Positions 1 to 64,000 of a stretch of 64,000 nt of DNA are shown piece by piece (the stretch's first letter is position 1; every line of letters starts with the position of its first letter). The position numbers and the translations under genes were made by a program. The notes under the pieces were generated by a model. That model did not search any database. It was not told the origin of the DNA and was given only the letters and a program-made list of their open reading frames with translations. This DNA comes from Gemmatimonadaceae bacterium (GTDB lineage: Bacteria; Gemmatimonadota; Gemmatimonadetes; Gemmatimonadales; Gemmatimonadaceae), in NCBI GenBank assembly GCA_019186945.1, contig JABAQJ010000004.1:310001-374000 (forward strand), given 5' to 3'.

Positions 1-2
1 TT

Positions 3-203
3 GTCGGCGTCGCCGTGGCGCGAGCTGTGGTGCGCCTGGCAGAAATGAAACGCGTGGACAGCGCGCCAGATACGCTCGCGCGCCTGGAACGCATGGAGCA
101 GGCGATCGACGCCATTGCCTTTCAGGTCGATCGCGTCGCCGAAGCACAGCGATTCACCACGCAGTTGCTCTCCGAGAAGGCCGGAACACCGGGACGCTCG
201 TGA
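3..203 (+). CDS. C-terminal part of small membrane/coiled-coil protein, copy 1 of 3
   Basis: Only the last 66 residues lie in the window. The frame is open to the left edge, so the true start is outside. The visible part begins with a short hydrophobic stretch (VGVAVARAVV) and continues into a charged helical region. Bases 75-179 encode a 35-residue module, recognisable by RLERMEQAIDAIA and then AQRFTTQLLSE, which recurs in the next two genes (361-465 and 1056-1160). I do not recognise a named family. The pattern of a membrane helix followed by a coiled coil suggests a bitopic inner-membrane protein. It is the first gene of a + strand run ending in an NtrC-type regulator, so a signalling or scaffolding role is possible but not shown. 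Confidence 0.6.
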   Translation, partial: VGVAVARAVVRLAEMKRVDSAPDTLARLERMEQAIDAIAFQVDRVAEAQRFTTQLLSEKAGTPGRS

Positions 204-222
204 CTATCGCGGAGCGATGGAG

Positions 223-522
223 ATGAGTCTGGTGACAGGAGGAGAAGTAGCGGTCACGGCGATCGTGTTTGGGACGTTGAGCGGCACGATCATTACGTTG
301 GTGCGCCTCAGGTACTCGCACAATTTGTCGAAGCGCCAGCCGTATCCGGACACCGCCGTGGACGAGCGTCTGCAGCGAATCGAACAGGCTGTCGACGCAA
401 TCGCCATCGAGGTGGAGCGCATGTCCGAGTCGCAGCGTTTCGTTACCAAGGTTCTTGCTGAGCGCCTGCCGGCGCCAGACAGAGCCGTATCGCTCCCATC
501 CCGGGGAGAGGGTTCCTCATGA
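223..522 (+). CDS. Small membrane/coiled-coil protein, copy 2 of 3
   Basis: A 99-residue protein. The start at ATG 223 is preferred because GGAG at 211-214 sits 8 nt upstream; ATG 217 in the same frame is the alternative. A single membrane helix (about residues 8-28, containing AIVFGTLSGTIITLV) is followed by a basic patch and then the shared module (RLQRIEQAVDAIAIEVE, SQRFVTKVLAER) encoded by 361-465. The stop codon overlaps the next start in an ATGA arrangement at 519-522, so it should be translationally coupled to copy 3. Its function is unknown. The conserved helical module suggests oligomerisation or interaction with a common partner. Confidence 0.65.
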   Translation: MSLVTGGEVAVTAIVFGTLSGTIITLVRLRYSHNLSKRQPYPDTAVDERLQRIEQAVDAIAIEVERMSESQRFVTKVLAERLPAPDRAVSLPSRGEGSS

Positions 523-1253
523 CGCCGATACCAGGACCAACGGTCTCGATGCCCCAGGCTCGCGACGAGGTGAGTCGCCAAGTGCAGGAAGCGGTCAAGG
601 AAGCCGTGAACGCCGCGCGCCGTGCCAAGGCGGAGGCCGAGCAGGACGCTCGCGCCGCTGTGGCCCCGGGGCTCCCGGCATCTCAGAGCGTGATCGATGC
701 GCTGCGGGCGGAGTTGGCGGCGGAGAAGACTGCCGTCAACGCGTTGACGGCGCAGCTCGAACCCGGACTCTCGCAGGCCCGGGAGGACGCCATAACCGAC
801 CAGCTCGACGCAGCCCGCGAGCGCGTGCGAACGGTACAGAGCCAGCTCGATCGCGCGTTAGGCGTCCCGGAGGCGACCGCGCTCGTGGTCCAACCACCGC
901 CGATTCCGGTCGAGCAGATCCCGGAACTCGCCCTCCCGATCGTCAGCGTCGTCATGGGAACACTGGCGTTCATGATCGTCGGATGGCCGATCGCGCGGGC
1001 ATGGGCGCGTCGCATGGACCGGCGCAACGTCGCGCCAGCTGCTTCACCCGACATGTCGCCACGCTTCGACCGGATCGAGCAGGCGATCGAGGCGATGGCA
1101 ATAGAGATCGAGCGGGTATCGGAGGGTCAGCGCTTCACCACCAAGCTGTTGTCCGAGGTACGTGCTCTGCCCTCGCCCAATCCGCTCAACGAGTTTCAAG
1201 GCGCACGGCAGCGCGCTGGCGACGTGATCGAGCGGTCCGAAGTCAAGGGCTAG
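519..1253 (+). CDS. Membrane protein with N-terminal coiled coil and C-terminal module, copy 3 of 3
   Basis: A 244-residue protein starting inside the stop of copy 2. Residues about 15-115 are rich in Ala, Glu, Lys and Arg and look like a long coiled coil. A Pro-rich linker (about 124-132) leads to one membrane helix (about 138-158). The shared module follows at about 180-214 (RFDRIEQAIEAMAIEIERVS, QRFTTKLLSE; bases 1056-1160). With no evident signal peptide, the N-terminal coil is probably on one side of the membrane and the module on the other. It sits 20 bp before an NtrC-family regulator, so the two may be co-transcribed. No enzymatic motif is visible and the function is unknown. Confidence 0.65.
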   Translation: MTPIPGPTVSMPQARDEVSRQVQEAVKEAVNAARRAKAEAEQDARAAVAPGLPASQSVIDALRAELAAEKTAVNALTAQLEPGLSQAREDAITDQLDAARERVRTVQSQLDRALGVPEATALVVQPPPIPVEQIPELALPIVSVVMGTLAFMIVGWPIARAWARRMDRRNVAPAASPDMSPRFDRIEQAIEAMAIEIERVSEGQRFTTKLLSEVRALPSPNPLNEFQGARQRAGDVIERSEVKG

Positions 1254-1273
1254 GACGTCAGGCATCCAGCGGC

Positions 1274-2689
1274 ATGCCCAGCGTCTTGATCGTCGACGAC
1301 GAGCCCAATATCCGGCGGATGGTTGGCGCACTGCTCGGAGCAGAGGGCTATGAGGTCCGCGAAGCGCCAGACGGCGCACGCGCGCTCTCCCTTGCCGTCG
1401 AGACGGACCCAGACGTCGCCCTGATCGACCTCATGATGCCCGGCGAGTTCGATGGCATGGCCGTACTGGGTGCGCTCCGAGAGCGTATCCCGGACCTGCC
1501 GGTGGTGATGATGAGCGGCCGTGCCGGTCTTGGCGACGCTGTACGCGCCACCAAACTGGGCGCCTATCATTTTCTCGAGAAGCCGCTCACGCCAGAGGGA
1601 GTCCTGCTGGCGCTGGCGGGTGCCATCGAACTGCGCCGCACCCGGCGCGAGATGCAGGCGCTCCGTGAAGACCTTGGTCTTGCCGGGGCCATGGTGGGCG
1701 AAAGCCTGGGCATGCGTCGCGTTAGGGACTTCATCGCACGTATCGGCCCGACGGATGCTAGGGTTCTGATCACCGGCGAGTCCGGGACGGGCAAGGAACT
1801 GGTGGCTGCGGCGATCCACAATGCCAGCACACGCCACGATCGCCCCTTCGTGCGAGTCAACTGCGCGGCCATCCCTCGCGATCTGCTGGAAAGCGAGATG
1901 TTCGGCCACGAGAAAGGAAGCTTCACCGGCGCAACCGAGCGCAGGATCGGTCGATTTGAGCTGGCGCATCGCGGAACCCTGCTGCTCGACGAGGTCGGAG
2001 ATCTGGGCGCCGAAGCGCAGGCCAAACTCCTGCGCGCGATCGAGGCTGGCGAAATTGAGCGCGTGGGCGGGAGCAAGCCGATTGCCATCGACGTGCGCAT
2101 CATCTCCGCCACCAACAAGGATCTCGTGCGCGGGTCGCGCGAGGGGACGTTCCGCGAAGACCTCCTCTTCAGGCTCAATGTGATCCCGCTGGAAGTGCCA
2201 CCCCTGCGCGAAAGGCCCGACGACATCGCGGCTCTCGTCAGGCACTTCAGCGCGCTGCACCGGCTGAGGACGGGACGAGCCGTACCGCGCTGGAGCGATG
2301 AGGCGCTGGAACTTCTCGCGCGTCACCGCTGGCCCGGGAATGTCCGGGAACTGGCGAACATAGTTGAACGGCTGGCGATCCTTCATCCCGGTGCCGACGT
2401 CGACGCCGGAGAGGTCTGTCAAGTGCTGTCGATCGATCCCGCTGCGCCGCAGACTTCGACCGCCGCCGTGCTCCCCGACGTTGCGGGTCTCGACGCACCT
2501 CTCAGCGAACTGCTCGACGACTACGAGCGAACGCTGATCCTGCGTGCGCTATCGAGCGCGCAGGGAAACATCGCCGAAGCCGCACGCCGTCTGCAAACGG
2601 ATCGCCCCAACCTCTACCGCCGAATGCGACGGCTCGGCATTGGCGGAGACGGATCGAGCCCAGCGAGCGCAGCGCCAGCGATAGTCTGA
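1274..2689 (+). CDS. NtrC-family sigma-54-dependent response regulator
   Basis: A 471-residue activator with the classic three-part layout. The receiver domain (about 1-120) has an acidic pocket near Asp9 and Asp10 and phospho-acceptor Asp52. The AAA+ domain has Walker A GESGTGKE at about 168-175, GSFTGA at about 215-220 (the sigma-54-contacting GAFTGA loop with Ser in place of Ala), and LLLDEV as Walker B. The C-terminal Fis-type helix-turn-helix contains NIAEAARRLQ. Phosphorylation is expected to trigger ring assembly and promoter opening by RpoN holoenzyme. No histidine kinase is adjacent, so it is an orphan regulator here. The upstream membrane proteins lack a kinase domain but could be part of its input. 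A long N-terminal extension of the open frame upstream of ATG 1274 overlaps the previous gene and is not coding. Confidence 0.93.
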   Translation: MPSVLIVDDEPNIRRMVGALLGAEGYEVREAPDGARALSLAVETDPDVALIDLMMPGEFDGMAVLGALRERIPDLPVVMMSGRAGLGDAVRATKLGAYHFLEKPLTPEGVLLALAGAIELRRTRREMQALREDLGLAGAMVGESLGMRRVRDFIARIGPTDARVLITGESGTGKELVAAAIHNASTRHDRPFVRVNCAAIPRDLLESEMFGHEKGSFTGATERRIGRFELAHRGTLLLDEVGDLGAEAQAKLLRAIEAGEIERVGGSKPIAIDVRIISATNKDLVRGSREGTFREDLLFRLNVIPLEVPPLRERPDDIAALVRHFSALHRLRTGRAVPRWSDEALELLARHRWPGNVRELANIVERLAILHPGADVDAGEVCQVLSIDPAAPQTSTAAVLPDVAGLDAPLSELLDDYERTLILRALSSAQGNIAEAARRLQTDRPNLYRRMRRLGIGGDGSSPASAAPAIV

Positions 2690-2807
2690 CGGGCCATCGT
2701 CGCCATGGCCGCGCACACGTTGTCGTCCGCTGCGGCTCTCGTCATCCTTCTTTGTCTGGAGTGGTTCACCGCATCAATCGAGCGACCTGCCGACGCAAGG
2801 AGCCGCA

Positions 2808-4559
2808 ATGAATCGCCTGCCATACGGGATCGTCGCCTCGGTCGCACTAGCCGCACAACTCGGTGCACAGCAGCCAGCGCAGCGCGAGACCGTCCGGCTC
2901 ACGGACACCGGAAGCATCCCGCGCGCTGTCGTCGACGACGTCGCGCGGATCGTCAACGCGGCATCCACGCGTCGCATCACGGGTGACCTGGTCGTACGCG
3001 CCGATGAGGAAGTCGACTCCGACATTGCCGTCCTCGCTGGGCAGACCACGATCGCTGGCCACGTCCGCGGACGCGTGATCGCAGTCAATGGGGACGTGAT
3101 CCTCCGAGAGCGAGCTCGCGTGGACGGCGACATCGTCGTACTCGGCGGGAGGATCTCCGGTCGTGATGGTGCAACGGTCGGCGGCGCAGTACAGGAGTTC
3201 GCGAATCGCGTCACGATCGTGCGCTCGAACGATGCGAGCGTGGCGCCTGGCGAACCGAACCCCGATGAACGTTGGTGGCAACTGCGCGAACGGTGGCGTT
3301 CCCGCTCGTGGAGCCACCTGCGTCTGGTTTCCACACGAACGTACAACCGCGTGGAAGGTCTCCCGGTGCTCGTCGGGCCGCAGTTCGGTCGAGACCTGGG
3401 CTGGGGGCGCCTGACGCTGGATCTGCTCGGCGTGGTTCGCAGCGTGGGGTCGTTCGAGCAAAGTTCCGCCAATCTCGGGCATGATGCGAGAGTGGAACTC
3501 CGTTTCGGACGCGACTACGGCGTACGTGTCGGAGGACAGTTATTCGACGTCGTCGATCCCGTCGAGCCGTGGCATCTAACGGAGGCCGAGGTGGGCCTGT
3601 CGTCATTCTTTCTCCGCCGCGACTTCAGCGACTACTACAACCGACATGGCGGCACCCTGTACGCCGGCGTGTATCTGAATGACGACCTTGACCTGACAAT
3701 TGGCTACAGCGACCAACGATGGGCGACTCGGCCCACGAAGAACCCGTTGACGCTGTTCCGCAACAACTCGGCGTGGCGCCCGAACCCGGCGATGGACGAA
3801 GGCACCTTCCACGTTGCGACCGCTGCGCTGAGCTATGACACCAGGAACGACGTCGACGACCCGTGGTCCGGCTGGTACGTGACGGGAAATTACGAGTTCG
3901 GCCGCGGGACGATCTCGCGCTATGCGCCCACGTCGCCAGGTGTCCGGCAGACCAATCTCGGCGGACAAACCGAGTACGATCGCATGTTCATCGATGTGCG
4001 TCGCTACAATCGGGTGTCGCCGGAAGGGCAGCTGAACGCACGACTCGTCGTGGGCGGCTGGTTGAGTGGCGACGATCTTCCGCTGCAGCGCCGCCTGTCC
4101 GTCAGCGGGCCGGGCGTGCTTCCCGGATACGACTTCCGTCGCATGCGTGGCGCGACCGACTTCTGGCAGTGCTCGAACGCACCAGATGCGTTGCAGCCGG
4201 CGCTCGTCGACGGGCTCCCGGCCCAGTGCTCGCGCGTGGCACTGGCGCAGCTGGAGTATCGCGGCGAATTGCGGATCGATCCCTGGGGATTCTTCGCCGG
4301 CGAACGTTCGCACCGCCGATGGGGGTGGGGACGCAGTCCCGAGTGGGTGGCGTTCGTGGATGCCGGTCGTGGCTGGCTGGTCGGTCCACGATCCGGCGAC
4401 ATGGCGTATCCCGGCAATCGCCTTCCGCCGTTAGGCACCTTCCGCGCCGATATTGGCCTGGGACTCAAGCTGGACGACCTCGGGATTTACCTGGCGAAAG
4501 GCGTTTCCGAACACGGCGGGCCTCTGAACGTCGTCGTGCGTCTGAAGCCCCGCTTCTAG
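2808..4559 (+). CDS. Outer-membrane beta-barrel protein with N-terminal polymer-forming-like repeats
   Basis: A 583-residue protein. AAGGAG stands 7 nt before ATG 2808. A signal peptide (about 1-20, ending near GAQQP) is followed by a 70-residue region of short beta-helix-like repeats (about 57-128: GDLVVRADEEV, GHVRGRVIAVNGDVIL, RARVDGDIVVLGG) that resembles bactofilin/polymer-forming domains. The rest is rich in alternating, aromatic-flanked strands with WVAFVDAGRGWL and FRADIGLGLKLDDLGIYLA. It ends in Phe, as surface-antigen barrels of the BamA/TamA (Omp85) type do. I infer an outer-membrane assembly or secretion pore with an unusual periplasmic plug or scaffold instead of POTRA domains. 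It lies downstream of the NtrC-type regulator with a 118-bp gap. Confidence 0.75.
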   Translation: MNRLPYGIVASVALAAQLGAQQPAQRETVRLTDTGSIPRAVVDDVARIVNAASTRRITGDLVVRADEEVDSDIAVLAGQTTIAGHVRGRVIAVNGDVILRERARVDGDIVVLGGRISGRDGATVGGAVQEFANRVTIVRSNDASVAPGEPNPDERWWQLRERWRSRSWSHLRLVSTRTYNRVEGLPVLVGPQFGRDLGWGRLTLDLLGVVRSVGSFEQSSANLGHDARVELRFGRDYGVRVGGQLFDVVDPVEPWHLTEAEVGLSSFFLRRDFSDYYNRHGGTLYAGVYLNDDLDLTIGYSDQRWATRPTKNPLTLFRNNSAWRPNPAMDEGTFHVATAALSYDTRNDVDDPWSGWYVTGNYEFGRGTISRYAPTSPGVRQTNLGGQTEYDRMFIDVRRYNRVSPEGQLNARLVVGGWLSGDDLPLQRRLSVSGPGVLPGYDFRRMRGATDFWQCSNAPDALQPALVDGLPAQCSRVALAQLEYRGELRIDPWGFFAGERSHRRWGWGRSPEWVAFVDAGRGWLVGPRSGDMAYPGNRLPPLGTFRADIGLGLKLDDLGIYLAKGVSEHGGPLNVVVRLKPRF

Positions 4560-4563
4560 CAAC

Positions 4564-5199
4564 GTGTTCAGACGCGCCGTGTCTGTCGCACTGCTCGTCG
4601 CCGCCCCCGCGCTCGCGCAGGGTCGTCCGAGCCTCGAACTCATCCTGCCTGCCAGTGCGGAGCTGGCGACGGAAGGTCCGCGAATTCGGCTGCGGAATGT
4701 CTCTGACCCTTCGATGCAGGAACTCGTGAAGAACGGGTTCCCGGCGCAACTGCACTTTCGCGTCGAACTGTGGTCGGCCGGTGGCGTGTTCGACGCTCTG
4801 CGGAAATCCGTCGAGTGGGACGTAATCCTCAGGTACGACGCGCTTTCCACGCAATTCCGCATCGCCTTTCATCGGGACGGTTCGATTGTGCCGGCCGGAC
4901 AGTACGGCACGTTCGCGGAGGCGCTCGCAGAGATCGAGCGACCGCGGGGCGCGCCGATAACCGCCGAACGAATCCCGGATCGCCAGTACTACATCGCCAC
5001 GCTCGAAGTCGAAACACTGTCCTTCAAGGACCTCGACGAGGTCGAGCGCTGGCTGCGCGGCGAAGCGCGTCCTGCCGTACAGGGGGACGCCAATCCGGGC
5101 ACGGCGCTCGGCAGGGGTCTGCGCAGGCTGTTCGCGAAGCTCGTCGGCGGCGAGCGACGGAACCTCAGGACGCGCAGCGGCACTTTCCGGGTTCCGTAG
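4564..5199 (+). CDS. Secreted DUF4390-like protein
   Basis: A 211-residue protein starting at GTG 4564, only 4 bp after the barrel gene, so it is probably co-transcribed. A signal peptide (about 1-19, LLVAAPALAQ) is followed by a beta-rich domain with LVKNGFPAQLHFRVELW, WDVILRYDALSTQFRI and a TFAEALAEIE segment. These features resemble DUF4390 proteins, whose genes in Betaproteobacteria are found near NtrY/NtrX-type two-component genes. The NtrC-type regulator two genes upstream would fit that association. The function of the family is unknown; location is periplasmic or cell-surface. The family match is by eye and should be treated as tentative, though the gene itself is convincing. Confidence 0.65.
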   Translation: MFRRAVSVALLVAAPALAQGRPSLELILPASAELATEGPRIRLRNVSDPSMQELVKNGFPAQLHFRVELWSAGGVFDALRKSVEWDVILRYDALSTQFRIAFHRDGSIVPAGQYGTFAEALAEIERPRGAPITAERIPDRQYYIATLEVETLSFKDLDEVERWLRGEARPAVQGDANPGTALGRGLRRLFAKLVGGERRNLRTRSGTFRVP

Positions 5200-5239
5200 C
5201 GGCTTACGACTGTTGCCTGTGGAGCAACGCCGAGCGCGG

Positions 5240-5845
5240 TCAGGCTCTCAGGTCAGCATTTCCGCCGAAGCGGCGTCCAGCGGTCCGCGCCTCGATCTCT
5301 TCAAGCTGGTGGAGTACATCCGCACCGTAAAAGAGGCGGATGTATCGCGCTTGCGTTGGCGTAAGCCGGCGCACGGCCCAGCTCAGGTGCACGAAGTGCG
5401 GCTCGACCGGAGCATGCAGTGGATGCATGCCGATCTCGCTCGGCAACCGATTGGCCTTGCGCGTGTTGCAGGCACTGCACGCCGTGACCACGTTCGTCCA
5501 CTCGTTCGTGCCGCCACGGGACAGCGGGATCAGGTGATCCCGGGTCAGCGATTCGCGCGGACGCAGATCCAACGATCCGCGACCGCAGTACTGACAGCGG
5601 TATCGGTCACGTGCGAACAGGAAGGTGTTGGTCACCTGACGGCGGAAGCGACGGGGCACGTGAATGAACTTCGTCAGCCGAATCACGACCGGCCGGGGAA
5701 ATGCCAACCGCTCGGAACGTACCAGCCGCCCATCCGCTTCCACTATCTCCGCCTTGCCATCGATGACAAGCCGAAGCGCCCGCTTCAACGGAACCATTGT
5801 AAGCGGCTCAAACGACGCGTTCAGAGCCAGACAGCCGACGATCAC
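5240..5845 (-). CDS. HNH endonuclease domain protein
   Basis: A 201-residue protein. The start is set by a near-perfect GAGGAGG 5 nt before GTG 5845; the reading frame is open further upstream but has no such site. The N-terminus (CLALNASFEPLTMVPLKRAL) matches the conserved beginning of a widespread chromosomal HNH family. The zinc-binding and catalytic elements are present: C84-x2-C87, the RDH core at about 102-104, Asn118, and C123-x2-C126. These proteins are common single-copy bacterial genes of uncertain biological role, probably nucleic-acid processing or repair. It is the last gene of a minus-strand series, 202 bp downstream of ilvE, with a hairpin in the gap. Nothing nearby suggests a restriction or homing function. 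Confidence 0.85.
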   Translation of the reverse strand: MIVGCLALNASFEPLTMVPLKRALRLVIDGKAEIVEADGRLVRSERLAFPRPVVIRLTKFIHVPRRFRRQVTNTFLFARDRYRCQYCGRGSLDLRPRESLTRDHLIPLSRGGTNEWTNVVTACSACNTRKANRLPSEIGMHPLHAPVEPHFVHLSWAVRRLTPTQARYIRLFYGADVLHQLEEIEARTAGRRFGGNADLRA

Positions 5846-5877
5846 GTGTTCCTCCTCGACACCACCAGGTATACGAA

Positions 5878-5903
5878 CTCCCGCGTGATGCGCAGCGCGG
5901 GAG
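5878..5903. other. Inverted repeat between ilvE and the HNH gene
   Basis: An 8-bp perfect stem (CTCCCGCG at 5878-5885 and CGCGGGAG at 5896-5903) with a 10-nt loop, in the 202-bp space between ilvE and the HNH gene. It lies just upstream of the HNH ribosome binding site. It has no T-run on either side, so it could be a weak terminator for ilvE or a structured leader. The rest of the space shows nothing recognisable. Confidence 0.35.
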
Positions 5904-6047
5904 CGAAAGAACCGCTGATGGCACAACGACACCGGCAGCGCAGGGCCAACGCGCGCATGGTGTCGTCGTTCAACCTAATTGGAGCTACCTGGCCCGATCA
6001 AGCCGGCCGACCGAGGCTGCCGTCGTCGGTGTTCGCCCAGGGCGTCG

Positions 6048-7004
6048 TTATGCGCCCGCCTCCGCCCCGATCGGGACTGGCGTCAGCCATCCATGACGAT
6101 CCGCGACCCGACCTTTGGCGATGCCGAAGAACTCTTCCCGGATCGCACGAGTGATCGGTCCGGGACGCCCTTCGCCAACCGGCACCTTGTCCACCGATCG
6201 AATTGGCGTGATCTCCGCGGCTGTTCCGCAAAAAAACAACTCGTGCGCCACGTACAGCATCTCACGCGGCAGGTTCTGTTCACGCACCTCCAGCCCCATG
6301 TCGCGCGCAATCTGGATCACCGAACGCCGCGTGATGCCGTGCAGTATCCCGGCTGCGATCGGCGACGTTATCAGGGCGCCATCGTGCACGACGAAAAGAT
6401 TCTCGCCCGCCCCTTCGGAAACGAAGCCGAACGAATCCAGCGCAATCGCCTCGTGGTATCCATTCTGTCGCGCTTCGATCTTCGACAGTTGCGAGTTCAG
6501 ATAGTTGCCGCCGGCCTTCGCCATGGTGGGGAACGTATCCGGGGCGGCCCGGCGCCAGCTGCTCACGCACGCATCGACTCCGGCTTCCTGCGCATCGTGC
6601 CCAAGGTACAGGATCTCGGAGTTCCAGCAGATGATGAAGGTCTCGATCGGGACGCCGATGGGATAGAATCCCATCTGCTCTCCCGTGCGCACCACTAGCG
6701 GCCGGATGTAGCAGCTGCGCAGATCGTTCGCTGCGATCGTCTCGACCGTCGCCTGCACCAACTGCTCCACCGAGTACTCGAGCGGCATTCGATAGATACG
6801 ACACGAGTCCCTCAGGCGCTCGATGTGCTCGGGCAATCGAAAGACGGCGGCGCCGGTCGGCGTCTCATAGCTCCGGATCCCTTCGAACACGCTGGATCCG
6901 TAGTGTGCGACATGGCTGATCACGTGGATGTTCGCGTCATCCCAGTTCACCAGCTCGCCGTCGCGCCAGATCTTCGCCACGCGTCCCGTCCTCGGCTTCG
7001 TCAT
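6048..7004 (-). CDS. ilvE: Branched-chain amino acid aminotransferase
   Basis: A 318-residue fold-type IV PLP enzyme that transfers the amino group between glutamate and the keto acids of Leu, Ile and Val. The N-terminus HYGSSVFEGIRSY, the catalytic lysine Lys163 in TMAKAGGNYLN, the SEGAGENLF segment and GTAAEITPIRSVD are all diagnostic of IlvE rather than D-amino-acid transaminase or ADC lyase. Its length matches the family (about 300-310). It lies 72 bp downstream of the amidohydrolase gene on the same strand. No leader peptide, attenuator or valine-type T-box is visible upstream. Confidence 0.95.
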   Translation of the reverse strand: MTKPRTGRVAKIWRDGELVNWDDANIHVISHVAHYGSSVFEGIRSYETPTGAAVFRLPEHIERLRDSCRIYRMPLEYSVEQLVQATVETIAANDLRSCYIRPLVVRTGEQMGFYPIGVPIETFIICWNSEILYLGHDAQEAGVDACVSSWRRAAPDTFPTMAKAGGNYLNSQLSKIEARQNGYHEAIALDSFGFVSEGAGENLFVVHDGALITSPIAAGILHGITRRSVIQIARDMGLEVREQNLPREMLYVAHELFFCGTAAEITPIRSVDKVPVGEGRPGPITRAIREEFFGIAKGRVADRHGWLTPVPIGAEAGA

Positions 7005-7076
7005 GCCAGGTCTCCCGCTGATAGGTCACTCAACGATAACGTCGACGTTGCGGTACGGCGACCGGAATGCGCGTCA

Positions 7077-8423
7077 TCAGGATGTCGTCGCGGACGCCAG
7101 CCATTTCGCCAGCGCCTGCCCGGCATCCTGAACCTGGCGGCGCATCGGCTCCACGTCGAAGCGGACCTGTCCCTCGCGAACCAGTTCCATTCCCTCGACG
7201 AACACGGCCTTGGCAGCGCGTCCTGCGACCGAGTAGACCAGCGCACCGGCCGGATCGTAGGCCGGGACCGCGCGCACGCCTTCGAGTGAGAAGACAGCAA
7301 GGTCGGCGGCTTTCCCCACCTCGAGCGAACCGATCTCGCGTCCCAGGCCAATCGCCCGCGCCCCGCCGAGCGTCGCAAGCTCGATCGCGCGCGAAGATCC
7401 GAGCACGTCGGGGCTTCCCAGCCGAGCGCGCTGCAGCAGGACCGCAAGGCGCGCCTCGTCGAGGAGATCCATGCGGTTGTTGCTCGCCACCGAGTCCGTA
7501 CCCAGGCCGACTTGCAGCCCGAGCTGCAACATCTCGTGCAGCGGTGCGATGCCATGACCGAGCTTCGCGTTGGACGCAGGGCAATGCGCGATACCGCATC
7601 CCGAGTCCATCATCCGCGTCATGTCCACGCCGCCGACACGAACGCAGTGGATGAGGAGCGGCCGCGTGCGGAGGACGCCTGTCTTGTCCAGGAGGGTCAC
7701 CGGCGACGCCGCTCGCGCGTCCACGGGTATCTCTCGGGCGCGCCATGCGCTGGCGAACTGACCGTCGCCGCTTTTCACCAACTGGACTTCCGCTTCCGAT
7801 TCGGCGATGTGCACAGCCACCGGCAACTCCTCGGCGCGGGTGTAGTCCGCCACCGCGGAGAACAGCGCATCGCTGACGGAATACGGCGCGTGCGGCGAAA
7901 CGCCGGTTTTCACGCGCGGCGTGTCGGCGCGGCGCAGTTCGGCAACGTGGCGCGTCAATCCGGTCATCGCATCCGAAACCTGGTCCGGGTGCGGCCCGAA
8001 CACCTCCTGGTAGACAATGCCGCGCGCTCCGGTCGTGCGCAGCGCTTCGTGCCCCACGCCAGAGCTGGTAGTCTCGGCAAATGTCGTGATCCCCGCCTGC
8101 AGCCCCTCGGCGATCGCCACGATCGCGGAGGCCAGCATCATCTGCGGCGTCAGCACTTCGCTGCGCGCCTTCGTCAGCCGCAACACCCACGGGCGGAACG
8201 CCAGATCCTCGAGGAACCCACGCATCGCCGTCAGCTCGAGATGCGTATGCGTATTGACAAGACCCGGCATCAGCACCGCGTTCCCGAACGTCCGCATCTC
8301 GACCGTCGGCGCCGACGACATCGAGCCGACATACACGATCCGCCCGTGACTGACGGTGACGCACCCGTCGTGGATCGGCGGCGAGGACACGGGGAGCACC
8401 CAGCGTGCGTGATAGCTGATCAT
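7077..8423 (-). CDS. Amidohydrolase of the SAH/MTA/aminodeoxyfutalosine deaminase group
   Basis: A 448-residue metal-dependent hydrolase. The metal site is visible as H59-T-H61 in GLVNTHTHLE, a later His in AVHIAES, LIHCVRV, and Asp in GLGTDSVASNN. The layout of N- and C-terminal small beta domains around a TIM barrel is typical of the MtaD/SsnA/MqnX branch of subtype III amidohydrolases, which deaminate adenosine or guanine derivatives. Deamination of 5'-methylthioadenosine, S-adenosylhomocysteine or aminodeoxyfutalosine (menaquinone synthesis) are all possible, and the sequence alone does not decide. ATG 8423 overlaps the stop of the PBP1A gene (ATGA), so the two are translationally coupled. 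Confidence 0.85.
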   Translation of the reverse strand: MISYHARWVLPVSSPPIHDGCVTVSHGRIVYVGSMSSAPTVEMRTFGNAVLMPGLVNTHTHLELTAMRGFLEDLAFRPWVLRLTKARSEVLTPQMMLASAIVAIAEGLQAGITTFAETTSSGVGHEALRTTGARGIVYQEVFGPHPDQVSDAMTGLTRHVAELRRADTPRVKTGVSPHAPYSVSDALFSAVADYTRAEELPVAVHIAESEAEVQLVKSGDGQFASAWRAREIPVDARAASPVTLLDKTGVLRTRPLLIHCVRVGGVDMTRMMDSGCGIAHCPASNAKLGHGIAPLHEMLQLGLQVGLGTDSVASNNRMDLLDEARLAVLLQRARLGSPDVLGSSRAIELATLGGARAIGLGREIGSLEVGKAADLAVFSLEGVRAVPAYDPAGALVYSVAGRAAKAVFVEGMELVREGQVRFDVEPMRRQVQDAGQALAKWLASATTS

Positions 8424-10684
8424 CTGCCCGACCCGCGAGGCACGCGCACCGTATCCGTCGTCGCGCGAAGAGGCTTGTTCGGTTTGCGCGTCATCGGAGG
8501 AATCCTGAAGGGGTTCGCGGTGTCTTTCGCCACCGAAGGGCTGGCCGCGGACACTGGCGGCGCTGGGGGAGGAATCTCACGCGCGGGCTCGTGTGTCGGG
8601 ATGGCGAACGGATTGCTGGCGGAACCTGCGCACCCCGGACCCGGCTCCGTCCCGGGGATGAAGTATTCCACATACGGGTGTTCCGAACCGCAGGAGACCA
8701 CGCGCGCGACAATGCTCTCCGGCCGCGGCCAGTCCGGCGGTACCGGGCGCCGCCGGTACGCTTCCATCATGAACGCCGTGTACGCCGGCGCTGCGAGGCG
8801 CCCGCCCTGCGCGTTCGTCATGATCTTTTTCGGCTTGTCGAAACCCATCCACACGCCGGCCACGAGATCCGCAGTGTATCCCACGTACCAGACGTCTGCG
8901 CCATCGTTCGTGGTCCCCGTCTTCCCCCCGGACGGAAGCCGGAAGCCCGCTCCCCAAACGCTACCGGCGGCCGTGCCCCGCTGGACGACATCCTTCATCA
9001 TGCTCACCATCAGCCACGCCTCCGACGGTGACAATACCGGCGTCGTTTTCGGCTGCGGCCTCCAAAGCATGTTACCCTCCGCATCCTCGACGCGGAGAAT
9101 GCCGTGGGGCGTCGACCGGATCCCCAGATTCGCGAACGTCGTGTACGCGCCGATCAGCTCGATCGGATACACATCCGCAGAACCGATGGCGATGGATGGA
9201 TAGGGTGGAATCGGCGTGGTGATGCCGAAGCGCCGGGCTTCGTCGACGACCGCCTCGGCACCGAGGTTCATGCCGACTTTGATCGCAATGATGTTCCGAG
9301 ACTCCATGAGTCCTCGGCGAATCGTCATCGGCCCATCGAACTTGTTGTCGAAGTTCTGCGGCGTCCATTCGCTGCCGTCGATCTGCGGCAGACTGACGGG
9401 CGAGTCGTCGATCATCGTGGCCGGCGACATGCCATGCTGAATCGCCGTGGCATAGACGAGCGGCTTGAAGGTGGACCCGGGCTGGCGCAGCGCCTGCGTG
9501 GCACGATTGAACTTCGAGTCGTCGAAATCGCGACCGCCCACGAGCGCCCGCACCGCGCCGTCGCGCGGATCGACAGCGACGAACGCGCCCTGCAGGTACG
9601 GCGATTCGGCTTCGGATCCCTCGGCACGGTTGCTGCCTCGCGCTACGTACTGTTCGAACGTCGTGTGCTTGAACGAACCGTACTTTCCGCCTTCCACCGC
9701 CCGGAGCTGATTCTCCAGCGCCCGGTCCGCCGCCGACTGCATGTCCATGTCGAGCGTCGTGTAGACACGCAGGCCCTGTTCGTAGACCCGGTCGCCGAAC
9801 CGTGCTTCGAGCTGGCGGCGGACCCAATCGACAAAATAGGGCGCGATGTCTCCAGATTCCTCCCGCCTCGCCAGCCGCAACGGATACGCGCGGGCCAGCG
9901 AGGCCTCGGCATCGTCCACCGCGCCCTCGCGTCGCATCAGTTCCACGATCGTGTTGCGTCGCTGTACGGCGCGTTCGGGATACCGGCGCGGGTTATACCG
10001 GCCTGGCGCCTTGGGTAACGCCGCCAGGGTAGCCGCTTCGGCCAGGTTCACCTCGCGCACCGACTTGCCGAAATACCGCTGCGATGCCGTCTCGACACCG
10101 TATGCCCCGCTGCCGAGGTTGATCTGGTTGAGATACAGCTCCAGGATGTGGTCCTTCGAGTACTTCGACTCGATTGCGGTCGCCACCCGGATCTCCTTCA
10201 GCTTCCGCACCAGCGACTTCTCGCGCGAGATCTGATCCGGAAAGACATTCCTCGCCAGTTGCATCGTGATCGTGGAAAAACCCTGCGCGAACGAGCCGGC
10301 GAGCAGGTTGTGGAATGCGGACCCCGGGATGCGAAGCCAGTCGATGCCGTTGTGGTGATAGAAGCGCTTGTCTTCCGTGATCACGAACGCTTCGCGCACC
10401 ACCCGGGGAATGTCCTTGAGTTCAACGAGCGTGCGTCGCTCCTGTCCTATCTCGGCGACGAAACGCCCGTCGATCGCATAGAGGCGAGACGTCTGATTCG
10501 GAGAGTACGTGTCCAGCACGTCGAGCGACGGGCACCGGTCGCCACGGCATACGAGCTGCCATGATGCGAAGGCGATGCCCAGGCCGAATGCGATAACGAA
10601 CGTGCCCAGGGTCGCGACCCAGCGCGTCGCGCGCGGATGGCGACGGAAGAATGCGAAGGAAAGGCGGGGTAGTCGGACGGCCAT
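8420..10684 (-). CDS. Class A penicillin-binding protein 1A (transglycosylase/transpeptidase)
   Basis: A 754-residue bifunctional peptidoglycan synthase. An N-terminal membrane anchor (about 22-46) is followed by the GT51 glycosyltransferase domain with catalytic Glu104 in EDKRFYHHNGID and TITMQLARNVF. The transpeptidase domain has S404-T-F-K407, S462-R-N and K588-T-G590, so all three active-site motifs are intact. The C-terminal 100 residues are Pro/Ser-rich (PPPAPPVSAASPS) and probably disordered in the periplasm. It builds and cross-links glycan strands at the inner membrane. The gene heads a minus-strand series and is divergent from tyrS across 166 bp. Confidence 0.95.
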   Translation of the reverse strand: MAVRLPRLSFAFFRRHPRATRWVATLGTFVIAFGLGIAFASWQLVCRGDRCPSLDVLDTYSPNQTSRLYAIDGRFVAEIGQERRTLVELKDIPRVVREAFVITEDKRFYHHNGIDWLRIPGSAFHNLLAGSFAQGFSTITMQLARNVFPDQISREKSLVRKLKEIRVATAIESKYSKDHILELYLNQINLGSGAYGVETASQRYFGKSVREVNLAEAATLAALPKAPGRYNPRRYPERAVQRRNTIVELMRREGAVDDAEASLARAYPLRLARREESGDIAPYFVDWVRRQLEARFGDRVYEQGLRVYTTLDMDMQSAADRALENQLRAVEGGKYGSFKHTTFEQYVARGSNRAEGSEAESPYLQGAFVAVDPRDGAVRALVGGRDFDDSKFNRATQALRQPGSTFKPLVYATAIQHGMSPATMIDDSPVSLPQIDGSEWTPQNFDNKFDGPMTIRRGLMESRNIIAIKVGMNLGAEAVVDEARRFGITTPIPPYPSIAIGSADVYPIELIGAYTTFANLGIRSTPHGILRVEDAEGNMLWRPQPKTTPVLSPSEAWLMVSMMKDVVQRGTAAGSVWGAGFRLPSGGKTGTTNDGADVWYVGYTADLVAGVWMGFDKPKKIMTNAQGGRLAAPAYTAFMMEAYRRRPVPPDWPRPESIVARVVSCGSEHPYVEYFIPGTEPGPGCAGSASNPFAIPTHEPAREIPPPAPPVSAASPSVAKDTANPFRIPPMTRKPNKPLRATTDTVRVPRGSGR

Positions 10685-10836
10685 GGGCGCGAGGACACCT
10701 ACGCGGCAGGGCTGGTCGTGGAACTCGGGGAGTCCGAGCGGATCATGCCTGCGGTCGGGAAGCTAACCCGTGGCGAAAAGTGCAGCAACGAAGTTCGCTA
10801 TCCTCGCGGTGGCAGGCGAGTTGGCGACCGTGGCGC

Positions 10837-10842
10837 TTATCT
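10837..10842 (+). promoter_or_regulatory. Probable -10 box of tyrS (leaderless start)
   Basis: TTATCT lies 8 nt before the preferred tyrS ATG at 10851, and no Shine-Dalgarno sequence is present. The block TTATCTTTCGC just ahead of ATGAC is nearly identical to the one before rsmB (45015-45032). The -35 region is not clear. Confidence 0.45.
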
Positions 10843-10850
10843 TTCGCGCC

Positions 10851-12155
10851 ATGACTTCCCATTCCTCGTTCCTCGCCGAGCTCGCCTGGCGCGGCATGCT
10901 GTACCAGCAGACCGATGGTGCGGCGGTCGCGCTGGCCGCCGGACCAGTCACGGGGTACTGCGGCTTCGACCCGACGGCGCCGAGTCTGCATGTCGGCAAT
11001 CTCGTGCCTGTCATGGGGTTGGTGCACTTGCAGCGCGCCGGCCACCGGCCGATGGTGCTCGTGGGCGGCGGCACGGGAATGATCGGCGATCCCAGCGGAC
11101 GCACCACAGAGCGGCCGCTCGCGAACGAGGCTGTCGTCGCCACGAACAGCGCCGCGATCCGCCGGCAGTTGGAACATTTCCTCGACTTCTCCGGCCCCAG
11201 CGCAGCGCTCATGCGCAATAACGCCGACTGGCTGAAGCCGTTAGGTGCGATCGCTTTCCTTCGCGACGTGGGCAAGCACTTCAGCATCAATCTCATGCTG
11301 GCCAAGGACTCCGTGCGATCGCGACTGGACGAGGGAATTACCTACACGGAGTTTTCGTACATGCTGCTGCAGGCGTACGACTTCCTCGAGCTCTCGCGAC
11401 AGGAAGGCGTGACGCTGCAGATCGGCGGCAGCGATCAGTGGGGCAACATTACGGCCGGAACGGAACTGATCCGGCGCGCTACCGGCAGCGAGGCGCACGG
11501 CGTCACGATGCCGCTGCTCACCAATGCGGACGGGCGCAAGTTCGGGAAGTCCGAGGGTGGGAACGTCTGGCTCGCCCCTGAGCGCACGTCGCCGTACCGG
11601 TTCTACCAGTTCTGGATCAACAGCGACGACCGCGATGTCGGTCGCAACCTGCGGTTCTTCACGCTGCTCCCGCAAGCCGAGATCGAGCAGCTGGAGCTGG
11701 CGTCGCGCGAGCGGCCCGAGGCGCGGCTGGCGCAGCAGACGCTGGCGCTGGATGTCACGGCTCGAGTCCACGGCGAGCGGGCGGCACGACTCGCGCGCGA
11801 CGTCTCGAGACTCGTGTTCGACCGTCATGCGGACCCTCGCGAACTGCACGTGGATGCGCTGCATGCGATCGAGGCTGAAGTCCCCGTCGTCGATGTGCCG
11901 CCGGTGAACGTGCCGGATACCGTTACTGCGGCAGTCGACATAGTCGACGGACTCGTGCTGCTCGGTATGGCGAAGTCGAAAGGCGATGCCCGCCGCCAAC
12001 TGCATCAAGGAGCTGTCTCTGTCAATGGCCGCCGCCTGTCTGCGACGGAAACGGCCGTTGCCTCCGAAGAAGCAATTCACAGTCGCTATTTCCTGGTTCG
12101 GAAAGGAGGCCGCGAAATCGGGCTGTTGCGGCTGCCGGCAGCCGCGGTGCGGTAG
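10851..12155 (+). CDS. tyrS: Tyrosyl-tRNA synthetase
   Basis: A 434-residue class I aminoacyl-tRNA synthetase that attaches Tyr to tRNA-Tyr. ATG 10851 is chosen because the family begins with a helix like FLAELAWRGMLYQQTD; a GTG 27 codons upstream adds residues with no family counterpart. The HIGH motif appears as HVGN (about 47-50) and the KMSKS loop as KFGKS (about 230-234). The tyrosine-recognition segment GGSDQWGN is intact, and a C-terminal S4 RNA-binding domain covers roughly the last 70 residues (AKSKGDARRQLHQGAVSVNG). The gene stands alone and is followed by a perfect palindrome that may end its transcript. Confidence 0.95.
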   Translation: MTSHSSFLAELAWRGMLYQQTDGAAVALAAGPVTGYCGFDPTAPSLHVGNLVPVMGLVHLQRAGHRPMVLVGGGTGMIGDPSGRTTERPLANEAVVATNSAAIRRQLEHFLDFSGPSAALMRNNADWLKPLGAIAFLRDVGKHFSINLMLAKDSVRSRLDEGITYTEFSYMLLQAYDFLELSRQEGVTLQIGGSDQWGNITAGTELIRRATGSEAHGVTMPLLTNADGRKFGKSEGGNVWLAPERTSPYRFYQFWINSDDRDVGRNLRFFTLLPQAEIEQLELASRERPEARLAQQTLALDVTARVHGERAARLARDVSRLVFDRHADPRELHVDALHAIEAEVPVVDVPPVNVPDTVTAAVDIVDGLVLLGMAKSKGDARRQLHQGAVSVNGRRLSATETAVASEEAIHSRYFLVRKGGREIGLLRLPAAAVR

Positions 12156-12164
12156 CGACCGCTC

Positions 12165-12192
12165 GCGGGCTGCCGTGGCCACGGCAGCCCGC
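12165..12192 (+). terminator. Perfect 28-bp palindrome after tyrS
   Basis: GCGGGCTGCCGTGG (12165-12178) is followed directly by its exact reverse complement (12179-12192). It sits 9 bp after the tyrS stop. There is no T-run after it, so it may act as a GC-rich terminator or mRNA-stabilising hairpin rather than a classic intrinsic terminator. Confidence 0.5.
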
Positions 12193-12317
12193 TGCCCCGA
12201 AAGCCCTCGGCTGCGACCGCTCCGATTCGGGAGCCGGCAACCCACTGGCTGGCGTCCCGCGCCGTCGACGGTAGTATCTCCCGTGTTCCAGCCCTGCCGT
12301 CCATTACCGCGCTTCCC

Positions 12318-14057
12318 ATGCCCGACATCGTGCGCCCACGCGTTCACCTGGTAGTCGTCGTCCTGCTCGCCTGGCCCGCGGGCGTGCTGCTCGCCCAGCG
12401 GCCTGCGGCGCCGCAGCGGAACGTCGTAGCGTTCTCCGTCGTCGAAGCGTCGATCGACGATATGCGAGCGGCGCTCCAGCAAGGTCGAGTCACCTCGCGT
12501 GAACTCGTGAGGCAGTACCTCGCGCGCATCGCGACATACGAGGATCGCCTGAATGCCGTCATCTACGTGAATCCGCGAGCTCTCGCCGACGCCGATTCGC
12601 TCGATCGCGAACGCGCCCAGGGAAGGGTGCGGGGGCCGATGCACGGTATCCCGGTAGCGCTCAAGGACAACATCCACACCGCGGACATGCCGACCACCGG
12701 CGGGGCCCTGGCGTTTGCCGACCTGGTGCCGCCGTACGACGCTACGCTGACCCGCAACCTGCGCGCGGCCGGCGCCATCATCATCGCCAAGACCCAGCTG
12801 ACCGAACTGGCCAACTGGGTGGCAAGCGGAATGCCCGGCAACTTCACCGGCCTCACCGGATTCGGTATGAATCCCTGGGATCCGCGCCGCGATCCTCGTC
12901 AGAACTTCTTCGATGGGCGCCCGGTGCTCAGCACGGGCGGGTCGAGTTCCGGCGCCGGTACTGCCGTGAGCTTCTGGGCCGGCAACGTGGGTACCGAGAC
13001 CTCCGGATCCATCCTGAGCCCGTCGCACCAGAACTTCCTCGTCGGCATCAAGCCCACTGTCGGCCGAATCAGCCGGCATGGCGTGATACCGATCACTGCC
13101 GACCAGGATACGCCGGGTCCGATGACGCGAACCGTTACCGACGCTGCGATCCTTCTGGGCGTCCTCGAAAGCGCACAGCCGGATCCCGAGGATCCCGCCA
13201 CCAACAAGTGCACCCCGCCGGCAGGACGAGACTACACCAGGTTCCTCAATGCCACCGGTTTGCGTGGCGCGCGCATCGGCATCCCACGAGCGTTCTTCTA
13301 CGACCCGCTGAAGCTTCCCGGCAGCTCCAACCCCCGTGGCGGCCTGACAGACGGCCAGCGCCGTATCATGGACGAAGTCATCGGCATTCTGAAGCAGCAA
13401 GGCGCGGTGATCATCGATCCGGCCAATATCCCGAGCGTAGTCGACACGAACGGCGCCAGCAACTTCACGAACTGGAATCCCTGCAGCGGGCTCGACAACA
13501 CCAGAGGACGCGACGCCGAGTGCTCGATCGTATTCAAGTACGGAATGAAGCGGGACTTCAACGCGTGGCTCGCGTCCCTGGGAGACAAGGCGCCGGTCAA
13601 GACGCTGACGGAACTGCGCGAGTGGAACGTCGCGCACCAGCGTGCCGGCGCCATCCGATACGGACAAGCCAACCTCGACATCTCGGATGAGATGAACCTG
13701 CAGGCCGATCGGTCGCGGTACGAAGCCGATCGTCGCAAGGACATCCTGCTGTCGGCCACGAATGGCATCGACGCAGCGCTGGAGGCGAACCAGCTCGATG
13801 CCCTCCTGTTTCCCGGCGTGAGCAGCGCCAACATCGGAGCGAGACCTGGCTACCCGACTATCACGGTTCCGTATGCCTTCGTACCGGTGAATCCAGGAAC
13901 CGGAGCGAACTCGTTCCCGGCCGGATTCGATCCGAGGCCGGCGCCTTACGGCGTCTCGTTCACAGCAGGCGCGTGCAGCGAACCCAGGTTGATCGAACTC
14001 GCTTTCGCGTTCGAACAAGCAACCCGGAAACGCGTGGCGCCACCGCTGTTCCCGTGA
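12318..14057 (+). CDS. Exported amidase-signature-family hydrolase
   Basis: A 579-residue amidase related to GatA but with a signal peptide (about 1-26, VVVVLLAWPAGVLLAQ), so it works outside the cytoplasm and is not the Glu-tRNA amidotransferase subunit. The Ser-cisSer-Lys triad is visible: Lys in PVALKDNIH, the cis-Ser in STGGSSSGAG, and the nucleophile in TETSGSILSPS. Several extra cysteines (KCTPPAG, NPCSGLD, DAECS, GACSEP) may form disulfides, consistent with export. The substrate is unknown; peptide amides or other amides in the periplasm are likely. It lies 162 bp after tyrS and converges on the BTAD regulator. Confidence 0.88.
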   Translation: MPDIVRPRVHLVVVVLLAWPAGVLLAQRPAAPQRNVVAFSVVEASIDDMRAALQQGRVTSRELVRQYLARIATYEDRLNAVIYVNPRALADADSLDRERAQGRVRGPMHGIPVALKDNIHTADMPTTGGALAFADLVPPYDATLTRNLRAAGAIIIAKTQLTELANWVASGMPGNFTGLTGFGMNPWDPRRDPRQNFFDGRPVLSTGGSSSGAGTAVSFWAGNVGTETSGSILSPSHQNFLVGIKPTVGRISRHGVIPITADQDTPGPMTRTVTDAAILLGVLESAQPDPEDPATNKCTPPAGRDYTRFLNATGLRGARIGIPRAFFYDPLKLPGSSNPRGGLTDGQRRIMDEVIGILKQQGAVIIDPANIPSVVDTNGASNFTNWNPCSGLDNTRGRDAECSIVFKYGMKRDFNAWLASLGDKAPVKTLTELREWNVAHQRAGAIRYGQANLDISDEMNLQADRSRYEADRRKDILLSATNGIDAALEANQLDALLFPGVSSANIGARPGYPTITVPYAFVPVNPGTGANSFPAGFDPRPAPYGVSFTAGACSEPRLIELAFAFEQATRKRVAPPLFP

Positions 14058-14113
14058 CCTTTGCCCGGCGCTACCGCCAGCTACATCCACAGTGCGAACG
14101 CAGGAATTTCGGG

Positions 14114-17100
14114 CTATCGCTCGACGCGGCGCAGGCCCTCCATCGCCCGGCCGCGTACCGATGCCACGTCGGCACCGCCTCGCGACCAGTATCGCAGCGC
14201 ATTTCGGTACGCGTCGGCGGCCTCACGAAATGCGCCTCGTTCCTCAGCCAACTCCGCGACTTCCAGGGACGCCAGCGGCGAGTACGTACCCACCCACATC
14301 GTCGGCGGCGCGAGCGAGCGGAACAATGCCTCGGCACTGTCTGACTTCCCGTCGGTACGTAGCAGGCGAGCCAACAGGTAGCGCATCGACACTTCCGGGT
14401 AGACCTCCGAAGCGTTCTCCGTATGCACCACCCACAGGTCGTACGCCCGCCTCGCGTGTGCAAGCGCCGCCGCAAGATTGCCTTTGCGCAGCTCCAGCCT
14501 GGCTTCGATATCCGCACGCAGGGCGCCAGCGAAGTCAAATCGCGTACTGCCGCGCGACAAAGCCCCCAGTTGCCCGGCCCATCGGCGCGCGACAGCTGTG
14601 TCGCCACGACTGGCGTGATACGCACCTAACAACCAGCCATTCCACCACACCTCGCGCTGTGTCTGCAACGCCAGCGCCGAGTCGATCGGCACCCAAGTCG
14701 TCATCCCGGCAACCGCAGCTTCCGCCACTGAATCCGAACCTACGCCCGCAATCCTCGCTGTAAGCAGCAACCGCTCGATGGCCAGCGAACCGGTGGTCTG
14801 CCGCCCATTCGCCAGGCGTGCTCGCAGCGAATCCGCTTCCGTGGTACGTCCTTCCGCCAGGAGCAACCGGGCGAGCGCCTCGACATACACTGACGCCAAC
14901 TGATCGCCACGCCAGCGCGCGCTCAACCTGACCAGCAACGACTCGGCGTGATCCGGCCGAGTGCGCATCAGGGCGCGGATGGCTCCAAAGGGGATGGGGG
15001 CAGGCGAGGCCTCCAGACGTGCGAATAGCGCTGGCATCGCGGAGTCCGGCGCGAGCACGGCGTCGACCGCCAGTAACGTCCCCTGCAAGGCTGACGTCGT
15101 CGTGTCCGTGCGCGCCAAACGCCGCCGTTGTACGAGCAGGTCAGCGCGGTTACCGGTATTGATCGCCAGCCACGCGCGTGCGTACAGACCGGCGACATAC
15201 GTGGAATCGAGTTGCACGACGTGTTCCGCCGCGGCGGTGGCATCACCCATCGATGCACCATACTGCCACCCGTACGCCCAGTGGTTGTATGAAAGGGCGG
15301 CCCACGCCAACACATCAGCGCTGTCCATCTGGATCAGTCGCGCCAGAGCATCCGCCGCCCGCCGACCCTCGGTGCGTACAGATGCAAACAGCGCCTGGGC
15401 ACGCATGCGGCTGCGCTCATCCAGTAGTTTGCTGTGCGCCACTGCTCGCTCGGCAATATCCCAGAGTGAATACGCCTGGCCCCTGATGTTGGCCGTCATC
15501 GACTTGATCAGAGTGGCCTCGGTCAGGGCCAGTCCGAACGTGGAGTCGAGTGCGATAGCACGATCGATCGACACCTCAGCGCTGTCGAACAGCCCGCGCC
15601 GCATCGCTTCCTTGGCCGCCAGATACGCCTTGAGCGCCACAGGGGATTTTGTCGCACGCATTTCCACGCCGCCAACCGTGGAACTGCCGCTTGCCGTCAC
15701 CACCTGCGCGATCAGCGCGACCGCCAACCCGTTCGTTAGCGCCATGACGCTGTCGTCGCTCGTTTCGCGGGAGAAAGCGAACCGTGGCTCCCCGTCCCCG
15801 ACGCGATAGAGTCGCGGCGAGGCGGTCAGCCGACCGCCTTCCAACATCAACGACCCGGTCACGAACCACTCTGTTCCGAACTTGCGCGCAAGGGCCTCGG
15901 CCTCGATTGGGTCGGGACTCCGTGCCCTTGCTGACGGCGTGGCGCGCAGGTCGCGCCACGCTGCCCATGGATCGACTACCTGCATGCCGGGTGTGCCATC
16001 CAGCGCTGTAGCCAGAAGGTCGGGCAGGGCCTCTGACCAGGACGTGGCCTCGCCGACCAGTGGCCTGAAGGGAAGCACAAGAACCTTCTCCCCGGAAGCT
16101 GCGTTCCCGCTGGCGGTGCGTCCGCGCCAGAGCGCCAGCATGGCGATCGCCGCCATCAGCGCGACCACCCACGCGATCGAGCGGCGGGACGGCCAGCTCC
16201 GGTGTCGGGTAGCGCGCTCCTGGTGATAGTGCAGAGCGGCGCGCGTTGCCGGGTCGGTTTCCGCGCCTCGTGCGGCGAGCGCACTCGCAGCCTTGCGGTG
16301 CAACGCATCTCGAGCGCGGGGATCGAGTGCTTCGGCGGCGGTGCGCCTGACAAGGTCGTGCGCGAACTCGAGCGCACCCGGGCTGGTTGGCGAGTGACGC
16401 AGCAGTCGACGCGAGATCAGCTCATCCAGTCCCGCCGCAACGGCGGCCGCGGACATTTCTGTCATTGCGCCAAGCAAGGACGCATCGGTTGGCGTGCGAA
16501 ACACCGCGGCGGCGTCAGCAAGTTCGCGACCGAGCGGGCTCAAGAGGGACAAGCGGCGCAGGAGCGCCTGACGCACCCCCGACGGGATCGGCAGCTCTCC
16601 CCCAGCCCATTCCCGTGCGACTCGCCACTCCCCCGACTGGTCAGGCGCCAACCATCCTTCATCCACTAGCGCCGATGCCAGCTCCGTCACATACAACGGA
16701 TTCCCCGACGTCTCCGCGTACAGCCGCGTCGCCAGCACGCGCCGTTCCGCTTCCGGCATCGCCAGCATCGACGCGAGCATCAGGTCGACGTGCGTTGAAG
16801 TCAGGGCAGGCAGCTTCAACCGCCGCAAAGCGCCGACGGCGGACAACTCGCGGACCAGATCCTGACCGTCATCGCCGAATCTGGCGCTCGTCAGGAGCAA
16901 CAGGGTGTGCGGTGGCGCAATCCGTGCCAAGGCAGCGATCAGATCCCGACTGGCTGCGTCCGCGTCTGGCGCATCGTCGACAAACAGGATCACCGGCCCC
17001 TCTTCGCCGACGGCGGCGACCACGCCAGCGACGGCCTCGTGCAGCGCCCCTGCGGTGCCGATCGCATGCGGAAGCGACGTGAAGCGCGCCTCGATCCAAG

Positions 17101-18214
17101 GCGCAAGACGACGAAGTTCCCCCAAAGCCTCAGGACTTGCGCCGGCCAGTCCAGGTGCATCGCTCAGACAGGACACCAACTCGGACGCCAACCCCAGCGG
17201 GACCGCGGCCAGCATCTCGCGACCGCGTGCGCGAAGAACCACGTGTACTTCCTTGCGCGCCGCCAGCGACGACAGAAACTCTTCGCACAGCCGTGTCTTC
17301 CCGATGCCCTGCTCTCCCTCGATCAGCACCACCGGAGCACCGCCGCCGACCGCCTCCTGCCACGCGGCTGTGAGTTCCGCGTACGCCCGCTCACGACCGA
17401 CGAGGTCCGGCGTGAACAGCGCGGTCGTGCGGCTCGGTGGCTCGCGTTGTGAGGCAACCACAGCGAGTTGGCGTCCGAGTCTCGCGGTTTCGGCTGAAGG
17501 CTCGACGCCCAGTTCCTCTCGCATCCGCGACATGAACGCCGCGTGCCGGGTTTCGGCATCGCCGATCTTGCCACCGGCTCGCAGCACCTGCACGAGCTGT
17601 CGATGAGCGGCCTCATCGAGTGGAGTCAGCTCCGTTCGACGGGCGGCATGGACCTCGGCGGTCTCCCACTCTCCGTGCGCGGAAGCGTCACGCACCAGTG
17701 CATCCAGTGCGCGCGCCATTTGGCTCCGCAGGCGAACGCGTTCCGACTCCAGCCAGACGCGGAAGGGGGCATCACCGGCGTCTTCGAATCCCTCGAGGAA
17801 GTCACCGTGCCATCGCTCGACTGCGAACTCGTAGTGCTGTCGGGCAATATCCGCTTCGAACTCGGAGGCATCGATCGCCAGCGTTCCCGATGCCAGGGTG
17901 ACGTTGTCCTGGTCCACCTCCAGGCCCGGACCCAGCACTCGCCGCAACTCCAGAAGCGCCTGTCGCAGTGATTGTCGCGCACGGGAGGAATCGCGCTCTC
18001 CCCAGAAAAGCGCCGACAGTTCTTCACGCGATACAGAGCGCGGGCTCCGACGCCCGAGGTAGGTGAGCAGCGCCAACTCTTTCCGGCGCGTGGTCAGCCG
18101 TGCGCTCGACCCGCCGATGAGCCGCGGGATGCCAAGTGTGACGAGTCGAGCGTGTCCGGCAAGCGATTCAGTCACAAGGATTTGACGCCGTGGTTGACGG
18201 CGACTTGCGCCCAC
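14114..18214 (-). CDS. BTAD-AAA-transmembrane-TolB-like-TPR regulator
   Basis: A 1366-residue multidomain protein. Residues about 20-240 form a winged-helix plus bacterial transcriptional activator domain of the SARP/BTAD type (KELALLTYLGRR, LFWGERDSSRARQSLRQAL, a C-terminal TPR bundle). About 270-640 form an ATPase with Walker A GEQGIGKTR near 300 and FVDDAPDADA as Walker B. One membrane helix (WVVALMAAIAMLALW, about 682-697) precedes a TolB/FlgO-like N-domain (VLVLPFRPLVGEATSW) and then tetratricopeptide-like helices to the end. The cytoplasmic half would bind DNA and nucleotide, the other half would sense something across the membrane. GTG 18214 is the upstream start; GTG 18175 (VTESLAG) is an alternative. 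It is divergent from the subtilisin gene. Confidence 0.85.
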   Translation of the reverse strand: MGASRRQPRRQILVTESLAGHARLVTLGIPRLIGGSSARLTTRRKELALLTYLGRRSPRSVSREELSALFWGERDSSRARQSLRQALLELRRVLGPGLEVDQDNVTLASGTLAIDASEFEADIARQHYEFAVERWHGDFLEGFEDAGDAPFRVWLESERVRLRSQMARALDALVRDASAHGEWETAEVHAARRTELTPLDEAAHRQLVQVLRAGGKIGDAETRHAAFMSRMREELGVEPSAETARLGRQLAVVASQREPPSRTTALFTPDLVGRERAYAELTAAWQEAVGGGAPVVLIEGEQGIGKTRLCEEFLSSLAARKEVHVVLRARGREMLAAVPLGLASELVSCLSDAPGLAGASPEALGELRRLAPWIEARFTSLPHAIGTAGALHEAVAGVVAAVGEEGPVILFVDDAPDADAASRDLIAALARIAPPHTLLLLTSARFGDDGQDLVRELSAVGALRRLKLPALTSTHVDLMLASMLAMPEAERRVLATRLYAETSGNPLYVTELASALVDEGWLAPDQSGEWRVAREWAGGELPIPSGVRQALLRRLSLLSPLGRELADAAAVFRTPTDASLLGAMTEMSAAAVAAGLDELISRRLLRHSPTSPGALEFAHDLVRRTAAEALDPRARDALHRKAASALAARGAETDPATRAALHYHQERATRHRSWPSRRSIAWVVALMAAIAMLALWRGRTASGNAASGEKVLVLPFRPLVGEATSWSEALPDLLATALDGTPGMQVVDPWAAWRDLRATPSARARSPDPIEAEALARKFGTEWFVTGSLMLEGGRLTASPRLYRVGDGEPRFAFSRETSDDSVMALTNGLAVALIAQVVTASGSSTVGGVEMRATKSPVALKAYLAAKEAMRRGLFDSAEVSIDRAIALDSTFGLALTEATLIKSMTANIRGQAYSLWDIAERAVAHSKLLDERSRMRAQALFASVRTEGRRAADALARLIQMDSADVLAWAALSYNHWAYGWQYGASMGDATAAAEHVVQLDSTYVAGLYARAWLAINTGNRADLLVQRRRLARTDTTTSALQGTLLAVDAVLAPDSAMPALFARLEASPAPIPFGAIRALMRTRPDHAESLLVRLSARWRGDQLASVYVEALARLLLAEGRTTEADSLRARLANGRQTTGSLAIERLLLTARIAGVGSDSVAEAAVAGMTTWVPIDSALALQTQREVWWNGWLLGAYHASRGDTAVARRWAGQLGALSRGSTRFDFAGALRADIEARLELRKGNLAAALAHARRAYDLWVVHTENASEVYPEVSMRYLLARLLRTDGKSDSAEALFRSLAPPTMWVGTYSPLASLEVAELAEERGAFREAADAYRNALRYWSRGGADVASVRGRAMEGLRRVER

Positions 18215-18426
18215 CGTCGTAGCATCGGTCGCGTCCGAGGCAATGAACCGCCGCTACGACAGGCAGTGTGAAGCGAGAACCATCTGGGAGATAGTCGGAC
18301 CGGCATGGCGGACTCAGCGCCAGGCCAACATGTCGTCACCACGCGACGACGACAAGAGGCGTTGCAACTGTGACACATCTCGCCAACGCTGCAAATGGCT
18401 GACCACTCAATTGGAGGAGGAAGACA
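18215..18426. promoter_or_regulatory. Divergent intergenic region, BTAD regulator / subtilisin
   Basis: This 212-bp space must hold the promoters of both flanking genes. I could not pick a confident -35/-10 pair. A clear GGAGGAGG at about 18414-18421 serves the subtilisin start. The arrangement makes the BTAD regulator a natural candidate for controlling the protease, which is inference only. Confidence 0.4.
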
Positions 18427-19644
18427 ATGAGACGAGAACTGCAGGGTATGCTGTTGGTCCTGATGGCCACCGCAGCGTGTAGCGACGCACCCGACCCGAC
18501 GTCACCCTTGCTGCGGGCGCCAGAGGACGCCGCCGCGCTTCAGGCGTCCGATGAAGTCGGTCCAAACGACTATATCGTCGTCTTGAAAGATGGCGAGCAG
18601 AACGTCGCCGCGACTTCGGCGAGCATCGCGCGCGCATACGGTGCGCGGATCAAGACCACTTGGGAGACCGCGCTCAGGGGTTTCCTGGCCGAAGTGCCGC
18701 CGAACGCGCTGGCTGCTTTGCAGCGGCATCCGGCGGTCGACTACGTCTCGCGTGACGGGATGGCCTACCCGGACGTGAACCAGGGAGTCGCCGGCATCTG
18801 GGGCCTCGATCGAATCCAGGAACGGGCGCTGCCGCTGGACGGGATATACTCGTATACCAGTACCGGTGCGGGGATCCACGTCTACATCATCGACAGCGGC
18901 ATCCGGCCGACGCACGCGCAATTCGCCGGACGAGTCGGCGCCGGCGTCTCATTCGTCCCCGGCGTTCCGAGCATCGTCGACTGCAACGGACATGGCACTC
19001 ACGTCGCCGGCACCATCGGCGGCACGACGTTCGGTGTAGCCAAGGGTGTGATTCTCCATCCGGTTCGTGTGTTCAACTGCACGGGTGGCGCGCCGTTCTC
19101 CCGAATCATTTCGGCGGTGAATTGGGTGCAGAACAACGACATCGCGCCAGCCGTAACGAACATGAGCCTGGGCGGCGGCTTCAACGCGCCAACCAACGCC
19201 GCGGTGAATGCCCTCGTGGCATCCGGTAACTCGGTTGCGGTGGCCGCCGGGAACAGCAATGCCAACGCCTGCGGGTCGAGTCCGGCAAGTGCCGTGAACG
19301 CGATCACGGTTGGCTCGACGGGGGAGGGAGCGGGGATTCCGCCGCTGATGATCGACACGCGTTCCAGCTTCTCCAACTTCGGCGGCTGCCTGGACATCTT
19401 CGCGCCTGGTCGGTCGATCCGGAGCGCGTATCACACGTCCAACGTGGCAACGGCCGTGATGTCCGGCACGTCCATGGCAAGTCCTCATGTCGCCGGAGTG
19501 GCGGCACGACGCCGTCAGACGCAACCGCTGTGGAACGCCTTCGCCATTCGCAACAACATCGTGGCCAACGCCACCGCCGGCGTCGTCCTCAATCCAGGCG
19601 TGGGCTCTCCCAACCGATTGCTCTACAGCAGTTTCTTCCCTTGA
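18427..19644 (+). CDS. Subtilisin-like serine protease, proteinase K type, predicted lipoprotein
   Basis: A 405-residue S8 peptidase with GGAGGAGG just upstream of the ATG. Residues 1-18 are a lipoprotein signal with lipobox ATAAC and Cys18 as the lipidation site. An I9-type propeptide (about 48-110: DYIVVLKDGEQN, VDYVSRDG) should fold and inhibit the enzyme. The catalytic domain shows Asp156 (IIDSGI), His189 (NGHGTH), oxyanion Asn276 and Ser349 (GTSMASPH). The helix after the nucleophile reads VAARRRQTQPLW; in relatives this position is usually hydrophobic, so local sequence divergence or compensating indels are possible. Lgt, which would lipidate Cys18, is encoded in this window at 49.4 kb. 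Confidence 0.92.
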   Translation: MRRELQGMLLVLMATAACSDAPDPTSPLLRAPEDAAALQASDEVGPNDYIVVLKDGEQNVAATSASIARAYGARIKTTWETALRGFLAEVPPNALAALQRHPAVDYVSRDGMAYPDVNQGVAGIWGLDRIQERALPLDGIYSYTSTGAGIHVYIIDSGIRPTHAQFAGRVGAGVSFVPGVPSIVDCNGHGTHVAGTIGGTTFGVAKGVILHPVRVFNCTGGAPFSRIISAVNWVQNNDIAPAVTNMSLGGGFNAPTNAAVNALVASGNSVAVAAGNSNANACGSSPASAVNAITVGSTGEGAGIPPLMIDTRSSFSNFGGCLDIFAPGRSIRSAYHTSNVATAVMSGTSMASPHVAGVAARRRQTQPLWNAFAIRNNIVANATAGVVLNPGVGSPNRLLYSSFFP

Positions 19645-19717
19645 TCCGTCGGTCTGGCATGTGCCATCGGTGCGGGGAGGTGCGGGATAGCGCGCGGTAA
19701 GAGAATCACGCGAGGAC

Positions 19718-19749
19718 AGGCGGGTGGGGCGCTCCGGCTCCCCCCGCCT
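19718..19749 (+). terminator. GC-rich hairpin after the subtilisin gene
   Basis: AGGCGGGTGGGG at 19718-19729 can pair with CCCCCCGCCT at 19740-19749 with one bulge, around a loop of about 10 nt. It lies about 75 bp after the protease stop and before the small gene at 19778. There is no T-run. Confidence 0.4.
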
Positions 19750-19777
19750 CCTGCCAGTCGAGTCCCCGGGGGGCGAG

Positions 19778-19990
19778 ATGCGAAGTGGGCCGACAGATGA
19801 CAGTCCCGGAGCGCAGCCGGGCTTCGACTATTTCGTCCTCCGAATCGTCCGTGCTTCGGGCCGCGCCGGCGAGTCGGTCCATGGCACGGTCGAACGACTG
19901 GGCACACAGCAGAAGCGCGACTTCGCGGGAACCGCAGAGCTGTTGCGCCTGCTGGGGGTGGACCTGACCGGGGACCGCATGCGCGGCTGA
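19778..19990 (+). CDS. Small 70-residue protein of unknown function
   Basis: A 70-residue protein starting at ATG 19778, with a G-rich stretch (GGGGGGCG) ending 2 nt before it. The core GFDYFVLRIVRASG, HGTVERLGTQQKRDF and ELLRLLGVDL has a pattern I associate with short bacterial proteins built on a beta-strand, a TVE-x-L-x-(T/S)-x-x-K-R-x-F segment and a helix. It has no signal peptide or membrane segment and no metal-binding motif. It stands between the subtilisin gene and the convergent ABC transporter. Function is unknown. The conserved-looking core makes a real gene more likely than chance, but confidence is moderate because of length. Confidence 0.5.
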   Translation: MRSGPTDDSPGAQPGFDYFVLRIVRASGRAGESVHGTVERLGTQQKRDFAGTAELLRLLGVDLTGDRMRG

Positions 19991-20116
19991 ACGGCTCAGG
20001 CCGCTCGTCGATGACGCGAAATGCCCTCGGTATCTGATGCCGTCTCCCACCGCCGTTACGCGCTTGCGCGACGTCAAGCAGTCGCTCGCTACCCACAATA
20101 CGCGGCGCCACGCCCT

Positions 20117-20869
20117 TCAGCCTGCGTCCGATGCGTACCGCAGCAGCTCGCGTGTGGCTGGATGTGCGGGGTCATCCAGTACCTTCGCGGCCGGCCCTTC
20201 CTCGACGATCTGACCCCCGGCGAGCACTACGACACGATCGGCGAACGCACGCGCGAAGTCCACATCGTGCGTAGCAGCGAGCAGGCCGCGGCCCTCGCGC
20301 GCCAACGATCGCAGGGAATCGCCAAGGGCTCCGCGGCGTGCAGGGTCCAGCGCCGACGTCGGTTCATCGAGCAGCAGCGTCATGGGATCGAGCGCAAGCG
20401 CCCGGGCGATCGCGACGCGCTGCGCCTCGCCGCCCGAGAGCTGCCCGGGGTACGCCTTCTCACGGTGAGCGACGCCTAACGTCGCCAGCAGTCGTCGCGC
20501 CGTGGCTACCGCCCGCTCCGGGGAGCGTCCGACCGTGTGAATCGGCGCCAACGTCAGATTCTCCAGTACCGTCAGGTGCTCGAACAGCGAATGCGCCTGG
20601 AATACCATGCCGACCCGCTGTCGCAATGCCTTCAGCGCCGATTCGGAAGCGAGCCGACCGGGTCGCAGCATGAACCCGTCGACGTCGATGCTGCCTCTGT
20701 CGAAGGGTTCCAGCGCCACGACCGCGCGCAGCACCGTCGATTTCCCGGCGCCGGAGACGCCCATCAGTGCACAGGCTTCTCCCGGCCGTATCACCATGTC
20801 CACGCCGCTGAGCACCTCCACCGGACCCCGGCGCACAACCAGCCCGGACACCTCGACGCCGCCGCTCAC
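20117..20869 (-). CDS. Polar amino acid ABC transporter ATP-binding protein
   Basis: A 250-residue ATPase of the GlnQ/HisP type. GTG 20869 is chosen because its GTGA overlaps the permease stop and GGAAG stands 5 nt upstream; ATG 20881 is an alternative. Walker A is GVSGAGKST, the signature is LSGGEAQRVAIARAL, Walker B is TLLLDEPTSALD, and the H-loop is ATHDVDF. It energises uptake through the fused binding-protein/permease encoded immediately upstream. The Leu-Gly at TTAGGC (20475-20481 on the minus strand) is one of the recurrent CGTTAGG sites. Substrate is probably a polar amino acid. Confidence 0.92.
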   Translation of the reverse strand: MSGGVEVSGLVVRRGPVEVLSGVDMVIRPGEACALMGVSGAGKSTVLRAVVALEPFDRGSIDVDGFMLRPGRLASESALKALRQRVGMVFQAHSLFEHLTVLENLTLAPIHTVGRSPERAVATARRLLATLGVAHREKAYPGQLSGGEAQRVAIARALALDPMTLLLDEPTSALDPARRGALGDSLRSLAREGRGLLAATHDVDFARAFADRVVVLAGGQIVEEGPAAKVLDDPAHPATRELLRYASDAG

Positions 20870-22362
20870 GGCCGCTTCCATCGCTGTTCGAGCTGCCGGG
20901 CAACAAGCGATAGCGGGAGCGACATGGCAAGATAGACAGCCGCGCAAAGGATACCGGGCACTAACCAGCCCCCGATGTTCGTGGCATAGATCGCCGTCTG
21001 CTTCGTCAATTCGACCACGGTGATCACCGACACGAGTGACGAATCCTTGAGCAGGGCGACGAAATCGTTGGTCATTGGCGCGAGCGCCAGTCGCAGGGCC
21101 TGCGGCCCCCGCACGAGCCGCAGGATCTGCCACTCGCTCAAGCCGAGCGTGCGTGCCGCCTCCAACTGTGCGCGCGGGATCGCCTCCAGAGCCGCTCGAT
21201 GGATTTCCGATTCGTAGGCGGCGTAGTTCAAGCCAAGCCCGAGGATCGCAGCCGCCAATGCGGGCAACCGGATCACCGACGAGAGCCCGTAGTACAGCAC
21301 AAACAGTTGCAGCAACACGGGAGTGCCGCGGATTACCTCCACGTATGCCGTAATGGCAATCCGCGTCAGCCGCGAACCGTAGACACGCCCCACGGCAACT
21401 GCGGATCCGACCATCACGGCCAGCAGCATCGCGAGACACGAGATCGCCAGAGTGATCGCCGCCGCCCGCGCCAGCGCAGGCACATAGGCCGACGCCGAAC
21501 GCGGCAGAGCGGCCGCACCTGCTGCCAGATCCACGGCTTCGTTCGACACGCTCGCGAAGTGGCGAGCCTGGGCGTCGTCCCAGACGCTCCACTCGCGAAA
21601 GATCCTCTCCAGCGACCCGTCGCCCATCCGCGCACGGAGAATTGCGCTCGCCGAATCGCGGAGCGCCCCGTTGTGGCTGGCGAATATGGCCACATAGTGA
21701 CCGATCGCGACCGGCTCGGGCTGGATCACGAATCGGCCCAGACGCCTCAGAGATCGCTCGGCGATCACGTGGTCCAGCAGCACGGCGTCCACCCGACCAT
21801 CCAGCAGGTCCGAATATGGATGGACGTCGTCGTCGTACGACACGGGAATAAGTCCGGACTCTGTCTGCGCAGCGAGCAGTAGCTCATATGCCTGCGTCGA
21901 CCCGAGCGTCGCGACTCGCTTGCCCGCCAGGTCAGAGAGCCGCCGAAACCGCGTCGAGTCGGCGGGACGAACTGCCAGGACTTCCCGAAACTCGAAGTAC
22001 GGCAAGCTGACGGCGAAGCGCGCGCGCAGTTCCGGCCTGTCCTCGACTCCGGAGAGCCCTGCGTCGAAGTCGCCACGCTCCACCGACTGCTGGATCGACG
22101 CCCACGCGACCTGCACGAAACGCGGCGTCCGCCCCAAGCCTCCGGCGATCATTCCCGCGATCTCCACGTCGAAACCGCGAACGCGCGTCGGATCGGCGGG
22201 ATCGGCCTCCACGAACGGCGCGCCACCTTCGGCATCACCACCCCAGCGGAACTCGGAGTTCGCGCGCAACCGCGTCTCGCCCCCCGCACAGGAGAGCGCG
22301 GCGATTCCGACGAAGGCGAGCAACGTCGGCCCGCAGCGTCTGCCGGAATCGTGTGCGATCAC
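20866..22362 (-). CDS. Fused substrate-binding protein and permease of an amino acid ABC transporter
   Basis: A 498-residue fusion. The N-terminus has a signal segment with a lipobox-like ALSCAGG. Residues about 35-265 form a bacterial extracellular solute-binding fold (family 3: GFDVEIAGMIAGGL, DFDAGLSGVEDRPEL, GKRVATLGSTQAYELL, VDAVLLDHVIAERSL). From about 285 to the end is a HisMQ-type permease with about five membrane helices and the coupling segment EAARTLGLSEWQ. It would capture an amino acid and pass it across the inner membrane, driven by the ATPase encoded by the overlapping next gene. Such receptor-permease fusions exist in other bacteria but are the minority arrangement. Confidence 0.9.
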   Translation of the reverse strand: MIAHDSGRRCGPTLLAFVGIAALSCAGGETRLRANSEFRWGGDAEGGAPFVEADPADPTRVRGFDVEIAGMIAGGLGRTPRFVQVAWASIQQSVERGDFDAGLSGVEDRPELRARFAVSLPYFEFREVLAVRPADSTRFRRLSDLAGKRVATLGSTQAYELLLAAQTESGLIPVSYDDDVHPYSDLLDGRVDAVLLDHVIAERSLRRLGRFVIQPEPVAIGHYVAIFASHNGALRDSASAILRARMGDGSLERIFREWSVWDDAQARHFASVSNEAVDLAAGAAALPRSASAYVPALARAAAITLAISCLAMLLAVMVGSAVAVGRVYGSRLTRIAITAYVEVIRGTPVLLQLFVLYYGLSSVIRLPALAAAILGLGLNYAAYESEIHRAALEAIPRAQLEAARTLGLSEWQILRLVRGPQALRLALAPMTNDFVALLKDSSLVSVITVVELTKQTAIYATNIGGWLVPGILCAAVYLAMSLPLSLVARQLEQRWKRP

Positions 22363-22420
22363 GTGCGTACACCAGGCGCAACGAGACGGACGCCCACCCC
22401 CGATCGCGTCACTCCGGCGC

Positions 22421-23566
22421 TCACGACGCCATCAGCTGCAACGCGCGATCGATTTCCACGGCGCTCGTGTAGAAATGCGGAGAGAGACGAATCGCTCCCT
22501 CCCGAAGCGAATGGGCGACGCCCGCCGCATCCAACCGCGCGGACGCGGACAACGGGTCGCTCGGTACCACAGCGACAATTCCCGCCCGCTGGTGCGCGTC
22601 CGCTGGAGTCAGGAGACGCACTCCGCGATTCCGCATCGCCCACGCAACGATCTGATCGGCCCGCTCGCGCACCAGATCGTAGACGCGCTGCAGACCGACC
22701 TCGAGGAACACGTCGAGCGACGCGCCCATCCCGGCGAAGTCCTGGAACGGCAGTGTGATCACCTCGAAGCGCCGCGCATCGTCATGGAACGTCAGGTCAT
22801 AATCGAGGAAGCGCGAGAAATCTGCGGACGCAGGACCCGACATCCACCCGATGTCCGCTGGCTCCAGCTGAGTAACCAGCTCCCGTCGCACGTACAGGAA
22901 ACCGGTCCCCCACGGCGACAACAGCCACTTCTGCGCTCCACAGGCCAGGATATCGACGTGACACGCCCTGACATCGATCGGCGTGGCTCCCACGCCCTGG
23001 ATCCCATCGACAACGAAGTAGATCCCCCGCTCGCGACAGGCTTTGCCCAGTCGAGCGAGGTCGAGACGCTTCCCCGTCTCGAAGGAAACCCACGACACCG
23101 CCAAGGCACGCACCCGCGGCAGATCGAGTGCGGCTATGATCGCATCCTCGTCCGCGAGACGATCACGACACGGCACCATGCGATAGTGTACGCCCCTCTT
23201 CTTCTCCAGCCCCATCCACGGATACACGTTCGCGGGAAACTCGCGGTCAGAACCCACCACTACATCCCCCGGCAACAATGGGAGCGACAGCGCCGCGAAG
23301 TTGATGCCGTACGATGTGTTGACCATCATCGCGATCTCGGCAGCATCGGCACCGATCAGGCGACCGCACAGCTCCCGCCCGCGCGCCAGCAACCCGAACT
23401 GCCGATCGAGCGCGATGCGCCAGGGTTCGGCGCGCAACACCGCCCATTCGGCAAGAGCATCCAGGCTGCGCTGGGGCAGCGGCCCGGTGGATGCGTGATT
23501 GAGGAACGTCACATCGGGACGCAACGTCCATGGGAACTCGCGTGCGCGAAGGCGATCCATGGTCAT
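22421..23566 (-). CDS. Class V aminotransferase / cysteine desulfurase-fold PLP enzyme
   Basis: A 381-residue fold-type I PLP enzyme. The lysine that binds PLP is in CGAQKWLLSPWG, with the Asp-x-Gln-like pair in VVDGIQGVGATPIDV and a substrate-side segment FLNHASTGPLPQRS at the N-terminus. The overall pattern (NHASTGPLP start, WVSFETG, GIQGVG) fits the NifS/CsdA/kynureninase-like branch annotated only as aminotransferase class V, so the substrate is not known. ATG 23566 is preferred because GGAA lies upstream; GTG 23590 in frame has no ribosome binding site. It is encoded just upstream of the ABC transporter on the same strand (58-bp gap). Confidence 0.8.
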   Translation of the reverse strand: MTMDRLRAREFPWTLRPDVTFLNHASTGPLPQRSLDALAEWAVLRAEPWRIALDRQFGLLARGRELCGRLIGADAAEIAMMVNTSYGINFAALSLPLLPGDVVVGSDREFPANVYPWMGLEKKRGVHYRMVPCRDRLADEDAIIAALDLPRVRALAVSWVSFETGKRLDLARLGKACRERGIYFVVDGIQGVGATPIDVRACHVDILACGAQKWLLSPWGTGFLYVRRELVTQLEPADIGWMSGPASADFSRFLDYDLTFHDDARRFEVITLPFQDFAGMGASLDVFLEVGLQRVYDLVRERADQIVAWAMRNRGVRLLTPADAHQRAGIVAVVPSDPLSASARLDAAGVAHSLREGAIRLSPHFYTSAVEIDRALQLMAS

Positions 23567-23647
23567 CGCGACTGGTTCCGGCACTGGCACCGCACAGGAG
23601 CGATGGCCGCTCCCGGACGATGCCCTGTCCCTGTCGATCCTACGGCG

Positions 23648-24565
23648 TCAGAGCGGCTCACGGAGTTCCTCCGGTGTCGAGGGTGGCTGGCGACGCCAGC
23701 GCCGATGGTGCCAGAAATATTGATCGGGATATCGACGTACATGCCGCTCCAGCACGGCTGTGAACGCGGCCACCAGAGCGTCGACGTCCTCTTCGCGGTT
23801 TCCGCTCTCGGTCACGTCGATCGGATCGATCAGCAGGCGGTACTTGCCGCTCGGCTGACGCACGCCCGCCATGGCAATGAGCGGCAGCTTGTACTTGAGC
23901 GCGTAGACCGCTGGACCACGTGGTGTCTTTGCCGGCCGACCGAAGAAGGGTACGAACGTCGACGCCAGCCCCTTCACGCCCTGGTCGGCGACGAAGCCCA
24001 TCGACCGTCCCTCGCGAAATGCACGAGGGATGTGTCGCGCTGCGTCCCGGTCATGTACGACCGTAAGACCGAGCCGCTGACGGGTACGCGTAATGTACGC
24101 GTCGAATAGCGGGTTCGCCTGGCGACGCGCGATCACATCCAGCGGTACCCCGCGAGCTGCAACATATGCTGCCGCCAGTTCCCAGTTACCGAAATGCCCG
24201 GTGACGAGTACGCTCCCCTTCCCGGCCGCCAGCAGTTCCGACACGGGCGTCCAGTCGTCCGTTCCCTCGAACATCGCCAGCAGATCCGCACGGCTGCGAC
24301 CGGAAATTACCGCCGACTCCACCGTCGTTCGCCCCAGGTTCCGATACGCCCCCCGGGCGACCCGTGCCACTTCGCGCGCCGGAAGTCCCGGAAAAGCGGC
24401 TGCGATCTGCCTCGTGACGACACGTCGCCTGATGCCCAGAGGCCAGTAACCGGCCAGACCGAGGAACTCACCGAGCCGGCTGGCTACCGACAACGGGAGT
24501 GCCGCAAAGAGCGCCAGCACGGCACGCAGCGCCACGTACTCCAGGCGATGTCGCACGGACGCCAT
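23648..24565 (-). CDS. LpxL/HtrB-family lipid A-type acyltransferase
   Basis: A 305-residue membrane-anchored acyltransferase. The N-terminal hydrophobic helix (about 12-38) is followed by the catalytic H-x4-E motif His124 to Glu129 in TGHFGNWE and by DQGVKG and FFGRPAKTPRGPA. The family adds secondary acyl chains to lipid A precursors or related glycolipids using acyl-ACP. The start overlaps the stop of the glycosyltransferase gene (GTGATG context at 24563-24568; ATG 24565 or GTG 24568). It is the last gene of a cluster with three glycosyltransferases and an MsbA-like exporter, which together point to outer-membrane glycolipid synthesis and export. Confidence 0.85.
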   Translation of the reverse strand: MASVRHRLEYVALRAVLALFAALPLSVASRLGEFLGLAGYWPLGIRRRVVTRQIAAAFPGLPAREVARVARGAYRNLGRTTVESAVISGRSRADLLAMFEGTDDWTPVSELLAAGKGSVLVTGHFGNWELAAAYVAARGVPLDVIARRQANPLFDAYITRTRQRLGLTVVHDRDAARHIPRAFREGRSMGFVADQGVKGLASTFVPFFGRPAKTPRGPAVYALKYKLPLIAMAGVRQPSGKYRLLIDPIDVTESGNREEDVDALVAAFTAVLERHVRRYPDQYFWHHRRWRRQPPSTPEELREPL

Positions 24566-25755
24566 CACGTCGCAGCTCCCATGACCGCGCCACGCGTGAC
24601 CTCCTGCGTGAATACCAGCGTTTCCCGAGCCACACGATCCCAGTTGTAATGCGTCTCCACGGCTCGCCTCGCCGCCACTCCCATTTGTCGCCGCTCATCC
24701 TCATTCTCGATGAGCCGCCGCAGAACGTCCGTAACACGGTCGACGTCGCTGGGCTCCACGACGAATCCCGTAACGCCATCCCGCACCGCAGAGCGCACGC
24801 CGCCCGAATCACCTGCGACTGACGGCGTCGCTGATGCCGCCGCCTCGACGAAAGAGATTCCAAACCCTTCGGCGTTCACCCCGCGATCGATGCGCGAGAG
24901 TCCGACGTACACGCTGGCCGTTGCGTACGCTTCCGCAATCTGGTCGTCGGCGAGCGTTCCGGCGAAGATCACACGATCGGCGATCCCGTGCTGCGCAGCC
25001 AGCGCCTCGAGCCGGCCGCGGTCATCGCCACCGCCGATTACCAGGTACCGGAGTCCCGGCATGTCCCCGGCAAGTCGACCCACAGCTTCGATGGCCACAT
25101 CCTGTCCCTTGTGCGGCACCAGCCTTGCGACGGTCAGCAACAGCGGCGCGTCCCCGATCCCGAAAGCGCGGCGCAGCAATCCCCGGTCGCGGTCCGGGCG
25201 AAAGTGCTGCGGGTCGGTGCCCAGCTCGATTACCCGCACCACGGGTTCCTCCGGCAGTTGCAACTCGGCGATCAGCGTTCTGGCAATGCCCGCCGTCCAC
25301 TCGGAATTGGCCACGATACCGCGCGCGCACGAGAGAATCCGGCGCCCCGTCGCGCGCTTGAACGCGCTGGCACGGGTCTTCTGCAACTCACGCAGAACAT
25401 CGCCTCCGTTCACGTAGACCAGGAACGGGATGTCCACCCGTTGCCTGGCCATCCACGCCGCGTATCCGCACGGCCGCACGTTCCCGAGATGGAGCACATC
25501 CACACCGTCGCGTATCAGACCGACCAGCGAACCCGCCCAGCGGACCTGGTTGACGAACCGCTTGGCCTCACCGAACGTGAATCGCTCGCGCACGATCGGA
25601 TACCGCTCGCTGGAGTCGAACTCCGTCGCCCCTCCGGCCGACACCGTTGAGACCACGACACGCTCGGGTGCGAACCGACGGCACAGTTCCACGTGCCGCC
25701 TGGCAATCCCGCCCAGATCGGGCCCGAAGTCCTGGGTGACGAACAGGTGCCGCAC
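24565..25755 (-). CDS. Family 4 (GT-B) glycosyltransferase
   Basis: A 396-residue GT-B enzyme. The N-domain begins HLFVTQDFGPDLGGIARRH, the usual glycine-rich acceptor loop. The C-domain has LLTVARLVPHKGQDVAIEAV and the E-x7-E donor site in GFGISFVEAAASATP. GTG 25755 is chosen because it lies just after the stop of the preceding gene and begins the conserved first strand. It probably transfers a nucleotide-sugar-derived hexose in lipopolysaccharide-core or exopolysaccharide assembly. Donor and acceptor cannot be read from the sequence. It shares the minus-strand cluster with two other glycosyltransferases and the acyltransferase. Confidence 0.88.
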   Translation of the reverse strand: MRHLFVTQDFGPDLGGIARRHVELCRRFAPERVVVSTVSAGGATEFDSSERYPIVRERFTFGEAKRFVNQVRWAGSLVGLIRDGVDVLHLGNVRPCGYAAWMARQRVDIPFLVYVNGGDVLRELQKTRASAFKRATGRRILSCARGIVANSEWTAGIARTLIAELQLPEEPVVRVIELGTDPQHFRPDRDRGLLRRAFGIGDAPLLLTVARLVPHKGQDVAIEAVGRLAGDMPGLRYLVIGGGDDRGRLEALAAQHGIADRVIFAGTLADDQIAEAYATASVYVGLSRIDRGVNAEGFGISFVEAAASATPSVAGDSGGVRSAVRDGVTGFVVEPSDVDRVTDVLRRLIENEDERRQMGVAARRAVETHYNWDRVARETLVFTQEVTRGAVMGAAT

Positions 25756-25757
25756 CG

Positions 25758-26543
25758 TCAGATCCGAGTCTCGCCCGCGCCCCGAAGACGCTCGACGCGG
25801 CCGAGTTCCCACAGGAATGCGTACTTCGTCGCCACACTCACGGATGCCAGCACCGCCAGCAGTACGCCGTGGCTCCCGTCGCGCCACCCGCCTCGCAGCA
25901 CCAGCATAGTGAAGAACCGAACCGGGGGACGAACGGTCACGGCCCAGAGCGAGGCGCGACGGCCGCGCGCGAAATGCTGCTGCGCCCAGTCGCGACTGTA
26001 GCGAACCAGCTTGGCGAAGTACTCGCCTAACGTTTCATACGGCTCGTGATCGATGCGCTGTTTGAGTTCTCCGATGGGGCCATTCGCCAGCACCCGCTCG
26101 TGCACGGGACGATCGTCGTACCGAAGCGACTTCCGGAAGAAGCGTATCGGACGATCACGCTCCCATCCGCCGTGCCTTATCTCGCGTCCCAGAAAGAGGT
26201 TTCGACGGCGCAGCCGCCAGGCCACCGTGCCGTCGCCATGTGCGATGATCCGTGCCAGCTCCTCACCCAGCGCCGGCGACGCCCGCTCGTCGGCGTCGAG
26301 GATGAGCACGTAGTCCTGGGCGGCGCGCTCGATCGCGGCGTTCCGCTGAGCGCCGATGGTGACGAACGGATGACTGAAGGCCACCGCTCCAGCTTCCCTT
26401 GCGCGCGCCAGCGTGTCGTCCGTGGAGTCGTTCTCCACGACGAGAATCTCGGCGGCGAACGATGCGCTGCGCACGCACGCACCGATGTGCGCACCTTCGT
26501 TGTGCGCCGCGATCACCACCGTCACGGGCACCGGCGCCGTCAT
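25758..26543 (-). CDS. Family 2 glycosyltransferase, WaaE/KdtX-like
   Basis: A 261-residue GT-A enzyme with N-terminal VTVVIAAHNEGAHIGACV, the metal-binding DADE motif in YVLILDADERASP, and the segment WERDRPIRFFRKSLRYDDRPVHE (shown here as WERDRPIRFF then DDRPVHE). Together these fit the WaaE/KdtX group that adds a glucose-type residue to lipopolysaccharide core heptose. C-terminal hydrophobic stretches (FFTMLVLRGG, GVLLAVLASVSVATKYAFLW) may associate it with the membrane. Its ATG overlaps the stop of the preceding glycosyltransferase (ATGA at 26543-26540), so the two are translationally coupled. A CGTTAGG site encodes Leu-Gly at 26026-26032. Confidence 0.87.
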   Translation of the reverse strand: MTAPVPVTVVIAAHNEGAHIGACVRSASFAAEILVVENDSTDDTLARAREAGAVAFSHPFVTIGAQRNAAIERAAQDYVLILDADERASPALGEELARIIAHGDGTVAWRLRRRNLFLGREIRHGGWERDRPIRFFRKSLRYDDRPVHERVLANGPIGELKQRIDHEPYETLGEYFAKLVRYSRDWAQQHFARGRRASLWAVTVRPPVRFFTMLVLRGGWRDGSHGVLLAVLASVSVATKYAFLWELGRVERLRGAGETRI

Positions 26544-27595
26544 GCGCTGCGCCTCAGCAACCGGCTGGCCATCAGTTCGAATGGCGCTGCCATGTCGGCG
26601 TCGGAGAACTCTCGCTGCACTCGCATTCGCGCCGCGTGTCCCATCGCCGTCCGGCCGTCCGGCGAAGCCAGCATGGCCGACAGCTCCGACGCAATGTGAG
26701 CTGCATCCATTACGGCCAGGAGCGCCCCGTGGATGCCGTCGGCCACATAGTGCTCGGAAAGCGTCGTGCGGCTGGCCACGACCGGAATGCCCCATGCCAT
26801 CAGGTCCAGCAGCCCGTATACGCAATCGTCACCGCCGGCCACGACACAGCCGATCTCGGCCCGCCGTAGCGCCTCGACCCCATGCAGCGGATCGGATATC
26901 CAGTCCATGCCCTCTGCCACGCGCAGGGCCGCCGCATGGAGACGGGCCCTGGTTTGCATGGTGCGATCCTGTACGCCGACAATCGCCAGCCGCAACCGGG
27001 GGAACCGCCGGCGCAGCAAGGCAAACGCCCTCAGCACCTCGCCAAGAGCGCGGCCTTCGGCCTCGCGCGACCCAGCCACACAAATCAGGCGCGGCGGTGT
27101 GTCGAACGCCTCGTCGGCATCGTCGCGAGCCTCGGCAAGGCGCACACCCAACGGTCCCGCAGGGGCAGCGTCGGCACCGGTTGCCGGCAATGTGAACACG
27201 AAGCCTATGCGCGCCAGTTTCGCGGACCAGCGGGATCGCCATCCGGCCGGGAGTGCCTCGCCCGCGGCCACGCGGCGCACCACCACACCGCGACGCGCCA
27301 TGCGCACCGCCACTGCCGCACTCCACGCCCCTTCGTCCGAATCCACGATTACGACATCGACTGTCTGCCGGTCGACCAGGGACCGCAGCCGAAGCGCGTG
27401 CCTCAGAGCCCCTCGACGCTGTCTCAGATCGTGTGTCTCAATCCCAGCCGCATGGGCCGCCCGACTCGCCGCGCCGTCGTCCGGCGTCGCCACTATCGAA
27501 ACGCCTCCACGGTTCCGCCAACTCGTCGCCAGGTCCATCAACGCACGCTCTGCGCCGTGCAGCTGACGGCCCGGGATCACGACCAGTGCGCGCAC
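26540..27595 (-). CDS. Family 4-like (GT-B) glycosyltransferase
   Basis: A 351-residue protein. GTG 27595 is preferred because AGGA stands 8 nt upstream and the first strand RALVVIPGRQLHGAERALM starts there; the frame is open further upstream but lacks family features. The C-domain shows LICVAGSREAEGRALGEVLRAF (a typical donor-domain start) and the region GVEALRRAEIGCVVAGGDD followed by GLLDLMAWGIPVVAS, which stands in place of the usual E-x7-E site. It probably acts in surface glycolipid assembly with its neighbours. The donor site is less canonical than in the GT4 enzyme at 24565-25755. Confidence 0.75.
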   Translation of the reverse strand: MRALVVIPGRQLHGAERALMDLATSWRNRGGVSIVATPDDGAASRAAHAAGIETHDLRQRRGALRHALRLRSLVDRQTVDVVIVDSDEGAWSAAVAVRMARRGVVVRRVAAGEALPAGWRSRWSAKLARIGFVFTLPATGADAAPAGPLGVRLAEARDDADEAFDTPPRLICVAGSREAEGRALGEVLRAFALLRRRFPRLRLAIVGVQDRTMQTRARLHAAALRVAEGMDWISDPLHGVEALRRAEIGCVVAGGDDCVYGLLDLMAWGIPVVASRTTLSEHYVADGIHGALLAVMDAAHIASELSAMLASPDGRTAMGHAARMRVQREFSDADMAAPFELMASRLLRRSA

Positions 27596-27650
27596 GACCG
27601 ACGTCCTGGCATGTGCCAGCGCACGAGTGACCCGCCCGGGCTCGCCCGCA

Positions 27651-29486
27651 TCACCGCTGCCCCGCGCGCGCCGGCGAGGCGGCAGCGAGCGACGATTCGC
27701 CTGGCGCCGCCGACTGCACCAGCGCGAGCCGCGCGTACGTACCGCCGCGCTCCAGCAGCTCGTTATGCGTCCCGCGCTCGACCACCACGCCTCGATCGAG
27801 TACCAGGATCTGTGACGCATGCTGGATGGTCGACAGCCGATGCGCAATTACGAACACCGTTCGGCCGGCGAGCAGCCGATCGATCGCCTCCTGTACCTGG
27901 CGCTCCGACTCGGTGTCGAGCGCGGACGTGGCCTCGTCCAGAATCAGTATCGGCGGGTCCGCGAGCAATGCCCGGGCGATCGCGATCCGCTGACGCTGAC
28001 CGCCGGACAAGCGCGTCCCGCGTTCGCCAAGGACAGTGTCGTAGCCGGCGGGGAGGTCGCGAATGAACCGATCCGCGTTGGCCGCGCGAGCCGCCTCGGC
28101 GACCTGCTTGTCGCTGAATCGCCCCGCGGCCCCGTAAGCGATGTTGTTGCGCACCGTATCGTTGAAGAGAACGGTGTCCTGACTCACTATCCCGGTTAGC
28201 GCACGCAACGAACCTAAGGTGAACTCGCGAATGTCCACGTTGTCCAGCCGGATGACGCCGGCGGTCGGCTCGTAGAAGCGGGGGATGAGGTCCACCAGCG
28301 TGCTCTTGCCGGCGCCGCTCGGTCCCACGAGCGCGACGATTTCGCCCCGCCGCGCCGAAAACGACACGTCGCGCAGTACCGGCGTGTCGTCGTACGCGAA
28401 CGATACCTGCTCGAACGCGATGCCCTCGCGCAATCCGGTGGCCGTGCGCGTGCCCCTCGCCCCAGCCGTTTCCGGCGCCGTGTCGAGGATTTCGAACAGC
28501 CGTTCGGCCGCTGCCAACGACTGCTGAGCGACAGTCGGTACCTGCGAAAGCTGCTTCAACGGCTGTAACATCCGCATCACGAGGATCAGGAAGGCAATCA
28601 GCATCGACCCGGACATCGCGCCCGTCAGCAGCACTTCCCGCGCCCCGATCCAGAGGATGGCCACCGCGATCGCCGTTCCCACCGTTTCGGTGATCGGCTG
28701 CGCCAGACACGCAATACGGGTCACCCGGACCATGCCCTTCGAGTAGCTGTCGCTGGCGGCGCGGAACCGCTCCTCCTCGTATGCCTCGGCGCCATACGCC
28801 TTCACCAGCCGGATGCCGCTGATGCCCTCCTGCACGATCGCCGTCATGTCCCCGAATTGATTGCCCAGACGCTTGTGCCCCTTGCGCAGTCGCCGTAACA
28901 GCGGCTGCAGCAATCCGATCAGGATCGGCGCGATGACAAGCGCCAGCAGCGTCAACCGCCACGAAATCGCGAACAGCGCGACGATGGTCGTCAACACCAC
29001 GGCAAGACTCTGGATCGAACGCGTCACGGCTTCAGTGATGACCTGCTTCGTCTGCGCCGTGTCCGTGAGTATCCGGGACAGGATCTGCCCGACCTTCGTC
29101 CTCGTGAAGTAGGCGAGCGGGAGGCGCTGCACGTGCGACTGCACCGCATTCCGGAGATCGCGCGTCACGTATTCCTGGAGCGACGCCCCCATCTGACCGC
29201 TCAGCCATACAAGCACGTTCTTCAGCGTGACTGCCGCCAGGATCACGAGGATCACATTTCGCAATGACCCCATCTTGTCGTCGCTCCGCAGGAACGCCCC
29301 AATCAGATGCTCCTGCAGGCGACTGATCGGACCGGACTGGGTCTGCGTGCCGAAGATGGCGTCGAGGAACGGGATCAGCAGCGTGAACGAAAATACGTCA
29401 AGGACCGCAGCGCCAACGTTGCAGGCGACGGTCGTCGCCATGCGCCCGGAGTGCGGCCGGAGGAAGCGATACAGGCGACGATACAT
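27651..29486 (-). CDS. MsbA-like ABC exporter (membrane and ATPase domains fused)
   Basis: A 611-residue half-transporter. Six membrane helices cover about residues 15-310. The ATPase domain has Walker A VGPSGAGKSTLVDL, Q-loop IVSQDTVLFN, signature LSGGQRQRIAIARALL, Walker B ILILDEATSALD and H-loop VIAHRLS. The type IV exporter architecture and location at the head of a glycosyltransferase/acyltransferase cluster suggest flipping of a lipid A-like or other glycolipid precursor across the inner membrane. A multidrug or peptide exporter cannot be excluded. A CGTTAGG motif (minus strand, 29497-29491) stands 4 nt before the ATG where a ribosome binding site would be. Confidence 0.9.
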   Translation of the reverse strand: MYRRLYRFLRPHSGRMATTVACNVGAAVLDVFSFTLLIPFLDAIFGTQTQSGPISRLQEHLIGAFLRSDDKMGSLRNVILVILAAVTLKNVLVWLSGQMGASLQEYVTRDLRNAVQSHVQRLPLAYFTRTKVGQILSRILTDTAQTKQVITEAVTRSIQSLAVVLTTIVALFAISWRLTLLALVIAPILIGLLQPLLRRLRKGHKRLGNQFGDMTAIVQEGISGIRLVKAYGAEAYEEERFRAASDSYSKGMVRVTRIACLAQPITETVGTAIAVAILWIGAREVLLTGAMSGSMLIAFLILVMRMLQPLKQLSQVPTVAQQSLAAAERLFEILDTAPETAGARGTRTATGLREGIAFEQVSFAYDDTPVLRDVSFSARRGEIVALVGPSGAGKSTLVDLIPRFYEPTAGVIRLDNVDIREFTLGSLRALTGIVSQDTVLFNDTVRNNIAYGAAGRFSDKQVAEAARAANADRFIRDLPAGYDTVLGERGTRLSGGQRQRIAIARALLADPPILILDEATSALDTESERQVQEAIDRLLAGRTVFVIAHRLSTIQHASQILVLDRGVVVERGTHNELLERGGTYARLALVQSAAPGESSLAAASPARAGQR

Positions 29487-29535
29487 GCTGCCTAACGTCT
29501 CCCGGACGAACGCCGGTGCGCTGCCCGCATCGGCA

Positions 29536-31122
29536 TCAACGCTCCTTCGGGGTCAGCAGGGCCAGCGGCACGATGCACTCCTCCGGCGTCACGCCTCCGT
29601 GCAGGAAGCTTCCCCGATAACGGCTCTGGTACTCGCGCAGCTTCGTCGGGTAGACGAAGAACGTGTTCCCCACGGCCAGCAACGTGTTCGCGCCTGCCCC
29701 GCGGCGCGGCAGACGCAACAGATCCTCGTCGGGAAACAACAGCGCCTGCTCCGGCCGCTCGGGACGCAGATCCTCGCCGAACTTGTAGCGCAGATTCTGC
29801 GTCGCATCCCGCTTGGCGAACACCGTCGCCGGCGATGTACAGTGAATCGATCCATGATCGCTCGTCAGCACGACCGGCACCTTCCGCCGAGCCGCTTCCT
29901 TCAGCACGCTGAAAAGCGGCGACCGCTGGAACCATTGCAGTGTGAGCTGTCGCAACGCGATCTCGTCACGCGCCACCTCGTACAGGATCGCCGACTCGCT
30001 CCGACCGTGCGTCAACAGGTCCACGAAGTTGAACACGAAGGCGCCAATCCCATCCGACGGAATCGCCGACGACACGCGCCGTTCCAGATCCTCCGAATCC
30101 TGCGGCGTGGAGATCTTCTCGTACCGGACGGTCACCGCCAGTTGCATCTCCTTCAGCTGGGCGTCCAGCAGTTCGCGTTCGTGCGCGTTGAGCGTCTCGT
30201 CCTCACGCTCACCCCACCAATCCGGGAAGCGCGCCGCGATCTCCCCCGGGAACAGCCCGCTGAACACGGAGTTGCGCGAGTACGGAGTCGCCGTCGGCAG
30301 CACCGCATAATAGTGCGTCGTTTCAACGTCGAACAACGGCGCCACCAATCGCTCCAGCACTCGCCATTGGTCCAGTCGCAGACAGTCGACCACGATCAGC
30401 AACGCGACCCGACGCGCCGTCAGGATCGGCAGAAGGAACTCGCTGACCACGTCGATCGACAGTGGCGGCCGATCCCCCTCCAGGTTCCGAAGCCACGACG
30501 GATAGGCCCGGTACATGAACGCGGCGAACTCGCGATGCATGTCCGGATAAAGCCCCCGCAACGACTCGTAGAGATCGGTCTCTCCCGCCTCAGCCAGATC
30601 CACATCCCATCGCATCAACTCGTCGAATCGCTCAATCCATCCCCGCCAGTCGAGCCCGCGATAGCGCGCATCCTCGATTTCCCGGAACCGACCGACGAAC
30701 TGGTGCGCGAGCGTCTGCGACCGGATCTTCGCCCCCTCGAGGAGCTTCGTGACGGCCGTCAACACCTGGCGAGGACTCACCGGCTTCACAAGGTAGTCGG
30801 CAACCTGCGTGCCTAACGCCTCACGGAGGGTCGCGTCGTCCTCGCTCTTGGTGACCACCACCACCGGCAGCGTCGGCGCCACTTCCCGCACCTCGCGCAC
30901 CGCATCCAGCCCGCGCCGCCCCGGCATCTGCTCGTCCAGCAACAGCAGATCGTACGCCTTCCTCCGCAGCATCTCGACGGCGTCGTCGGCGTTGGTCGCA
31001 ACGGCGACGTCATACCCTCTGTCGGCCAGAAACAGCCGATGCGGTTCGAGCAGCTCCGCCTCGTCATCCACCCAAAGCACGCTCCTGGGGGGCGGGGCCG
31101 GGCGCGAAGTCGGATGTGGCAT
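29536..31122 (-). CDS. PorX-like response regulator with PglZ phosphatase domain
   Basis: A 528-residue protein, close to the usual PorX length (about 520). The receiver domain (about 13-128) has Asp19 and Asp20 and phospho-acceptor Asp63 in LLLDEQMPG. A helical linker (about 130-235) is followed by an alkaline-phosphatase-fold PglZ domain with metal-ligand candidate Asp246 (IVVDCLRLDQW), a nucleophile region PTATPYSRN (about 277-284), NFVDLLTHGRS and TSDHGS. In Bacteroidota PorX works with the PorY kinase and SigP to control type IX secretion, and its PglZ domain has phosphodiesterase activity on nucleotide substrates. No kinase or T9SS gene is adjacent here. ATG 31122 has TATACAT about 9 nt upstream but no clear Shine-Dalgarno sequence. 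Confidence 0.88.
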   Translation of the reverse strand: MPHPTSRPAPPPRSVLWVDDEAELLEPHRLFLADRGYDVAVATNADDAVEMLRRKAYDLLLLDEQMPGRRGLDAVREVREVAPTLPVVVVTKSEDDATLREALGTQVADYLVKPVSPRQVLTAVTKLLEGAKIRSQTLAHQFVGRFREIEDARYRGLDWRGWIERFDELMRWDVDLAEAGETDLYESLRGLYPDMHREFAAFMYRAYPSWLRNLEGDRPPLSIDVVSEFLLPILTARRVALLIVVDCLRLDQWRVLERLVAPLFDVETTHYYAVLPTATPYSRNSVFSGLFPGEIAARFPDWWGEREDETLNAHERELLDAQLKEMQLAVTVRYEKISTPQDSEDLERRVSSAIPSDGIGAFVFNFVDLLTHGRSESAILYEVARDEIALRQLTLQWFQRSPLFSVLKEAARRKVPVVLTSDHGSIHCTSPATVFAKRDATQNLRYKFGEDLRPERPEQALLFPDEDLLRLPRRGAGANTLLAVGNTFFVYPTKLREYQSRYRGSFLHGGVTPEECIVPLALLTPKER

Positions 31123-31253
31123 CGCGTCGAAATGTATACGCCACGCCCGCCGCCGTCCGTCCCCACGGCGAGTACCCCGGCTCCCGGTCCTCCCTCGCCC
31201 GTCCGTCGGCCCTTCCTCCCACTCACATTCCGATCATAGTGCAACTCCGTCGA

Positions 31254-31281
31254 TTGCCGGCCGCCGCCGCAAGCCTAGATT
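31254..31281 (+). promoter_or_regulatory. Promoter of the 31.3-kb gene pair
   Basis: TTGCCG (31254-31259), a 16-bp spacer and TAGATT (31276-31281). The GTG start at 31289 follows after only 7 nt and lacks a Shine-Dalgarno sequence, so the transcript is probably leaderless. Confidence 0.5.
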
Positions 31282-31288
31282 GCGTTTC

Positions 31289-31687
31289 GTGCAGACGCTC
31301 CCGCCATTCGCCGTTCCTCCGGTCGTCTTCCAGTTCCGCGCCCTCGCAACGCTGGCAGGCCGACTCCCGCTAGGCGGACAACGCGAGATAGTGCTGGCGG
31401 TACTCCTCGCAGCACGGCTCGGGCGTGACGCCATGGCTCCTTCGGATCTGCTGGCCGCGGCGCGCCGAGTTCGCGCTGCCAGAGCGCGATCCTGGTACGC
31501 GTCTCTGGCGCTTCCACCCATCGTGCGCTCCATCTCGCTCCGCGTCGTCCAAGCCAGTGAAACAGGAAGCCTCGCCGAGTTCCGTCTCGCGCTCGGCGAC
31601 ATGCTGGCGCAGATCGCAGACCACCTCGACGGCGCATCCCGTTCGGAGTTGAAGCGGCTCCTTTTGGCGCTCGCCGAGGATTCATGA
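31289..31687 (+). CDS. Small helical protein of unknown function, coupled to DnaB-like ATPase
   Basis: A 132-residue protein starting at GTG 31289. After a short beta-like N-terminus (PPVVFQFRALATLAG) it is almost all helix, with QREIVLAVLLAARLG, PSDLLAAARRVRAARARSW and a C-terminal LGDMLAQIADHLDG. There is no signal peptide, membrane span or known catalytic motif. Its stop overlaps the next start (ATGA at 31684-31687), so it is made together with the DnaB-like ATPase. It might be a partner or regulatory subunit for that ATPase, perhaps in place of the missing DnaB N-domain. That is speculation. I do not recognise the family. Confidence 0.6.
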   Translation: MQTLPPFAVPPVVFQFRALATLAGRLPLGGQREIVLAVLLAARLGRDAMAPSDLLAAARRVRAARARSWYASLALPPIVRSISLRVVQASETGSLAEFRLALGDMLAQIADHLDGASRSELKRLLLALAEDS

Positions 31688-32604
31688 CTGGCGACGGCGG
31701 TCCCCCGAGCGGGGCTGAGAGGCCAGCCCTGCAGTTCCCCGTTCGTTCGCGCAGCGATGACGGCAGTGCGTCGACTTCGACGAATGCGTCGGCGCGGTTC
31801 GAGGCCCTGACGCAGGGAGTGGCACGCGGCGAAACGGTACCGACCGCGTTTCCCAGCCTCGATTCGCTCCTGGGAGGCGGAATGCGACGTGGAGACTTGC
31901 TTGTGCTCGGAGGCGATGTCGGCTCCGGCAAGTCCGCCTTGGCGCTGGCGATCGCGATCCGGGCATCTGCGGCCGGTCACCGCGCGGCGTTCGTCTCGGG
32001 CGAAATGTCTCCCGAGCGATTGCTGGAGCGCGCACTGGCACTCGAAGGACGTGCGAGCCTCGACGAGCTTCGCGGGGGCAATCTGGATGAGGTCACGCAC
32101 GCAGAGGTGGCGACCGCCTCATTGCGATTGCGCGATCGCGCACCGGTCCTGGCGCGCCTTCCCGACACGGGCATTCGCGGTGTTTCTGAATTGACGGTCG
32201 AACATCTCGGGGTCGAGCTGGTGGTTGTCGATGCCCTGCAGAGCCTGGCAACCGGCGCCGCTCCGCAGGAGGAAGAAATGGGTCGGGCCGTGCGGGAACT
32301 CAAGGAACTGGCCATCCGCCGTGGCTGCGTCATGCTGCTGGTATCGCACCTGGCGGTTTCGCCCCGCGGCCGCGTCGACCAGCGTCCGCTGCTGGAGGAC
32401 TTCGGCGCGTCGGGCGCGATACGGCAACTGGCCGACGTGGTGCTTGGCCTCTACCGGGAGGAACTGTATTCCACGGCGCCCGGACTCCAGGGCGCGACCG
32501 AGTTGAGCGTCCTCAAGAATCGCGGCGGCCCGACGGGGTACGTGGATCTTTACTTCTACAGCAAGTGGCTACGGTTCGAGGATGTAATGGAGCCGGAGCG
32601 CTGA
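31684..32604 (+). CDS. DnaB/RecA-fold ATPase lacking the DnaB N-terminal domain
   Basis: A 306-residue protein whose residues about 40-300 match the C-terminal motor of replicative helicase DnaB: PTAFPSLDSLLGGGMRRGDLLVLGG, Walker A GDVGSGKS (about 77-84), VSGEMSPERLLERALAL, Walker B VELVVVDALQSL, a sensor LVSHLAV, and the end signature LKNRGGPTGYVDLYF. The N-terminal helical domain of DnaB that forms the trimeric collar is absent; instead there is a 40-residue Ser-rich, probably disordered start. KaiC- and RadA-like proteins are alternatives, but the KNRGGPTG motif favours DnaB. It could be a helicase paralogue, a repair factor or a partner of the coupled small protein. A main dnaB is presumably elsewhere. 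Confidence 0.82.
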   Translation: MTGDGGPPSGAERPALQFPVRSRSDDGSASTSTNASARFEALTQGVARGETVPTAFPSLDSLLGGGMRRGDLLVLGGDVGSGKSALALAIAIRASAAGHRAAFVSGEMSPERLLERALALEGRASLDELRGGNLDEVTHAEVATASLRLRDRAPVLARLPDTGIRGVSELTVEHLGVELVVVDALQSLATGAAPQEEEMGRAVRELKELAIRRGCVMLLVSHLAVSPRGRVDQRPLLEDFGASGAIRQLADVVLGLYREELYSTAPGLQGATELSVLKNRGGPTGYVDLYFYSKWLRFEDVMEPER

Positions 32605-32648
32605 GCGCCTCGCCATCGTCGCCGCGGCGCGATCATGCCGTTCGTATC

Positions 32649-33641
32649 GTGGCGCTGCTTTTCACCGTGGCCTGCACGCCGGCACCGCCGTCCGTGGTGC
32701 TGCCGCCGACTCCCGAGCCAGCACCGGCACCGGCGCCAATGCCGTCTCCACCGTTTCCATCGGAGGGCATGATCGCCGCCGGTGCCGCGGGCGGCCTCTG
32801 GTACCGCATCGTGGGTAAGGGAGCGGACACCGTCCTCGTTCCCCTGGACCTCTATCTCGGACGCTCGATCGAGCCGCTCTCCGCGACGTACACGCTCGTC
32901 TTCTACGACCCCCGTGGGCGCGGGCGGTCCACTGCCTACCGGGATAGTGCGCTGACGTCCTTTGCGTTCGACGTCGACGACATGGAACGTGTGCGAAACG
33001 CCGTGGGAGTGTCTCGGATGTCGCTGATCGGCTTCTCGTACTTCGCCGCGGTCGCGGCCGAATATGCCGCCGCGTATCCCGAACGCATCGATCGCCTCGT
33101 TCTGCTGTCGCCCATGGAACCGACGGACTCGCTCGCCAGGCTCGTTGATGCGTCGCTGGCGATGGCCCGACTCGACACCACACGCGCCCGGCAGCTCGTT
33201 CGCTTGCGTGCTGCCGGGAAGGACACGTCGGACGCAGCCGCATACTGCCGGACGTACTGGGCGGTGAACGCCCCCGCCTACGTGGGCGACAGCGCGCGTG
33301 CCGCCCGGTTCGACGCGTCGTTCTGCGACCTGCCTAACGAAAGTATTCGCACGTTCGCCGCGCACGTCGCCCGCGTGATGGCGTCGCTGCCCACGCCACG
33401 GGATTTCCGTACCGTGGCGCGACGGGTCCGCGCACCGGCGCTCGTTATAAGCGGCCAGCGCGACGTCGTCATGAATCCCGATGGCGCCAGCGCGTGGGCG
33501 GCCCTGATCCCGGATGCGCGCCTCCTCACGATCGCCGGCTCCGGGCACATGCTCTATGTCGACAATCCGGATTACCTGATACACGCGCTGCGGACATTTC
33601 TGGGTGGCGCCTGGCCGTCTGGAGCGGTTCCCGCCAGGTAG
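32649..33641 (+). CDS. Alpha/beta hydrolase, probable lipoprotein
   Basis: About 330 residues. The start is uncertain: GTG 32649 gives a short hydrophobic segment ending in a lipobox-like TVAC; GTG 32565 lies inside the previous gene. A Pro/Ala-rich linker follows (PPTPEPAPAPAPMPSPP). The hydrolase core shows VFYDPRGRGRS, the nucleophile elbow GFSYFA (Ser with Phe instead of the usual second Gly), the acid in ISGQRDVVM and the His in GSGHML. This resembles the TAP-like/proline iminopeptidase branch. The substrate is unknown. A CCTAACG motif at 33333-33339 encodes Pro-Asn, one of the cases where the heptamer is out of the Leu-Gly frame. Confidence 0.8.
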   Translation: MALLFTVACTPAPPSVVLPPTPEPAPAPAPMPSPPFPSEGMIAAGAAGGLWYRIVGKGADTVLVPLDLYLGRSIEPLSATYTLVFYDPRGRGRSTAYRDSALTSFAFDVDDMERVRNAVGVSRMSLIGFSYFAAVAAEYAAAYPERIDRLVLLSPMEPTDSLARLVDASLAMARLDTTRARQLVRLRAAGKDTSDAAAYCRTYWAVNAPAYVGDSARAARFDASFCDLPNESIRTFAAHVARVMASLPTPRDFRTVARRVRAPALVISGQRDVVMNPDGASAWAALIPDARLLTIAGSGHMLYVDNPDYLIHALRTFLGGAWPSGAVPAR

Positions 33642-33761
33642 AACGATGACGGGAGCAGCGTTGTCGCGCGCTGCCCGTGAAGTCTCCGCCAGTTCGAGCG
33701 AGCGAACGCGACTCGACCGACTCGCGCAATGACTGGAGTCCCCGAACTTCCCCGCGCGGCC

Positions 33762-33767
33762 TATATT
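33762..33767 (+). promoter_or_regulatory. Probable -10 box upstream of yebC
   Basis: TATATT in the 157-bp gap before yebC, 31 nt ahead of its ATG. GGAAG stands 3 nt before the start, so this transcript would have a short leader with a ribosome binding site. No strong -35 box was found. Confidence 0.4.
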
Positions 33768-33798
33768 GGTCACCGCAACCCCCATCGGCGCGGAAGAC

Positions 33799-34554
33799 AT
33801 GGCTGGCCACAGTAAATGGAAGCAGATCAAGCACTACAAGGCGGCGACGGACGCGAAACGCGGCGCAAAGTTCACCAAACTCATTCGTGAAATAACGGTC
33901 GCGGCGAAGGCCGGGGGCGGCGACCCTGCCGGAAACCCGCGTCTCCGCACCGCGATCGACACGGCAAAGGCCGCGTCGATGCCAAAGGAGAACATCGAAC
34001 GCGCGATCAAGAAGGGTACGGGAGAGCTCGAAGGCGTCGACTATTCCGAGGTGCTGTACGAGGCGTTCGGGCCGGGCGGCGTGGCGCTGATGATCCAGGC
34101 GCTCACCGACAACACGACACGGACCGTGGCCGAAGTGCGCCACAAACTTGCCCGCGGCAACGGCAACATGGGCGCGACGAACTCGGTGGCCTGGATGTTC
34201 GAACGCAAGGGACAGATCTACCTCGATGCATCGAGATACGATGAGGATCGAACTCTGGAAGCGGCGCTAGAGGCCGGCGCTACCGACTTCGCCCGCGAGG
34301 ACGATCAGTACGTGGTCAGCACGGATGTCCCCTCGTTCCACAGCGTGAAGACGGCGCTCGAGAGCGCCGGAATCGTCCCGACCGAATCGGAGATCGCGTG
34401 GATCCCCAGGCAGACGGTGCGCGTGGTAGGCAGCGATGCCGAAGCCGTGTTGCGACTGATTGAGTCGCTCGATGAACTGGACGACGTGCAGAAAGTCGAC
34501 GCCAATTTCGATATCGACGCCAGCGTCATCGAAGGAATGGGCCTGAATGGCTAG
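33799..34554 (+). CDS. yebC: YebC/PmpR-family transcriptional regulator
   Basis: A 251-residue protein beginning with the invariant AGHSKWKQIKHYKAATDAKR. The central acidic cavity region (GPGGVALMIQALTDNTTRTV) and the segment NGNMGATNSVAWMFERKG are also conserved. Family members (also called TACO1) are known to help translation of proline-rich or difficult stretches, and have been reported as DNA-binding repressors in some species. Its position directly upstream of ruvC and ruvA is the common bacterial order. The gap to ruvC is 36 bp, so the three are likely one transcript. Confidence 0.96.
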   Translation: MAGHSKWKQIKHYKAATDAKRGAKFTKLIREITVAAKAGGGDPAGNPRLRTAIDTAKAASMPKENIERAIKKGTGELEGVDYSEVLYEAFGPGGVALMIQALTDNTTRTVAEVRHKLARGNGNMGATNSVAWMFERKGQIYLDASRYDEDRTLEAALEAGATDFAREDDQYVVSTDVPSFHSVKTALESAGIVPTESEIAWIPRQTVRVVGSDAEAVLRLIESLDELDDVQKVDANFDIDASVIEGMGLNG

Positions 34555-34590
34555 GCGTACCGGCGTCGGTTCCATTCGCGCGGCGGCCCG

Positions 34591-35160
34591 GTGTTGATCC
34601 TCGGCGTCGATCCTGGTACCGCGGTCACCGGCTATGGCCTGGTCCGTGGAGAACCGCTCGGCCCTTACGCATTGGTGGAGTGCGGCGTGATTCGCACCAA
34701 GGCTCACGAGCCGTTGCCGGCCCGACTGCGCGAGATCTACGAGGGCATTCGTGCGGTCGTGACACAGCATGGACCCGAGGCCGTTGCCGTCGAGGATGTC
34801 TTTTACGCGCGAAACGTGCGAACGACGGTCGCTCTTGGTCACGCGCGTGGAGTCGTCCTCCTCGCCGCCGAGCAGGCCGGCGTACCGATCCATGAGTACA
34901 CACCGGCGTCGGTTAAGAAGGGCATCGCCGGCCGCGGCGCGGCAACCAAGGAGCAGGTGCAGTTCATGGTGGCGCGCCTGCTGCGGCTCAAGTCAGCGCC
35001 GGCTCCGTCCGACGCGGCCGATGGTGTCGCCGTCGCCCTGTGCTGTCTGATGGAGGGCGCCCAGAGAGGCGCCGCTCGCCTCGCGTTCGACCCCGGTCGC
35101 CCGCACCCGACCGCTGGCATCCGGCGCTCGGGAACGATCGTTCCGCCCCCCGGTCGATGA
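34591..35160 (+). CDS. ruvC: Holliday junction resolvase RuvC
   Basis: A 189-residue RNase H-fold nuclease that cuts Holliday junctions symmetrically. The acidic site is visible as Asp7 in LGVDPGT, Glu in VAVEDVF, and the late Asp pair in APSDAADGVAVAL. GTG 34591 puts the first catalytic Asp at the usual position 7. The C-terminal 25 residues are rich in Pro and Arg and extend beyond most homologues. The stop overlaps the ruvA start (ATGA at 35157-35160). RuvC works with the RuvA-RuvB branch-migration motor; ruvB is 4 kb away rather than adjacent. Confidence 0.95.
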   Translation: MLILGVDPGTAVTGYGLVRGEPLGPYALVECGVIRTKAHEPLPARLREIYEGIRAVVTQHGPEAVAVEDVFYARNVRTTVALGHARGVVLLAAEQAGVPIHEYTPASVKKGIAGRGAATKEQVQFMVARLLRLKSAPAPSDAADGVAVALCCLMEGAQRGAARLAFDPGRPHPTAGIRRSGTIVPPPGR

Positions 35161-35750
35161 TTTCGCAACTCGCCGGCAGGATCCTCGTCAAGGAACTGGA
35201 TCGGGTCGAGATTCTTACGGCTGGCGGCGTCGCGTACGAGCTGGCGGTTCCGCTCGGGACTTTCGAATCGATACCGCGTACAGACGAGTCCTGCACGCTG
35301 CATACGCACCTTGTGGTTCGCGACGACGGGTGGCAGTTGTACGGGTTCGCGACTGCGCTGGAACAGCGCGTCTTTCGCCGCCTCCTCGCGGCCACTGGTG
35401 TTGGGCCGTCGCTCGCGTTAGGCATGCTGTCGACGCTGTCCGCGGACAGGTTGATCCGTGCAATCCGCGAACGCGACGTCGCCACCCTGACATCGGTACC
35501 GCGCGTCGGACGCAAGAAGGCCGAGCAGCTGATCCTCGACCTCGCCGACAAGCTCGACGACCTGGTCGCGCCGGATCGCCGCCAGCGTCGCTCCGGCGGC
35601 GTCCTTGCCGACGACGCCCTGCGCGCCCTCGTCTCGTTAGGGTACTCGGCCGCCGACGCGGAACAGGCGGTCCGCGCCGCACTCGAGTCCGGCGCAAGGG
35701 AAGACGCCGCCGCCCTCATTCGCGCCGCCCTCGCCGCGGTAAAGCGCTGA
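35157..35750 (+). CDS. ruvA: Holliday junction DNA-binding protein RuvA
   Basis: A 197-residue protein with the three RuvA regions: an OB-fold domain (about 1-63, ISQLAGRILVKEL, GGVAYELAVP), tandem helix-hairpin-helix motifs (about 70-140, GVGPSLALGMLS and VPRVGRKKAEQLILDL), and a C-terminal UBA-like domain that touches RuvB (about 150-197, ALVSLGYSAADAEQAV). It forms tetramers that hold the junction open and loads RuvB. Two Leu-Gly pairs use TTAGG (35416-35422 and 35635-35641). It starts inside the ruvC stop. Confidence 0.96.
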   Translation: MISQLAGRILVKELDRVEILTAGGVAYELAVPLGTFESIPRTDESCTLHTHLVVRDDGWQLYGFATALEQRVFRRLLAATGVGPSLALGMLSTLSADRLIRAIRERDVATLTSVPRVGRKKAEQLILDLADKLDDLVAPDRRQRRSGGVLADDALRALVSLGYSAADAEQAVRAALESGAREDAAALIRAALAAVKR

Positions 35751-35772
35751 CCCGCCGCCACTCCAGCCTCAC

Positions 35773-36927
35773 ATGCCCGCCACACGCGCCGCCACCTTTA
35801 CCGAATCCGTCATACGCGAGATGACCCGCGTCGCCCAACAGCACGGCGCCATCAACCTCGCCCAGGGCTTCCCCGATTTTCCCATGCCCGCGCCCATGAA
35901 GGAAGCGGCGTGCGCGGCGATCCAGGGTGACATCAATCAGTACGCCATCACCTGGGGCGCACGCGAATTGCGCAACGCCATCGCCGAGAAGTACCGCTCA
36001 TGGTACGATTTCCCCGTCGATACGGAACGCGAGATTACCGTCACCTGCGGCGCAACCGAAGCGATGGCCGCCGCATTTCTCGCCCTGATCGATCCCGGCG
36101 ACGAGGTTATCGTCTTCGAACCGTATTACGAGAACTACGGCCCCGACGCCATCCTCGCCGGTGCGACGCCCGTCTTCATCCCGCTCGATCCACCGCACTG
36201 GACCTTCGACCCGGATCGCCTGCGCGCCGCTTTCTCCGCCCGCACAAAGGCCATCATCGTCAACACCCCGCACAATCCCACCGGCCGCGTGTTCACTCGC
36301 GACGAACTCGATCTGATCGCTGATCTCTGTGTGGCCAACGATGTGTGGGCAATCACGGACGAGATCTACGAACACATCCGTTATGCGGGCAACCACCACC
36401 TGCTGGCGTCGTGGCCTGGCATGCGAGAGCGCACAGTGACGATTTCCGGCCTGTCGAAAACCTTCAGCTGCACCGGATGGCGTCTGGGATTCGCCATCGC
36501 CCCCGCCGCGGAGTCGACGGCGATACGCAAGGTGCACGATTTTCTCACCGTCGGCGCGCCGGCCCCGCTGCAAGTGGCGGGAGCCGTCGGGATGGCCTTC
36601 CCGCGCGAATACTACAACCATCTCGCGCTCGAATACCGCCAGCGCCGCGAGTTGCTTGGCGCGGCCCTCCATTCGGCCGGTTTCTCGTTCACGCTGCCCG
36701 AGGGCGCCTACTATGTCCTTGCCGACTTCACCGCGATGAGCAGCCTCGACGATCGCGCCTTTGCGTTGTGGCTGGCGAAAGAGGCCGGCGTCGCCACGGT
36801 CCCCGGCTCCAGCTTCCATGCCACCGCCGGACTGGGCAACCGTTATGTCCGTTTCGCTTTCTGCAAGACTCGATCGACGATCGAGTCCGCAGCCGAGCGA
36901 CTCTCCCGCGTTCCCGAACTCCTGTAG
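35773..36927 (+). CDS. Class I/II aminotransferase (kynurenine/aspartate aminotransferase type)
   Basis: A 384-residue fold-type I PLP enzyme. It begins ATFTESVIREMTRVAQQHGA and INLAQGFPDFPMP, as in the YbdL/kynurenine aminotransferase group. The PLP lysine is in SGLSKTFSCTGWR, with NTPHNPTGRVF, TDEIYEHIRY and the substrate-carboxylate Arg in RYVRFAFCK. Likely reactions are transamination of methionine, glutamine or kynurenine, or aspartate aminotransferase activity; the sequence alone does not decide. It lies 22 bp after ruvA and converges on the GGDEF-EAL gene with an 9-bp gap. Confidence 0.9.
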   Translation: MPATRAATFTESVIREMTRVAQQHGAINLAQGFPDFPMPAPMKEAACAAIQGDINQYAITWGARELRNAIAEKYRSWYDFPVDTEREITVTCGATEAMAAAFLALIDPGDEVIVFEPYYENYGPDAILAGATPVFIPLDPPHWTFDPDRLRAAFSARTKAIIVNTPHNPTGRVFTRDELDLIADLCVANDVWAITDEIYEHIRYAGNHHLLASWPGMRERTVTISGLSKTFSCTGWRLGFAIAPAAESTAIRKVHDFLTVGAPAPLQVAGAVGMAFPREYYNHLALEYRQRRELLGAALHSAGFSFTLPEGAYYVLADFTAMSSLDDRAFALWLAKEAGVATVPGSSFHATAGLGNRYVRFAFCKTRSTIESAAERLSRVPELL

Positions 36928-36936
36928 GGACGATCG

Positions 36937-39675
36937 TCAGGCCGCAACCGCCGGCGCAGGCAGTCCATCGCGAACCAGCTTCGGGATCTCCGAAGCCGGC
37001 AGCGGGCGCGCGAACAGATATCCCTGCCCCATCGTGCACCCAAGACCAGTCAACGCCCGCCACTGTTCTTCGGTTTCGACCCCCTCCGCCACGGTCCGCA
37101 GGTTCAGGCTCTCGCCTAACGCAATGATCGCGCGTACCAAACGCGGGTCCGCGCCCTCGGCGGTGATCCCCTCGATGAATGCCTTGTCGATCTTCAGCAC
37201 GTCGATCGGGAACCGCTGCAGGTAGCTCAACGACGAGTACCCGGTGCCGAAATCGTCCAGTGCCAGGCTGACTCCCGTCTCTCGCAAACCCCGCAGGACG
37301 TCGAGCGCCTCGTCCCCGTGCCGCATCAACATGCTCTCCGTAATCTCGATCAGCAGTTGCGACGGAGCTATGCCAGCGTCGGCCAGTGCCTCCTGAACAT
37401 CGTCCACCAGGCGCCCGGCCTGGATGTGTCGTCCGGAAATGTTCACGCCCACGTCGATCCGCACGCCGGTGACCTCGAACCACGCGCGCGCCTGACGCGC
37501 CGCTTCGCGTAACACCCATCGTCCGATGCCCGCGATCAGGCCCGCCTCCTCCGCGATCGGCACGAATTGAGAGGGCGAGATGTCGCCGTATCGCGGATGT
37601 CGCCAGCGCAGCAGTGCCTCCACGCCACGAACCTCCAACCCGTCCAGCATCACGATCGGCTGGAACACCAGCGACAATTCGCCGCGATCGATGGCCTGTC
37701 GCAAGTCCGCCTCGAGTTCGAGCCTGAGCACGATGTCGGCATGCATCCGGGGCTCGTACCAGGCACTCCCGCCCTTGCCGCGCGCCTTGGCGACATACAT
37801 CGCCAGATCCGCATTGCGCAGCAGTTCCACGGGAGAAGCGGCGTCCGAGGCGCTCGCGATCCCCACGCTCGCGCGAGCGAAGATGTCCCGTCCCTGCAGC
37901 ACTAACGGCTCCCGAAACACTCGCCGAACGCGATCCGCCACCTCCATCGCTCGCGCCATCCCGCCGCAATCCTCCAGCAACAGCCCGAACTCATCGCCCC
38001 CGAGGCGGGCCAGCGTGTCCCCGTCCCGCAATGTCGACCGCAATCGACCGCTCACCGCCACCAGCATGGCATCGCCCGCGGCATGGCCTAACGAATCGTT
38101 CACCTTCTTGAAATCGTCGAGATCTATGAACAACAGCGCAACCTGACGCAGATCCCTGGCCGATCGCTTCATCGCATGATCGGTACGATCCAGAAACAGC
38201 GTGCGGTTCGCCAGATTCGTAAGCGGATCGTGAAACGCCTGGTGCGTCAGGCGGCGTTGCAGTTCCTCGCGCTCGGACACATCGCGACTGTTCAGCACGA
38301 TGCCGCGCACCACTGCGTCGGCCAGCAAGTTGGTAGCCACATGTTCCATTACGATCCAGCGCCCGTCGCCGTGCAGCATCCGGCACTCCTCGCGCGGCGC
38401 CTCGTGCGCGCCAGCGATGACATGCTGAATCAGGCGAAGCGCATGCACGGTGTCTTCCTGATGCACCAGATCGATCAGCCGCCGACCCGCCAAGTCACTG
38501 TCGCGTCGCCCGAGGATATCGAACGCGGCCGGCGACGCGAAGCGAATGGTCGAATCCGCGTCGATGATCAGGATGACATCCGACGAATGCTGCACCAATG
38601 CCCGAAAGCGCGCCTCGCCCTCCCGCGCCTTCGCCTCCGTCGACAGACGGACGTTCTCCCGCACCGCAATCAGCTGATGCACGATCATCAAAGCCGTGAT
38701 CGTCCCCGCGCTCACCGTTAGGACGAGGAGCGGCGTCGACCCGGCCGCGTACCCGACGCGCACGAGCACGAGAAAGAGCAACGCCGACGAGGCGTACGCG
38801 AGATAGTTCGGCGTCGGCTCCTGCGCCGCCCGCGTCAGACGACGTTGACCCCTGGCGCCATCCTCTCCCTCGAACCAGATTGCCAGCGCCAGGCACGTCG
38901 CGGATATGTCCCAGACCAGATCCAGCGCGCTCCCCGACTGGTACGATCCCAGCTTCAACAACGTGGCGTGCACAATGTCGCCGACCAGCATCAACGCCAT
39001 CCCCGCCGCCAGGTACCGGATCGGCCTATGCCCACCGTCCCGCGTCGAACGGATCGTCAGTACGGCGAGCGCCACCAGCGTCAGGACGTCGCCGAACGGA
39101 TAGCCCAGCGCGTACACCAGTGCGAATGGACTTCGCTCCACACGCAGCGCATCCCCGAACTGCGTGAGGTACCACATCGTCGTCCCCCCGGACACGAGTA
39201 CCATCGACACCTCCAGCCAGTACCGCGTCGAATCGGTCCACGTGTGCCGAGGGTGCGGATAGCGCAGCACCCCCAGGAGGAAGAACGGGAAGAAGAGGAG
39301 ATACAACGCATCGGACCACGACACGAGGGGACTCTGGTGTCGCACAGTCTCCAGCCACCACCAATACGCATTGCCTGTCCATTGGAACAGAAAGGCCACA
39401 GTTAGCCATCGCCAGGCGCGTCGCGTCTCCCGGTCGAGGCCCGGATGCCGCACCAGCGTCGCCGCCGCCAAGGTCGTCGCCAGCCCGACGATCGCCATGG
39501 CGGCATTGTCGAAGTCGACACGCGTCCGCGATGACACGAACGGCACGGCAAGAAGGATTGCAGCCACGACGTTCTGCACGACAAGCAACCCCACACACGC
39601 CGCACGGATTCGCCGCGACATGTCTCCGGGGTGCCCGCCGGCCAGCGACCCGTTGCGATCCGATGACGCCACCAT
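36937..39675 (-). CDS. Membrane-bound GGDEF-EAL protein with PAS domain
   Basis: A 912-residue c-di-GMP enzyme. About nine hydrophobic helices fill residues 20-345 as a membrane sensor, then a PAS domain (about 360-475, RALVQHSSDVILIID). The GGDEF domain carries an intact LGGDEF (about 557-562). The EAL domain carries GVEALLRW (about 684-691), NISGRHI, EITESM, DDFGTGYSS, KIDKAFI and AEGVE, so phosphodiesterase residues also look intact. It may both make and degrade c-di-GMP, or use one domain as a regulatory GTP sensor. ATG 39675 is the upstream start; ATG 39621 (MSRRIRAAC) with GGAG before it is an alternative. It separates ruvCA from ruvB on the opposite strand. Confidence 0.93.
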   Translation of the reverse strand: MVASSDRNGSLAGGHPGDMSRRIRAACVGLLVVQNVVAAILLAVPFVSSRTRVDFDNAAMAIVGLATTLAAATLVRHPGLDRETRRAWRWLTVAFLFQWTGNAYWWWLETVRHQSPLVSWSDALYLLFFPFFLLGVLRYPHPRHTWTDSTRYWLEVSMVLVSGGTTMWYLTQFGDALRVERSPFALVYALGYPFGDVLTLVALAVLTIRSTRDGGHRPIRYLAAGMALMLVGDIVHATLLKLGSYQSGSALDLVWDISATCLALAIWFEGEDGARGQRRLTRAAQEPTPNYLAYASSALLFLVLVRVGYAAGSTPLLVLTVSAGTITALMIVHQLIAVRENVRLSTEAKAREGEARFRALVQHSSDVILIIDADSTIRFASPAAFDILGRRDSDLAGRRLIDLVHQEDTVHALRLIQHVIAGAHEAPREECRMLHGDGRWIVMEHVATNLLADAVVRGIVLNSRDVSEREELQRRLTHQAFHDPLTNLANRTLFLDRTDHAMKRSARDLRQVALLFIDLDDFKKVNDSLGHAAGDAMLVAVSGRLRSTLRDGDTLARLGGDEFGLLLEDCGGMARAMEVADRVRRVFREPLVLQGRDIFARASVGIASASDAASPVELLRNADLAMYVAKARGKGGSAWYEPRMHADIVLRLELEADLRQAIDRGELSLVFQPIVMLDGLEVRGVEALLRWRHPRYGDISPSQFVPIAEEAGLIAGIGRWVLREAARQARAWFEVTGVRIDVGVNISGRHIQAGRLVDDVQEALADAGIAPSQLLIEITESMLMRHGDEALDVLRGLRETGVSLALDDFGTGYSSLSYLQRFPIDVLKIDKAFIEGITAEGADPRLVRAIIALGESLNLRTVAEGVETEEQWRALTGLGCTMGQGYLFARPLPASEIPKLVRDGLPAPAVAA

Positions 39676-40826
39676 GTTCTCAGACGGAAGTTTCGACTAC
39701 CCTGCTGGCCGAACTTGAGTTGTGATGCGCATCGCAGTTCACTCCAGACGATCATGGTTTTCGGAGTTTCTTTGGGACATATTCCCCGCACCCGAGCGGT
39801 GCACCGACACCGGATTCGCATTCTCGATGACCCACGAGATCACAACGCCCGACCAGCTCAACGACGAAGGACCGGTCGAGCTCTCTCTGCGGCCGCAGCG
39901 TCTGGCGGAGTTCATTGGCCAGACGAAGGTCAAGGAGGCGCTCCGCGTTTACATCGACGCCGCACTCGCGCGCCGCGAACCCCTGGATCACACCCTCTTC
40001 TTCGGACCGCCAGGTCTGGGCAAGACGACGCTCGCCGAGCTGATCGCACGCGAACTTGGCGTCAACATCCGCAACACGTCCGGACCGGCGCTCGAGAAGC
40101 CGGGTGACCTCGTCGGCACGCTCACCAACTTGCGTGAGGGCGACATCCTCTTCATCGACGAGATCCATCGCCTTCGTCCGGTGATCGAGGAGTTCCTGTA
40201 TCCGGCGATGGAGGATTACCGGATCGATATCCGGCTCTCCGAAGGACCGAAGGCCCAGACGATCACGATGCCGATCGAGCGCTTTACGCTCGTCGGCGCC
40301 ACGACGCGGCTTGGCATGCTGACGCCGCCGATGCGCGCCCGGTTCGGGATCGTCATGCGACTCAACTTCTACCCGACGGAGGAGCTCGAGCACATCGTCC
40401 ATCGCACGGCCGAAGTGCTGGCCGTCGACGTCGACCCGGCCGGTGCCTCGGAAATCGCGCGGCGTTCCCGGGGCACGCCACGGATCGCCAATCGCCTCGT
40501 TCGTCGTGTCCGGGACTTCGCCCAGGTGCGCGCCAACGGCCGCATCACGCGCCAGATCGCCGATGAGGCGTTGCAGCTGCTGGACGTCGACCACTTCGGC
40601 CTCGATGACATGGATGCCCGCATCCTTCGCGCGATCATCGAGAAGTTCGAGGGCGGGCCGGTCGGCGTAGCCTCTATCGCGGTCGCCGTCTCCGAGGATA
40701 CCGGAACGATCGAGGAAGTCTACGAGCCCTTCCTCGTACAAAACGGCTTCCTCCAGCGCACCCCCCGTGGCCGCGTGGCGACACCGCTCGCCTATCGACA
40801 CTTCGGCTACGAACTACCATCAGCGC

Positions 40827-43460
<2,634 letters not shown>

Positions 43461-43464
<4 letters not shown>

Positions 43465-44021
43465 GCCTGCTCGACATTCACGTCCTCGGCTCGCCGATTC
43501 TGCGGATGGAGACGCGGATCGTCACCGACTTCACGTCGGAACTCAAGGATCTGGCCGAGAACATGTTCGAGACCATGCGCGCCGCCGAGGGCATTGGCCT
43601 GGCGGCGCCGCAGGTCGGTCGGGAGGAGAGGCTCGCGGTCATCGAAGTGGATCGGGAGAAGTACGTGATCGTGAATCCTGAGGTGATCGTCGAGGAGGGT
43701 GAGGATCGTCAGGAAGAGGGATGTCTCTCAATCCCGGATATCCATGGAGAGATCGATCGTGCCCGACGAGTTGTCGTCGATGCGTTCGACCTCGATGGCG
43801 TCCAGCGCCGGATCGAGGCTGAAGGTCTGCTCGCGCGCTGCCTCCTCCACGAGATCGATCACCTGCACGGCAAGCTGTTCATCGACTATCTGAGCCTTCT
43901 GAAGCGTCGGGCCGCGTTAGGTACGTGGGAAACGCTGAAAGCGAAGTATCCCGGAAGCATCCGTCACCTTGCGTCCGTGGGCGGTTCGCAGGTTTCTCCG
44001 TCCGGGTCCGGAGACATGTAG
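43461..44021 (+). CDS. def: Peptide deformylase
   Basis: A 186-residue metalloenzyme that removes the N-formyl group from nascent proteins. All three motifs are present: GIGLAAPQVG (about 44-53), EGCLSIP with metal ligand Cys88, and HEIDHLHG with metal ligands His130 and His134 and catalytic Glu131. ATG 43461 overlaps the yajC stop. It is followed after 1 bp by fmt, which puts the formyl group on initiator tRNA, so the pair controls N-terminal formylation and its removal. A TTAGG Leu-Gly pair lies at 43915-43921. Confidence 0.97.
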
Positions 44022-44022
44022 G

Positions 44023-44961
44023 GTGCGCGTCCTCTTCTGGGGAACGCCGGAATTCGCCGCACCGCCTTTGCGCGCTCTTCTTGGCGAAGGACACGAAGTC
44101 GTCGGTGTGGTCACACAGCCGGATCGTCCGCACGGGAGACATCGCTCCACCGTCGTTCCTTCGCCGATCAAGGTCATTGCCGTGGACGAGGGACTTCTCG
44201 TGCTGCAGCCGGAGCGTCCTCGCGGCGATGCTTTCCTCGATCGTATCCGCGAGCTACAACCGGATGTGTCCGTTGTCGTCGCATACGGTCACATGCTCCC
44301 GCGAGCGGCCATCGACCTTCCCGCATCAGGCACGCTGAATATCCATGCCTCGCTCCTTCCGCGTTGGCGCGGCGCGGCGCCCATCCAGGCGGCAATCCGG
44401 GCCGGAGATTCCGAAACCGGCGTCACCGTCATGCGGATGGTGGATCGCATGGACGCCGGTCCGATCCTGCTGCAGGCTCCCACTCCGATCGAAGCCGATG
44501 AGACGTTCGGCGAATTGCAACTGCGTCTTTCGGAACTCGGCGCGCTCGCGATCATGGGAGCCTTGACGCTGCGCTCGCTCGGCGCTGCCACCGAAGTCGA
44601 GCAGGATGAGAGCCTGGCGACCTATGCACCGAAGATCGACCGGAGCCAGCTCTTCGTCGACTGGAGCCGAAGCGGCGATGAGGTATCGCGGACGATCCGC
44701 GCCTTCGACCCGCGCCCCGGAGCAGTTACCGTGCTCCGTGACATCGATGTGAAGCTCTTTGGCGCGCGGAGCGTCACGGACGTCGATGGCGATTGCGGCA
44801 CGGTGGTGCGCATCGACGAAGCGGGGATGCTGGTGGCCTGCGGCCGCGGTGGCGTCCGTTGCACCCTCGTCCACCCCTCCGGCGGACGACGGCTCGCCGC
44901 CCTCGATTGGGCGCAGGGACGCGGGGTCCGGGTCGGCGATGTGTTCGATTGGCCTCGTTAG
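44023..44961 (+). CDS. fmt: Methionyl-tRNA formyltransferase
   Basis: A 312-residue enzyme that formylates Met-tRNAfMet using 10-formyltetrahydrofolate. GTG 44023 begins the first Rossmann strand VRVLFWGTPEFAAPPL. The formyl-folate site is seen in VVAYGHMLPRAAID and NIHASLLPRWRGAAPIQ, which contains the catalytic Asn-His pair. A C-terminal OB-like domain binds tRNA. Its stop codon TAG lies inside a CGTTAGG heptamer (44956-44962). It starts 1 bp after def ends. Confidence 0.96.
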   Translation: MRVLFWGTPEFAAPPLRALLGEGHEVVGVVTQPDRPHGRHRSTVVPSPIKVIAVDEGLLVLQPERPRGDAFLDRIRELQPDVSVVVAYGHMLPRAAIDLPASGTLNIHASLLPRWRGAAPIQAAIRAGDSETGVTVMRMVDRMDAGPILLQAPTPIEADETFGELQLRLSELGALAIMGALTLRSLGAATEVEQDESLATYAPKIDRSQLFVDWSRSGDEVSRTIRAFDPRPGAVTVLRDIDVKLFGARSVTDVDGDCGTVVRIDEAGMLVACGRGGVRCTLVHPSGGRRLAALDWAQGRGVRVGDVFDWPR

Positions 44962-45014
44962 GTCGGCAGCGACCGCCTCGTGCCCATGCTCACCTCCGAT
45001 GGCTCGCCGCCCTG

Positions 45015-45020
45015 TTATCT
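45015..45020 (+). promoter_or_regulatory. Probable -10 box of rsmB (leaderless start)
   Basis: TTATCT exactly 7 nt before ATG 45028, with no Shine-Dalgarno sequence. The context TTATCTTTCGCTCATGAC nearly repeats the one in front of tyrS. No clear -35 box. Confidence 0.45.
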
Positions 45021-45027
45021 TTCGCTC

Positions 45028-46392
45028 ATGACGCAGGACCGAACGCAGGGAACCGGGAGCACTGTCGCGAAGAGCCAGGTCACCGATGGCAGGCGGGCTG
45101 CGGCGGACATCCTGGGCGACTTGCGCGATGGCACGCTCCTGGACACCGCATTCGACGAACGCGTTGCCGCCCTGGATGCTCGCGACCGGCGCTGGACCCG
45201 GGAACTCGTCTTCGGCACACTGCGACGCCGAGCCTGGATCGATGCCATCCTCGAACGTTCTGTCCATGGCGGTCTCGGACGCCTCGACCCTCAGCTGACG
45301 GACATCCTTCGACTCGGCGTATATCAGTTGCTCTGCATGGGCAGCGTCCCCCCCTATGCAGCTATCGCGCAAAGTGTCGAACTGGCGAAGACGCGTCGAG
45401 GTGTCGGGGCCGGCAGGCTCGCCAACGCGGTCTTGCGTCGCACAGATCGCGAACGCGTAGCGCTCGCACCGGAACTCCTGCCGGTCGCCGATGATATCGA
45501 CGCGCTCGCGCTGCGCGAGTCGCATCCTCGTTGGCTCGTCGCGCGATGGCTCGCACGATGGGGATCGCTGGAAACCGCGCGGCTGCTGAACGCGAACAAC
45601 CAGGAAGCGCCGATCGTCGTGCGGCCATACGGCGTCGTACGCGAGCAACTCGAGGCCGCGCTCGAGCGAAGTGGCGTGACGTGCGATGACGTTCCGCTCC
45701 TGCCGGACAGCATCCGCATCTCCGGCCACGCCTCGCTCCAGGAGCTTGGCGCCTACCGTCAGGGCATGTTCTTTGTCCAGGATCCGGCAGCGACACTCGT
45801 CACGCGCTACGCCGCCATTCCCTCCGGATCGGTCGTCGTCGACCTCTGTGCGGCACCGGGAGGCAAGGCGTTGGAGCTGGCGCGCGACGCCCGGATGGTA
45901 GTGGCATGCGATCGGTCGGAACTGCGCCTGATGCGCGTCCGGGAGAACGTGGCACGGCTGGGAGCCGGCGGGGTCTCTCTCGTCGTGACGGACGCGCGCG
46001 AACCTGCCATCGGTCAGGCACGAGTCGTACTCCTCGATGCGCCCTGCACGGGAACCGGAACCTTTCGCCGCCATCCGGATGCCCGGTGGCGGCTGAAAGT
46101 GTCGGATCTGGCGGTCATGGCGGCCATCCAGCGAGGCATGCTGGACAGCGCAGCGGCCATCGTAGCACCGAACGGACTGCTCGTTTACAGCACCTGTTCG
46201 CTCGAGCCCGAGGAGAACGACGCACAGATCGACGCCTTCCTCGACCGACACCGCGACTGGCTGCTCGAACCGCCGCCGCCGGGAGCGGTACCCGACGGTG
46301 TACTGGACCACGGGCGATTGCGCGTGCTCCCGCAACGCCACGGCGTGGACGGTGCATTCGCCGCCCGATTGCGACGCGTGTCGCTCCCATGA
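45028..46392 (+). CDS. rsmB: 16S rRNA (cytosine-967-C5) methyltransferase
   Basis: A 454-residue protein with an N-terminal NusB-like RNA-binding domain (about 15-155, GRRAAADILGDLRDGT, RRWTRELVFGTLRRR) and a Rossmann methyltransferase domain. SAM binding is at VVDLCAAPGGKALELA; the two catalytic cysteines are in DAPCTGTGTFRRHP and STCSLEPEEN. ATG 45028 is chosen over an in-frame ATG at 44980, because a probable -10 box lies 7 nt upstream and the NusB domain begins soon after. It overlaps the PASTA gene by ATGA. fmt-rsmB adjacency is widespread in bacteria. Confidence 0.94.
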   Translation: MTQDRTQGTGSTVAKSQVTDGRRAAADILGDLRDGTLLDTAFDERVAALDARDRRWTRELVFGTLRRRAWIDAILERSVHGGLGRLDPQLTDILRLGVYQLLCMGSVPPYAAIAQSVELAKTRRGVGAGRLANAVLRRTDRERVALAPELLPVADDIDALALRESHPRWLVARWLARWGSLETARLLNANNQEAPIVVRPYGVVREQLEAALERSGVTCDDVPLLPDSIRISGHASLQELGAYRQGMFFVQDPAATLVTRYAAIPSGSVVVDLCAAPGGKALELARDARMVVACDRSELRLMRVRENVARLGAGGVSLVVTDAREPAIGQARVVLLDAPCTGTGTFRRHPDARWRLKVSDLAVMAAIQRGMLDSAAAIVAPNGLLVYSTCSLEPEENDAQIDAFLDRHRDWLLEPPPPGAVPDGVLDHGRLRVLPQRHGVDGAFAARLRRVSLP

Positions 46393-47114
46393 AGCGTAGC
46401 CTTGCGAGCTCGGTGCTCCGATACGTGATCGTTGCTGCTGCCGGCTTTCTGCTCGCGTACGTCCTGATCGCTTTCTTCGTATTCCCGGATGACGGGGTCG
46501 CCACCGGCGTCAAGGTTCCGGTCGTCGTCGGCATGAACTACGAGGATGCCGTGCGTCGCCTCGCGGCTATAGGCCTCAAGGGAACGCTTGGCGAGTCGCG
46601 CGTCACGTCCGCTTCGCCGCGGTCCACGGTTCTGGCGCAGCATCCCGCGGCCGGGCTCGATGCCAGCCGCGGTACGTCCATCGTTCTCGACGTCAGCACC
46701 AGCGAGCGACCAACCACGGTGCCGACGATCGCGGGCATGACGCAAGCCGGCGCAGCCGCGGAGTTGAAGCGCGTGGGACTCAACCTCGGACGCGTGCAGG
46801 AGGAAGCGGCCGACGATCCGCGCGGCACGGTGTTGCGGCTGCGACCCGACGCCGGCCAGGTTGTTCCCATGGGTACCGCCATCGATCTCGTCGTCAGCGG
46901 CGGCCCCAGCGAACTGTTCATGCCCGACGTCATCGGCCGTGAGGTGGGAGAGGCCACGATCATGCTCGAGCAACTCGGTGTACAGATGGCGCCGATCGAA
47001 TACGATTCCGCAAGCACGCTGCCGCGCGGATCAGTGATCTCGCAGAGCCCGGCGGCTGGCGCATCGCTGTCGCAAGGCACTCCCGTCCTCCTCCGTGTCG
47101 CTGGAAAACCATGA
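46389..47114 (+). CDS. Membrane protein with three PASTA domains and no kinase domain
   Basis: A 241-residue protein. A short basic N-terminus and one membrane helix (about 10-32, YVIVAAAGFLLAYVLIAFFV) are followed by three extracytoplasmic PASTA repeats of about 65 residues: VPVVVGMNYEDAVRRLAAIG, VPTIAGMTQAGAAAELKRVG and MPDVIGREVGEATIMLEQLG. PASTA domains bind peptidoglycan fragments or beta-lactams in PBPs and PrkC/Stk kinases. No kinase or PBP domain is attached. Its place between rsmB and rpe matches the position of stp-prkC in many Gram-positive genomes. It may tether something to peptidoglycan or sense muropeptides. Both junctions are ATGA overlaps. Confidence 0.9.
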   Translation: MKRSLASSVLRYVIVAAAGFLLAYVLIAFFVFPDDGVATGVKVPVVVGMNYEDAVRRLAAIGLKGTLGESRVTSASPRSTVLAQHPAAGLDASRGTSIVLDVSTSERPTTVPTIAGMTQAGAAAELKRVGLNLGRVQEEAADDPRGTVLRLRPDAGQVVPMGTAIDLVVSGGPSELFMPDVIGREVGEATIMLEQLGVQMAPIEYDSASTLPRGSVISQSPAAGASLSQGTPVLLRVAGKP

Positions 47115-47776
47115 GCGTTCGCATCGCCCCGTCCATTCTGAGCGCGGACTTCGCCCGCCTCGCCGATGAAATCGCGATGTGCGTCGCCGGAGGAGCCGAT
47201 CTCATTCATATCGACGTCATGGATGGCTGCTTCGTGCCGAACCTGACGTACGGTGCCAAGGTGATCGAAACGGTCCGGCGTCTGACGACGCTCCCGCTCG
47301 ACGTCCACCTGATGGTAGTGCAACCGGAGAAGTACTTCGACTCGTTCGCCGGCGCCGGCGCCAGCATCCTGACCGTGCACCAGGAGGCCGCACCGCACCT
47401 CCACAGGCAGCTGCATCATGTGCGCGCGCTGGGGTGTCGTGCCGGCGTGGCGCTGAACCCCGCCACTCCCGTCGATTCGCTGCAGGACGTAGCGTCCGAC
47501 CTGGACCTGCTCCTCGTCATGACGGTGAATCCCGGTTTCGCCGGCCAGTCCTTCATCCGCAGCGCCCTGAACAAGATCCGCCGCGCACGCGCGCTCCTCG
47601 ACGCGGCCGGCAATCCTGCCATGCTCCAAGTGGACGGCGGCATCGCCCGCGATACGATCGGCGCCTGCTGGGCGGCCGGCGCCGACTCCTTCGTCGCAGG
47701 CAACGCGATCTTCTCCGCGCCAGACCCGCGCGCCGAAATCGGCGTCCTTCGCTCGTTATGCAGCGCCACGGTGTAA
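47111..47776 (+). CDS. rpe: Ribulose-phosphate 3-epimerase
   Basis: A 221-residue TIM-barrel enzyme of the pentose phosphate pathway that interconverts ribulose 5-phosphate and xylulose 5-phosphate. It shows APSILSADFARL, the catalytic Asp and metal His in IHIDVMDGCFVPNLTYG, DVHLMV, MTVNPGFAGQSFI and QVDGGI. Length and motifs are normal. It starts inside the PASTA stop and overlaps the thioredoxin-like gene by 19 bp. Confidence 0.97.
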   Translation: MSVRIAPSILSADFARLADEIAMCVAGGADLIHIDVMDGCFVPNLTYGAKVIETVRRLTTLPLDVHLMVVQPEKYFDSFAGAGASILTVHQEAAPHLHRQLHHVRALGCRAGVALNPATPVDSLQDVASDLDLLLVMTVNPGFAGQSFIRSALNKIRRARALLDAAGNPAMLQVDGGIARDTIGACWAAGADSFVAGNAIFSAPDPRAEIGVLRSLCSATV

Positions 47777-48345
47777 CGACACGCCAACTGGCAGCGCTCG
47801 GAGCAGCGGCACTCGGTGTCGCGATCGCCGGTTTCCAGCTCGGCGCCAGAGACGGAAAGTTCGTCGTGCCCATGGTCACCGTCGGGGCAAGGGCGCCGGA
47901 GTTCCACGCCGTCACGCTCGATTCGCCTCCGCAGCCTCGAACCCTCGCCGACTACCGCGGATCAGTCGTCCTCCTCAACCTGTGGGCGACCTGGTGTGGC
48001 CCCTGTCAGATCGAAATGCCGAGCATCGAAGCCCTGCATCGCCGGCTTGCCGGACGCGGCCTGCGCGTCGTTGCCGTCAGCGTCGATGACCCGGGTAACG
48101 AAGACCGCATCCGTGCCTTCGTCGCCCAACACGGTCTCTCATTCGAAGTGCTCAACGAAGGCAGCGGCGCAATCGAAAATGCATACCAAAGCCCCGGCAT
48201 CCCCAGCACATTCCTGATCGACGACCGCGGTGTAATTCGCATGAAAGCGATGGGCGCCGCGGACTGGGACGCGCCGGACCGCCGAGAGGCCGTTGCAGCG
48301 ATCCTCGATGAGGCATCGGGCCGCGCCCGAACGGCGCGCCGTTGA
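47758..48345 (+). CDS. TlpA/ResA-type thiol-disulfide oxidoreductase
   Basis: A 195-residue membrane-anchored thioredoxin-fold protein. One N-terminal hydrophobic helix (about 9-30) anchors it on the periplasmic side. The redox pair is Cys80 and Cys83 in ATWCGPC, with the cis-Pro in GIPSTFLIDD. Such proteins reduce apocytochrome c cysteines or act in other extracytoplasmic redox steps. A periplasmic client in this window would be the diheme iron permease at 50.3-52.4 kb, though no direct link is visible. ATG 47758 lies within the end of rpe. Confidence 0.92.
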   Translation: MQRHGVTTRQLAALGAAALGVAIAGFQLGARDGKFVVPMVTVGARAPEFHAVTLDSPPQPRTLADYRGSVVLLNLWATWCGPCQIEMPSIEALHRRLAGRGLRVVAVSVDDPGNEDRIRAFVAQHGLSFEVLNEGSGAIENAYQSPGIPSTFLIDDRGVIRMKAMGAADWDAPDRREAVAAILDEASGRARTARR

Positions 48346-48361
48346 CGCGGCAAACGATCCC

Positions 48362-49402
48362 ATGACGCTCGTCCTCGGAATCGAAACCTCGTGCGACGAG
48401 ACGTCGGCGGCCGTCCTCGAAGGACACGGCAGCGCCGCACGCGTACGCTCCAACATCATCCTGTCGCAGGACGTGCATCGCGTCTTCGGTGGCGTAGTCC
48501 CGGAACTCGCCTCGCGCGCGCACCTGACAGCCATCGTCCCAGTAGTCGGCCGGGCGCTGGATGAGGCCTCCGTTTCGTTAGGTGACATCGATACCATCGC
48601 CGTCACCCACGCCCCCGGTCTGGTAGGTGCCCTGCTCGTCGGCCTCTGCTATGCCAAGGCCCTGGCCTTTGGCGCCGGAAAGCGGATCTTCGGGGTCCAC
48701 CACATGGAGGGCCACCTGTTCGCCACCTCCCTGGAGCATCCAGACGCCGTTCCCCCTTTTACGGCGCTACTCGTCTCCGGCGGACACACCCTGCTGATCG
48801 ACTGCCCGCGGTGGGGGCACTACCACCTGCTCGGCGCCACGCGGGACGATGCCGCTGGCGAGGCGTTCGACAAGGTCGCGAAGCTCCTTGGCCTGCCCTA
48901 CCCGGGCGGCCGTCCCATCGAACAGCTCGCGGCATCGGGCGATCCCACGCGCTTTCGCTTCCCTCGACCCATGCTGCGGCGTAACCAGACGCGGGCCGAC
49001 GCCGATTATTACGACGTCTCATTCAGTGGGCTCAAGACAGCGGTGCTGCTCGCTGTACGCGCTTCGCCAGACATGGATGCCGACCGGGCCCACCTCGCCC
49101 GGGCCTTTCAGGACGCACTGATCGAGACGCTCGCCGAAAAGACCGCGCGTGCCGCTCGGGAGTTCAAGCGTCAGCGCATCGTGCTGGGCGGCGGCGTCGC
49201 CTGCAACCGCGCCCTCACTGCGGCAATCGTGGAACGCGTGGCGGCGCTCGGCGCCGTCGTCTACGCGCCGTCGCCACGGCTGGCCACGGACAACGCCGCC
49301 ATGATCGCCCGCGCCGGACTCTTCCACGCCGGGCATGATGCCGCCCATTCGTGGAACCTGAACGCCTACGCTACCTTGCCGATCCCCGGACTCGCGACCT
49401 GA
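48362..49402 (+). CDS. tsaD: tRNA N6-threonylcarbamoyladenosine transferase TsaD
   Basis: A 346-residue ASKHA-fold enzyme that completes t6A37 in tRNAs reading ANN codons. It starts LVLGIETSCDETSAAVLE. The metal-binding pair is in VHHMEGH (His114 and His118). Nucleotide-binding segments include VSGGHTLL, FDKVAKLLGLPYPGG and VLGGGVACN. ATG 48362 is chosen from family length; an in-frame ATG at 48293 adds 23 residues overlapping the previous gene. Its partners tsaB and tsaE are not in the window. It is followed 6 bp later by lgt. Confidence 0.96.
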   Translation: MTLVLGIETSCDETSAAVLEGHGSAARVRSNIILSQDVHRVFGGVVPELASRAHLTAIVPVVGRALDEASVSLGDIDTIAVTHAPGLVGALLVGLCYAKALAFGAGKRIFGVHHMEGHLFATSLEHPDAVPPFTALLVSGGHTLLIDCPRWGHYHLLGATRDDAAGEAFDKVAKLLGLPYPGGRPIEQLAASGDPTRFRFPRPMLRRNQTRADADYYDVSFSGLKTAVLLAVRASPDMDADRAHLARAFQDALIETLAEKTARAAREFKRQRIVLGGGVACNRALTAAIVERVAALGAVVYAPSPRLATDNAAMIARAGLFHAGHDAAHSWNLNAYATLPIPGLAT

Positions 49403-49408
49403 CACAGA

Positions 49409-50260
49409 ATGTCACCGATCATCCACCAGCCGTTCGAGATCCACCTCGGCCCGTTGAATCTGACAGGATTCGGCATCGCGGTATTCCTCGCCTACGCCAT
49501 ATCGCAGATCATCTCGCAGAGCGAACTCGAACGACGCGGACGCACGACGGAAGCCGCGGCCATCCCGGACCTCATCCTGGCCGCTGTCATTGGCATGCTC
49601 GTGGGCGGCAAAGTCTACTACGTGGCCGTCATCACGCACGACTGGCGCGACCTCCTGTCGCGTTCGGGCTTCGTCTTTTGGGGCGGTCTGATAGGTGGCA
49701 TCGTCTTCAACTTTCTATGGATCCGCTACAAGAAGCTCTCGTTCGCACGGTTCGCTGACGTTGCCGGCATCGCCATTGCCGCCGGCTACGCGGTTGGGCG
49801 AACCGGCTGTTGGGCAGTGGGCGATGACTACGGCCGACCCTGGAACGGATTCCTCGCCGTGCAGTTCCCTAACGGATCGCCGCCATCGCGCGCGGGAATC
49901 ATGAACAGTCTGTTCGGCACGCCGATCCCGCCTGGCGCCTCCGCCGAGACCGTTCTCGCGGTTCATCCCACGCAGCTGTATGAAGTCGCGCTCGGTCTCG
50001 CGATGTTCTTCGTACTCTGGCGACTGCGATCGCACAAGCACGCCGAAGGATGGCTCTTCGGCGTGTACTGCGTCCTCGCCGGCGCCGAGCGTTTCGTGGT
50101 CGAGTTCTTCCGCGCCAAAGACGACAGGTTCTTCGGCCCGCTGACAGCGGCGCAAGCGATCGCGCTCGGCATCATCGCCGTTGGCGCCTTGATCATGATG
50201 TGGCGTCGCGATGTAACTGCTGAAAAACCGGGGATCTTCGCTCGGCCGTTGGCGACCTAG
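49409..50260 (+). CDS. lgt: Prolipoprotein diacylglyceryl transferase-like protein
   Basis: A 283-residue membrane enzyme with about seven membrane helices that transfers diacylglycerol from phosphatidylglycerol to the lipobox Cys. It shows FHLGPLNLTGFGIAVFLA-like N-terminal helix, GGLIGGI, the signature region GYAVGRTGCWAVGDDYGRPW (a variant of GR-x-GNF-x-NGE) and RFVVEFFRAKDD, which holds the essential C-terminal Arg. The Asn and Glu of the usual signature are replaced by Cys and Asp, as in a subgroup of Lgt. Its stop overlaps the convergent iron-permease stop by 4 bp. Confidence 0.88.
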   Translation: MSPIIHQPFEIHLGPLNLTGFGIAVFLAYAISQIISQSELERRGRTTEAAAIPDLILAAVIGMLVGGKVYYVAVITHDWRDLLSRSGFVFWGGLIGGIVFNFLWIRYKKLSFARFADVAGIAIAAGYAVGRTGCWAVGDDYGRPWNGFLAVQFPNGSPPSRAGIMNSLFGTPIPPGASAETVLAVHPTQLYEVALGLAMFFVLWRLRSHKHAEGWLFGVYCVLAGAERFVVEFFRAKDDRFFGPLTAAQAIALGIIAVGALIMMWRRDVTAEKPGIFARPLAT

Positions 50261-52446
50261 TCGCGCACGATCAGCTCGTTCGTACCCTGTTCCAGAGTCT
50301 CGATTCTCCGTTCGAGGTCTCCAATCCTGGACGCGAGCGCTGTCTTGCCGAGGAGGTCCGCCGGCTCGCCGGGTTCTGGCATGGTCGGCAACGCTACCGA
50401 GCGGCTCGGCCAGAACGTTTTCACCATCGCGAATGCAAACAGCAGCACCAGCAGCAACTGCGCCAGGAGCGTCTCCACGCTCGGGAAGATTCCCATGGCA
50501 TCGATGTGCGGCCACCCAGGCAGGACCGTAATGGAAACGACATTCCCTTCCTGCAACTCGCGGATGCCTTTCCCTGCGAAGACGAAAGCCAGGTAGTAGA
50601 GGAGCGCGCTGGTTACGGCGAAGAACGGACGGAGCGGGATGCGGAGACCGTAGCGATAGAAGAGCACGAAGATGACGGCGAGCGCTATCGCGCCAACTCC
50701 GATGCCTAACCAGATCGCACCGATGGACGCGCTACCCTCCTGGAAGAGCGCCTGGTAAAACAGCGCCGTTTCTGCTCCCTCGCGGTACACGGCGAGGAAG
50801 GCGACGAACGCGAGTGCCGCACCGCCTCCCTTCTGCAGCGCGTCGTTCACCTTCTCCTTGATGAACGCCTGCCACTTCGCCGCCTCCACCTTCGAAATCA
50901 GCCAGTAGCTGACCGAGAACAGCACGGCGACCGCAACCAGCATCGTGACGCCTTCGATGATCTCTCCGCTCGCCGGTACTGCGGCCAGCAGCGTAGACAA
51001 CGCTACCGCCGTCAGCGCGCTGGCGCCTAACGCACCGGCCACTCCCACCCAGATCGAGCGTAATCGTTCGCGATGTCCCGTCTTGATGAGGAACGCGACG
51101 ATCGCACCGATCACCAGGATCGCCTCGAATCCCTCGCGGACGATGATCAGAAGCGACTGGAGAAAGACGCCCCATGCACCGTCCGCCGGCCGGGTCAGCT
51201 CGACCATGGCCGGCATCCCTGCCTCGATCGCGTTGCGCGATCTCTCTGCCTCACGAATGGAACCCGACTTCAGCGCGCCCTTGAAGTCGGCGAAGTGGCG
51301 CTCCATCGCGCCCACCTTCCCTGGATTCTTCGCGCGCGCCGGCGTCTCCAGTGGCTCGAACGCGATGTAGGCATCGAACGCCAGGTCTCCGGCTTCATCC
51401 TTCTTGCCCAGGCGGGCAAAGGCGATCGCTTCGTCCAGGATCGCCACGACGCGCTTCCCAACCGCGCTTGCCGATTCGCCGGCCGCGCCGCCGGACGCCA
51501 CCGTCTGCGGCGTGTCCTCTAGCGCCAACATCCGGACATGACCCACCAGGCGATCGATATCCCCGGCCGACAGATCTCGTCCAGGCGGCATCGCCGTCCC
51601 CGCGATTCCCTGCTGGATGGCCGTCGCGAGCTGCGCGTCACTCTGGTCTGCCTGCCATGCGAACGACGACAGCTCCACCGGGAGCTTGGCAAGCGAGGCG
51701 CTCATCGTGCCGTCCGACCCTCCCTTCGCACCATGACATGAGGCGCAACGCTGGATATACAGTCCTTCGCCTTCCGCGGCGGCTCCCTGCCGGCGCATCG
51801 TCTGCAGATACCAGATCACGTCCCATCGCTGGTCCGGCGTCAGTTCGTTTCCGAAGCCGACCATCGGTGTCCCGGCAATGCCGACCGACAGTATCCGATA
51901 GAGAATCGCCGGTGTGCGATCGTGCATGGCGGCCGCATCGCCTAACGCGGACGGTCTCGGATCGAGCGTCGCCGCCAGCGGACCGTCTCCTTTTCCTGTG
52001 GCGCCGTGGCATGAGGCGCACACTCGCGCGTACACGGCCTGTCCCGCCGCCAGGTCGATCGCTCGCGTCGGCAGATCCAGTGCGGCATCTGCTCCCAACA
52101 GCTGCACGAACCGTCCGTGCCAGGACCCGAGGCGATCCGGCGGATCGCGCCTCTCCATCGCTGCCGCCAGCGAATCGAGCGCTACACGAGCGCTATCGGA
52201 TCGCGCGCCGCTCAATCGAGCCGCAGCTTCGCGTGCATCGGCGAGGAAGCTGACGGCCTCGTCGTACTCCTGCTGCGAGACCAGCTTCCCGGTACCGTCC
52301 ACACCTTTGGCGTACTCTTCGACGGCGACGCCGACGATGTTCGCGATTCGTTTAGCCGGCCGTTCCTGTGAACGAACCGGGGCAGCGCTCGACACGAAGG
52401 CGAGCGCCGCCAGGAAATGATAGATGATAATGGTTCTCAAACGCAT
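50257..52446 (-). CDS. Cytochrome c-fused FTR1-family iron permease
   Basis: A 729-residue protein. ATG 52446 gives a normal signal peptide (MRLRTIIIYHFLAALAF); an upstream ATG at 52497 would overlap acpS and bury the signal. The periplasmic half carries two c-type heme sites, CASCH at about 143-147 and 234-238. The C-terminal half (about 425-690) has roughly seven membrane helices with the two FTR1 iron motifs, REGFE (437-441) and REGAE (555-559), and ends in a short coiled coil (LERRIETLEQG). In FTR1/EfeU systems iron is oxidised before passage; the fused hemes could take those electrons. A near-consensus Fur box overlaps codons 3-8. Confidence 0.93.
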   Translation of the reverse strand: MRLRTIIIYHFLAALAFVSSAAPVRSQERPAKRIANIVGVAVEEYAKGVDGTGKLVSQQEYDEAVSFLADAREAAARLSGARSDSARVALDSLAAAMERRDPPDRLGSWHGRFVQLLGADAALDLPTRAIDLAAGQAVYARVCASCHGATGKGDGPLAATLDPRPSALGDAAAMHDRTPAILYRILSVGIAGTPMVGFGNELTPDQRWDVIWYLQTMRRQGAAAEGEGLYIQRCASCHGAKGGSDGTMSASLAKLPVELSSFAWQADQSDAQLATAIQQGIAGTAMPPGRDLSAGDIDRLVGHVRMLALEDTPQTVASGGAAGESASAVGKRVVAILDEAIAFARLGKKDEAGDLAFDAYIAFEPLETPARAKNPGKVGAMERHFADFKGALKSGSIREAERSRNAIEAGMPAMVELTRPADGAWGVFLQSLLIIVREGFEAILVIGAIVAFLIKTGHRERLRSIWVGVAGALGASALTAVALSTLLAAVPASGEIIEGVTMLVAVAVLFSVSYWLISKVEAAKWQAFIKEKVNDALQKGGGAALAFVAFLAVYREGAETALFYQALFQEGSASIGAIWLGIGVGAIALAVIFVLFYRYGLRIPLRPFFAVTSALLYYLAFVFAGKGIRELQEGNVVSITVLPGWPHIDAMGIFPSVETLLAQLLLVLLFAFAMVKTFWPSRSVALPTMPEPGEPADLLGKTALASRIGDLERRIETLEQGTNELIVRD
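52425..52439 (-). promoter_or_regulatory. Fur box overlapping the start of the iron-permease gene
   Basis: On the minus strand the sequence is TGAGAACCATTATCA, matching the 7-1-7 Fur consensus TGATAATnATTATCA at 12 of 14 defined positions. It lies inside codons 3-8, just after a probable -10 box, where a bound repressor would block initiation. Its AT content is far above the surrounding sequence and it uses the rare Arg codon AGA. Confidence 0.65.
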
Positions 52447-52454
52447 CCCGAGTG

Positions 52455-52460
52455 AATCTA
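52455..52460 (-). promoter_or_regulatory. Probable -10 box of the iron-permease gene
   Basis: TAGATT on the minus strand, 8 nt before ATG 52446, in the 34-bp gap after acpS. This gives the gene its own near-leaderless transcript in addition to read-through from acpS. The -35 position (TAGCCG) is weak. Confidence 0.4.
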
Positions 52461-52480
52461 TCGGACTGAATCGATCTCGG

Positions 52481-52867
52481 CTAGACGGACGCTTCAAGTA
52501 CCACGACCGCTGCCGCGTTTGAATCGGTGTGCGACAGCGAGCAATGGCACTTGGTCACACCAAGCTCGCGTGCCCGATCCGCGGCGCGGCCGTGGAATGC
52601 GACGCTCGGACGGCCCAGATCGTCGCGTGTGACTTCGATCTCGGACCACCCGATCGCCCGTGCTCCGGCGGTCCCGGACAGTGCCTTGAACGCTGCTTCC
52701 TTCGCTGCCAGTCGTACCGCGAAGTGCAGGGCCGGCCTCGCCATGCTCAACGCATACGCCCGCTCACTACTCGTGAAGAGCCGTTCGAGCAGACGCTTCC
52801 CGTGGGACTCGATCATCCGCTGGACGCGGGCGACGTCGACCAGGTCGATGCCAACGCCCAGAATCAT
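52481..52867 (-). CDS. acpS: Holo-[acyl-carrier-protein] synthase
   Basis: A 128-residue phosphopantetheinyl transferase that activates ACP from CoA. It begins MILGVGIDLVDVARV with magnesium ligand Asp8, and has the second site in RLAAKEAAFKAL (Glu57), plus the C-terminal CSLSHTDSNAAAVVV. Length is typical. Its ATG overlaps the stop of the unknown 271-residue gene (ATGA at 52867-52864), so it belongs to a coupled minus-strand series that starts with the DMT transporter. Confidence 0.96.
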   Translation of the reverse strand: MILGVGIDLVDVARVQRMIESHGKRLLERLFTSSERAYALSMARPALHFAVRLAAKEAAFKALSGTAGARAIGWSEIEVTRDDLGRPSVAFHGRAADRARELGVTKCHCSLSHTDSNAAAVVVLEASV

Positions 52868-53679
52868 CGCCCCAACGTCTGAACCAAGCCCGCCGCCAAG
52901 GCAATCGCACCGCCAGCCGAACCTCGTCCCGGCGCGCCACGGCCAGACCAGCCTCGCCGACGTAGCGTCGGGGAACCTGCAAGCAGTGGCCAAACGGCCA
53001 TCCAGCAGCGATCCGCCTGCACGAACACATCCCTGGCTCTGGCCGCCCACGAGCGCCAGCAGAGATAACTGCGCGCATCGTCTGCCGATCGCACGAGATA
53101 CGCAGCCTCACCCAGCGCATCCATCGCATTCAGCAATGGCTCGGCCTCGTCGAGCACCTGTGCTTCCAGCGATCGCCGCGCTGGCGCCCGGTTCGGCACG
53201 AACTCCGCAACCATTTCGCGGAGTGTCTCCATCGTCTGTCGCCGCAGATCGTCCGCGTCAAACGCTGCCAAGCGCCACTCGACCGTGTCCTGGCCCTCAA
53301 GACGGCGCCGAGCCGCCAGCAGCGGTGCGAAGAATCTGCCCTGAAGATCTGGATCTCCTCCCCGATGCGAACCGAGTGCGCGAAGGCCGACGGTCAATTC
53401 CGGCAGCGCGCAGGCCCGAGCGCAAAGCGCTATCCGGAACGACTGCAGCCGGTCGCTGTCGCTGGCGGCAATGGTCGCACGATCCGCAAATATCGTGAGC
53501 GTGGAGAGCCTCAGGTCCGCACCGTGGATGGACGCATACGGAAGCCGGATGCGAACCGTGTCCACTTCGGCCAGGAGTTCGTGTTCGGCCAGGAGCAGCC
53601 GCCCGCTTCGTTCCACCGAAGCGCCGTCCCAGGATATGCGGAGGCGTACCTCGCGCATCGCGTCTTCATGATCACGCAT
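52864..53679 (-). CDS. Unknown protein between CYTH and AcpS genes
   Basis: A 271-residue protein I do not recognise. Residues about 8-115 are beta-rich (VRLRISWDGASVERSG, VRIRLPYASIHGADLRLSTLTIFADRATI) and look like a PH-like or small barrel domain. The segment 115-235 is helical (LAARRRLEGQDTVEWRL, TMETLREMVAEF, LDEAEPLLNAMDALGEAA). The last 25 residues are Gly/Arg-rich and then hydrophobic (GGAIALAAGLVQTLG). It has no signal peptide. Its start overlaps the CYTH gene by 8 bp and its stop overlaps acpS. ATG 53658 (MREVRLRIS) is an alternative start. Confidence 0.65.
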   Translation of the reverse strand: MRDHEDAMREVRLRISWDGASVERSGRLLLAEHELLAEVDTVRIRLPYASIHGADLRLSTLTIFADRATIAASDSDRLQSFRIALCARACALPELTVGLRALGSHRGGDPDLQGRFFAPLLAARRRLEGQDTVEWRLAAFDADDLRRQTMETLREMVAEFVPNRAPARRSLEAQVLDEAEPLLNAMDALGEAAYLVRSADDARSYLCWRSWAARARDVFVQADRCWMAVWPLLAGSPTLRRRGWSGRGAPGRGSAGGAIALAAGLVQTLGR

Positions 53680-54265
53680 CGGCCAAGGAGTCGCGGAAGT
53701 CGCCTTGCGCCTCGCGATCGCTGATCGCCGCCCGGAGTCCGGTGCGCGCTTCGTAGCGCGTCACGAATGCAGAGACGCGCTCGGTCGTGAAGCTCTCGCG
53801 AGGAAGCCCCAGGATGGCGATTGCCCGCTCGATCGCGGTGGGGTTCCCCTCGATCTCCACCAGCAGGTCCATGCGCGGGTAGCGTTCGAACCGGACCTGC
53901 GCGCCGTCCAGTTCGTAGACCTGCGCCTCGCGGTCGATCTGCCGCGTCTCCACGAAGCCGAGGTTTTCCAGCAGCCGAGCGCAGAGAGTGCTGTCTCCCA
54001 CCGCCAGGCTCAACTCCTCGCGGTGCTTGTATCCCCCTTCGTACGACGTCGGGCCTTTGAAATCGAGCTGCGTCGTGGTTCCAGTGGCATCGTGCGCCAC
54101 ACGGATGCGGAGCACTTCATCCCGCGCCAGGAGCCGCCTGGAAGCCGTATCGAAGCGCCGATCCTCCAATCGTCCGTGGAACGTCAGGCTGGCACCGGCC
54201 CGGACCAGGCGCTCGCGAGCGTCCTGCTCGTCGGGGACGACTCCTTTCAGTTCGGTTTCACGCAT
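53672..54265 (-). CDS. CYTH-domain protein (class IV adenylate cyclase / triphosphatase fold)
   Basis: A 197-residue protein with the CYTH tunnel-fold signature: E-x-E-x-K as ETELK at residues 3-7, then RIRV, QLDFKGP, KHREEL, RQIDREAQVYELD and LLVEIEGN. The family includes CyaB-type adenylate cyclases and triphosphatases acting on thiamine triphosphate, inorganic triphosphate or RNA ends. The spacing best fits the CyaB/ThTPase-like branch, and the substrate is unknown. ATG 54265 is chosen because it begins 2 residues before the motif and overlaps the HAD stop (8 bp). Confidence 0.87.
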   Translation of the reverse strand: MRETELKGVVPDEQDARERLVRAGASLTFHGRLEDRRFDTASRRLLARDEVLRIRVAHDATGTTTQLDFKGPTSYEGGYKHREELSLAVGDSTLCARLLENLGFVETRQIDREAQVYELDGAQVRFERYPRMDLLVEIEGNPTAIERAIAILGLPRESFTTERVSAFVTRYEARTGLRAAISDREAQGDFRDSLADA

Positions 54266-54944
54266 TGGCGATCGCATCCAGAACCGCTGCAGTATCCGAA
54301 AGATCGGGAAAGACGTAGGCCGGCTCCAGCGCAGCCAGCTCGGCGACCGTGAAGTTCCCCGTTGCCACGGCGATCACACGTGCCCCGACGCCGCGACCGC
54401 AGGCGATGTCGGATGGCGTGTCGCCCACGAGGATCACATTGTCGCCGGGTACATCCAGGCCGAGGCGCTCCCTGGCGCGCTCTTGGGCGATGGCCGGCAA
54501 TTCTCCGCGCACCTCTCCGTCCGAGCCATACGCGCCCACTCGGAATCGCGTCGGCTCGATTCCGGCGGCATGCAGTTTCGCGGACGCGCCAGGCTCGAGA
54601 TTGCCGGTCAGCAGCCCGATCACGCGATCCGCTCGCGATTCGAGTACCTCCAGCAGCGCCAGCACTCCCGGTTCGACCGTCACGGGCGTCGTCATCAGCT
54701 CGAGCTGGAGCCGTTCGAGGTAGGTACGCTCCAGGGCGGGTAATCTGGCGTCGATGGTCGGTTCGCCGATCCCGGCTGCGCGCATCTGATCGCGCACGAT
54801 CTGCCGGTCTGTATGTCCGTCGTACCGGTATGACGCCGAACCCGGTGTCCCAAAGTGCTCTTGCAATGCGAACTCCATCGCGCGACGACCCGCGCCGTGG
54901 CTCGACAGCAATGTCCCATCGATATCGAACAGAACGAGTCTCAC
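54258..54944 (-). CDS. HAD-superfamily phosphatase, phosphoglycolate phosphatase-like
   Basis: A 228-residue hydrolase. Motif I is LVLFDIDGTLL with nucleophile Asp7 and Asp9; motif II Thr is in GLLTGNL; motif III Lys is likely in the ASAKLHAAG segment; motif IV is ILVGDTPSDI. A helical cap lies between motifs I and II. The pattern fits the Gph/PGMB group acting on small phosphorylated metabolites such as phosphoglycolate. It is 8 bp downstream of the DMT transporter gene and overlaps the CYTH gene. Confidence 0.88.
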   Translation of the reverse strand: MRLVLFDIDGTLLSSHGAGRRAMEFALQEHFGTPGSASYRYDGHTDRQIVRDQMRAAGIGEPTIDARLPALERTYLERLQLELMTTPVTVEPGVLALLEVLESRADRVIGLLTGNLEPGASAKLHAAGIEPTRFRVGAYGSDGEVRGELPAIAQERARERLGLDVPGDNVILVGDTPSDIACGRGVGARVIAVATGNFTVAELAALEPAYVFPDLSDTAAVLDAIANA

Positions 54945-54952
54945 CGCGTTCC

Positions 54953-55909
54953 TCAGTCAGGGTTGTTCGCCGGCGCGCTCGCGACACTGGGCTGCGTGCG
55001 TGCCAGCACCAGACCGCTCATGATGCAGGCCGTGCCGAGGCCCTGCCACACCGTCGGCCGCTCGCCCAGCGCCGCCCATGCGACGACCATGGCGATCAGT
55101 GGCTGAAGGTTTCCGTACATCGATGTGCGGGTGGGCCCGAGCACACGCACCCCACGATACCAGAAGAGATACGCTACGACGAGCGCAGCCAGCGCGCTGT
55201 AGAGCAACCCGATCCAGACTCGTGACGTGGCATCGGACCAGTGCACCTGGCGGAGCATCGGCAATGCGCAAGTGACGGCAATGAGCGCGCCGCCCAGCAT
55301 GGTGTACCCGCCCATCTGTAACGGCGGGATACGGTGAGCGTAGGGACGAATGAGGATGGAATACGTCGCCCACGAGAGCGCACCCGCCAGCACGAGAGCC
55401 GCACCCAGCAGGGAGTCGGTTCCCTCGCGCGCTCCTGTAGTCCCCAGCACGACGCTCGACATTCCCGCCAGCTGCAATCCGATCCCGCCCCAAGCCGCCC
55501 GCGAAACGCGTTCGCTTCCGTGAAACCAGCCGATCAGCGCGATCAGCGCCGGCGTCGCAGCCATGGTGAGCGCTGCCGTGGCGACCTGCGTGCGCGCGAT
55601 GCCGAGGATGAAGAGCACCTGGTAGACGCCGTTCCCGAGCATACCCAGCGCAATCAGGCGCCAGCGGTCCTTGGCCGAAACCCGGCTTTCGCGGACGAAC
55701 GTTCCAGCCGCCAGTTGCGCGCCCGCAGCGATCGGAATGCGGATGCCGTTGAAGACCAGCGGCGTGAACACGCGACTCGCGAACTTGATCACCGAGTAGT
55801 TAACGCCCCAGATTGTCGCCATCGCCAGCAGCATCACGTCGGTTGCACCAAAACCGTGGGCTGCCGGCGGCGTGGTGCGAGGGAGCACGCCCTCAACTGT
55901 CGTTGCCAT
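54953..55909 (-). CDS. EamA/DMT-family transporter
   Basis: A 318-residue membrane protein with ten predicted membrane helices arranged as two EamA repeats (about 20-150 and 165-300). Typical segments are LLAMATIWGVNYSVIKFA, the repeat-1 end LIGWFHGSERVSRAAWGGIGL, and LQPLIAMVVAWAALGERPT. Such proteins move metabolites or drugs, probably by proton exchange; the substrate cannot be predicted. ATG 55909 is chosen over an in-frame start 16 codons upstream, because the upstream part is unrelated to the family. It heads a coupled minus-strand series and is divergent from the DUF6941 gene. Confidence 0.88.
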   Translation of the reverse strand: MATTVEGVLPRTTPPAAHGFGATDVMLLAMATIWGVNYSVIKFASRVFTPLVFNGIRIPIAAGAQLAAGTFVRESRVSAKDRWRLIALGMLGNGVYQVLFILGIARTQVATAALTMAATPALIALIGWFHGSERVSRAAWGGIGLQLAGMSSVVLGTTGAREGTDSLLGAALVLAGALSWATYSILIRPYAHRIPPLQMGGYTMLGGALIAVTCALPMLRQVHWSDATSRVWIGLLYSALAALVVAYLFWYRGVRVLGPTRTSMYGNLQPLIAMVVAWAALGERPTVWQGLGTACIMSGLVLARTQPSVASAPANNPD

Positions 55910-55950
55910 GCCCAAAGCTAGGTTGTCGCCACAACGTGCGGCACTTGGCT

Positions 55951-55979
55951 GTGACAAGCGGGCCGGGTGCGGCTACTTT
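55951..55979 (+). promoter_or_regulatory. Promoter of the DUF6941-like gene
   Basis: GTGACA (55951-55956), a 17-bp spacer and TACTTT (55974-55979). ATG 55987 follows after 7 nt without a Shine-Dalgarno sequence, giving a probable leaderless transcript. Confidence 0.55.
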
Positions 55980-55986
55980 ACGGCGC

Positions 55987-56409
55987 ATGCATGTCTCCTT
56001 CGCGCTTTTCGCCGATGCAGCCAACCTCTCGCAGGAGGGAAAGCTGAACATCCTTGGTGTGTTCGACGCCGTGCAGGTTGGCCAGACGCCTGCCATCCAT
56101 CCCCGCGCTCACCTCGTCGTGCGACTCAAAGGAACGGCGAGCGATGCGGGGACGCACGACATGACGCTGCGGTGGGTGAACCCACGCGGCGAAGAACTCT
56201 GGTCGTCCGCGGGCAAGATCGACATCGGCACGCCTCCGCACGACGTCACCGAGATGGATCTGCCGATCATTGCGGCGGTTGACCTGCCACTCGATCAGGC
56301 GGGCACATTCACAATGGAAGTCCTGGTCGACCGGGACGAAGCGGCGACTGTATCCCTGCAGGTGCGAAGCGGCGCCCCGTTCATGCCCGCTTCCAACCTC
56401 GTCAGCTGA
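55987..56409 (+). CDS. DUF6941-like small beta protein
   Basis: A 140-residue protein. ATG 55987 is supported by a promoter 7 nt upstream and by the family start, VSFALFADAANLSQEGKLN followed by ILGVFDAV. The rest is a beta sandwich with HLVVRLKGTASDAG, HDMTLRWVNPRGEELW and GTFTMEVLVDRDEAATV. No signal peptide or membrane segment is seen, so it is cytoplasmic. The family is of unknown function and short single-domain. It overlaps the convergent zinc-ribbon gene by 8 bp at their 3' ends. Confidence 0.78.
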   Translation: MHVSFALFADAANLSQEGKLNILGVFDAVQVGQTPAIHPRAHLVVRLKGTASDAGTHDMTLRWVNPRGEELWSSAGKIDIGTPPHDVTEMDLPIIAAVDLPLDQAGTFTMEVLVDRDEAATVSLQVRSGAPFMPASNLVS

Positions 56410-56572
56410 TCGGCGGACCGCTTTCACCGCAACTGGCGCAGCGACGGACGCCGCGAAGGTTGCACATCTGGCAGATGAACGTCCCGCAGCGCTCGCACGG
56501 GTAACCCTCCGAGGCGCGTTCTTCTCGTCCACAGGCCCGGCAGGTCATCGCGTCCTTCTCTTGCAACTCCAC
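56402..56572 (-). CDS. 56-residue zinc-ribbon protein
   Basis: A tiny protein starting at GTG 56572 with GGAGG 4 nt upstream. It contains eight cysteines in four CxxC-type pairs (CRAC, CERC, CQMC, CASC), which would form two treble-clef or zinc-ribbon sites, and little else. Double zinc ribbons of this size are often nucleic-acid or protein adaptors. It is encoded 70 bp after the hybrid kinase gene on the same strand, so in the minus direction it lies downstream of that kinase. Function is unknown. The ribosome binding site and cysteine spacing support a real gene. Confidence 0.62.
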   Translation of the reverse strand: MELQEKDAMTCRACGREERASEGYPCERCGTFICQMCNLRGVRRCASCGESGPPIS

Positions 56573-56642
56573 GGTTCCTCCGACATCGGTGAGTGGTAAC
56601 GCTCCTCCGGCCGCCCGGCACCGGCGCAGGCGTCGTTGTCGC

Positions 56643-59600
56643 TCAGGCAAGCGACTCCGGTTGGTGTAGCGCCGCGCGCACGTCATCGAGTGTAAACGGC
56701 TTGGAAATGCAGGGTCGGCCGCTGGATTCGAGGAATACGCGCACCGGGTCGTTCTCCGCATCGCCAGTGAGAAAAATCACGCCCCTTGCTGCCGACGGCG
56801 CGCGCTCGACCAGTTCTCGATAGAGCGCATCTCCGGCCAACCCCGGCATTCGTACGTCAAGCAGAATGCGATCGTATGCCAGCGATGCCAGCCGCGCACG
56901 CGCCTCCAGGCCGTTGGCGGCCAGATCCACGTGGTGCCCAAGGCGCACGAGGTAGCGTGAGAGTGCTTCCCGAATAGTCGGCTCGTCGTCGACGACGAGC
57001 ACCGACAGTGATTCCATCGGTACTCCCACATCCTGCCTGGAACCCGGCAACGCCTCGACGCGCGGTGCGATCGGGATCTCCACGATGAACGTGGCACCGG
57101 CCCCTGGCGTGGAATCGACATGGATGCGGCCACCGTGCTCGCGCACGATCCCGTCGGCAACCGATAGCCCGAGCCCGGTCCCTTGCCCAACGCCTCGCGT
57201 GGTGAAAAACGGGTCGAAGATCCGGTCCCGATCTGCGGCGCCAATGCCCGGCCCCGTGTCCTGGACCGTGATGGCGACCTGCGAGCCTACGAGTCTCGTC
57301 CGCAGGCTCAACCGCCGCTCGCCCGGCCAGTTGCGAAGCACCTGTTCCGAGTTGGCAATCAGGTTCAACACGACTTGCTGGAGTTGCGTCACGTCGGCGA
57401 GGACCGGCGGCAGATTGGGCTGCAAAGCGAGTTCGATGGCAATGTTGTCCAGTTGGAGAGCGTAGCGCCGCATGTCCACGGCCTGCGCCAGCAGCACGTT
57501 CACGTCCGCCGGCGTCTTCCTGGCCGGTTGCTGGCGTGCGAACGCAAGCAGGTTGCCGATTATCTTCGCCGCGCGCCGGGTCTCATCGAGGATCATCCGC
57601 GCGTTGTCCAACTCCTCGCGCGGCAGCGCAGGGGACTCGAGCAACAGCTCACCTAACGCCATCACGCTGGCCAGGGGGTTGTTCAGCTCGTGGGACAGTC
57701 CGCTCACAAGATGGCCGACCGCGGCCATCCGCTCCTGCCTTAGCATTTGCGTCAGGACCCGCTTCTCATGTGTCGTGTTGCGCACGATCGCCAGGAGTCC
57801 GGAAGCGCGCTCGCCGGACATCAGGGGCGAGGCGGTGATCGACGCCCAGCCCGCCTGGCCCTCGTCGTCGATGAACCGCAACTCGAAACGCTGGATCTGA
57901 CCGGCAAGCGTCGCCTGCAGCATCCCTTCCGCCAGCTCACGATCGCGCGGATCGATCACCTCGATCACTGGACGCCCAAGCATCTCCTCGCGCGACCTTC
58001 CGGTCGCAACCTCGAACACCTTGTTGGCCGCCGTCAGGCGGCCCTGCGAGTCGATACTGACGATGGCGTCGGGTGCGGTCTCGACGAGTTGCGCGTACCG
58101 CCCCTCGGACCTCGCCAGCGCTTCTGCCCGGGAGCGTTCGTCCGTCACGTCGCGAATCCACACCACGACGCCTTCCACGCCTCCCGCCAGCGACAACGGC
58201 GCGAAGCTCGCGTCCAGCTGACGGCGGTCGCCATCGATCGAGACGATCGAATGCGGCGAGCGCTGCGGCACACCCACAAGCGCCTGGTTGCACGCGCGCT
58301 CCAGCGCGCTCTGCTCGTCCTCCGGCACGAGATCCCGAAGCGCAACGCCCTCCAGAGCCTGCTGTCCGAAGAGCTGTCGCGCCGCCGGATTGGCGGACGT
58401 GATCAGACCCGACGGATCCAGCGTAAGGAGTGCGTCGAGCGCGGCATCGATCACGCGCGCACTGCGATCGAGGACGTGCGGTAGCGTTCGCTCTTCTTCG
58501 AGCGTCACGATCGCTCCGCCATTCGCGTGCGGAGCCGCCGACACGCGGAGCGCGGTTCCCATCGCCGGCGCGGGAAGGACTCCGCGTACCGTCACGCCGT
58601 CGCGCATCGCGCGCTCGACCGGCAGGTCGTCGTTGGCCGAGGGCGCTTCGCCAAGAAACGTTTCGTAAAACGGCCGGCCGACCAGTTCCCGTGGGCCCTC
58701 GACCTTCGCCATCTGCAACGCGCGTGTATTGTACCGGGCAATCCGGCATCCGTCATCGACGATCACCATCGCGCTGGCGATCGCGTCGAACGTTGCCGTC
58801 CACTCGCGCGTCGCATCGCTCAGCTCCTCGTAGAGCCGCGCATTTACGATCGCCACCGTCACCTGATCCGCCAGCCGCCGAAGAACACGCGCGTCCTCTT
58901 CCAGGAAATCGTCTGCACGGTTGAACACCGAGAGCACGCCCAAGGGCCCGCGCGCGGTGGTCAGCGGTACGTTGATGACCTTCTCGATATTCGCGAGGCG
59001 CTGGGTCAATCGATACCGACCGGGCTCGTCTCCGGCATTGTTGCTGATGACGGTTATACCCTCACGCACCACCCTGCCGGAGACGCTTGCACCGACCGGC
59101 AGGTGCACACCCTTCAGGAGCTCGCCAGCCCCAACGGCCGCCACGATGTTCAGATAGTCGCCCTGCAGGAGCGCGACGCCGCCGCCGTCCGCCCGCAGAA
59201 GCGCGGTCGCGTGGCGCAGTATCAAGCGCATCACTTCGCCCATCCGCAGCGATTCGCCGACGGCGCGCGCCGCGGCCGCCAGCGCTTCGCTCTGTCGCCG
59301 CTCCCGTTCGCTCTCGGCGAACAGCTGCGCGTTGCTCAACGCGATGGCTGATTGCGACGCCAGCGTCCGCAGCGACTCCACGTCATCTCCGCGCAGACCA
59401 TCTTCAATCCGCGAGAACGCGCCCACCAGGCCAAGCAATCGCCGCCCATGCATCAGGGGCGCCACCGCCATGCAGCCGATCGCTGATGCTCCCGCGATCA
59501 TCCGGTCGACCGGCGACGGCGACATGGTCAGTAACGCCTCACCCGTACGTGCGGCCTGTGCGACTACTCCCGCACCCTCGTCGATCGCGATCGGCGCCGC

Positions 59601-59945
59601 CGAACCAATCCCCTCGACCCCATCGACCAGGCGATTGACAACTTGTACGGTCCCACGATCGAGATCCGGATGCAGAACGAACACGCCGTCGGCGCTGGTC
59701 GTCCGTTGAACCCCGCGCGCAAGTTCGTGCATCACTTCACTCGCATCGAGCGTTCGCGACAACGCTCCACTAATCCCCTGGATTCGCTGCAGCCTCCACG
59801 CGCGCTCGGCGTTCACCCTGATCAGTTCCCGCAGCGCGATCGCCTGCGACTCGGGGACTCCCTCCAGGAGCGCTTCGATGTCGGCATCCTGCAGTCCTGA
59901 CGAAGGCATGCCGAACGGCGGGGATCCATCGCGAATGGTCGTCAT
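56643..59945 (-). CDS. Hybrid sensor histidine kinase, GAF-GAF-PAS-PAS-PAS-HK-REC
   Basis: A 1100-residue soluble hybrid kinase. Two GAF domains (about 60-215 and 235-385) are followed by three PAS domains (about 390-500, 510-620, 635-745), with APDAIVSIDSQGRL in the last. The phospho-acceptor His is in GLSHELNNPLAS (about 751), a DHp sequence of the NtrB-like class. The ATPase has NLIANSEQVL, DTGPGIG, FFTTRGVGQGTGLGLS. A C-terminal receiver has acceptor Asp near 1029 in ILLDVRMPG. No membrane helix is present. Its partner is unknown; the NtrC-type regulator at 1.3-2.7 kb is a possible target because NtrB-like DHp domains pair with NtrC proteins, but there is no direct evidence. Confidence 0.93.
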   Translation of the reverse strand: MTTIRDGSPPFGMPSSGLQDADIEALLEGVPESQAIALRELIRVNAERAWRLQRIQGISGALSRTLDASEVMHELARGVQRTTSADGVFVLHPDLDRGTVQVVNRLVDGVEGIGSAAPIAIDEGAGVVAQAARTGEALLTMSPSPVDRMIAGASAIGCMAVAPLMHGRRLLGLVGAFSRIEDGLRGDDVESLRTLASQSAIALSNAQLFAESERERRQSEALAAAARAVGESLRMGEVMRLILRHATALLRADGGGVALLQGDYLNIVAAVGAGELLKGVHLPVGASVSGRVVREGITVISNNAGDEPGRYRLTQRLANIEKVINVPLTTARGPLGVLSVFNRADDFLEEDARVLRRLADQVTVAIVNARLYEELSDATREWTATFDAIASAMVIVDDGCRIARYNTRALQMAKVEGPRELVGRPFYETFLGEAPSANDDLPVERAMRDGVTVRGVLPAPAMGTALRVSAAPHANGGAIVTLEEERTLPHVLDRSARVIDAALDALLTLDPSGLITSANPAARQLFGQQALEGVALRDLVPEDEQSALERACNQALVGVPQRSPHSIVSIDGDRRQLDASFAPLSLAGGVEGVVVWIRDVTDERSRAEALARSEGRYAQLVETAPDAIVSIDSQGRLTAANKVFEVATGRSREEMLGRPVIEVIDPRDRELAEGMLQATLAGQIQRFELRFIDDEGQAGWASITASPLMSGERASGLLAIVRNTTHEKRVLTQMLRQERMAAVGHLVSGLSHELNNPLASVMALGELLLESPALPREELDNARMILDETRRAAKIIGNLLAFARQQPARKTPADVNVLLAQAVDMRRYALQLDNIAIELALQPNLPPVLADVTQLQQVVLNLIANSEQVLRNWPGERRLSLRTRLVGSQVAITVQDTGPGIGAADRDRIFDPFFTTRGVGQGTGLGLSVADGIVREHGGRIHVDSTPGAGATFIVEIPIAPRVEALPGSRQDVGVPMESLSVLVVDDEPTIREALSRYLVRLGHHVDLAANGLEARARLASLAYDRILLDVRMPGLAGDALYRELVERAPSAARGVIFLTGDAENDPVRVFLESSGRPCISKPFTLDDVRAALHQPESLA

Positions 59946-59966
59946 CGACTCAGGCCAGAAACGGAC

Positions 59967-60854
59967 CTAACGGGCGGGAACCAGCACCACGAGCGCTGCC
60001 GGTTCCACCACGAAATGCACCGGCGTCTCACCGGCGGAATCGCCGTCGGACTGGAGCGGTCGAATCGGCTCCGTCGCCAGTTCGATGGATCGGCCCTTCA
60101 TGAAGGACATGCGCGGATGCGGTCGAAAGTCGTTCCGGACGAGCCGCCACGCGATACCCATGGCATCGCGCAGGCCACGTGGTGAAAGGACGCATAAGTC
60201 TAGCAGCCCGTCATCGGGAACGATGTCGGGGCCCAGATGGATGAGTCCGCCGAGCACTGCCCCAAAGTTCGCCACCAACGCGATCGACGCGTCACACGTG
60301 ACCTCCTTGCCATCGACGCGGGCACGGACGGTGAACGGCCGTTCCGCGAGCACGGCTCGCGACGCGGTCACGAAATATGTGAAGACGCCCAGCCTGCGCT
60401 TCATGGCTCCCGACGCATCCGCCACCATGGTCGCGTCGACTCCCGCCCCTGCCGCGAACACGGTACGCCGGCCGACTCGCGGGCCATCGACGACGCGCGC
60501 CAGGTCTACCGCCCTGCGACCGCCGTCCGCCAGGCACCGCAGCGCCAGCAGCGGCGACGTCGGTATCCCCAGCGCGCGCGCCACGAGGTTGCCCGTCCCG
60601 CTGGGCAGGATCCCCAACGCAACACCCGTCCCGGCGAGCGCCTCAGCCACCTCGGCGACAGTCCCATCGCCGCCTAACGCGAAGACTGCGTCCATGCCCT
60701 CGCTGCGCCGAGCTGCCCGAGTCGCGTCCCCGGGTCCAGTCGTCTCGTGAACCCGGACCTCGATCCCCATCTCGGCGCAGCCGCGACGCACCGCTGCCAT
60801 CGCCACGCTCCCACGCCTCGACGCCGGGTTCACGATCACCAGCGCGCGACGCAC
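59967..60854 (-). CDS. YegS/DgkB-type lipid kinase
   Basis: A 295-residue diacylglycerol-kinase-fold protein. GTG 60854 begins just after the TamB-like stop with RALVIVNPASRRGS; the frame continues upstream but only over that neighbour. ATP-binding motifs are GGDGTV (61-66) and LPSGTGN (83-89). The C-terminal beta domain has LIHLGPDIVPDDGLLDLCVL. It phosphorylates diacylglycerol or a similar lipid, returning it to phospholipid synthesis. Its TAG stop is part of a CGTTAGG heptamer (59972-59966, minus strand). The PASTA/Lgt products in this window release diacylglycerol-consuming demands, but no direct link is visible. Confidence 0.9.
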   Translation of the reverse strand: MRRALVIVNPASRRGSVAMAAVRRGCAEMGIEVRVHETTGPGDATRAARRSEGMDAVFALGGDGTVAEVAEALAGTGVALGILPSGTGNLVARALGIPTSPLLALRCLADGGRRAVDLARVVDGPRVGRRTVFAAGAGVDATMVADASGAMKRRLGVFTYFVTASRAVLAERPFTVRARVDGKEVTCDASIALVANFGAVLGGLIHLGPDIVPDDGLLDLCVLSPRGLRDAMGIAWRLVRNDFRPHPRMSFMKGRSIELATEPIRPLQSDGDSAGETPVHFVVEPAALVVLVPAR

Positions 60855-60856
60855 CC

Positions 60857-63800
60857 CTAGTAACGCCACGCCCGATAGAAATCGAACCCGATCTGCTTCG
60901 GCGTCGGCGCAAACACCCGCTCGATCCCGCACACGCGTGTCTGCGGCTCGAGTCCAAAGGACATCCCGTATCCCTGCGAGAAACGGTAGTCCACCTTCAA
61001 CCCGAACGACTCGAGGCTGAGGGGATTCTCCTGGCTCTGGGTGCTGCAGAGCCCCGCCTGGAGCGAAACCCATATGCGATCGTTGATCTGCTTGCCCAGC
61101 CCGAACTGAAGCCCATTGAACAGTGCCGTCCTCGCCTGCGTCGCGAACGCGGTCCCGCGATCGAGCTGGTTCGCTGCCGACTGGATCTCGACCTGGTCGA
61201 AGAACCGGCCCGTCAGCATCTGCGCCAGCATGCCGCTCACGGCGGACGTCAGGAGGGACGAGACCGTCGGCCCGCCTCCAGTCCCGCCAATCTGGAGCGA
61301 TGGTGCACCCGTCACGAGGTAGCTGATCAGGTCGGACTCCGAGAGCGCCAGCGAATCGGCGCTCTCGAACGTGAGTCGCGGCTGCAGGAACGTACCCTGC
61401 AGCCGGACCCGGATGCGAATGTCGCTGCCCGTCGATCCGATGTTCGACGAGAACTGGCGCACCGTGTGGAGCGCCCGGATGTCCAGCGTGGGATTGAGAT
61501 CTGCGTCGCCGAAGAACCTGAGCTCCCCGCCTTCAATCGTGAGCGCGCGTGTCGTCACACCCAGGTCCAGCAGGTACGTCCCCTGCTCGGTTTGCAGACG
61601 ACCGTCGAGCGCAAGAGCGGGCGCTTGCGGTCCTCCACGTGCCCCACTCGCCCCGCTCCGTGCAACGGTCATGTTCACGGACCCACCCAGCTTGATGTTC
61701 GCTTCGTCCGACCTGAGCCGCACGTCCGGTCCCATGGTAATCGCCACATTCCGGATATCCAGGTTCTGCAGCAGCCTGGGCGGCGTCTTGGGCAACAGCG
61801 TTCGATTCGCCAGCACCGTGGTGTCCACGATGTTGAGCAGATCCGGATCGTCGAGGCTGACGACATCCTTGTCGAAGAACTCCGGGATGTAGATGACGCC
61901 CCGGTCAATCGTCACGCCGCCGTTCAGCACCGAACGCGTGAAGTCGCCATTCAATCGCAGGTTTCCCGAGAGCTGCAGATCGGCGACGCGTGGCCGGACC
62001 ACGACGTGAAAGTCGCGCGCCCCGAGCGTCACATCGTACGACGGAACGGAGTCCGCTCCCTGAAGCGCCACGACTCCGTTCATCCACAGCGAGTCGCCGC
62101 GCTCCGATCCGCTGGTGGCCACGAACCGGCGGATCCGTACGGTGTCACGCTCCGCCACCAGGTCGATATTGACGTCACGGATGCGTTCGCCACCCATCGC
62201 CTCCAGCGTGGCTGCGGCGCCGTCGACCTTGAGGAACCCGTCGAGCGTGCTGCGATCCGTGGGCCCGTGGAGGGCAAGGTCCGCGTTCAGACGACCGACG
62301 GCGTTCTGCAGTGACGGCAGCACGCCTTCCAGCAATCCCAAGTCGACATCTCGCGACCGCACGGTGACCCGCATGGTGTCGTCGACCGCGCGCCGAGGAA
62401 CCGACGCGAGTCGCAGATCCACGGGGATGTTGGCGTGAAGCTCCAGCACTGGCGCTCCGCCGCGCAGGATGTCGAGCGATCCCCGGGCACGCCGATCGGC
62501 ATACGATCCCGTCAGGCTCACACGCTGGAGTTCGATGTCGCCAACCGTTCCGTCACGAATGCTGCCATCGAGACGCATCGTCGGCGCCAACGCCTGGCCG
62601 CGGATCTCCATGCTCGCATCCAATCGCCCGCCAAGCTTCACTCGCGTTTGCGCAAGCCGACCGAGATCCTCCATGGCAACGGAGTCCGCTCGCAGCGCGA
62701 TGTCCACGTCGCCGTCGCGTGGCAAGCGCCCCTTCAGCCCGATACGGCCCTGAGCACCGCCCTGGAACACGACCGGATCGATCACGATTCCCTCCCGCGT
62801 GGAGAGGATTCGTGTCCCGCCAGCCAATGACCACGAGTGTTCAGCCATCGACAGCACAAGCCTCTCCACGCCAGTGTCGGCGGTGTCGCCTGCCAGTCGC
62901 ACGGTTCCCGACCCTTCCGCCGTCATCCCCGTCGCCTCGGTCGCTCCAACCCGGTAGTGGATCTCCGTCGGCGAGCGCACATCGAGGGCAGCCCCCACAA
63001 CTTGGAGCGCAACACCAGCGACGACAACCGTGTCTGCCGTGACCGTCACCTCGCCATTTGTCGACGCCGTCAGGTTCCGAAGATCGGCATTGACGCGCGC
63101 GCGCGCAGCTGACGATTCCCTGATTCGCAACCCGGTCGCGCTCAGGGTCGCCCGCAAGCCGAGTGTGTCCACTGATCCATGTAGTTGCGCGGCGAGCGTC
63201 AACCGCCCGCCGAGACTGTCGTTGGCCGCCAACTGCAACGCAATACTGTCGCCTTCATACGGCCGTTCGTAGTAGCGCCGGAGTCCACCGAGCGAATCCG
63301 CGAAAGCGGAGAGCGTCAGCGAATCCTGCACCTCCGGAGAAACGCCCAGCCGCCCGCGGGCACTTAGCGACACGACCGGCGAATCCATCACAAGCGAGTC
63401 TACCGTCATCAGTCCCGCGCCGAATCGCAGGCGCGCCGTTCCTTCATAGACTCGCACGCTGTCCACCAGCGAGCGCCCCAGATCGATCGCCAGACTCCCC
63501 GCAAGAGTCGCAAGCGAGTCGCCGCGCAATCGCGGCGTCGCCTGCCCGTTCAGCTGCGATCGAGGCATCGCCGCCGTGTCGAAGAGGGAACGAAGATCAA
63601 GATCGCGGAAGAGGAAAACTCCGTCGGCTGCGTATCCGCCAACGGAGTCCGCGTCCACACGCCCGTCGTAGGTCAGGATGCCGCCCGTACCGCGAAGCTC
63701 CGAGCCGATGTCGAGATCCTCCATCGTTCCCTGCAGCCGAATCGGTCCCTCGAACTCCCCTCGGAATGGCAGCGGATACTCGTGGTACGCGTGCGCGATC

Positions 63801-64000
63801 GTGCCCATCGAGATCGGCTTGGCTACGACGGCCAAATCGTAGGTCAGGAACTTCTCGCCGTACGTGACCCGACCATTTCCGGTGAACCGACTGGGCAGAC
63901 CAGGCCCATCGCGATGCGTGATGTCGGCATCGCGGAACCGGACGTCCAGCCACGAAGAATCCAGCCGAGCAGACCCCGAGACGAGGCCGTCGAAGCGAGG
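60857..64000 (-). CDS. TamB-like translocation/assembly protein, partial (5' end outside)
   Basis: The frame is open across the right edge, giving 1047 C-terminal residues and no start in the window. Long stretches of repeating beta-strand segments (for example RFDGLVSGSARLDSS, LQGTMEDLDIGSELRGTGG, SMEIRGQALAPTMRLDGSI) fit the hydrophobic-groove beta-taco of AsmA/TamB proteins. The C-terminal DUF490 region has ALTIEGGELRFFGDADLNP and RVRLQGTFLQPRLTFESA, ending in a barrel-like KVDYRFSQGYGMSFGLE. TamB-family proteins bridge the inner and outer membranes and move phospholipids or assist barrel assembly. It overlaps neither neighbour; the lipid kinase starts 2 bp later. Confidence 0.9.
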   Translation of the reverse strand, partial: PRFDGLVSGSARLDSSWLDVRFRDADITHRDGPGLPSRFTGNGRVTYGEKFLTYDLAVVAKPISMGTIAHAYHEYPLPFRGEFEGPIRLQGTMEDLDIGSELRGTGGILTYDGRVDADSVGGYAADGVFLFRDLDLRSLFDTAAMPRSQLNGQATPRLRGDSLATLAGSLAIDLGRSLVDSVRVYEGTARLRFGAGLMTVDSLVMDSPVVSLSARGRLGVSPEVQDSLTLSAFADSLGGLRRYYERPYEGDSIALQLAANDSLGGRLTLAAQLHGSVDTLGLRATLSATGLRIRESSAARARVNADLRNLTASTNGEVTVTADTVVVAGVALQVVGAALDVRSPTEIHYRVGATEATGMTAEGSGTVRLAGDTADTGVERLVLSMAEHSWSLAGGTRILSTREGIVIDPVVFQGGAQGRIGLKGRLPRDGDVDIALRADSVAMEDLGRLAQTRVKLGGRLDASMEIRGQALAPTMRLDGSIRDGTVGDIELQRVSLTGSYADRRARGSLDILRGGAPVLELHANIPVDLRLASVPRRAVDDTMRVTVRSRDVDLGLLEGVLPSLQNAVGRLNADLALHGPTDRSTLDGFLKVDGAAATLEAMGGERIRDVNIDLVAERDTVRIRRFVATSGSERGDSLWMNGVVALQGADSVPSYDVTLGARDFHVVVRPRVADLQLSGNLRLNGDFTRSVLNGGVTIDRGVIYIPEFFDKDVVSLDDPDLLNIVDTTVLANRTLLPKTPPRLLQNLDIRNVAITMGPDVRLRSDEANIKLGGSVNMTVARSGASGARGGPQAPALALDGRLQTEQGTYLLDLGVTTRALTIEGGELRFFGDADLNPTLDIRALHTVRQFSSNIGSTGSDIRIRVRLQGTFLQPRLTFESADSLALSESDLISYLVTGAPSLQIGGTGGGPTVSSLLTSAVSGMLAQMLTGRFFDQVEIQSAANQLDRGTAFATQARTALFNGLQFGLGKQINDRIWVSLQAGLCSTQSQENPLSLESFGLKVDYRFSQGYGMSFGLEPQTRVCGIERVFAPTPKQIGFDFYRAWRY

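Follow-up and report, generated by a model that had tools for sequence, protein, structure and literature searches.

A putative Fur operator within the first codons of an apparently leaderless iron permease gene in Gemmatimonadaceae

Introduction

When an mRNA begins at its start codon, the usual position of an operator, just downstream of the transcription start, falls within the coding sequence. Can a stretch of DNA in that position be kept as a repressor site while it is also read as the N-terminus of a protein? The question is raised by an iron permease gene of a Gemmatimonadaceae bacterium, for which an original prediction, made from the letters of the sequence, had placed a Fur box inside the first codons. 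We followed up this prediction in the window, by which we mean the whole 64,000-nucleotide stretch of DNA that was analysed, and in the genomes of relatives from the same family and order.

Results

The permease gene appears to be leaderless and carries a putative Fur box in codons 3 to 8

Pfam identifies the gene as a cytochrome c/FTR1 iron permease: a signal-peptide-like stretch at the N-terminus is followed by two cytochrome c domains (Cytochrome_CBB3, E = 9.3e-23; Cytochrom_C, E = 2.2e-22) and then by a C-terminal FTR1 permease domain (E = 6.5e-30). The acpS-like gene on the same strand ends 34 nt ahead of the permease ATG, and the permease promoter lies inside this gap (Table 1). No Shine-Dalgarno-like motif was found ahead of the permease ATG, and the -10 element is too near the start codon to leave a 5' UTR with a ribosome site. 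From the -10 and the short gap that separates it from the ATG, transcription is predicted to start at the A of the ATG or 1 to 3 nt before it, and the permease mRNA appears to be leaderless or nearly so. The spacing between -10 and ATG is 8 to 9 nt in most Gemmatimonadaceae orthologues that have the dyad around the -10 described below. Across the window, TANNNT motifs occurred 6 to 11 nt before 5 of 139 start-region ATG or GTG codons and before 9 of 489 internal ones, numbers too small to show anything beyond the presence of such a motif at the permease.

Table 1. Features of the permease start region, in window coordinates
Feature	Coordinates	Strand	Evidence
Cytochrome c/FTR1 iron permease gene, 729 aa	50257..52446	minus	ORF and Pfam
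Putative Fur box TGAGAACCATTATCA (7-1-7)	52425..52439	minus	consensus match, orthologue conservation, co-occurrence with Fur
Dyad CCGATAGATTCACTCGG, 17 bp, form CCGATANNTTNNNTCGG, surrounding the -10; may be a second operator or an extended promoter	52448..52464	minus	orthologue counts
-10 element TAGATT, 8 nt before the ATG	52455..52460	minus	sequence; spacing kept in orthologues
acpS-like gene, upstream of the permease	52481..52867	minus	Pfam ACPS, 2e-19

On the minus strand the start region reads CCGATAGATTCACTCGG G ATG CGT TTG AGA ACC ATT ATC ATC TAT CAT, or more fully TCCGATAGATTCACTCGGGATGCGTTTGAGAACCATTATCATCTATCATTTC. The box is a 15-mer that begins 7 nt past the A of the ATG (52446-52444), 15 nt downstream of TAGATT, and reaches from base 2 of codon 3 to base 1 of codon 8; codons 3 to 8 encode LRTIII. 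It agrees with the consensus TGATAATNATTATCA at 12 of 14 positions and with the local form TGAKAAYNRTTMTCA at all 14. Re-reading the minus strand thus confirmed the original prediction of a 12/14 box inside these codons after TAGATT. The AGA codon had also been called rare, and it accounts for 1.3% of Arg codons in the long ORFs of the window.

A single site is weak evidence, and comparison argues against chance

Taken alone, this single site is weak evidence: no other place in the window matches the consensus with at most three mismatches, but one such match was also reached in 17 of 100 window shuffles. Genome-wide statements here rest on pattern and profile searches, by which the organism's own 3.95-Mb genome has no exact TGAKAAYNRTTMTCA site apart from the permease box; one further site departs from the pattern at a single position, and with up to one mismatch allowed the reversed-pattern control likewise gave 1. 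We set this further site (L035) aside, as it lies inside a coding sequence, MRKSRAATVRNRAQRSALRTALKKATG, which by eye we take to resemble ribosomal protein S20. At exact stringency, no site at a feoA or TonB gene was found in the own genome. This genome may have a Fur regulon of very few genes, or one that relies on sites matching less closely.

Could an AT-rich stretch imposed by an Ile-rich signal peptide simply mimic a Fur box? Signal peptides favour ATT/ATC and CTC codons, and the shuffles above match the consensus often enough at up to three mismatches to raise the question. When LRTIII was coded with random synonyms at local codon usage, however, a 14/14 site arose in 0.1% of draws; moreover, orthologues from two or three families share the exact palindrome, which is also found ahead of other iron genes, with a reversed control of 0, and the site is lost along with Fur, as detailed below. 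We find chance scarcely credible: judged by comparison among genomes, the recurrence of the site at the same place in orthologues rules it out, and conservation together with co-occurrence with Fur already refutes it.

The box recurs at orthologous starts in one reading phase

We read 108 orthologue start regions from relatives within the family and the order. The box scored 13 or 14 of 14 in 29 of them (including G033 and G183, the G183 site lying 265 nt upstream of the anchor), against a peak of 7 to 10 for background or unrelated starts. Partly decayed sites scoring 11 to 12 lie between these classes, and the decayed sites of G139, G171, G065 and G067 all keep the same distance, 89 nt, from the conserved domain. 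Among the 14/14 sites of the first scan, 20 of 20 share one phase, at 77 to 185 nt from the conserved domain. The phase is broken where the coding start seems to have shifted downstream (G025, 250 nt; G183, 265 nt), and in G045, one of the 20, a stop follows the box, so that the box is no longer translated from there.

The favoured phase of the palindrome TTGAGAAYNRTTCTCA is xTG-AGA-AYN-RTT-CTC, encoding (Leu/Met/Val)-Arg-(Thr/Ile/Met)-(Ile/Val)-Leu, and translated boxes are almost always read in it. One of the other phases contains the stop TGA and the other reads GAG-AAY-NRT-TCT-CA, with polar residues; only the favoured phase both avoids TGA and gives Arg followed by hydrophobic residues. 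The palindrome would be tolerated in coding sequence because this one phase encodes a fair signal-peptide start, charged and then hydrophobic. The xTG can itself be a start codon (ATG in G017, G032, G135 and G136), and where the middle of the box reads AATG, the start can lie at the box centre (for example in G037, G039, G055, G056 and G058); we infer which codon serves as start in box-containing orthologues. Other families of the order have their -10 further upstream, and there the ATG probably coincides with the box centre. The original prediction had held that in a leaderless gene the coding sequence is the only place for a downstream operator, which stands for the leaderless members and does not extend to these other families.

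The box does not belong to every version of the protein: most Fur-less lineages lack it. As a separate observation, G131 (L290) and G130 (L291) have, behind the same promoter, an FTR1 gene that lacks the cytochrome domains and is short, at about 272 aa; G131 retains an exact Fur box immediately ahead of the ATG, the picture that a deletion of the gene's 5' part would leave.

Codon choice follows the box

Among in-frame sites scoring at least 13, Arg is AGA in 21 of 21 cases (1.6% elsewhere in these genes) and the Ile before CTC is ATT in 17 of 17 (15% elsewhere in these genes), counts that are partly conditioned on the box itself. A comparison not conditioned on the box starts from the peptide: 22 orthologues have the N-terminus [LMV][RK][TIMVSA][IVL][LIV], and 20 of these use box codons, scoring 13 to 14 of 14. 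The two exceptions, G027 (TTG CGA GTC CTG ATC) and G050 (CTG AGA ACC GTC CTG), are both without detected Fur. The original prediction had named, as the outcome that would count against it, orthologues in which the same residues are encoded by GC-rich synonyms; with 20 of 22 peptide-matched orthologues box-coded, it came through this test. These counts support the view that codon choice, not residues alone, follows the box.

The same palindrome precedes other iron genes

The exact palindrome TGAGAAYNRTTCTCA occurs 21 times in 59 relatives, with none for the reversed control, and 11 of the 21 sites are at FTR1 gene starts. The other ten precede feoA (5), TonB-dependent receptor (2), HmuY (1), PepSY-TM (1) and cytochrome c oxidase subunit II (COX2; 1) genes; we take L075 and L292 to be feoA by eye from their translations. 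Extending the search to 179 genomes of the family gave 84 sites, again with a reversed control of 0. The box is thus found before other iron genes of the group in the relatives, but not in the own genome with its single site.

This distribution also bears on a control at the RNA level, in which a 5' hairpin would govern translation of the mRNA. The perfect palindromes of G002 and G017 do fold near the start codon, with 6 bp and about -5 to -6 kcal/mol. The window version, however, folds to 0 kcal/mol with no structure, because its half-sites TGAGAAC and TGATAAT differ while each is a good Fur half-site; no fold is clearly beyond those of shuffles, and before feoA and TonB genes the same DNA site is mostly not at the start codon. 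We consider an RNA hairpin very improbable.

The site co-occurs with a Fur-family protein

The own genome encodes one Fur-family protein (PF01475, E = 8.4e-27), whose best solved relatives are Fur proteins. Among NCBIfam models it matches those for Fur and PerR alike, with none above its equivalog cut-off. PF01475 also covers PerR and Zur, and we assign the regulator as a putative Fur by similarity only. Were the site bound instead by another Fur-family repressor, PerR- or Zur-like, the signal would be peroxide or zinc. The match to both the Fur and the PerR models leaves room for this, as does the similarity of the boxes of family members. Against it, the sites precede iron genes (FTR1, feoA, HmuY and TonB receptors), the best solved relatives are Fur, and HHEH and E, which we take to be the residues expected of Fur, as against the Asp of PerR, are retained in the aligned protein. 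Such a repressor is, in our judgement, unlikely. Within the region L001 (G000:C4:11923-15276), the single fur gene (G000:C4:13423-13776) is adjoined on the same strand by a membrane-protein gene whose product, by eye, we take to be CcdA/DsbD-like.

We counted Fur as present at a PF01475 hit of about 86 bits or more and the site as present at a score of at least 13 of 14. Among FTR1 genomes, 27 had both, 70 neither, 2 the site only and 9 Fur only (Fisher p = 1.4e-15). As related genomes are not independent, we built a tree of the FTR1 protein without its signal peptide. The tree yields 12 independent pairs with a difference in the site; of these, taken over random pairings, 7.7 show Fur differing in the same way, 0.0 in the opposite way and 4.3 no difference in Fur (median sign-test p = 0.008). 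At a site threshold of 12 the corresponding values are 6.9, 0.0 and 4.1 (p = 0.016). The site is thus lost where Fur is lost, although many of the genomes are drafts and some missing Fur hits may be assembly gaps. Across the family, the exact site anywhere in the genome and Fur gave counts of 57 for both, 7 for site only, 37 for Fur only and 78 for neither.

Some genomes depart from this pattern. Among those with a strong Fur hit, the permease of some has no site (G074, G078, G082 and G105) and that of others a degenerate one (G042, G044, G139, G054 and G047); in two more there is a site without a strong Fur hit (G184 and G159, drafts that are 74% and 87% complete). A strong Fur hit is repeatedly absent across Gemmatimonadaceae genera that keep the permease (g5, g13, g14, g17, g20 and g30).

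From what is observed here, namely the site and its conservation, the reading phase and the codons used, the link to iron genes and the co-occurrence with Fur, we infer Fur binding, iron-dependent repression and the leaderless start, and consider it highly probable that TGAGAACCATTATCA is a genuine Fur operator inside the start of an apparently leaderless permease gene, acting as an iron-dependent off-switch. The original prediction that the box doubles as signal-peptide codons and operator is, as a reading of the sequences, well supported.

A second conserved dyad surrounds the -10

The form CCGATANNTTNNNTCGG is present at 11 to 12 of its 12 specified bases in 63 of 107 orthologue starts, all of them in Gemmatimonadaceae and most without Fur. 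Exact matches in 37 genomes number 11, of which 9 are at the permease gene, and the control gave 1; the dyad is nearly specific to this gene. Because CCGATANNTTNNNTCGG precedes the predicted transcript start, any action that it has would be at the level of DNA. It may serve a different regulator as operator, or be a promoter that is unusually well conserved. Its spacing resembles that of Rrf2/IscR-type sites.

A variant dyad, CCGAGTATTATACTCGG or close to it, stands at the same place in G075 (L109), G085 (L116) and G087 (L117), of genus g19, and in G159 (L119); in dyads of this type both arms differ together from the CCGATA form. We also considered the CCGATA dyad as a marker of the iron regulon and rejected it, as the second copy in the own genome (L187) precedes a gene for a WtpA-like tungstate-binding protein.

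A broader proposal joins the two sites: the DNA site would have shaped the protein, with the Fur palindrome dictating the first signal-peptide residues in one phase only, and a second operator at the -10 (CCGATANNTTNNNTCGG) would have stayed in charge of the permease in lineages that lost Fur. We put this forward tentatively, giving it slightly less than an even chance.

Discussion

If TGAGAACCATTATCA is a Fur operator, a simple switch can be proposed. Transcription from the TAGATT -10 would yield a leaderless or nearly leaderless mRNA; with sufficient iron, Fe(II)-Fur would occupy about +7 to +23 and stand in the way of RNA polymerase, and when iron is scarce Fur would be released and the permease made. 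The box itself would span about +8 to +22 of the transcript region, where a bound repressor can hinder the polymerase. The site resembles the 7-1-7 Fur operators of iron-uptake genes in its two inverted 7-bp half-sites around one base, and in its placement before iron-uptake genes, next to the -10, in genomes that encode Fur. It differs in that the box here is in translated signal-peptide codons, where it appears to dictate residues and rare codons, and in that a likely start codon occupies the box centre in other families of the order. The permease shares the FTR1 domain with EfeU/FTR1 permeases, but here that domain is fused behind two cytochrome c domains, and the protein scores 129.6 bits against a curated EfeU cut-off of 255.

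Related arrangements are known from Corynebacterium. In C. diphtheriae, 20% of genes are leaderless, and the sites of DtxR-repressed genes either overlap with the -10 or are found downstream of the TSS (PMC5784534). The likeness to the present case is that of iron-dependent repressor sites at or after the promoter where leaderless mRNAs are common; the repressor, however, belongs to another family, and the cited passages of PMC5784534 describe no codon-conserved operator. In C. glutamicum, according to the cited passages of PMC2823685, a Fur-family repressor, Zur, acts on leaderless genes whose TSS is the A of the ATG, but its motifs overlap the core promoter, not coding sequence.

Fur operators are well known; what appears to be new is that an operator is kept in the form of signal-peptide codons and disappears along with its regulator. 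In the open-licence literature screened by title, abstract and term counts we found no description of an operator conserved in this way and no Fur boxes with leaderless coding starts, and by title and abstract nothing relevant on Fur in Gemmatimonas.

This would be a clear example from nature of a single stretch of bacterial DNA serving two codes, as a repressor site and as a signal peptide, and it comes with a rare control: where relatives have lost the repressor, the site has gone too, and in most cases its codons. The case implies that what looks like a protein or translation signal near a leaderless start, be it signal-peptide residues or rare codons, can instead belong to an operator, and that in leaderless genomes such operators will escape any promoter scan from which coding DNA is left out. 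In genomes that lack Fur, the second dyad points to a possible further regulator of iron uptake.
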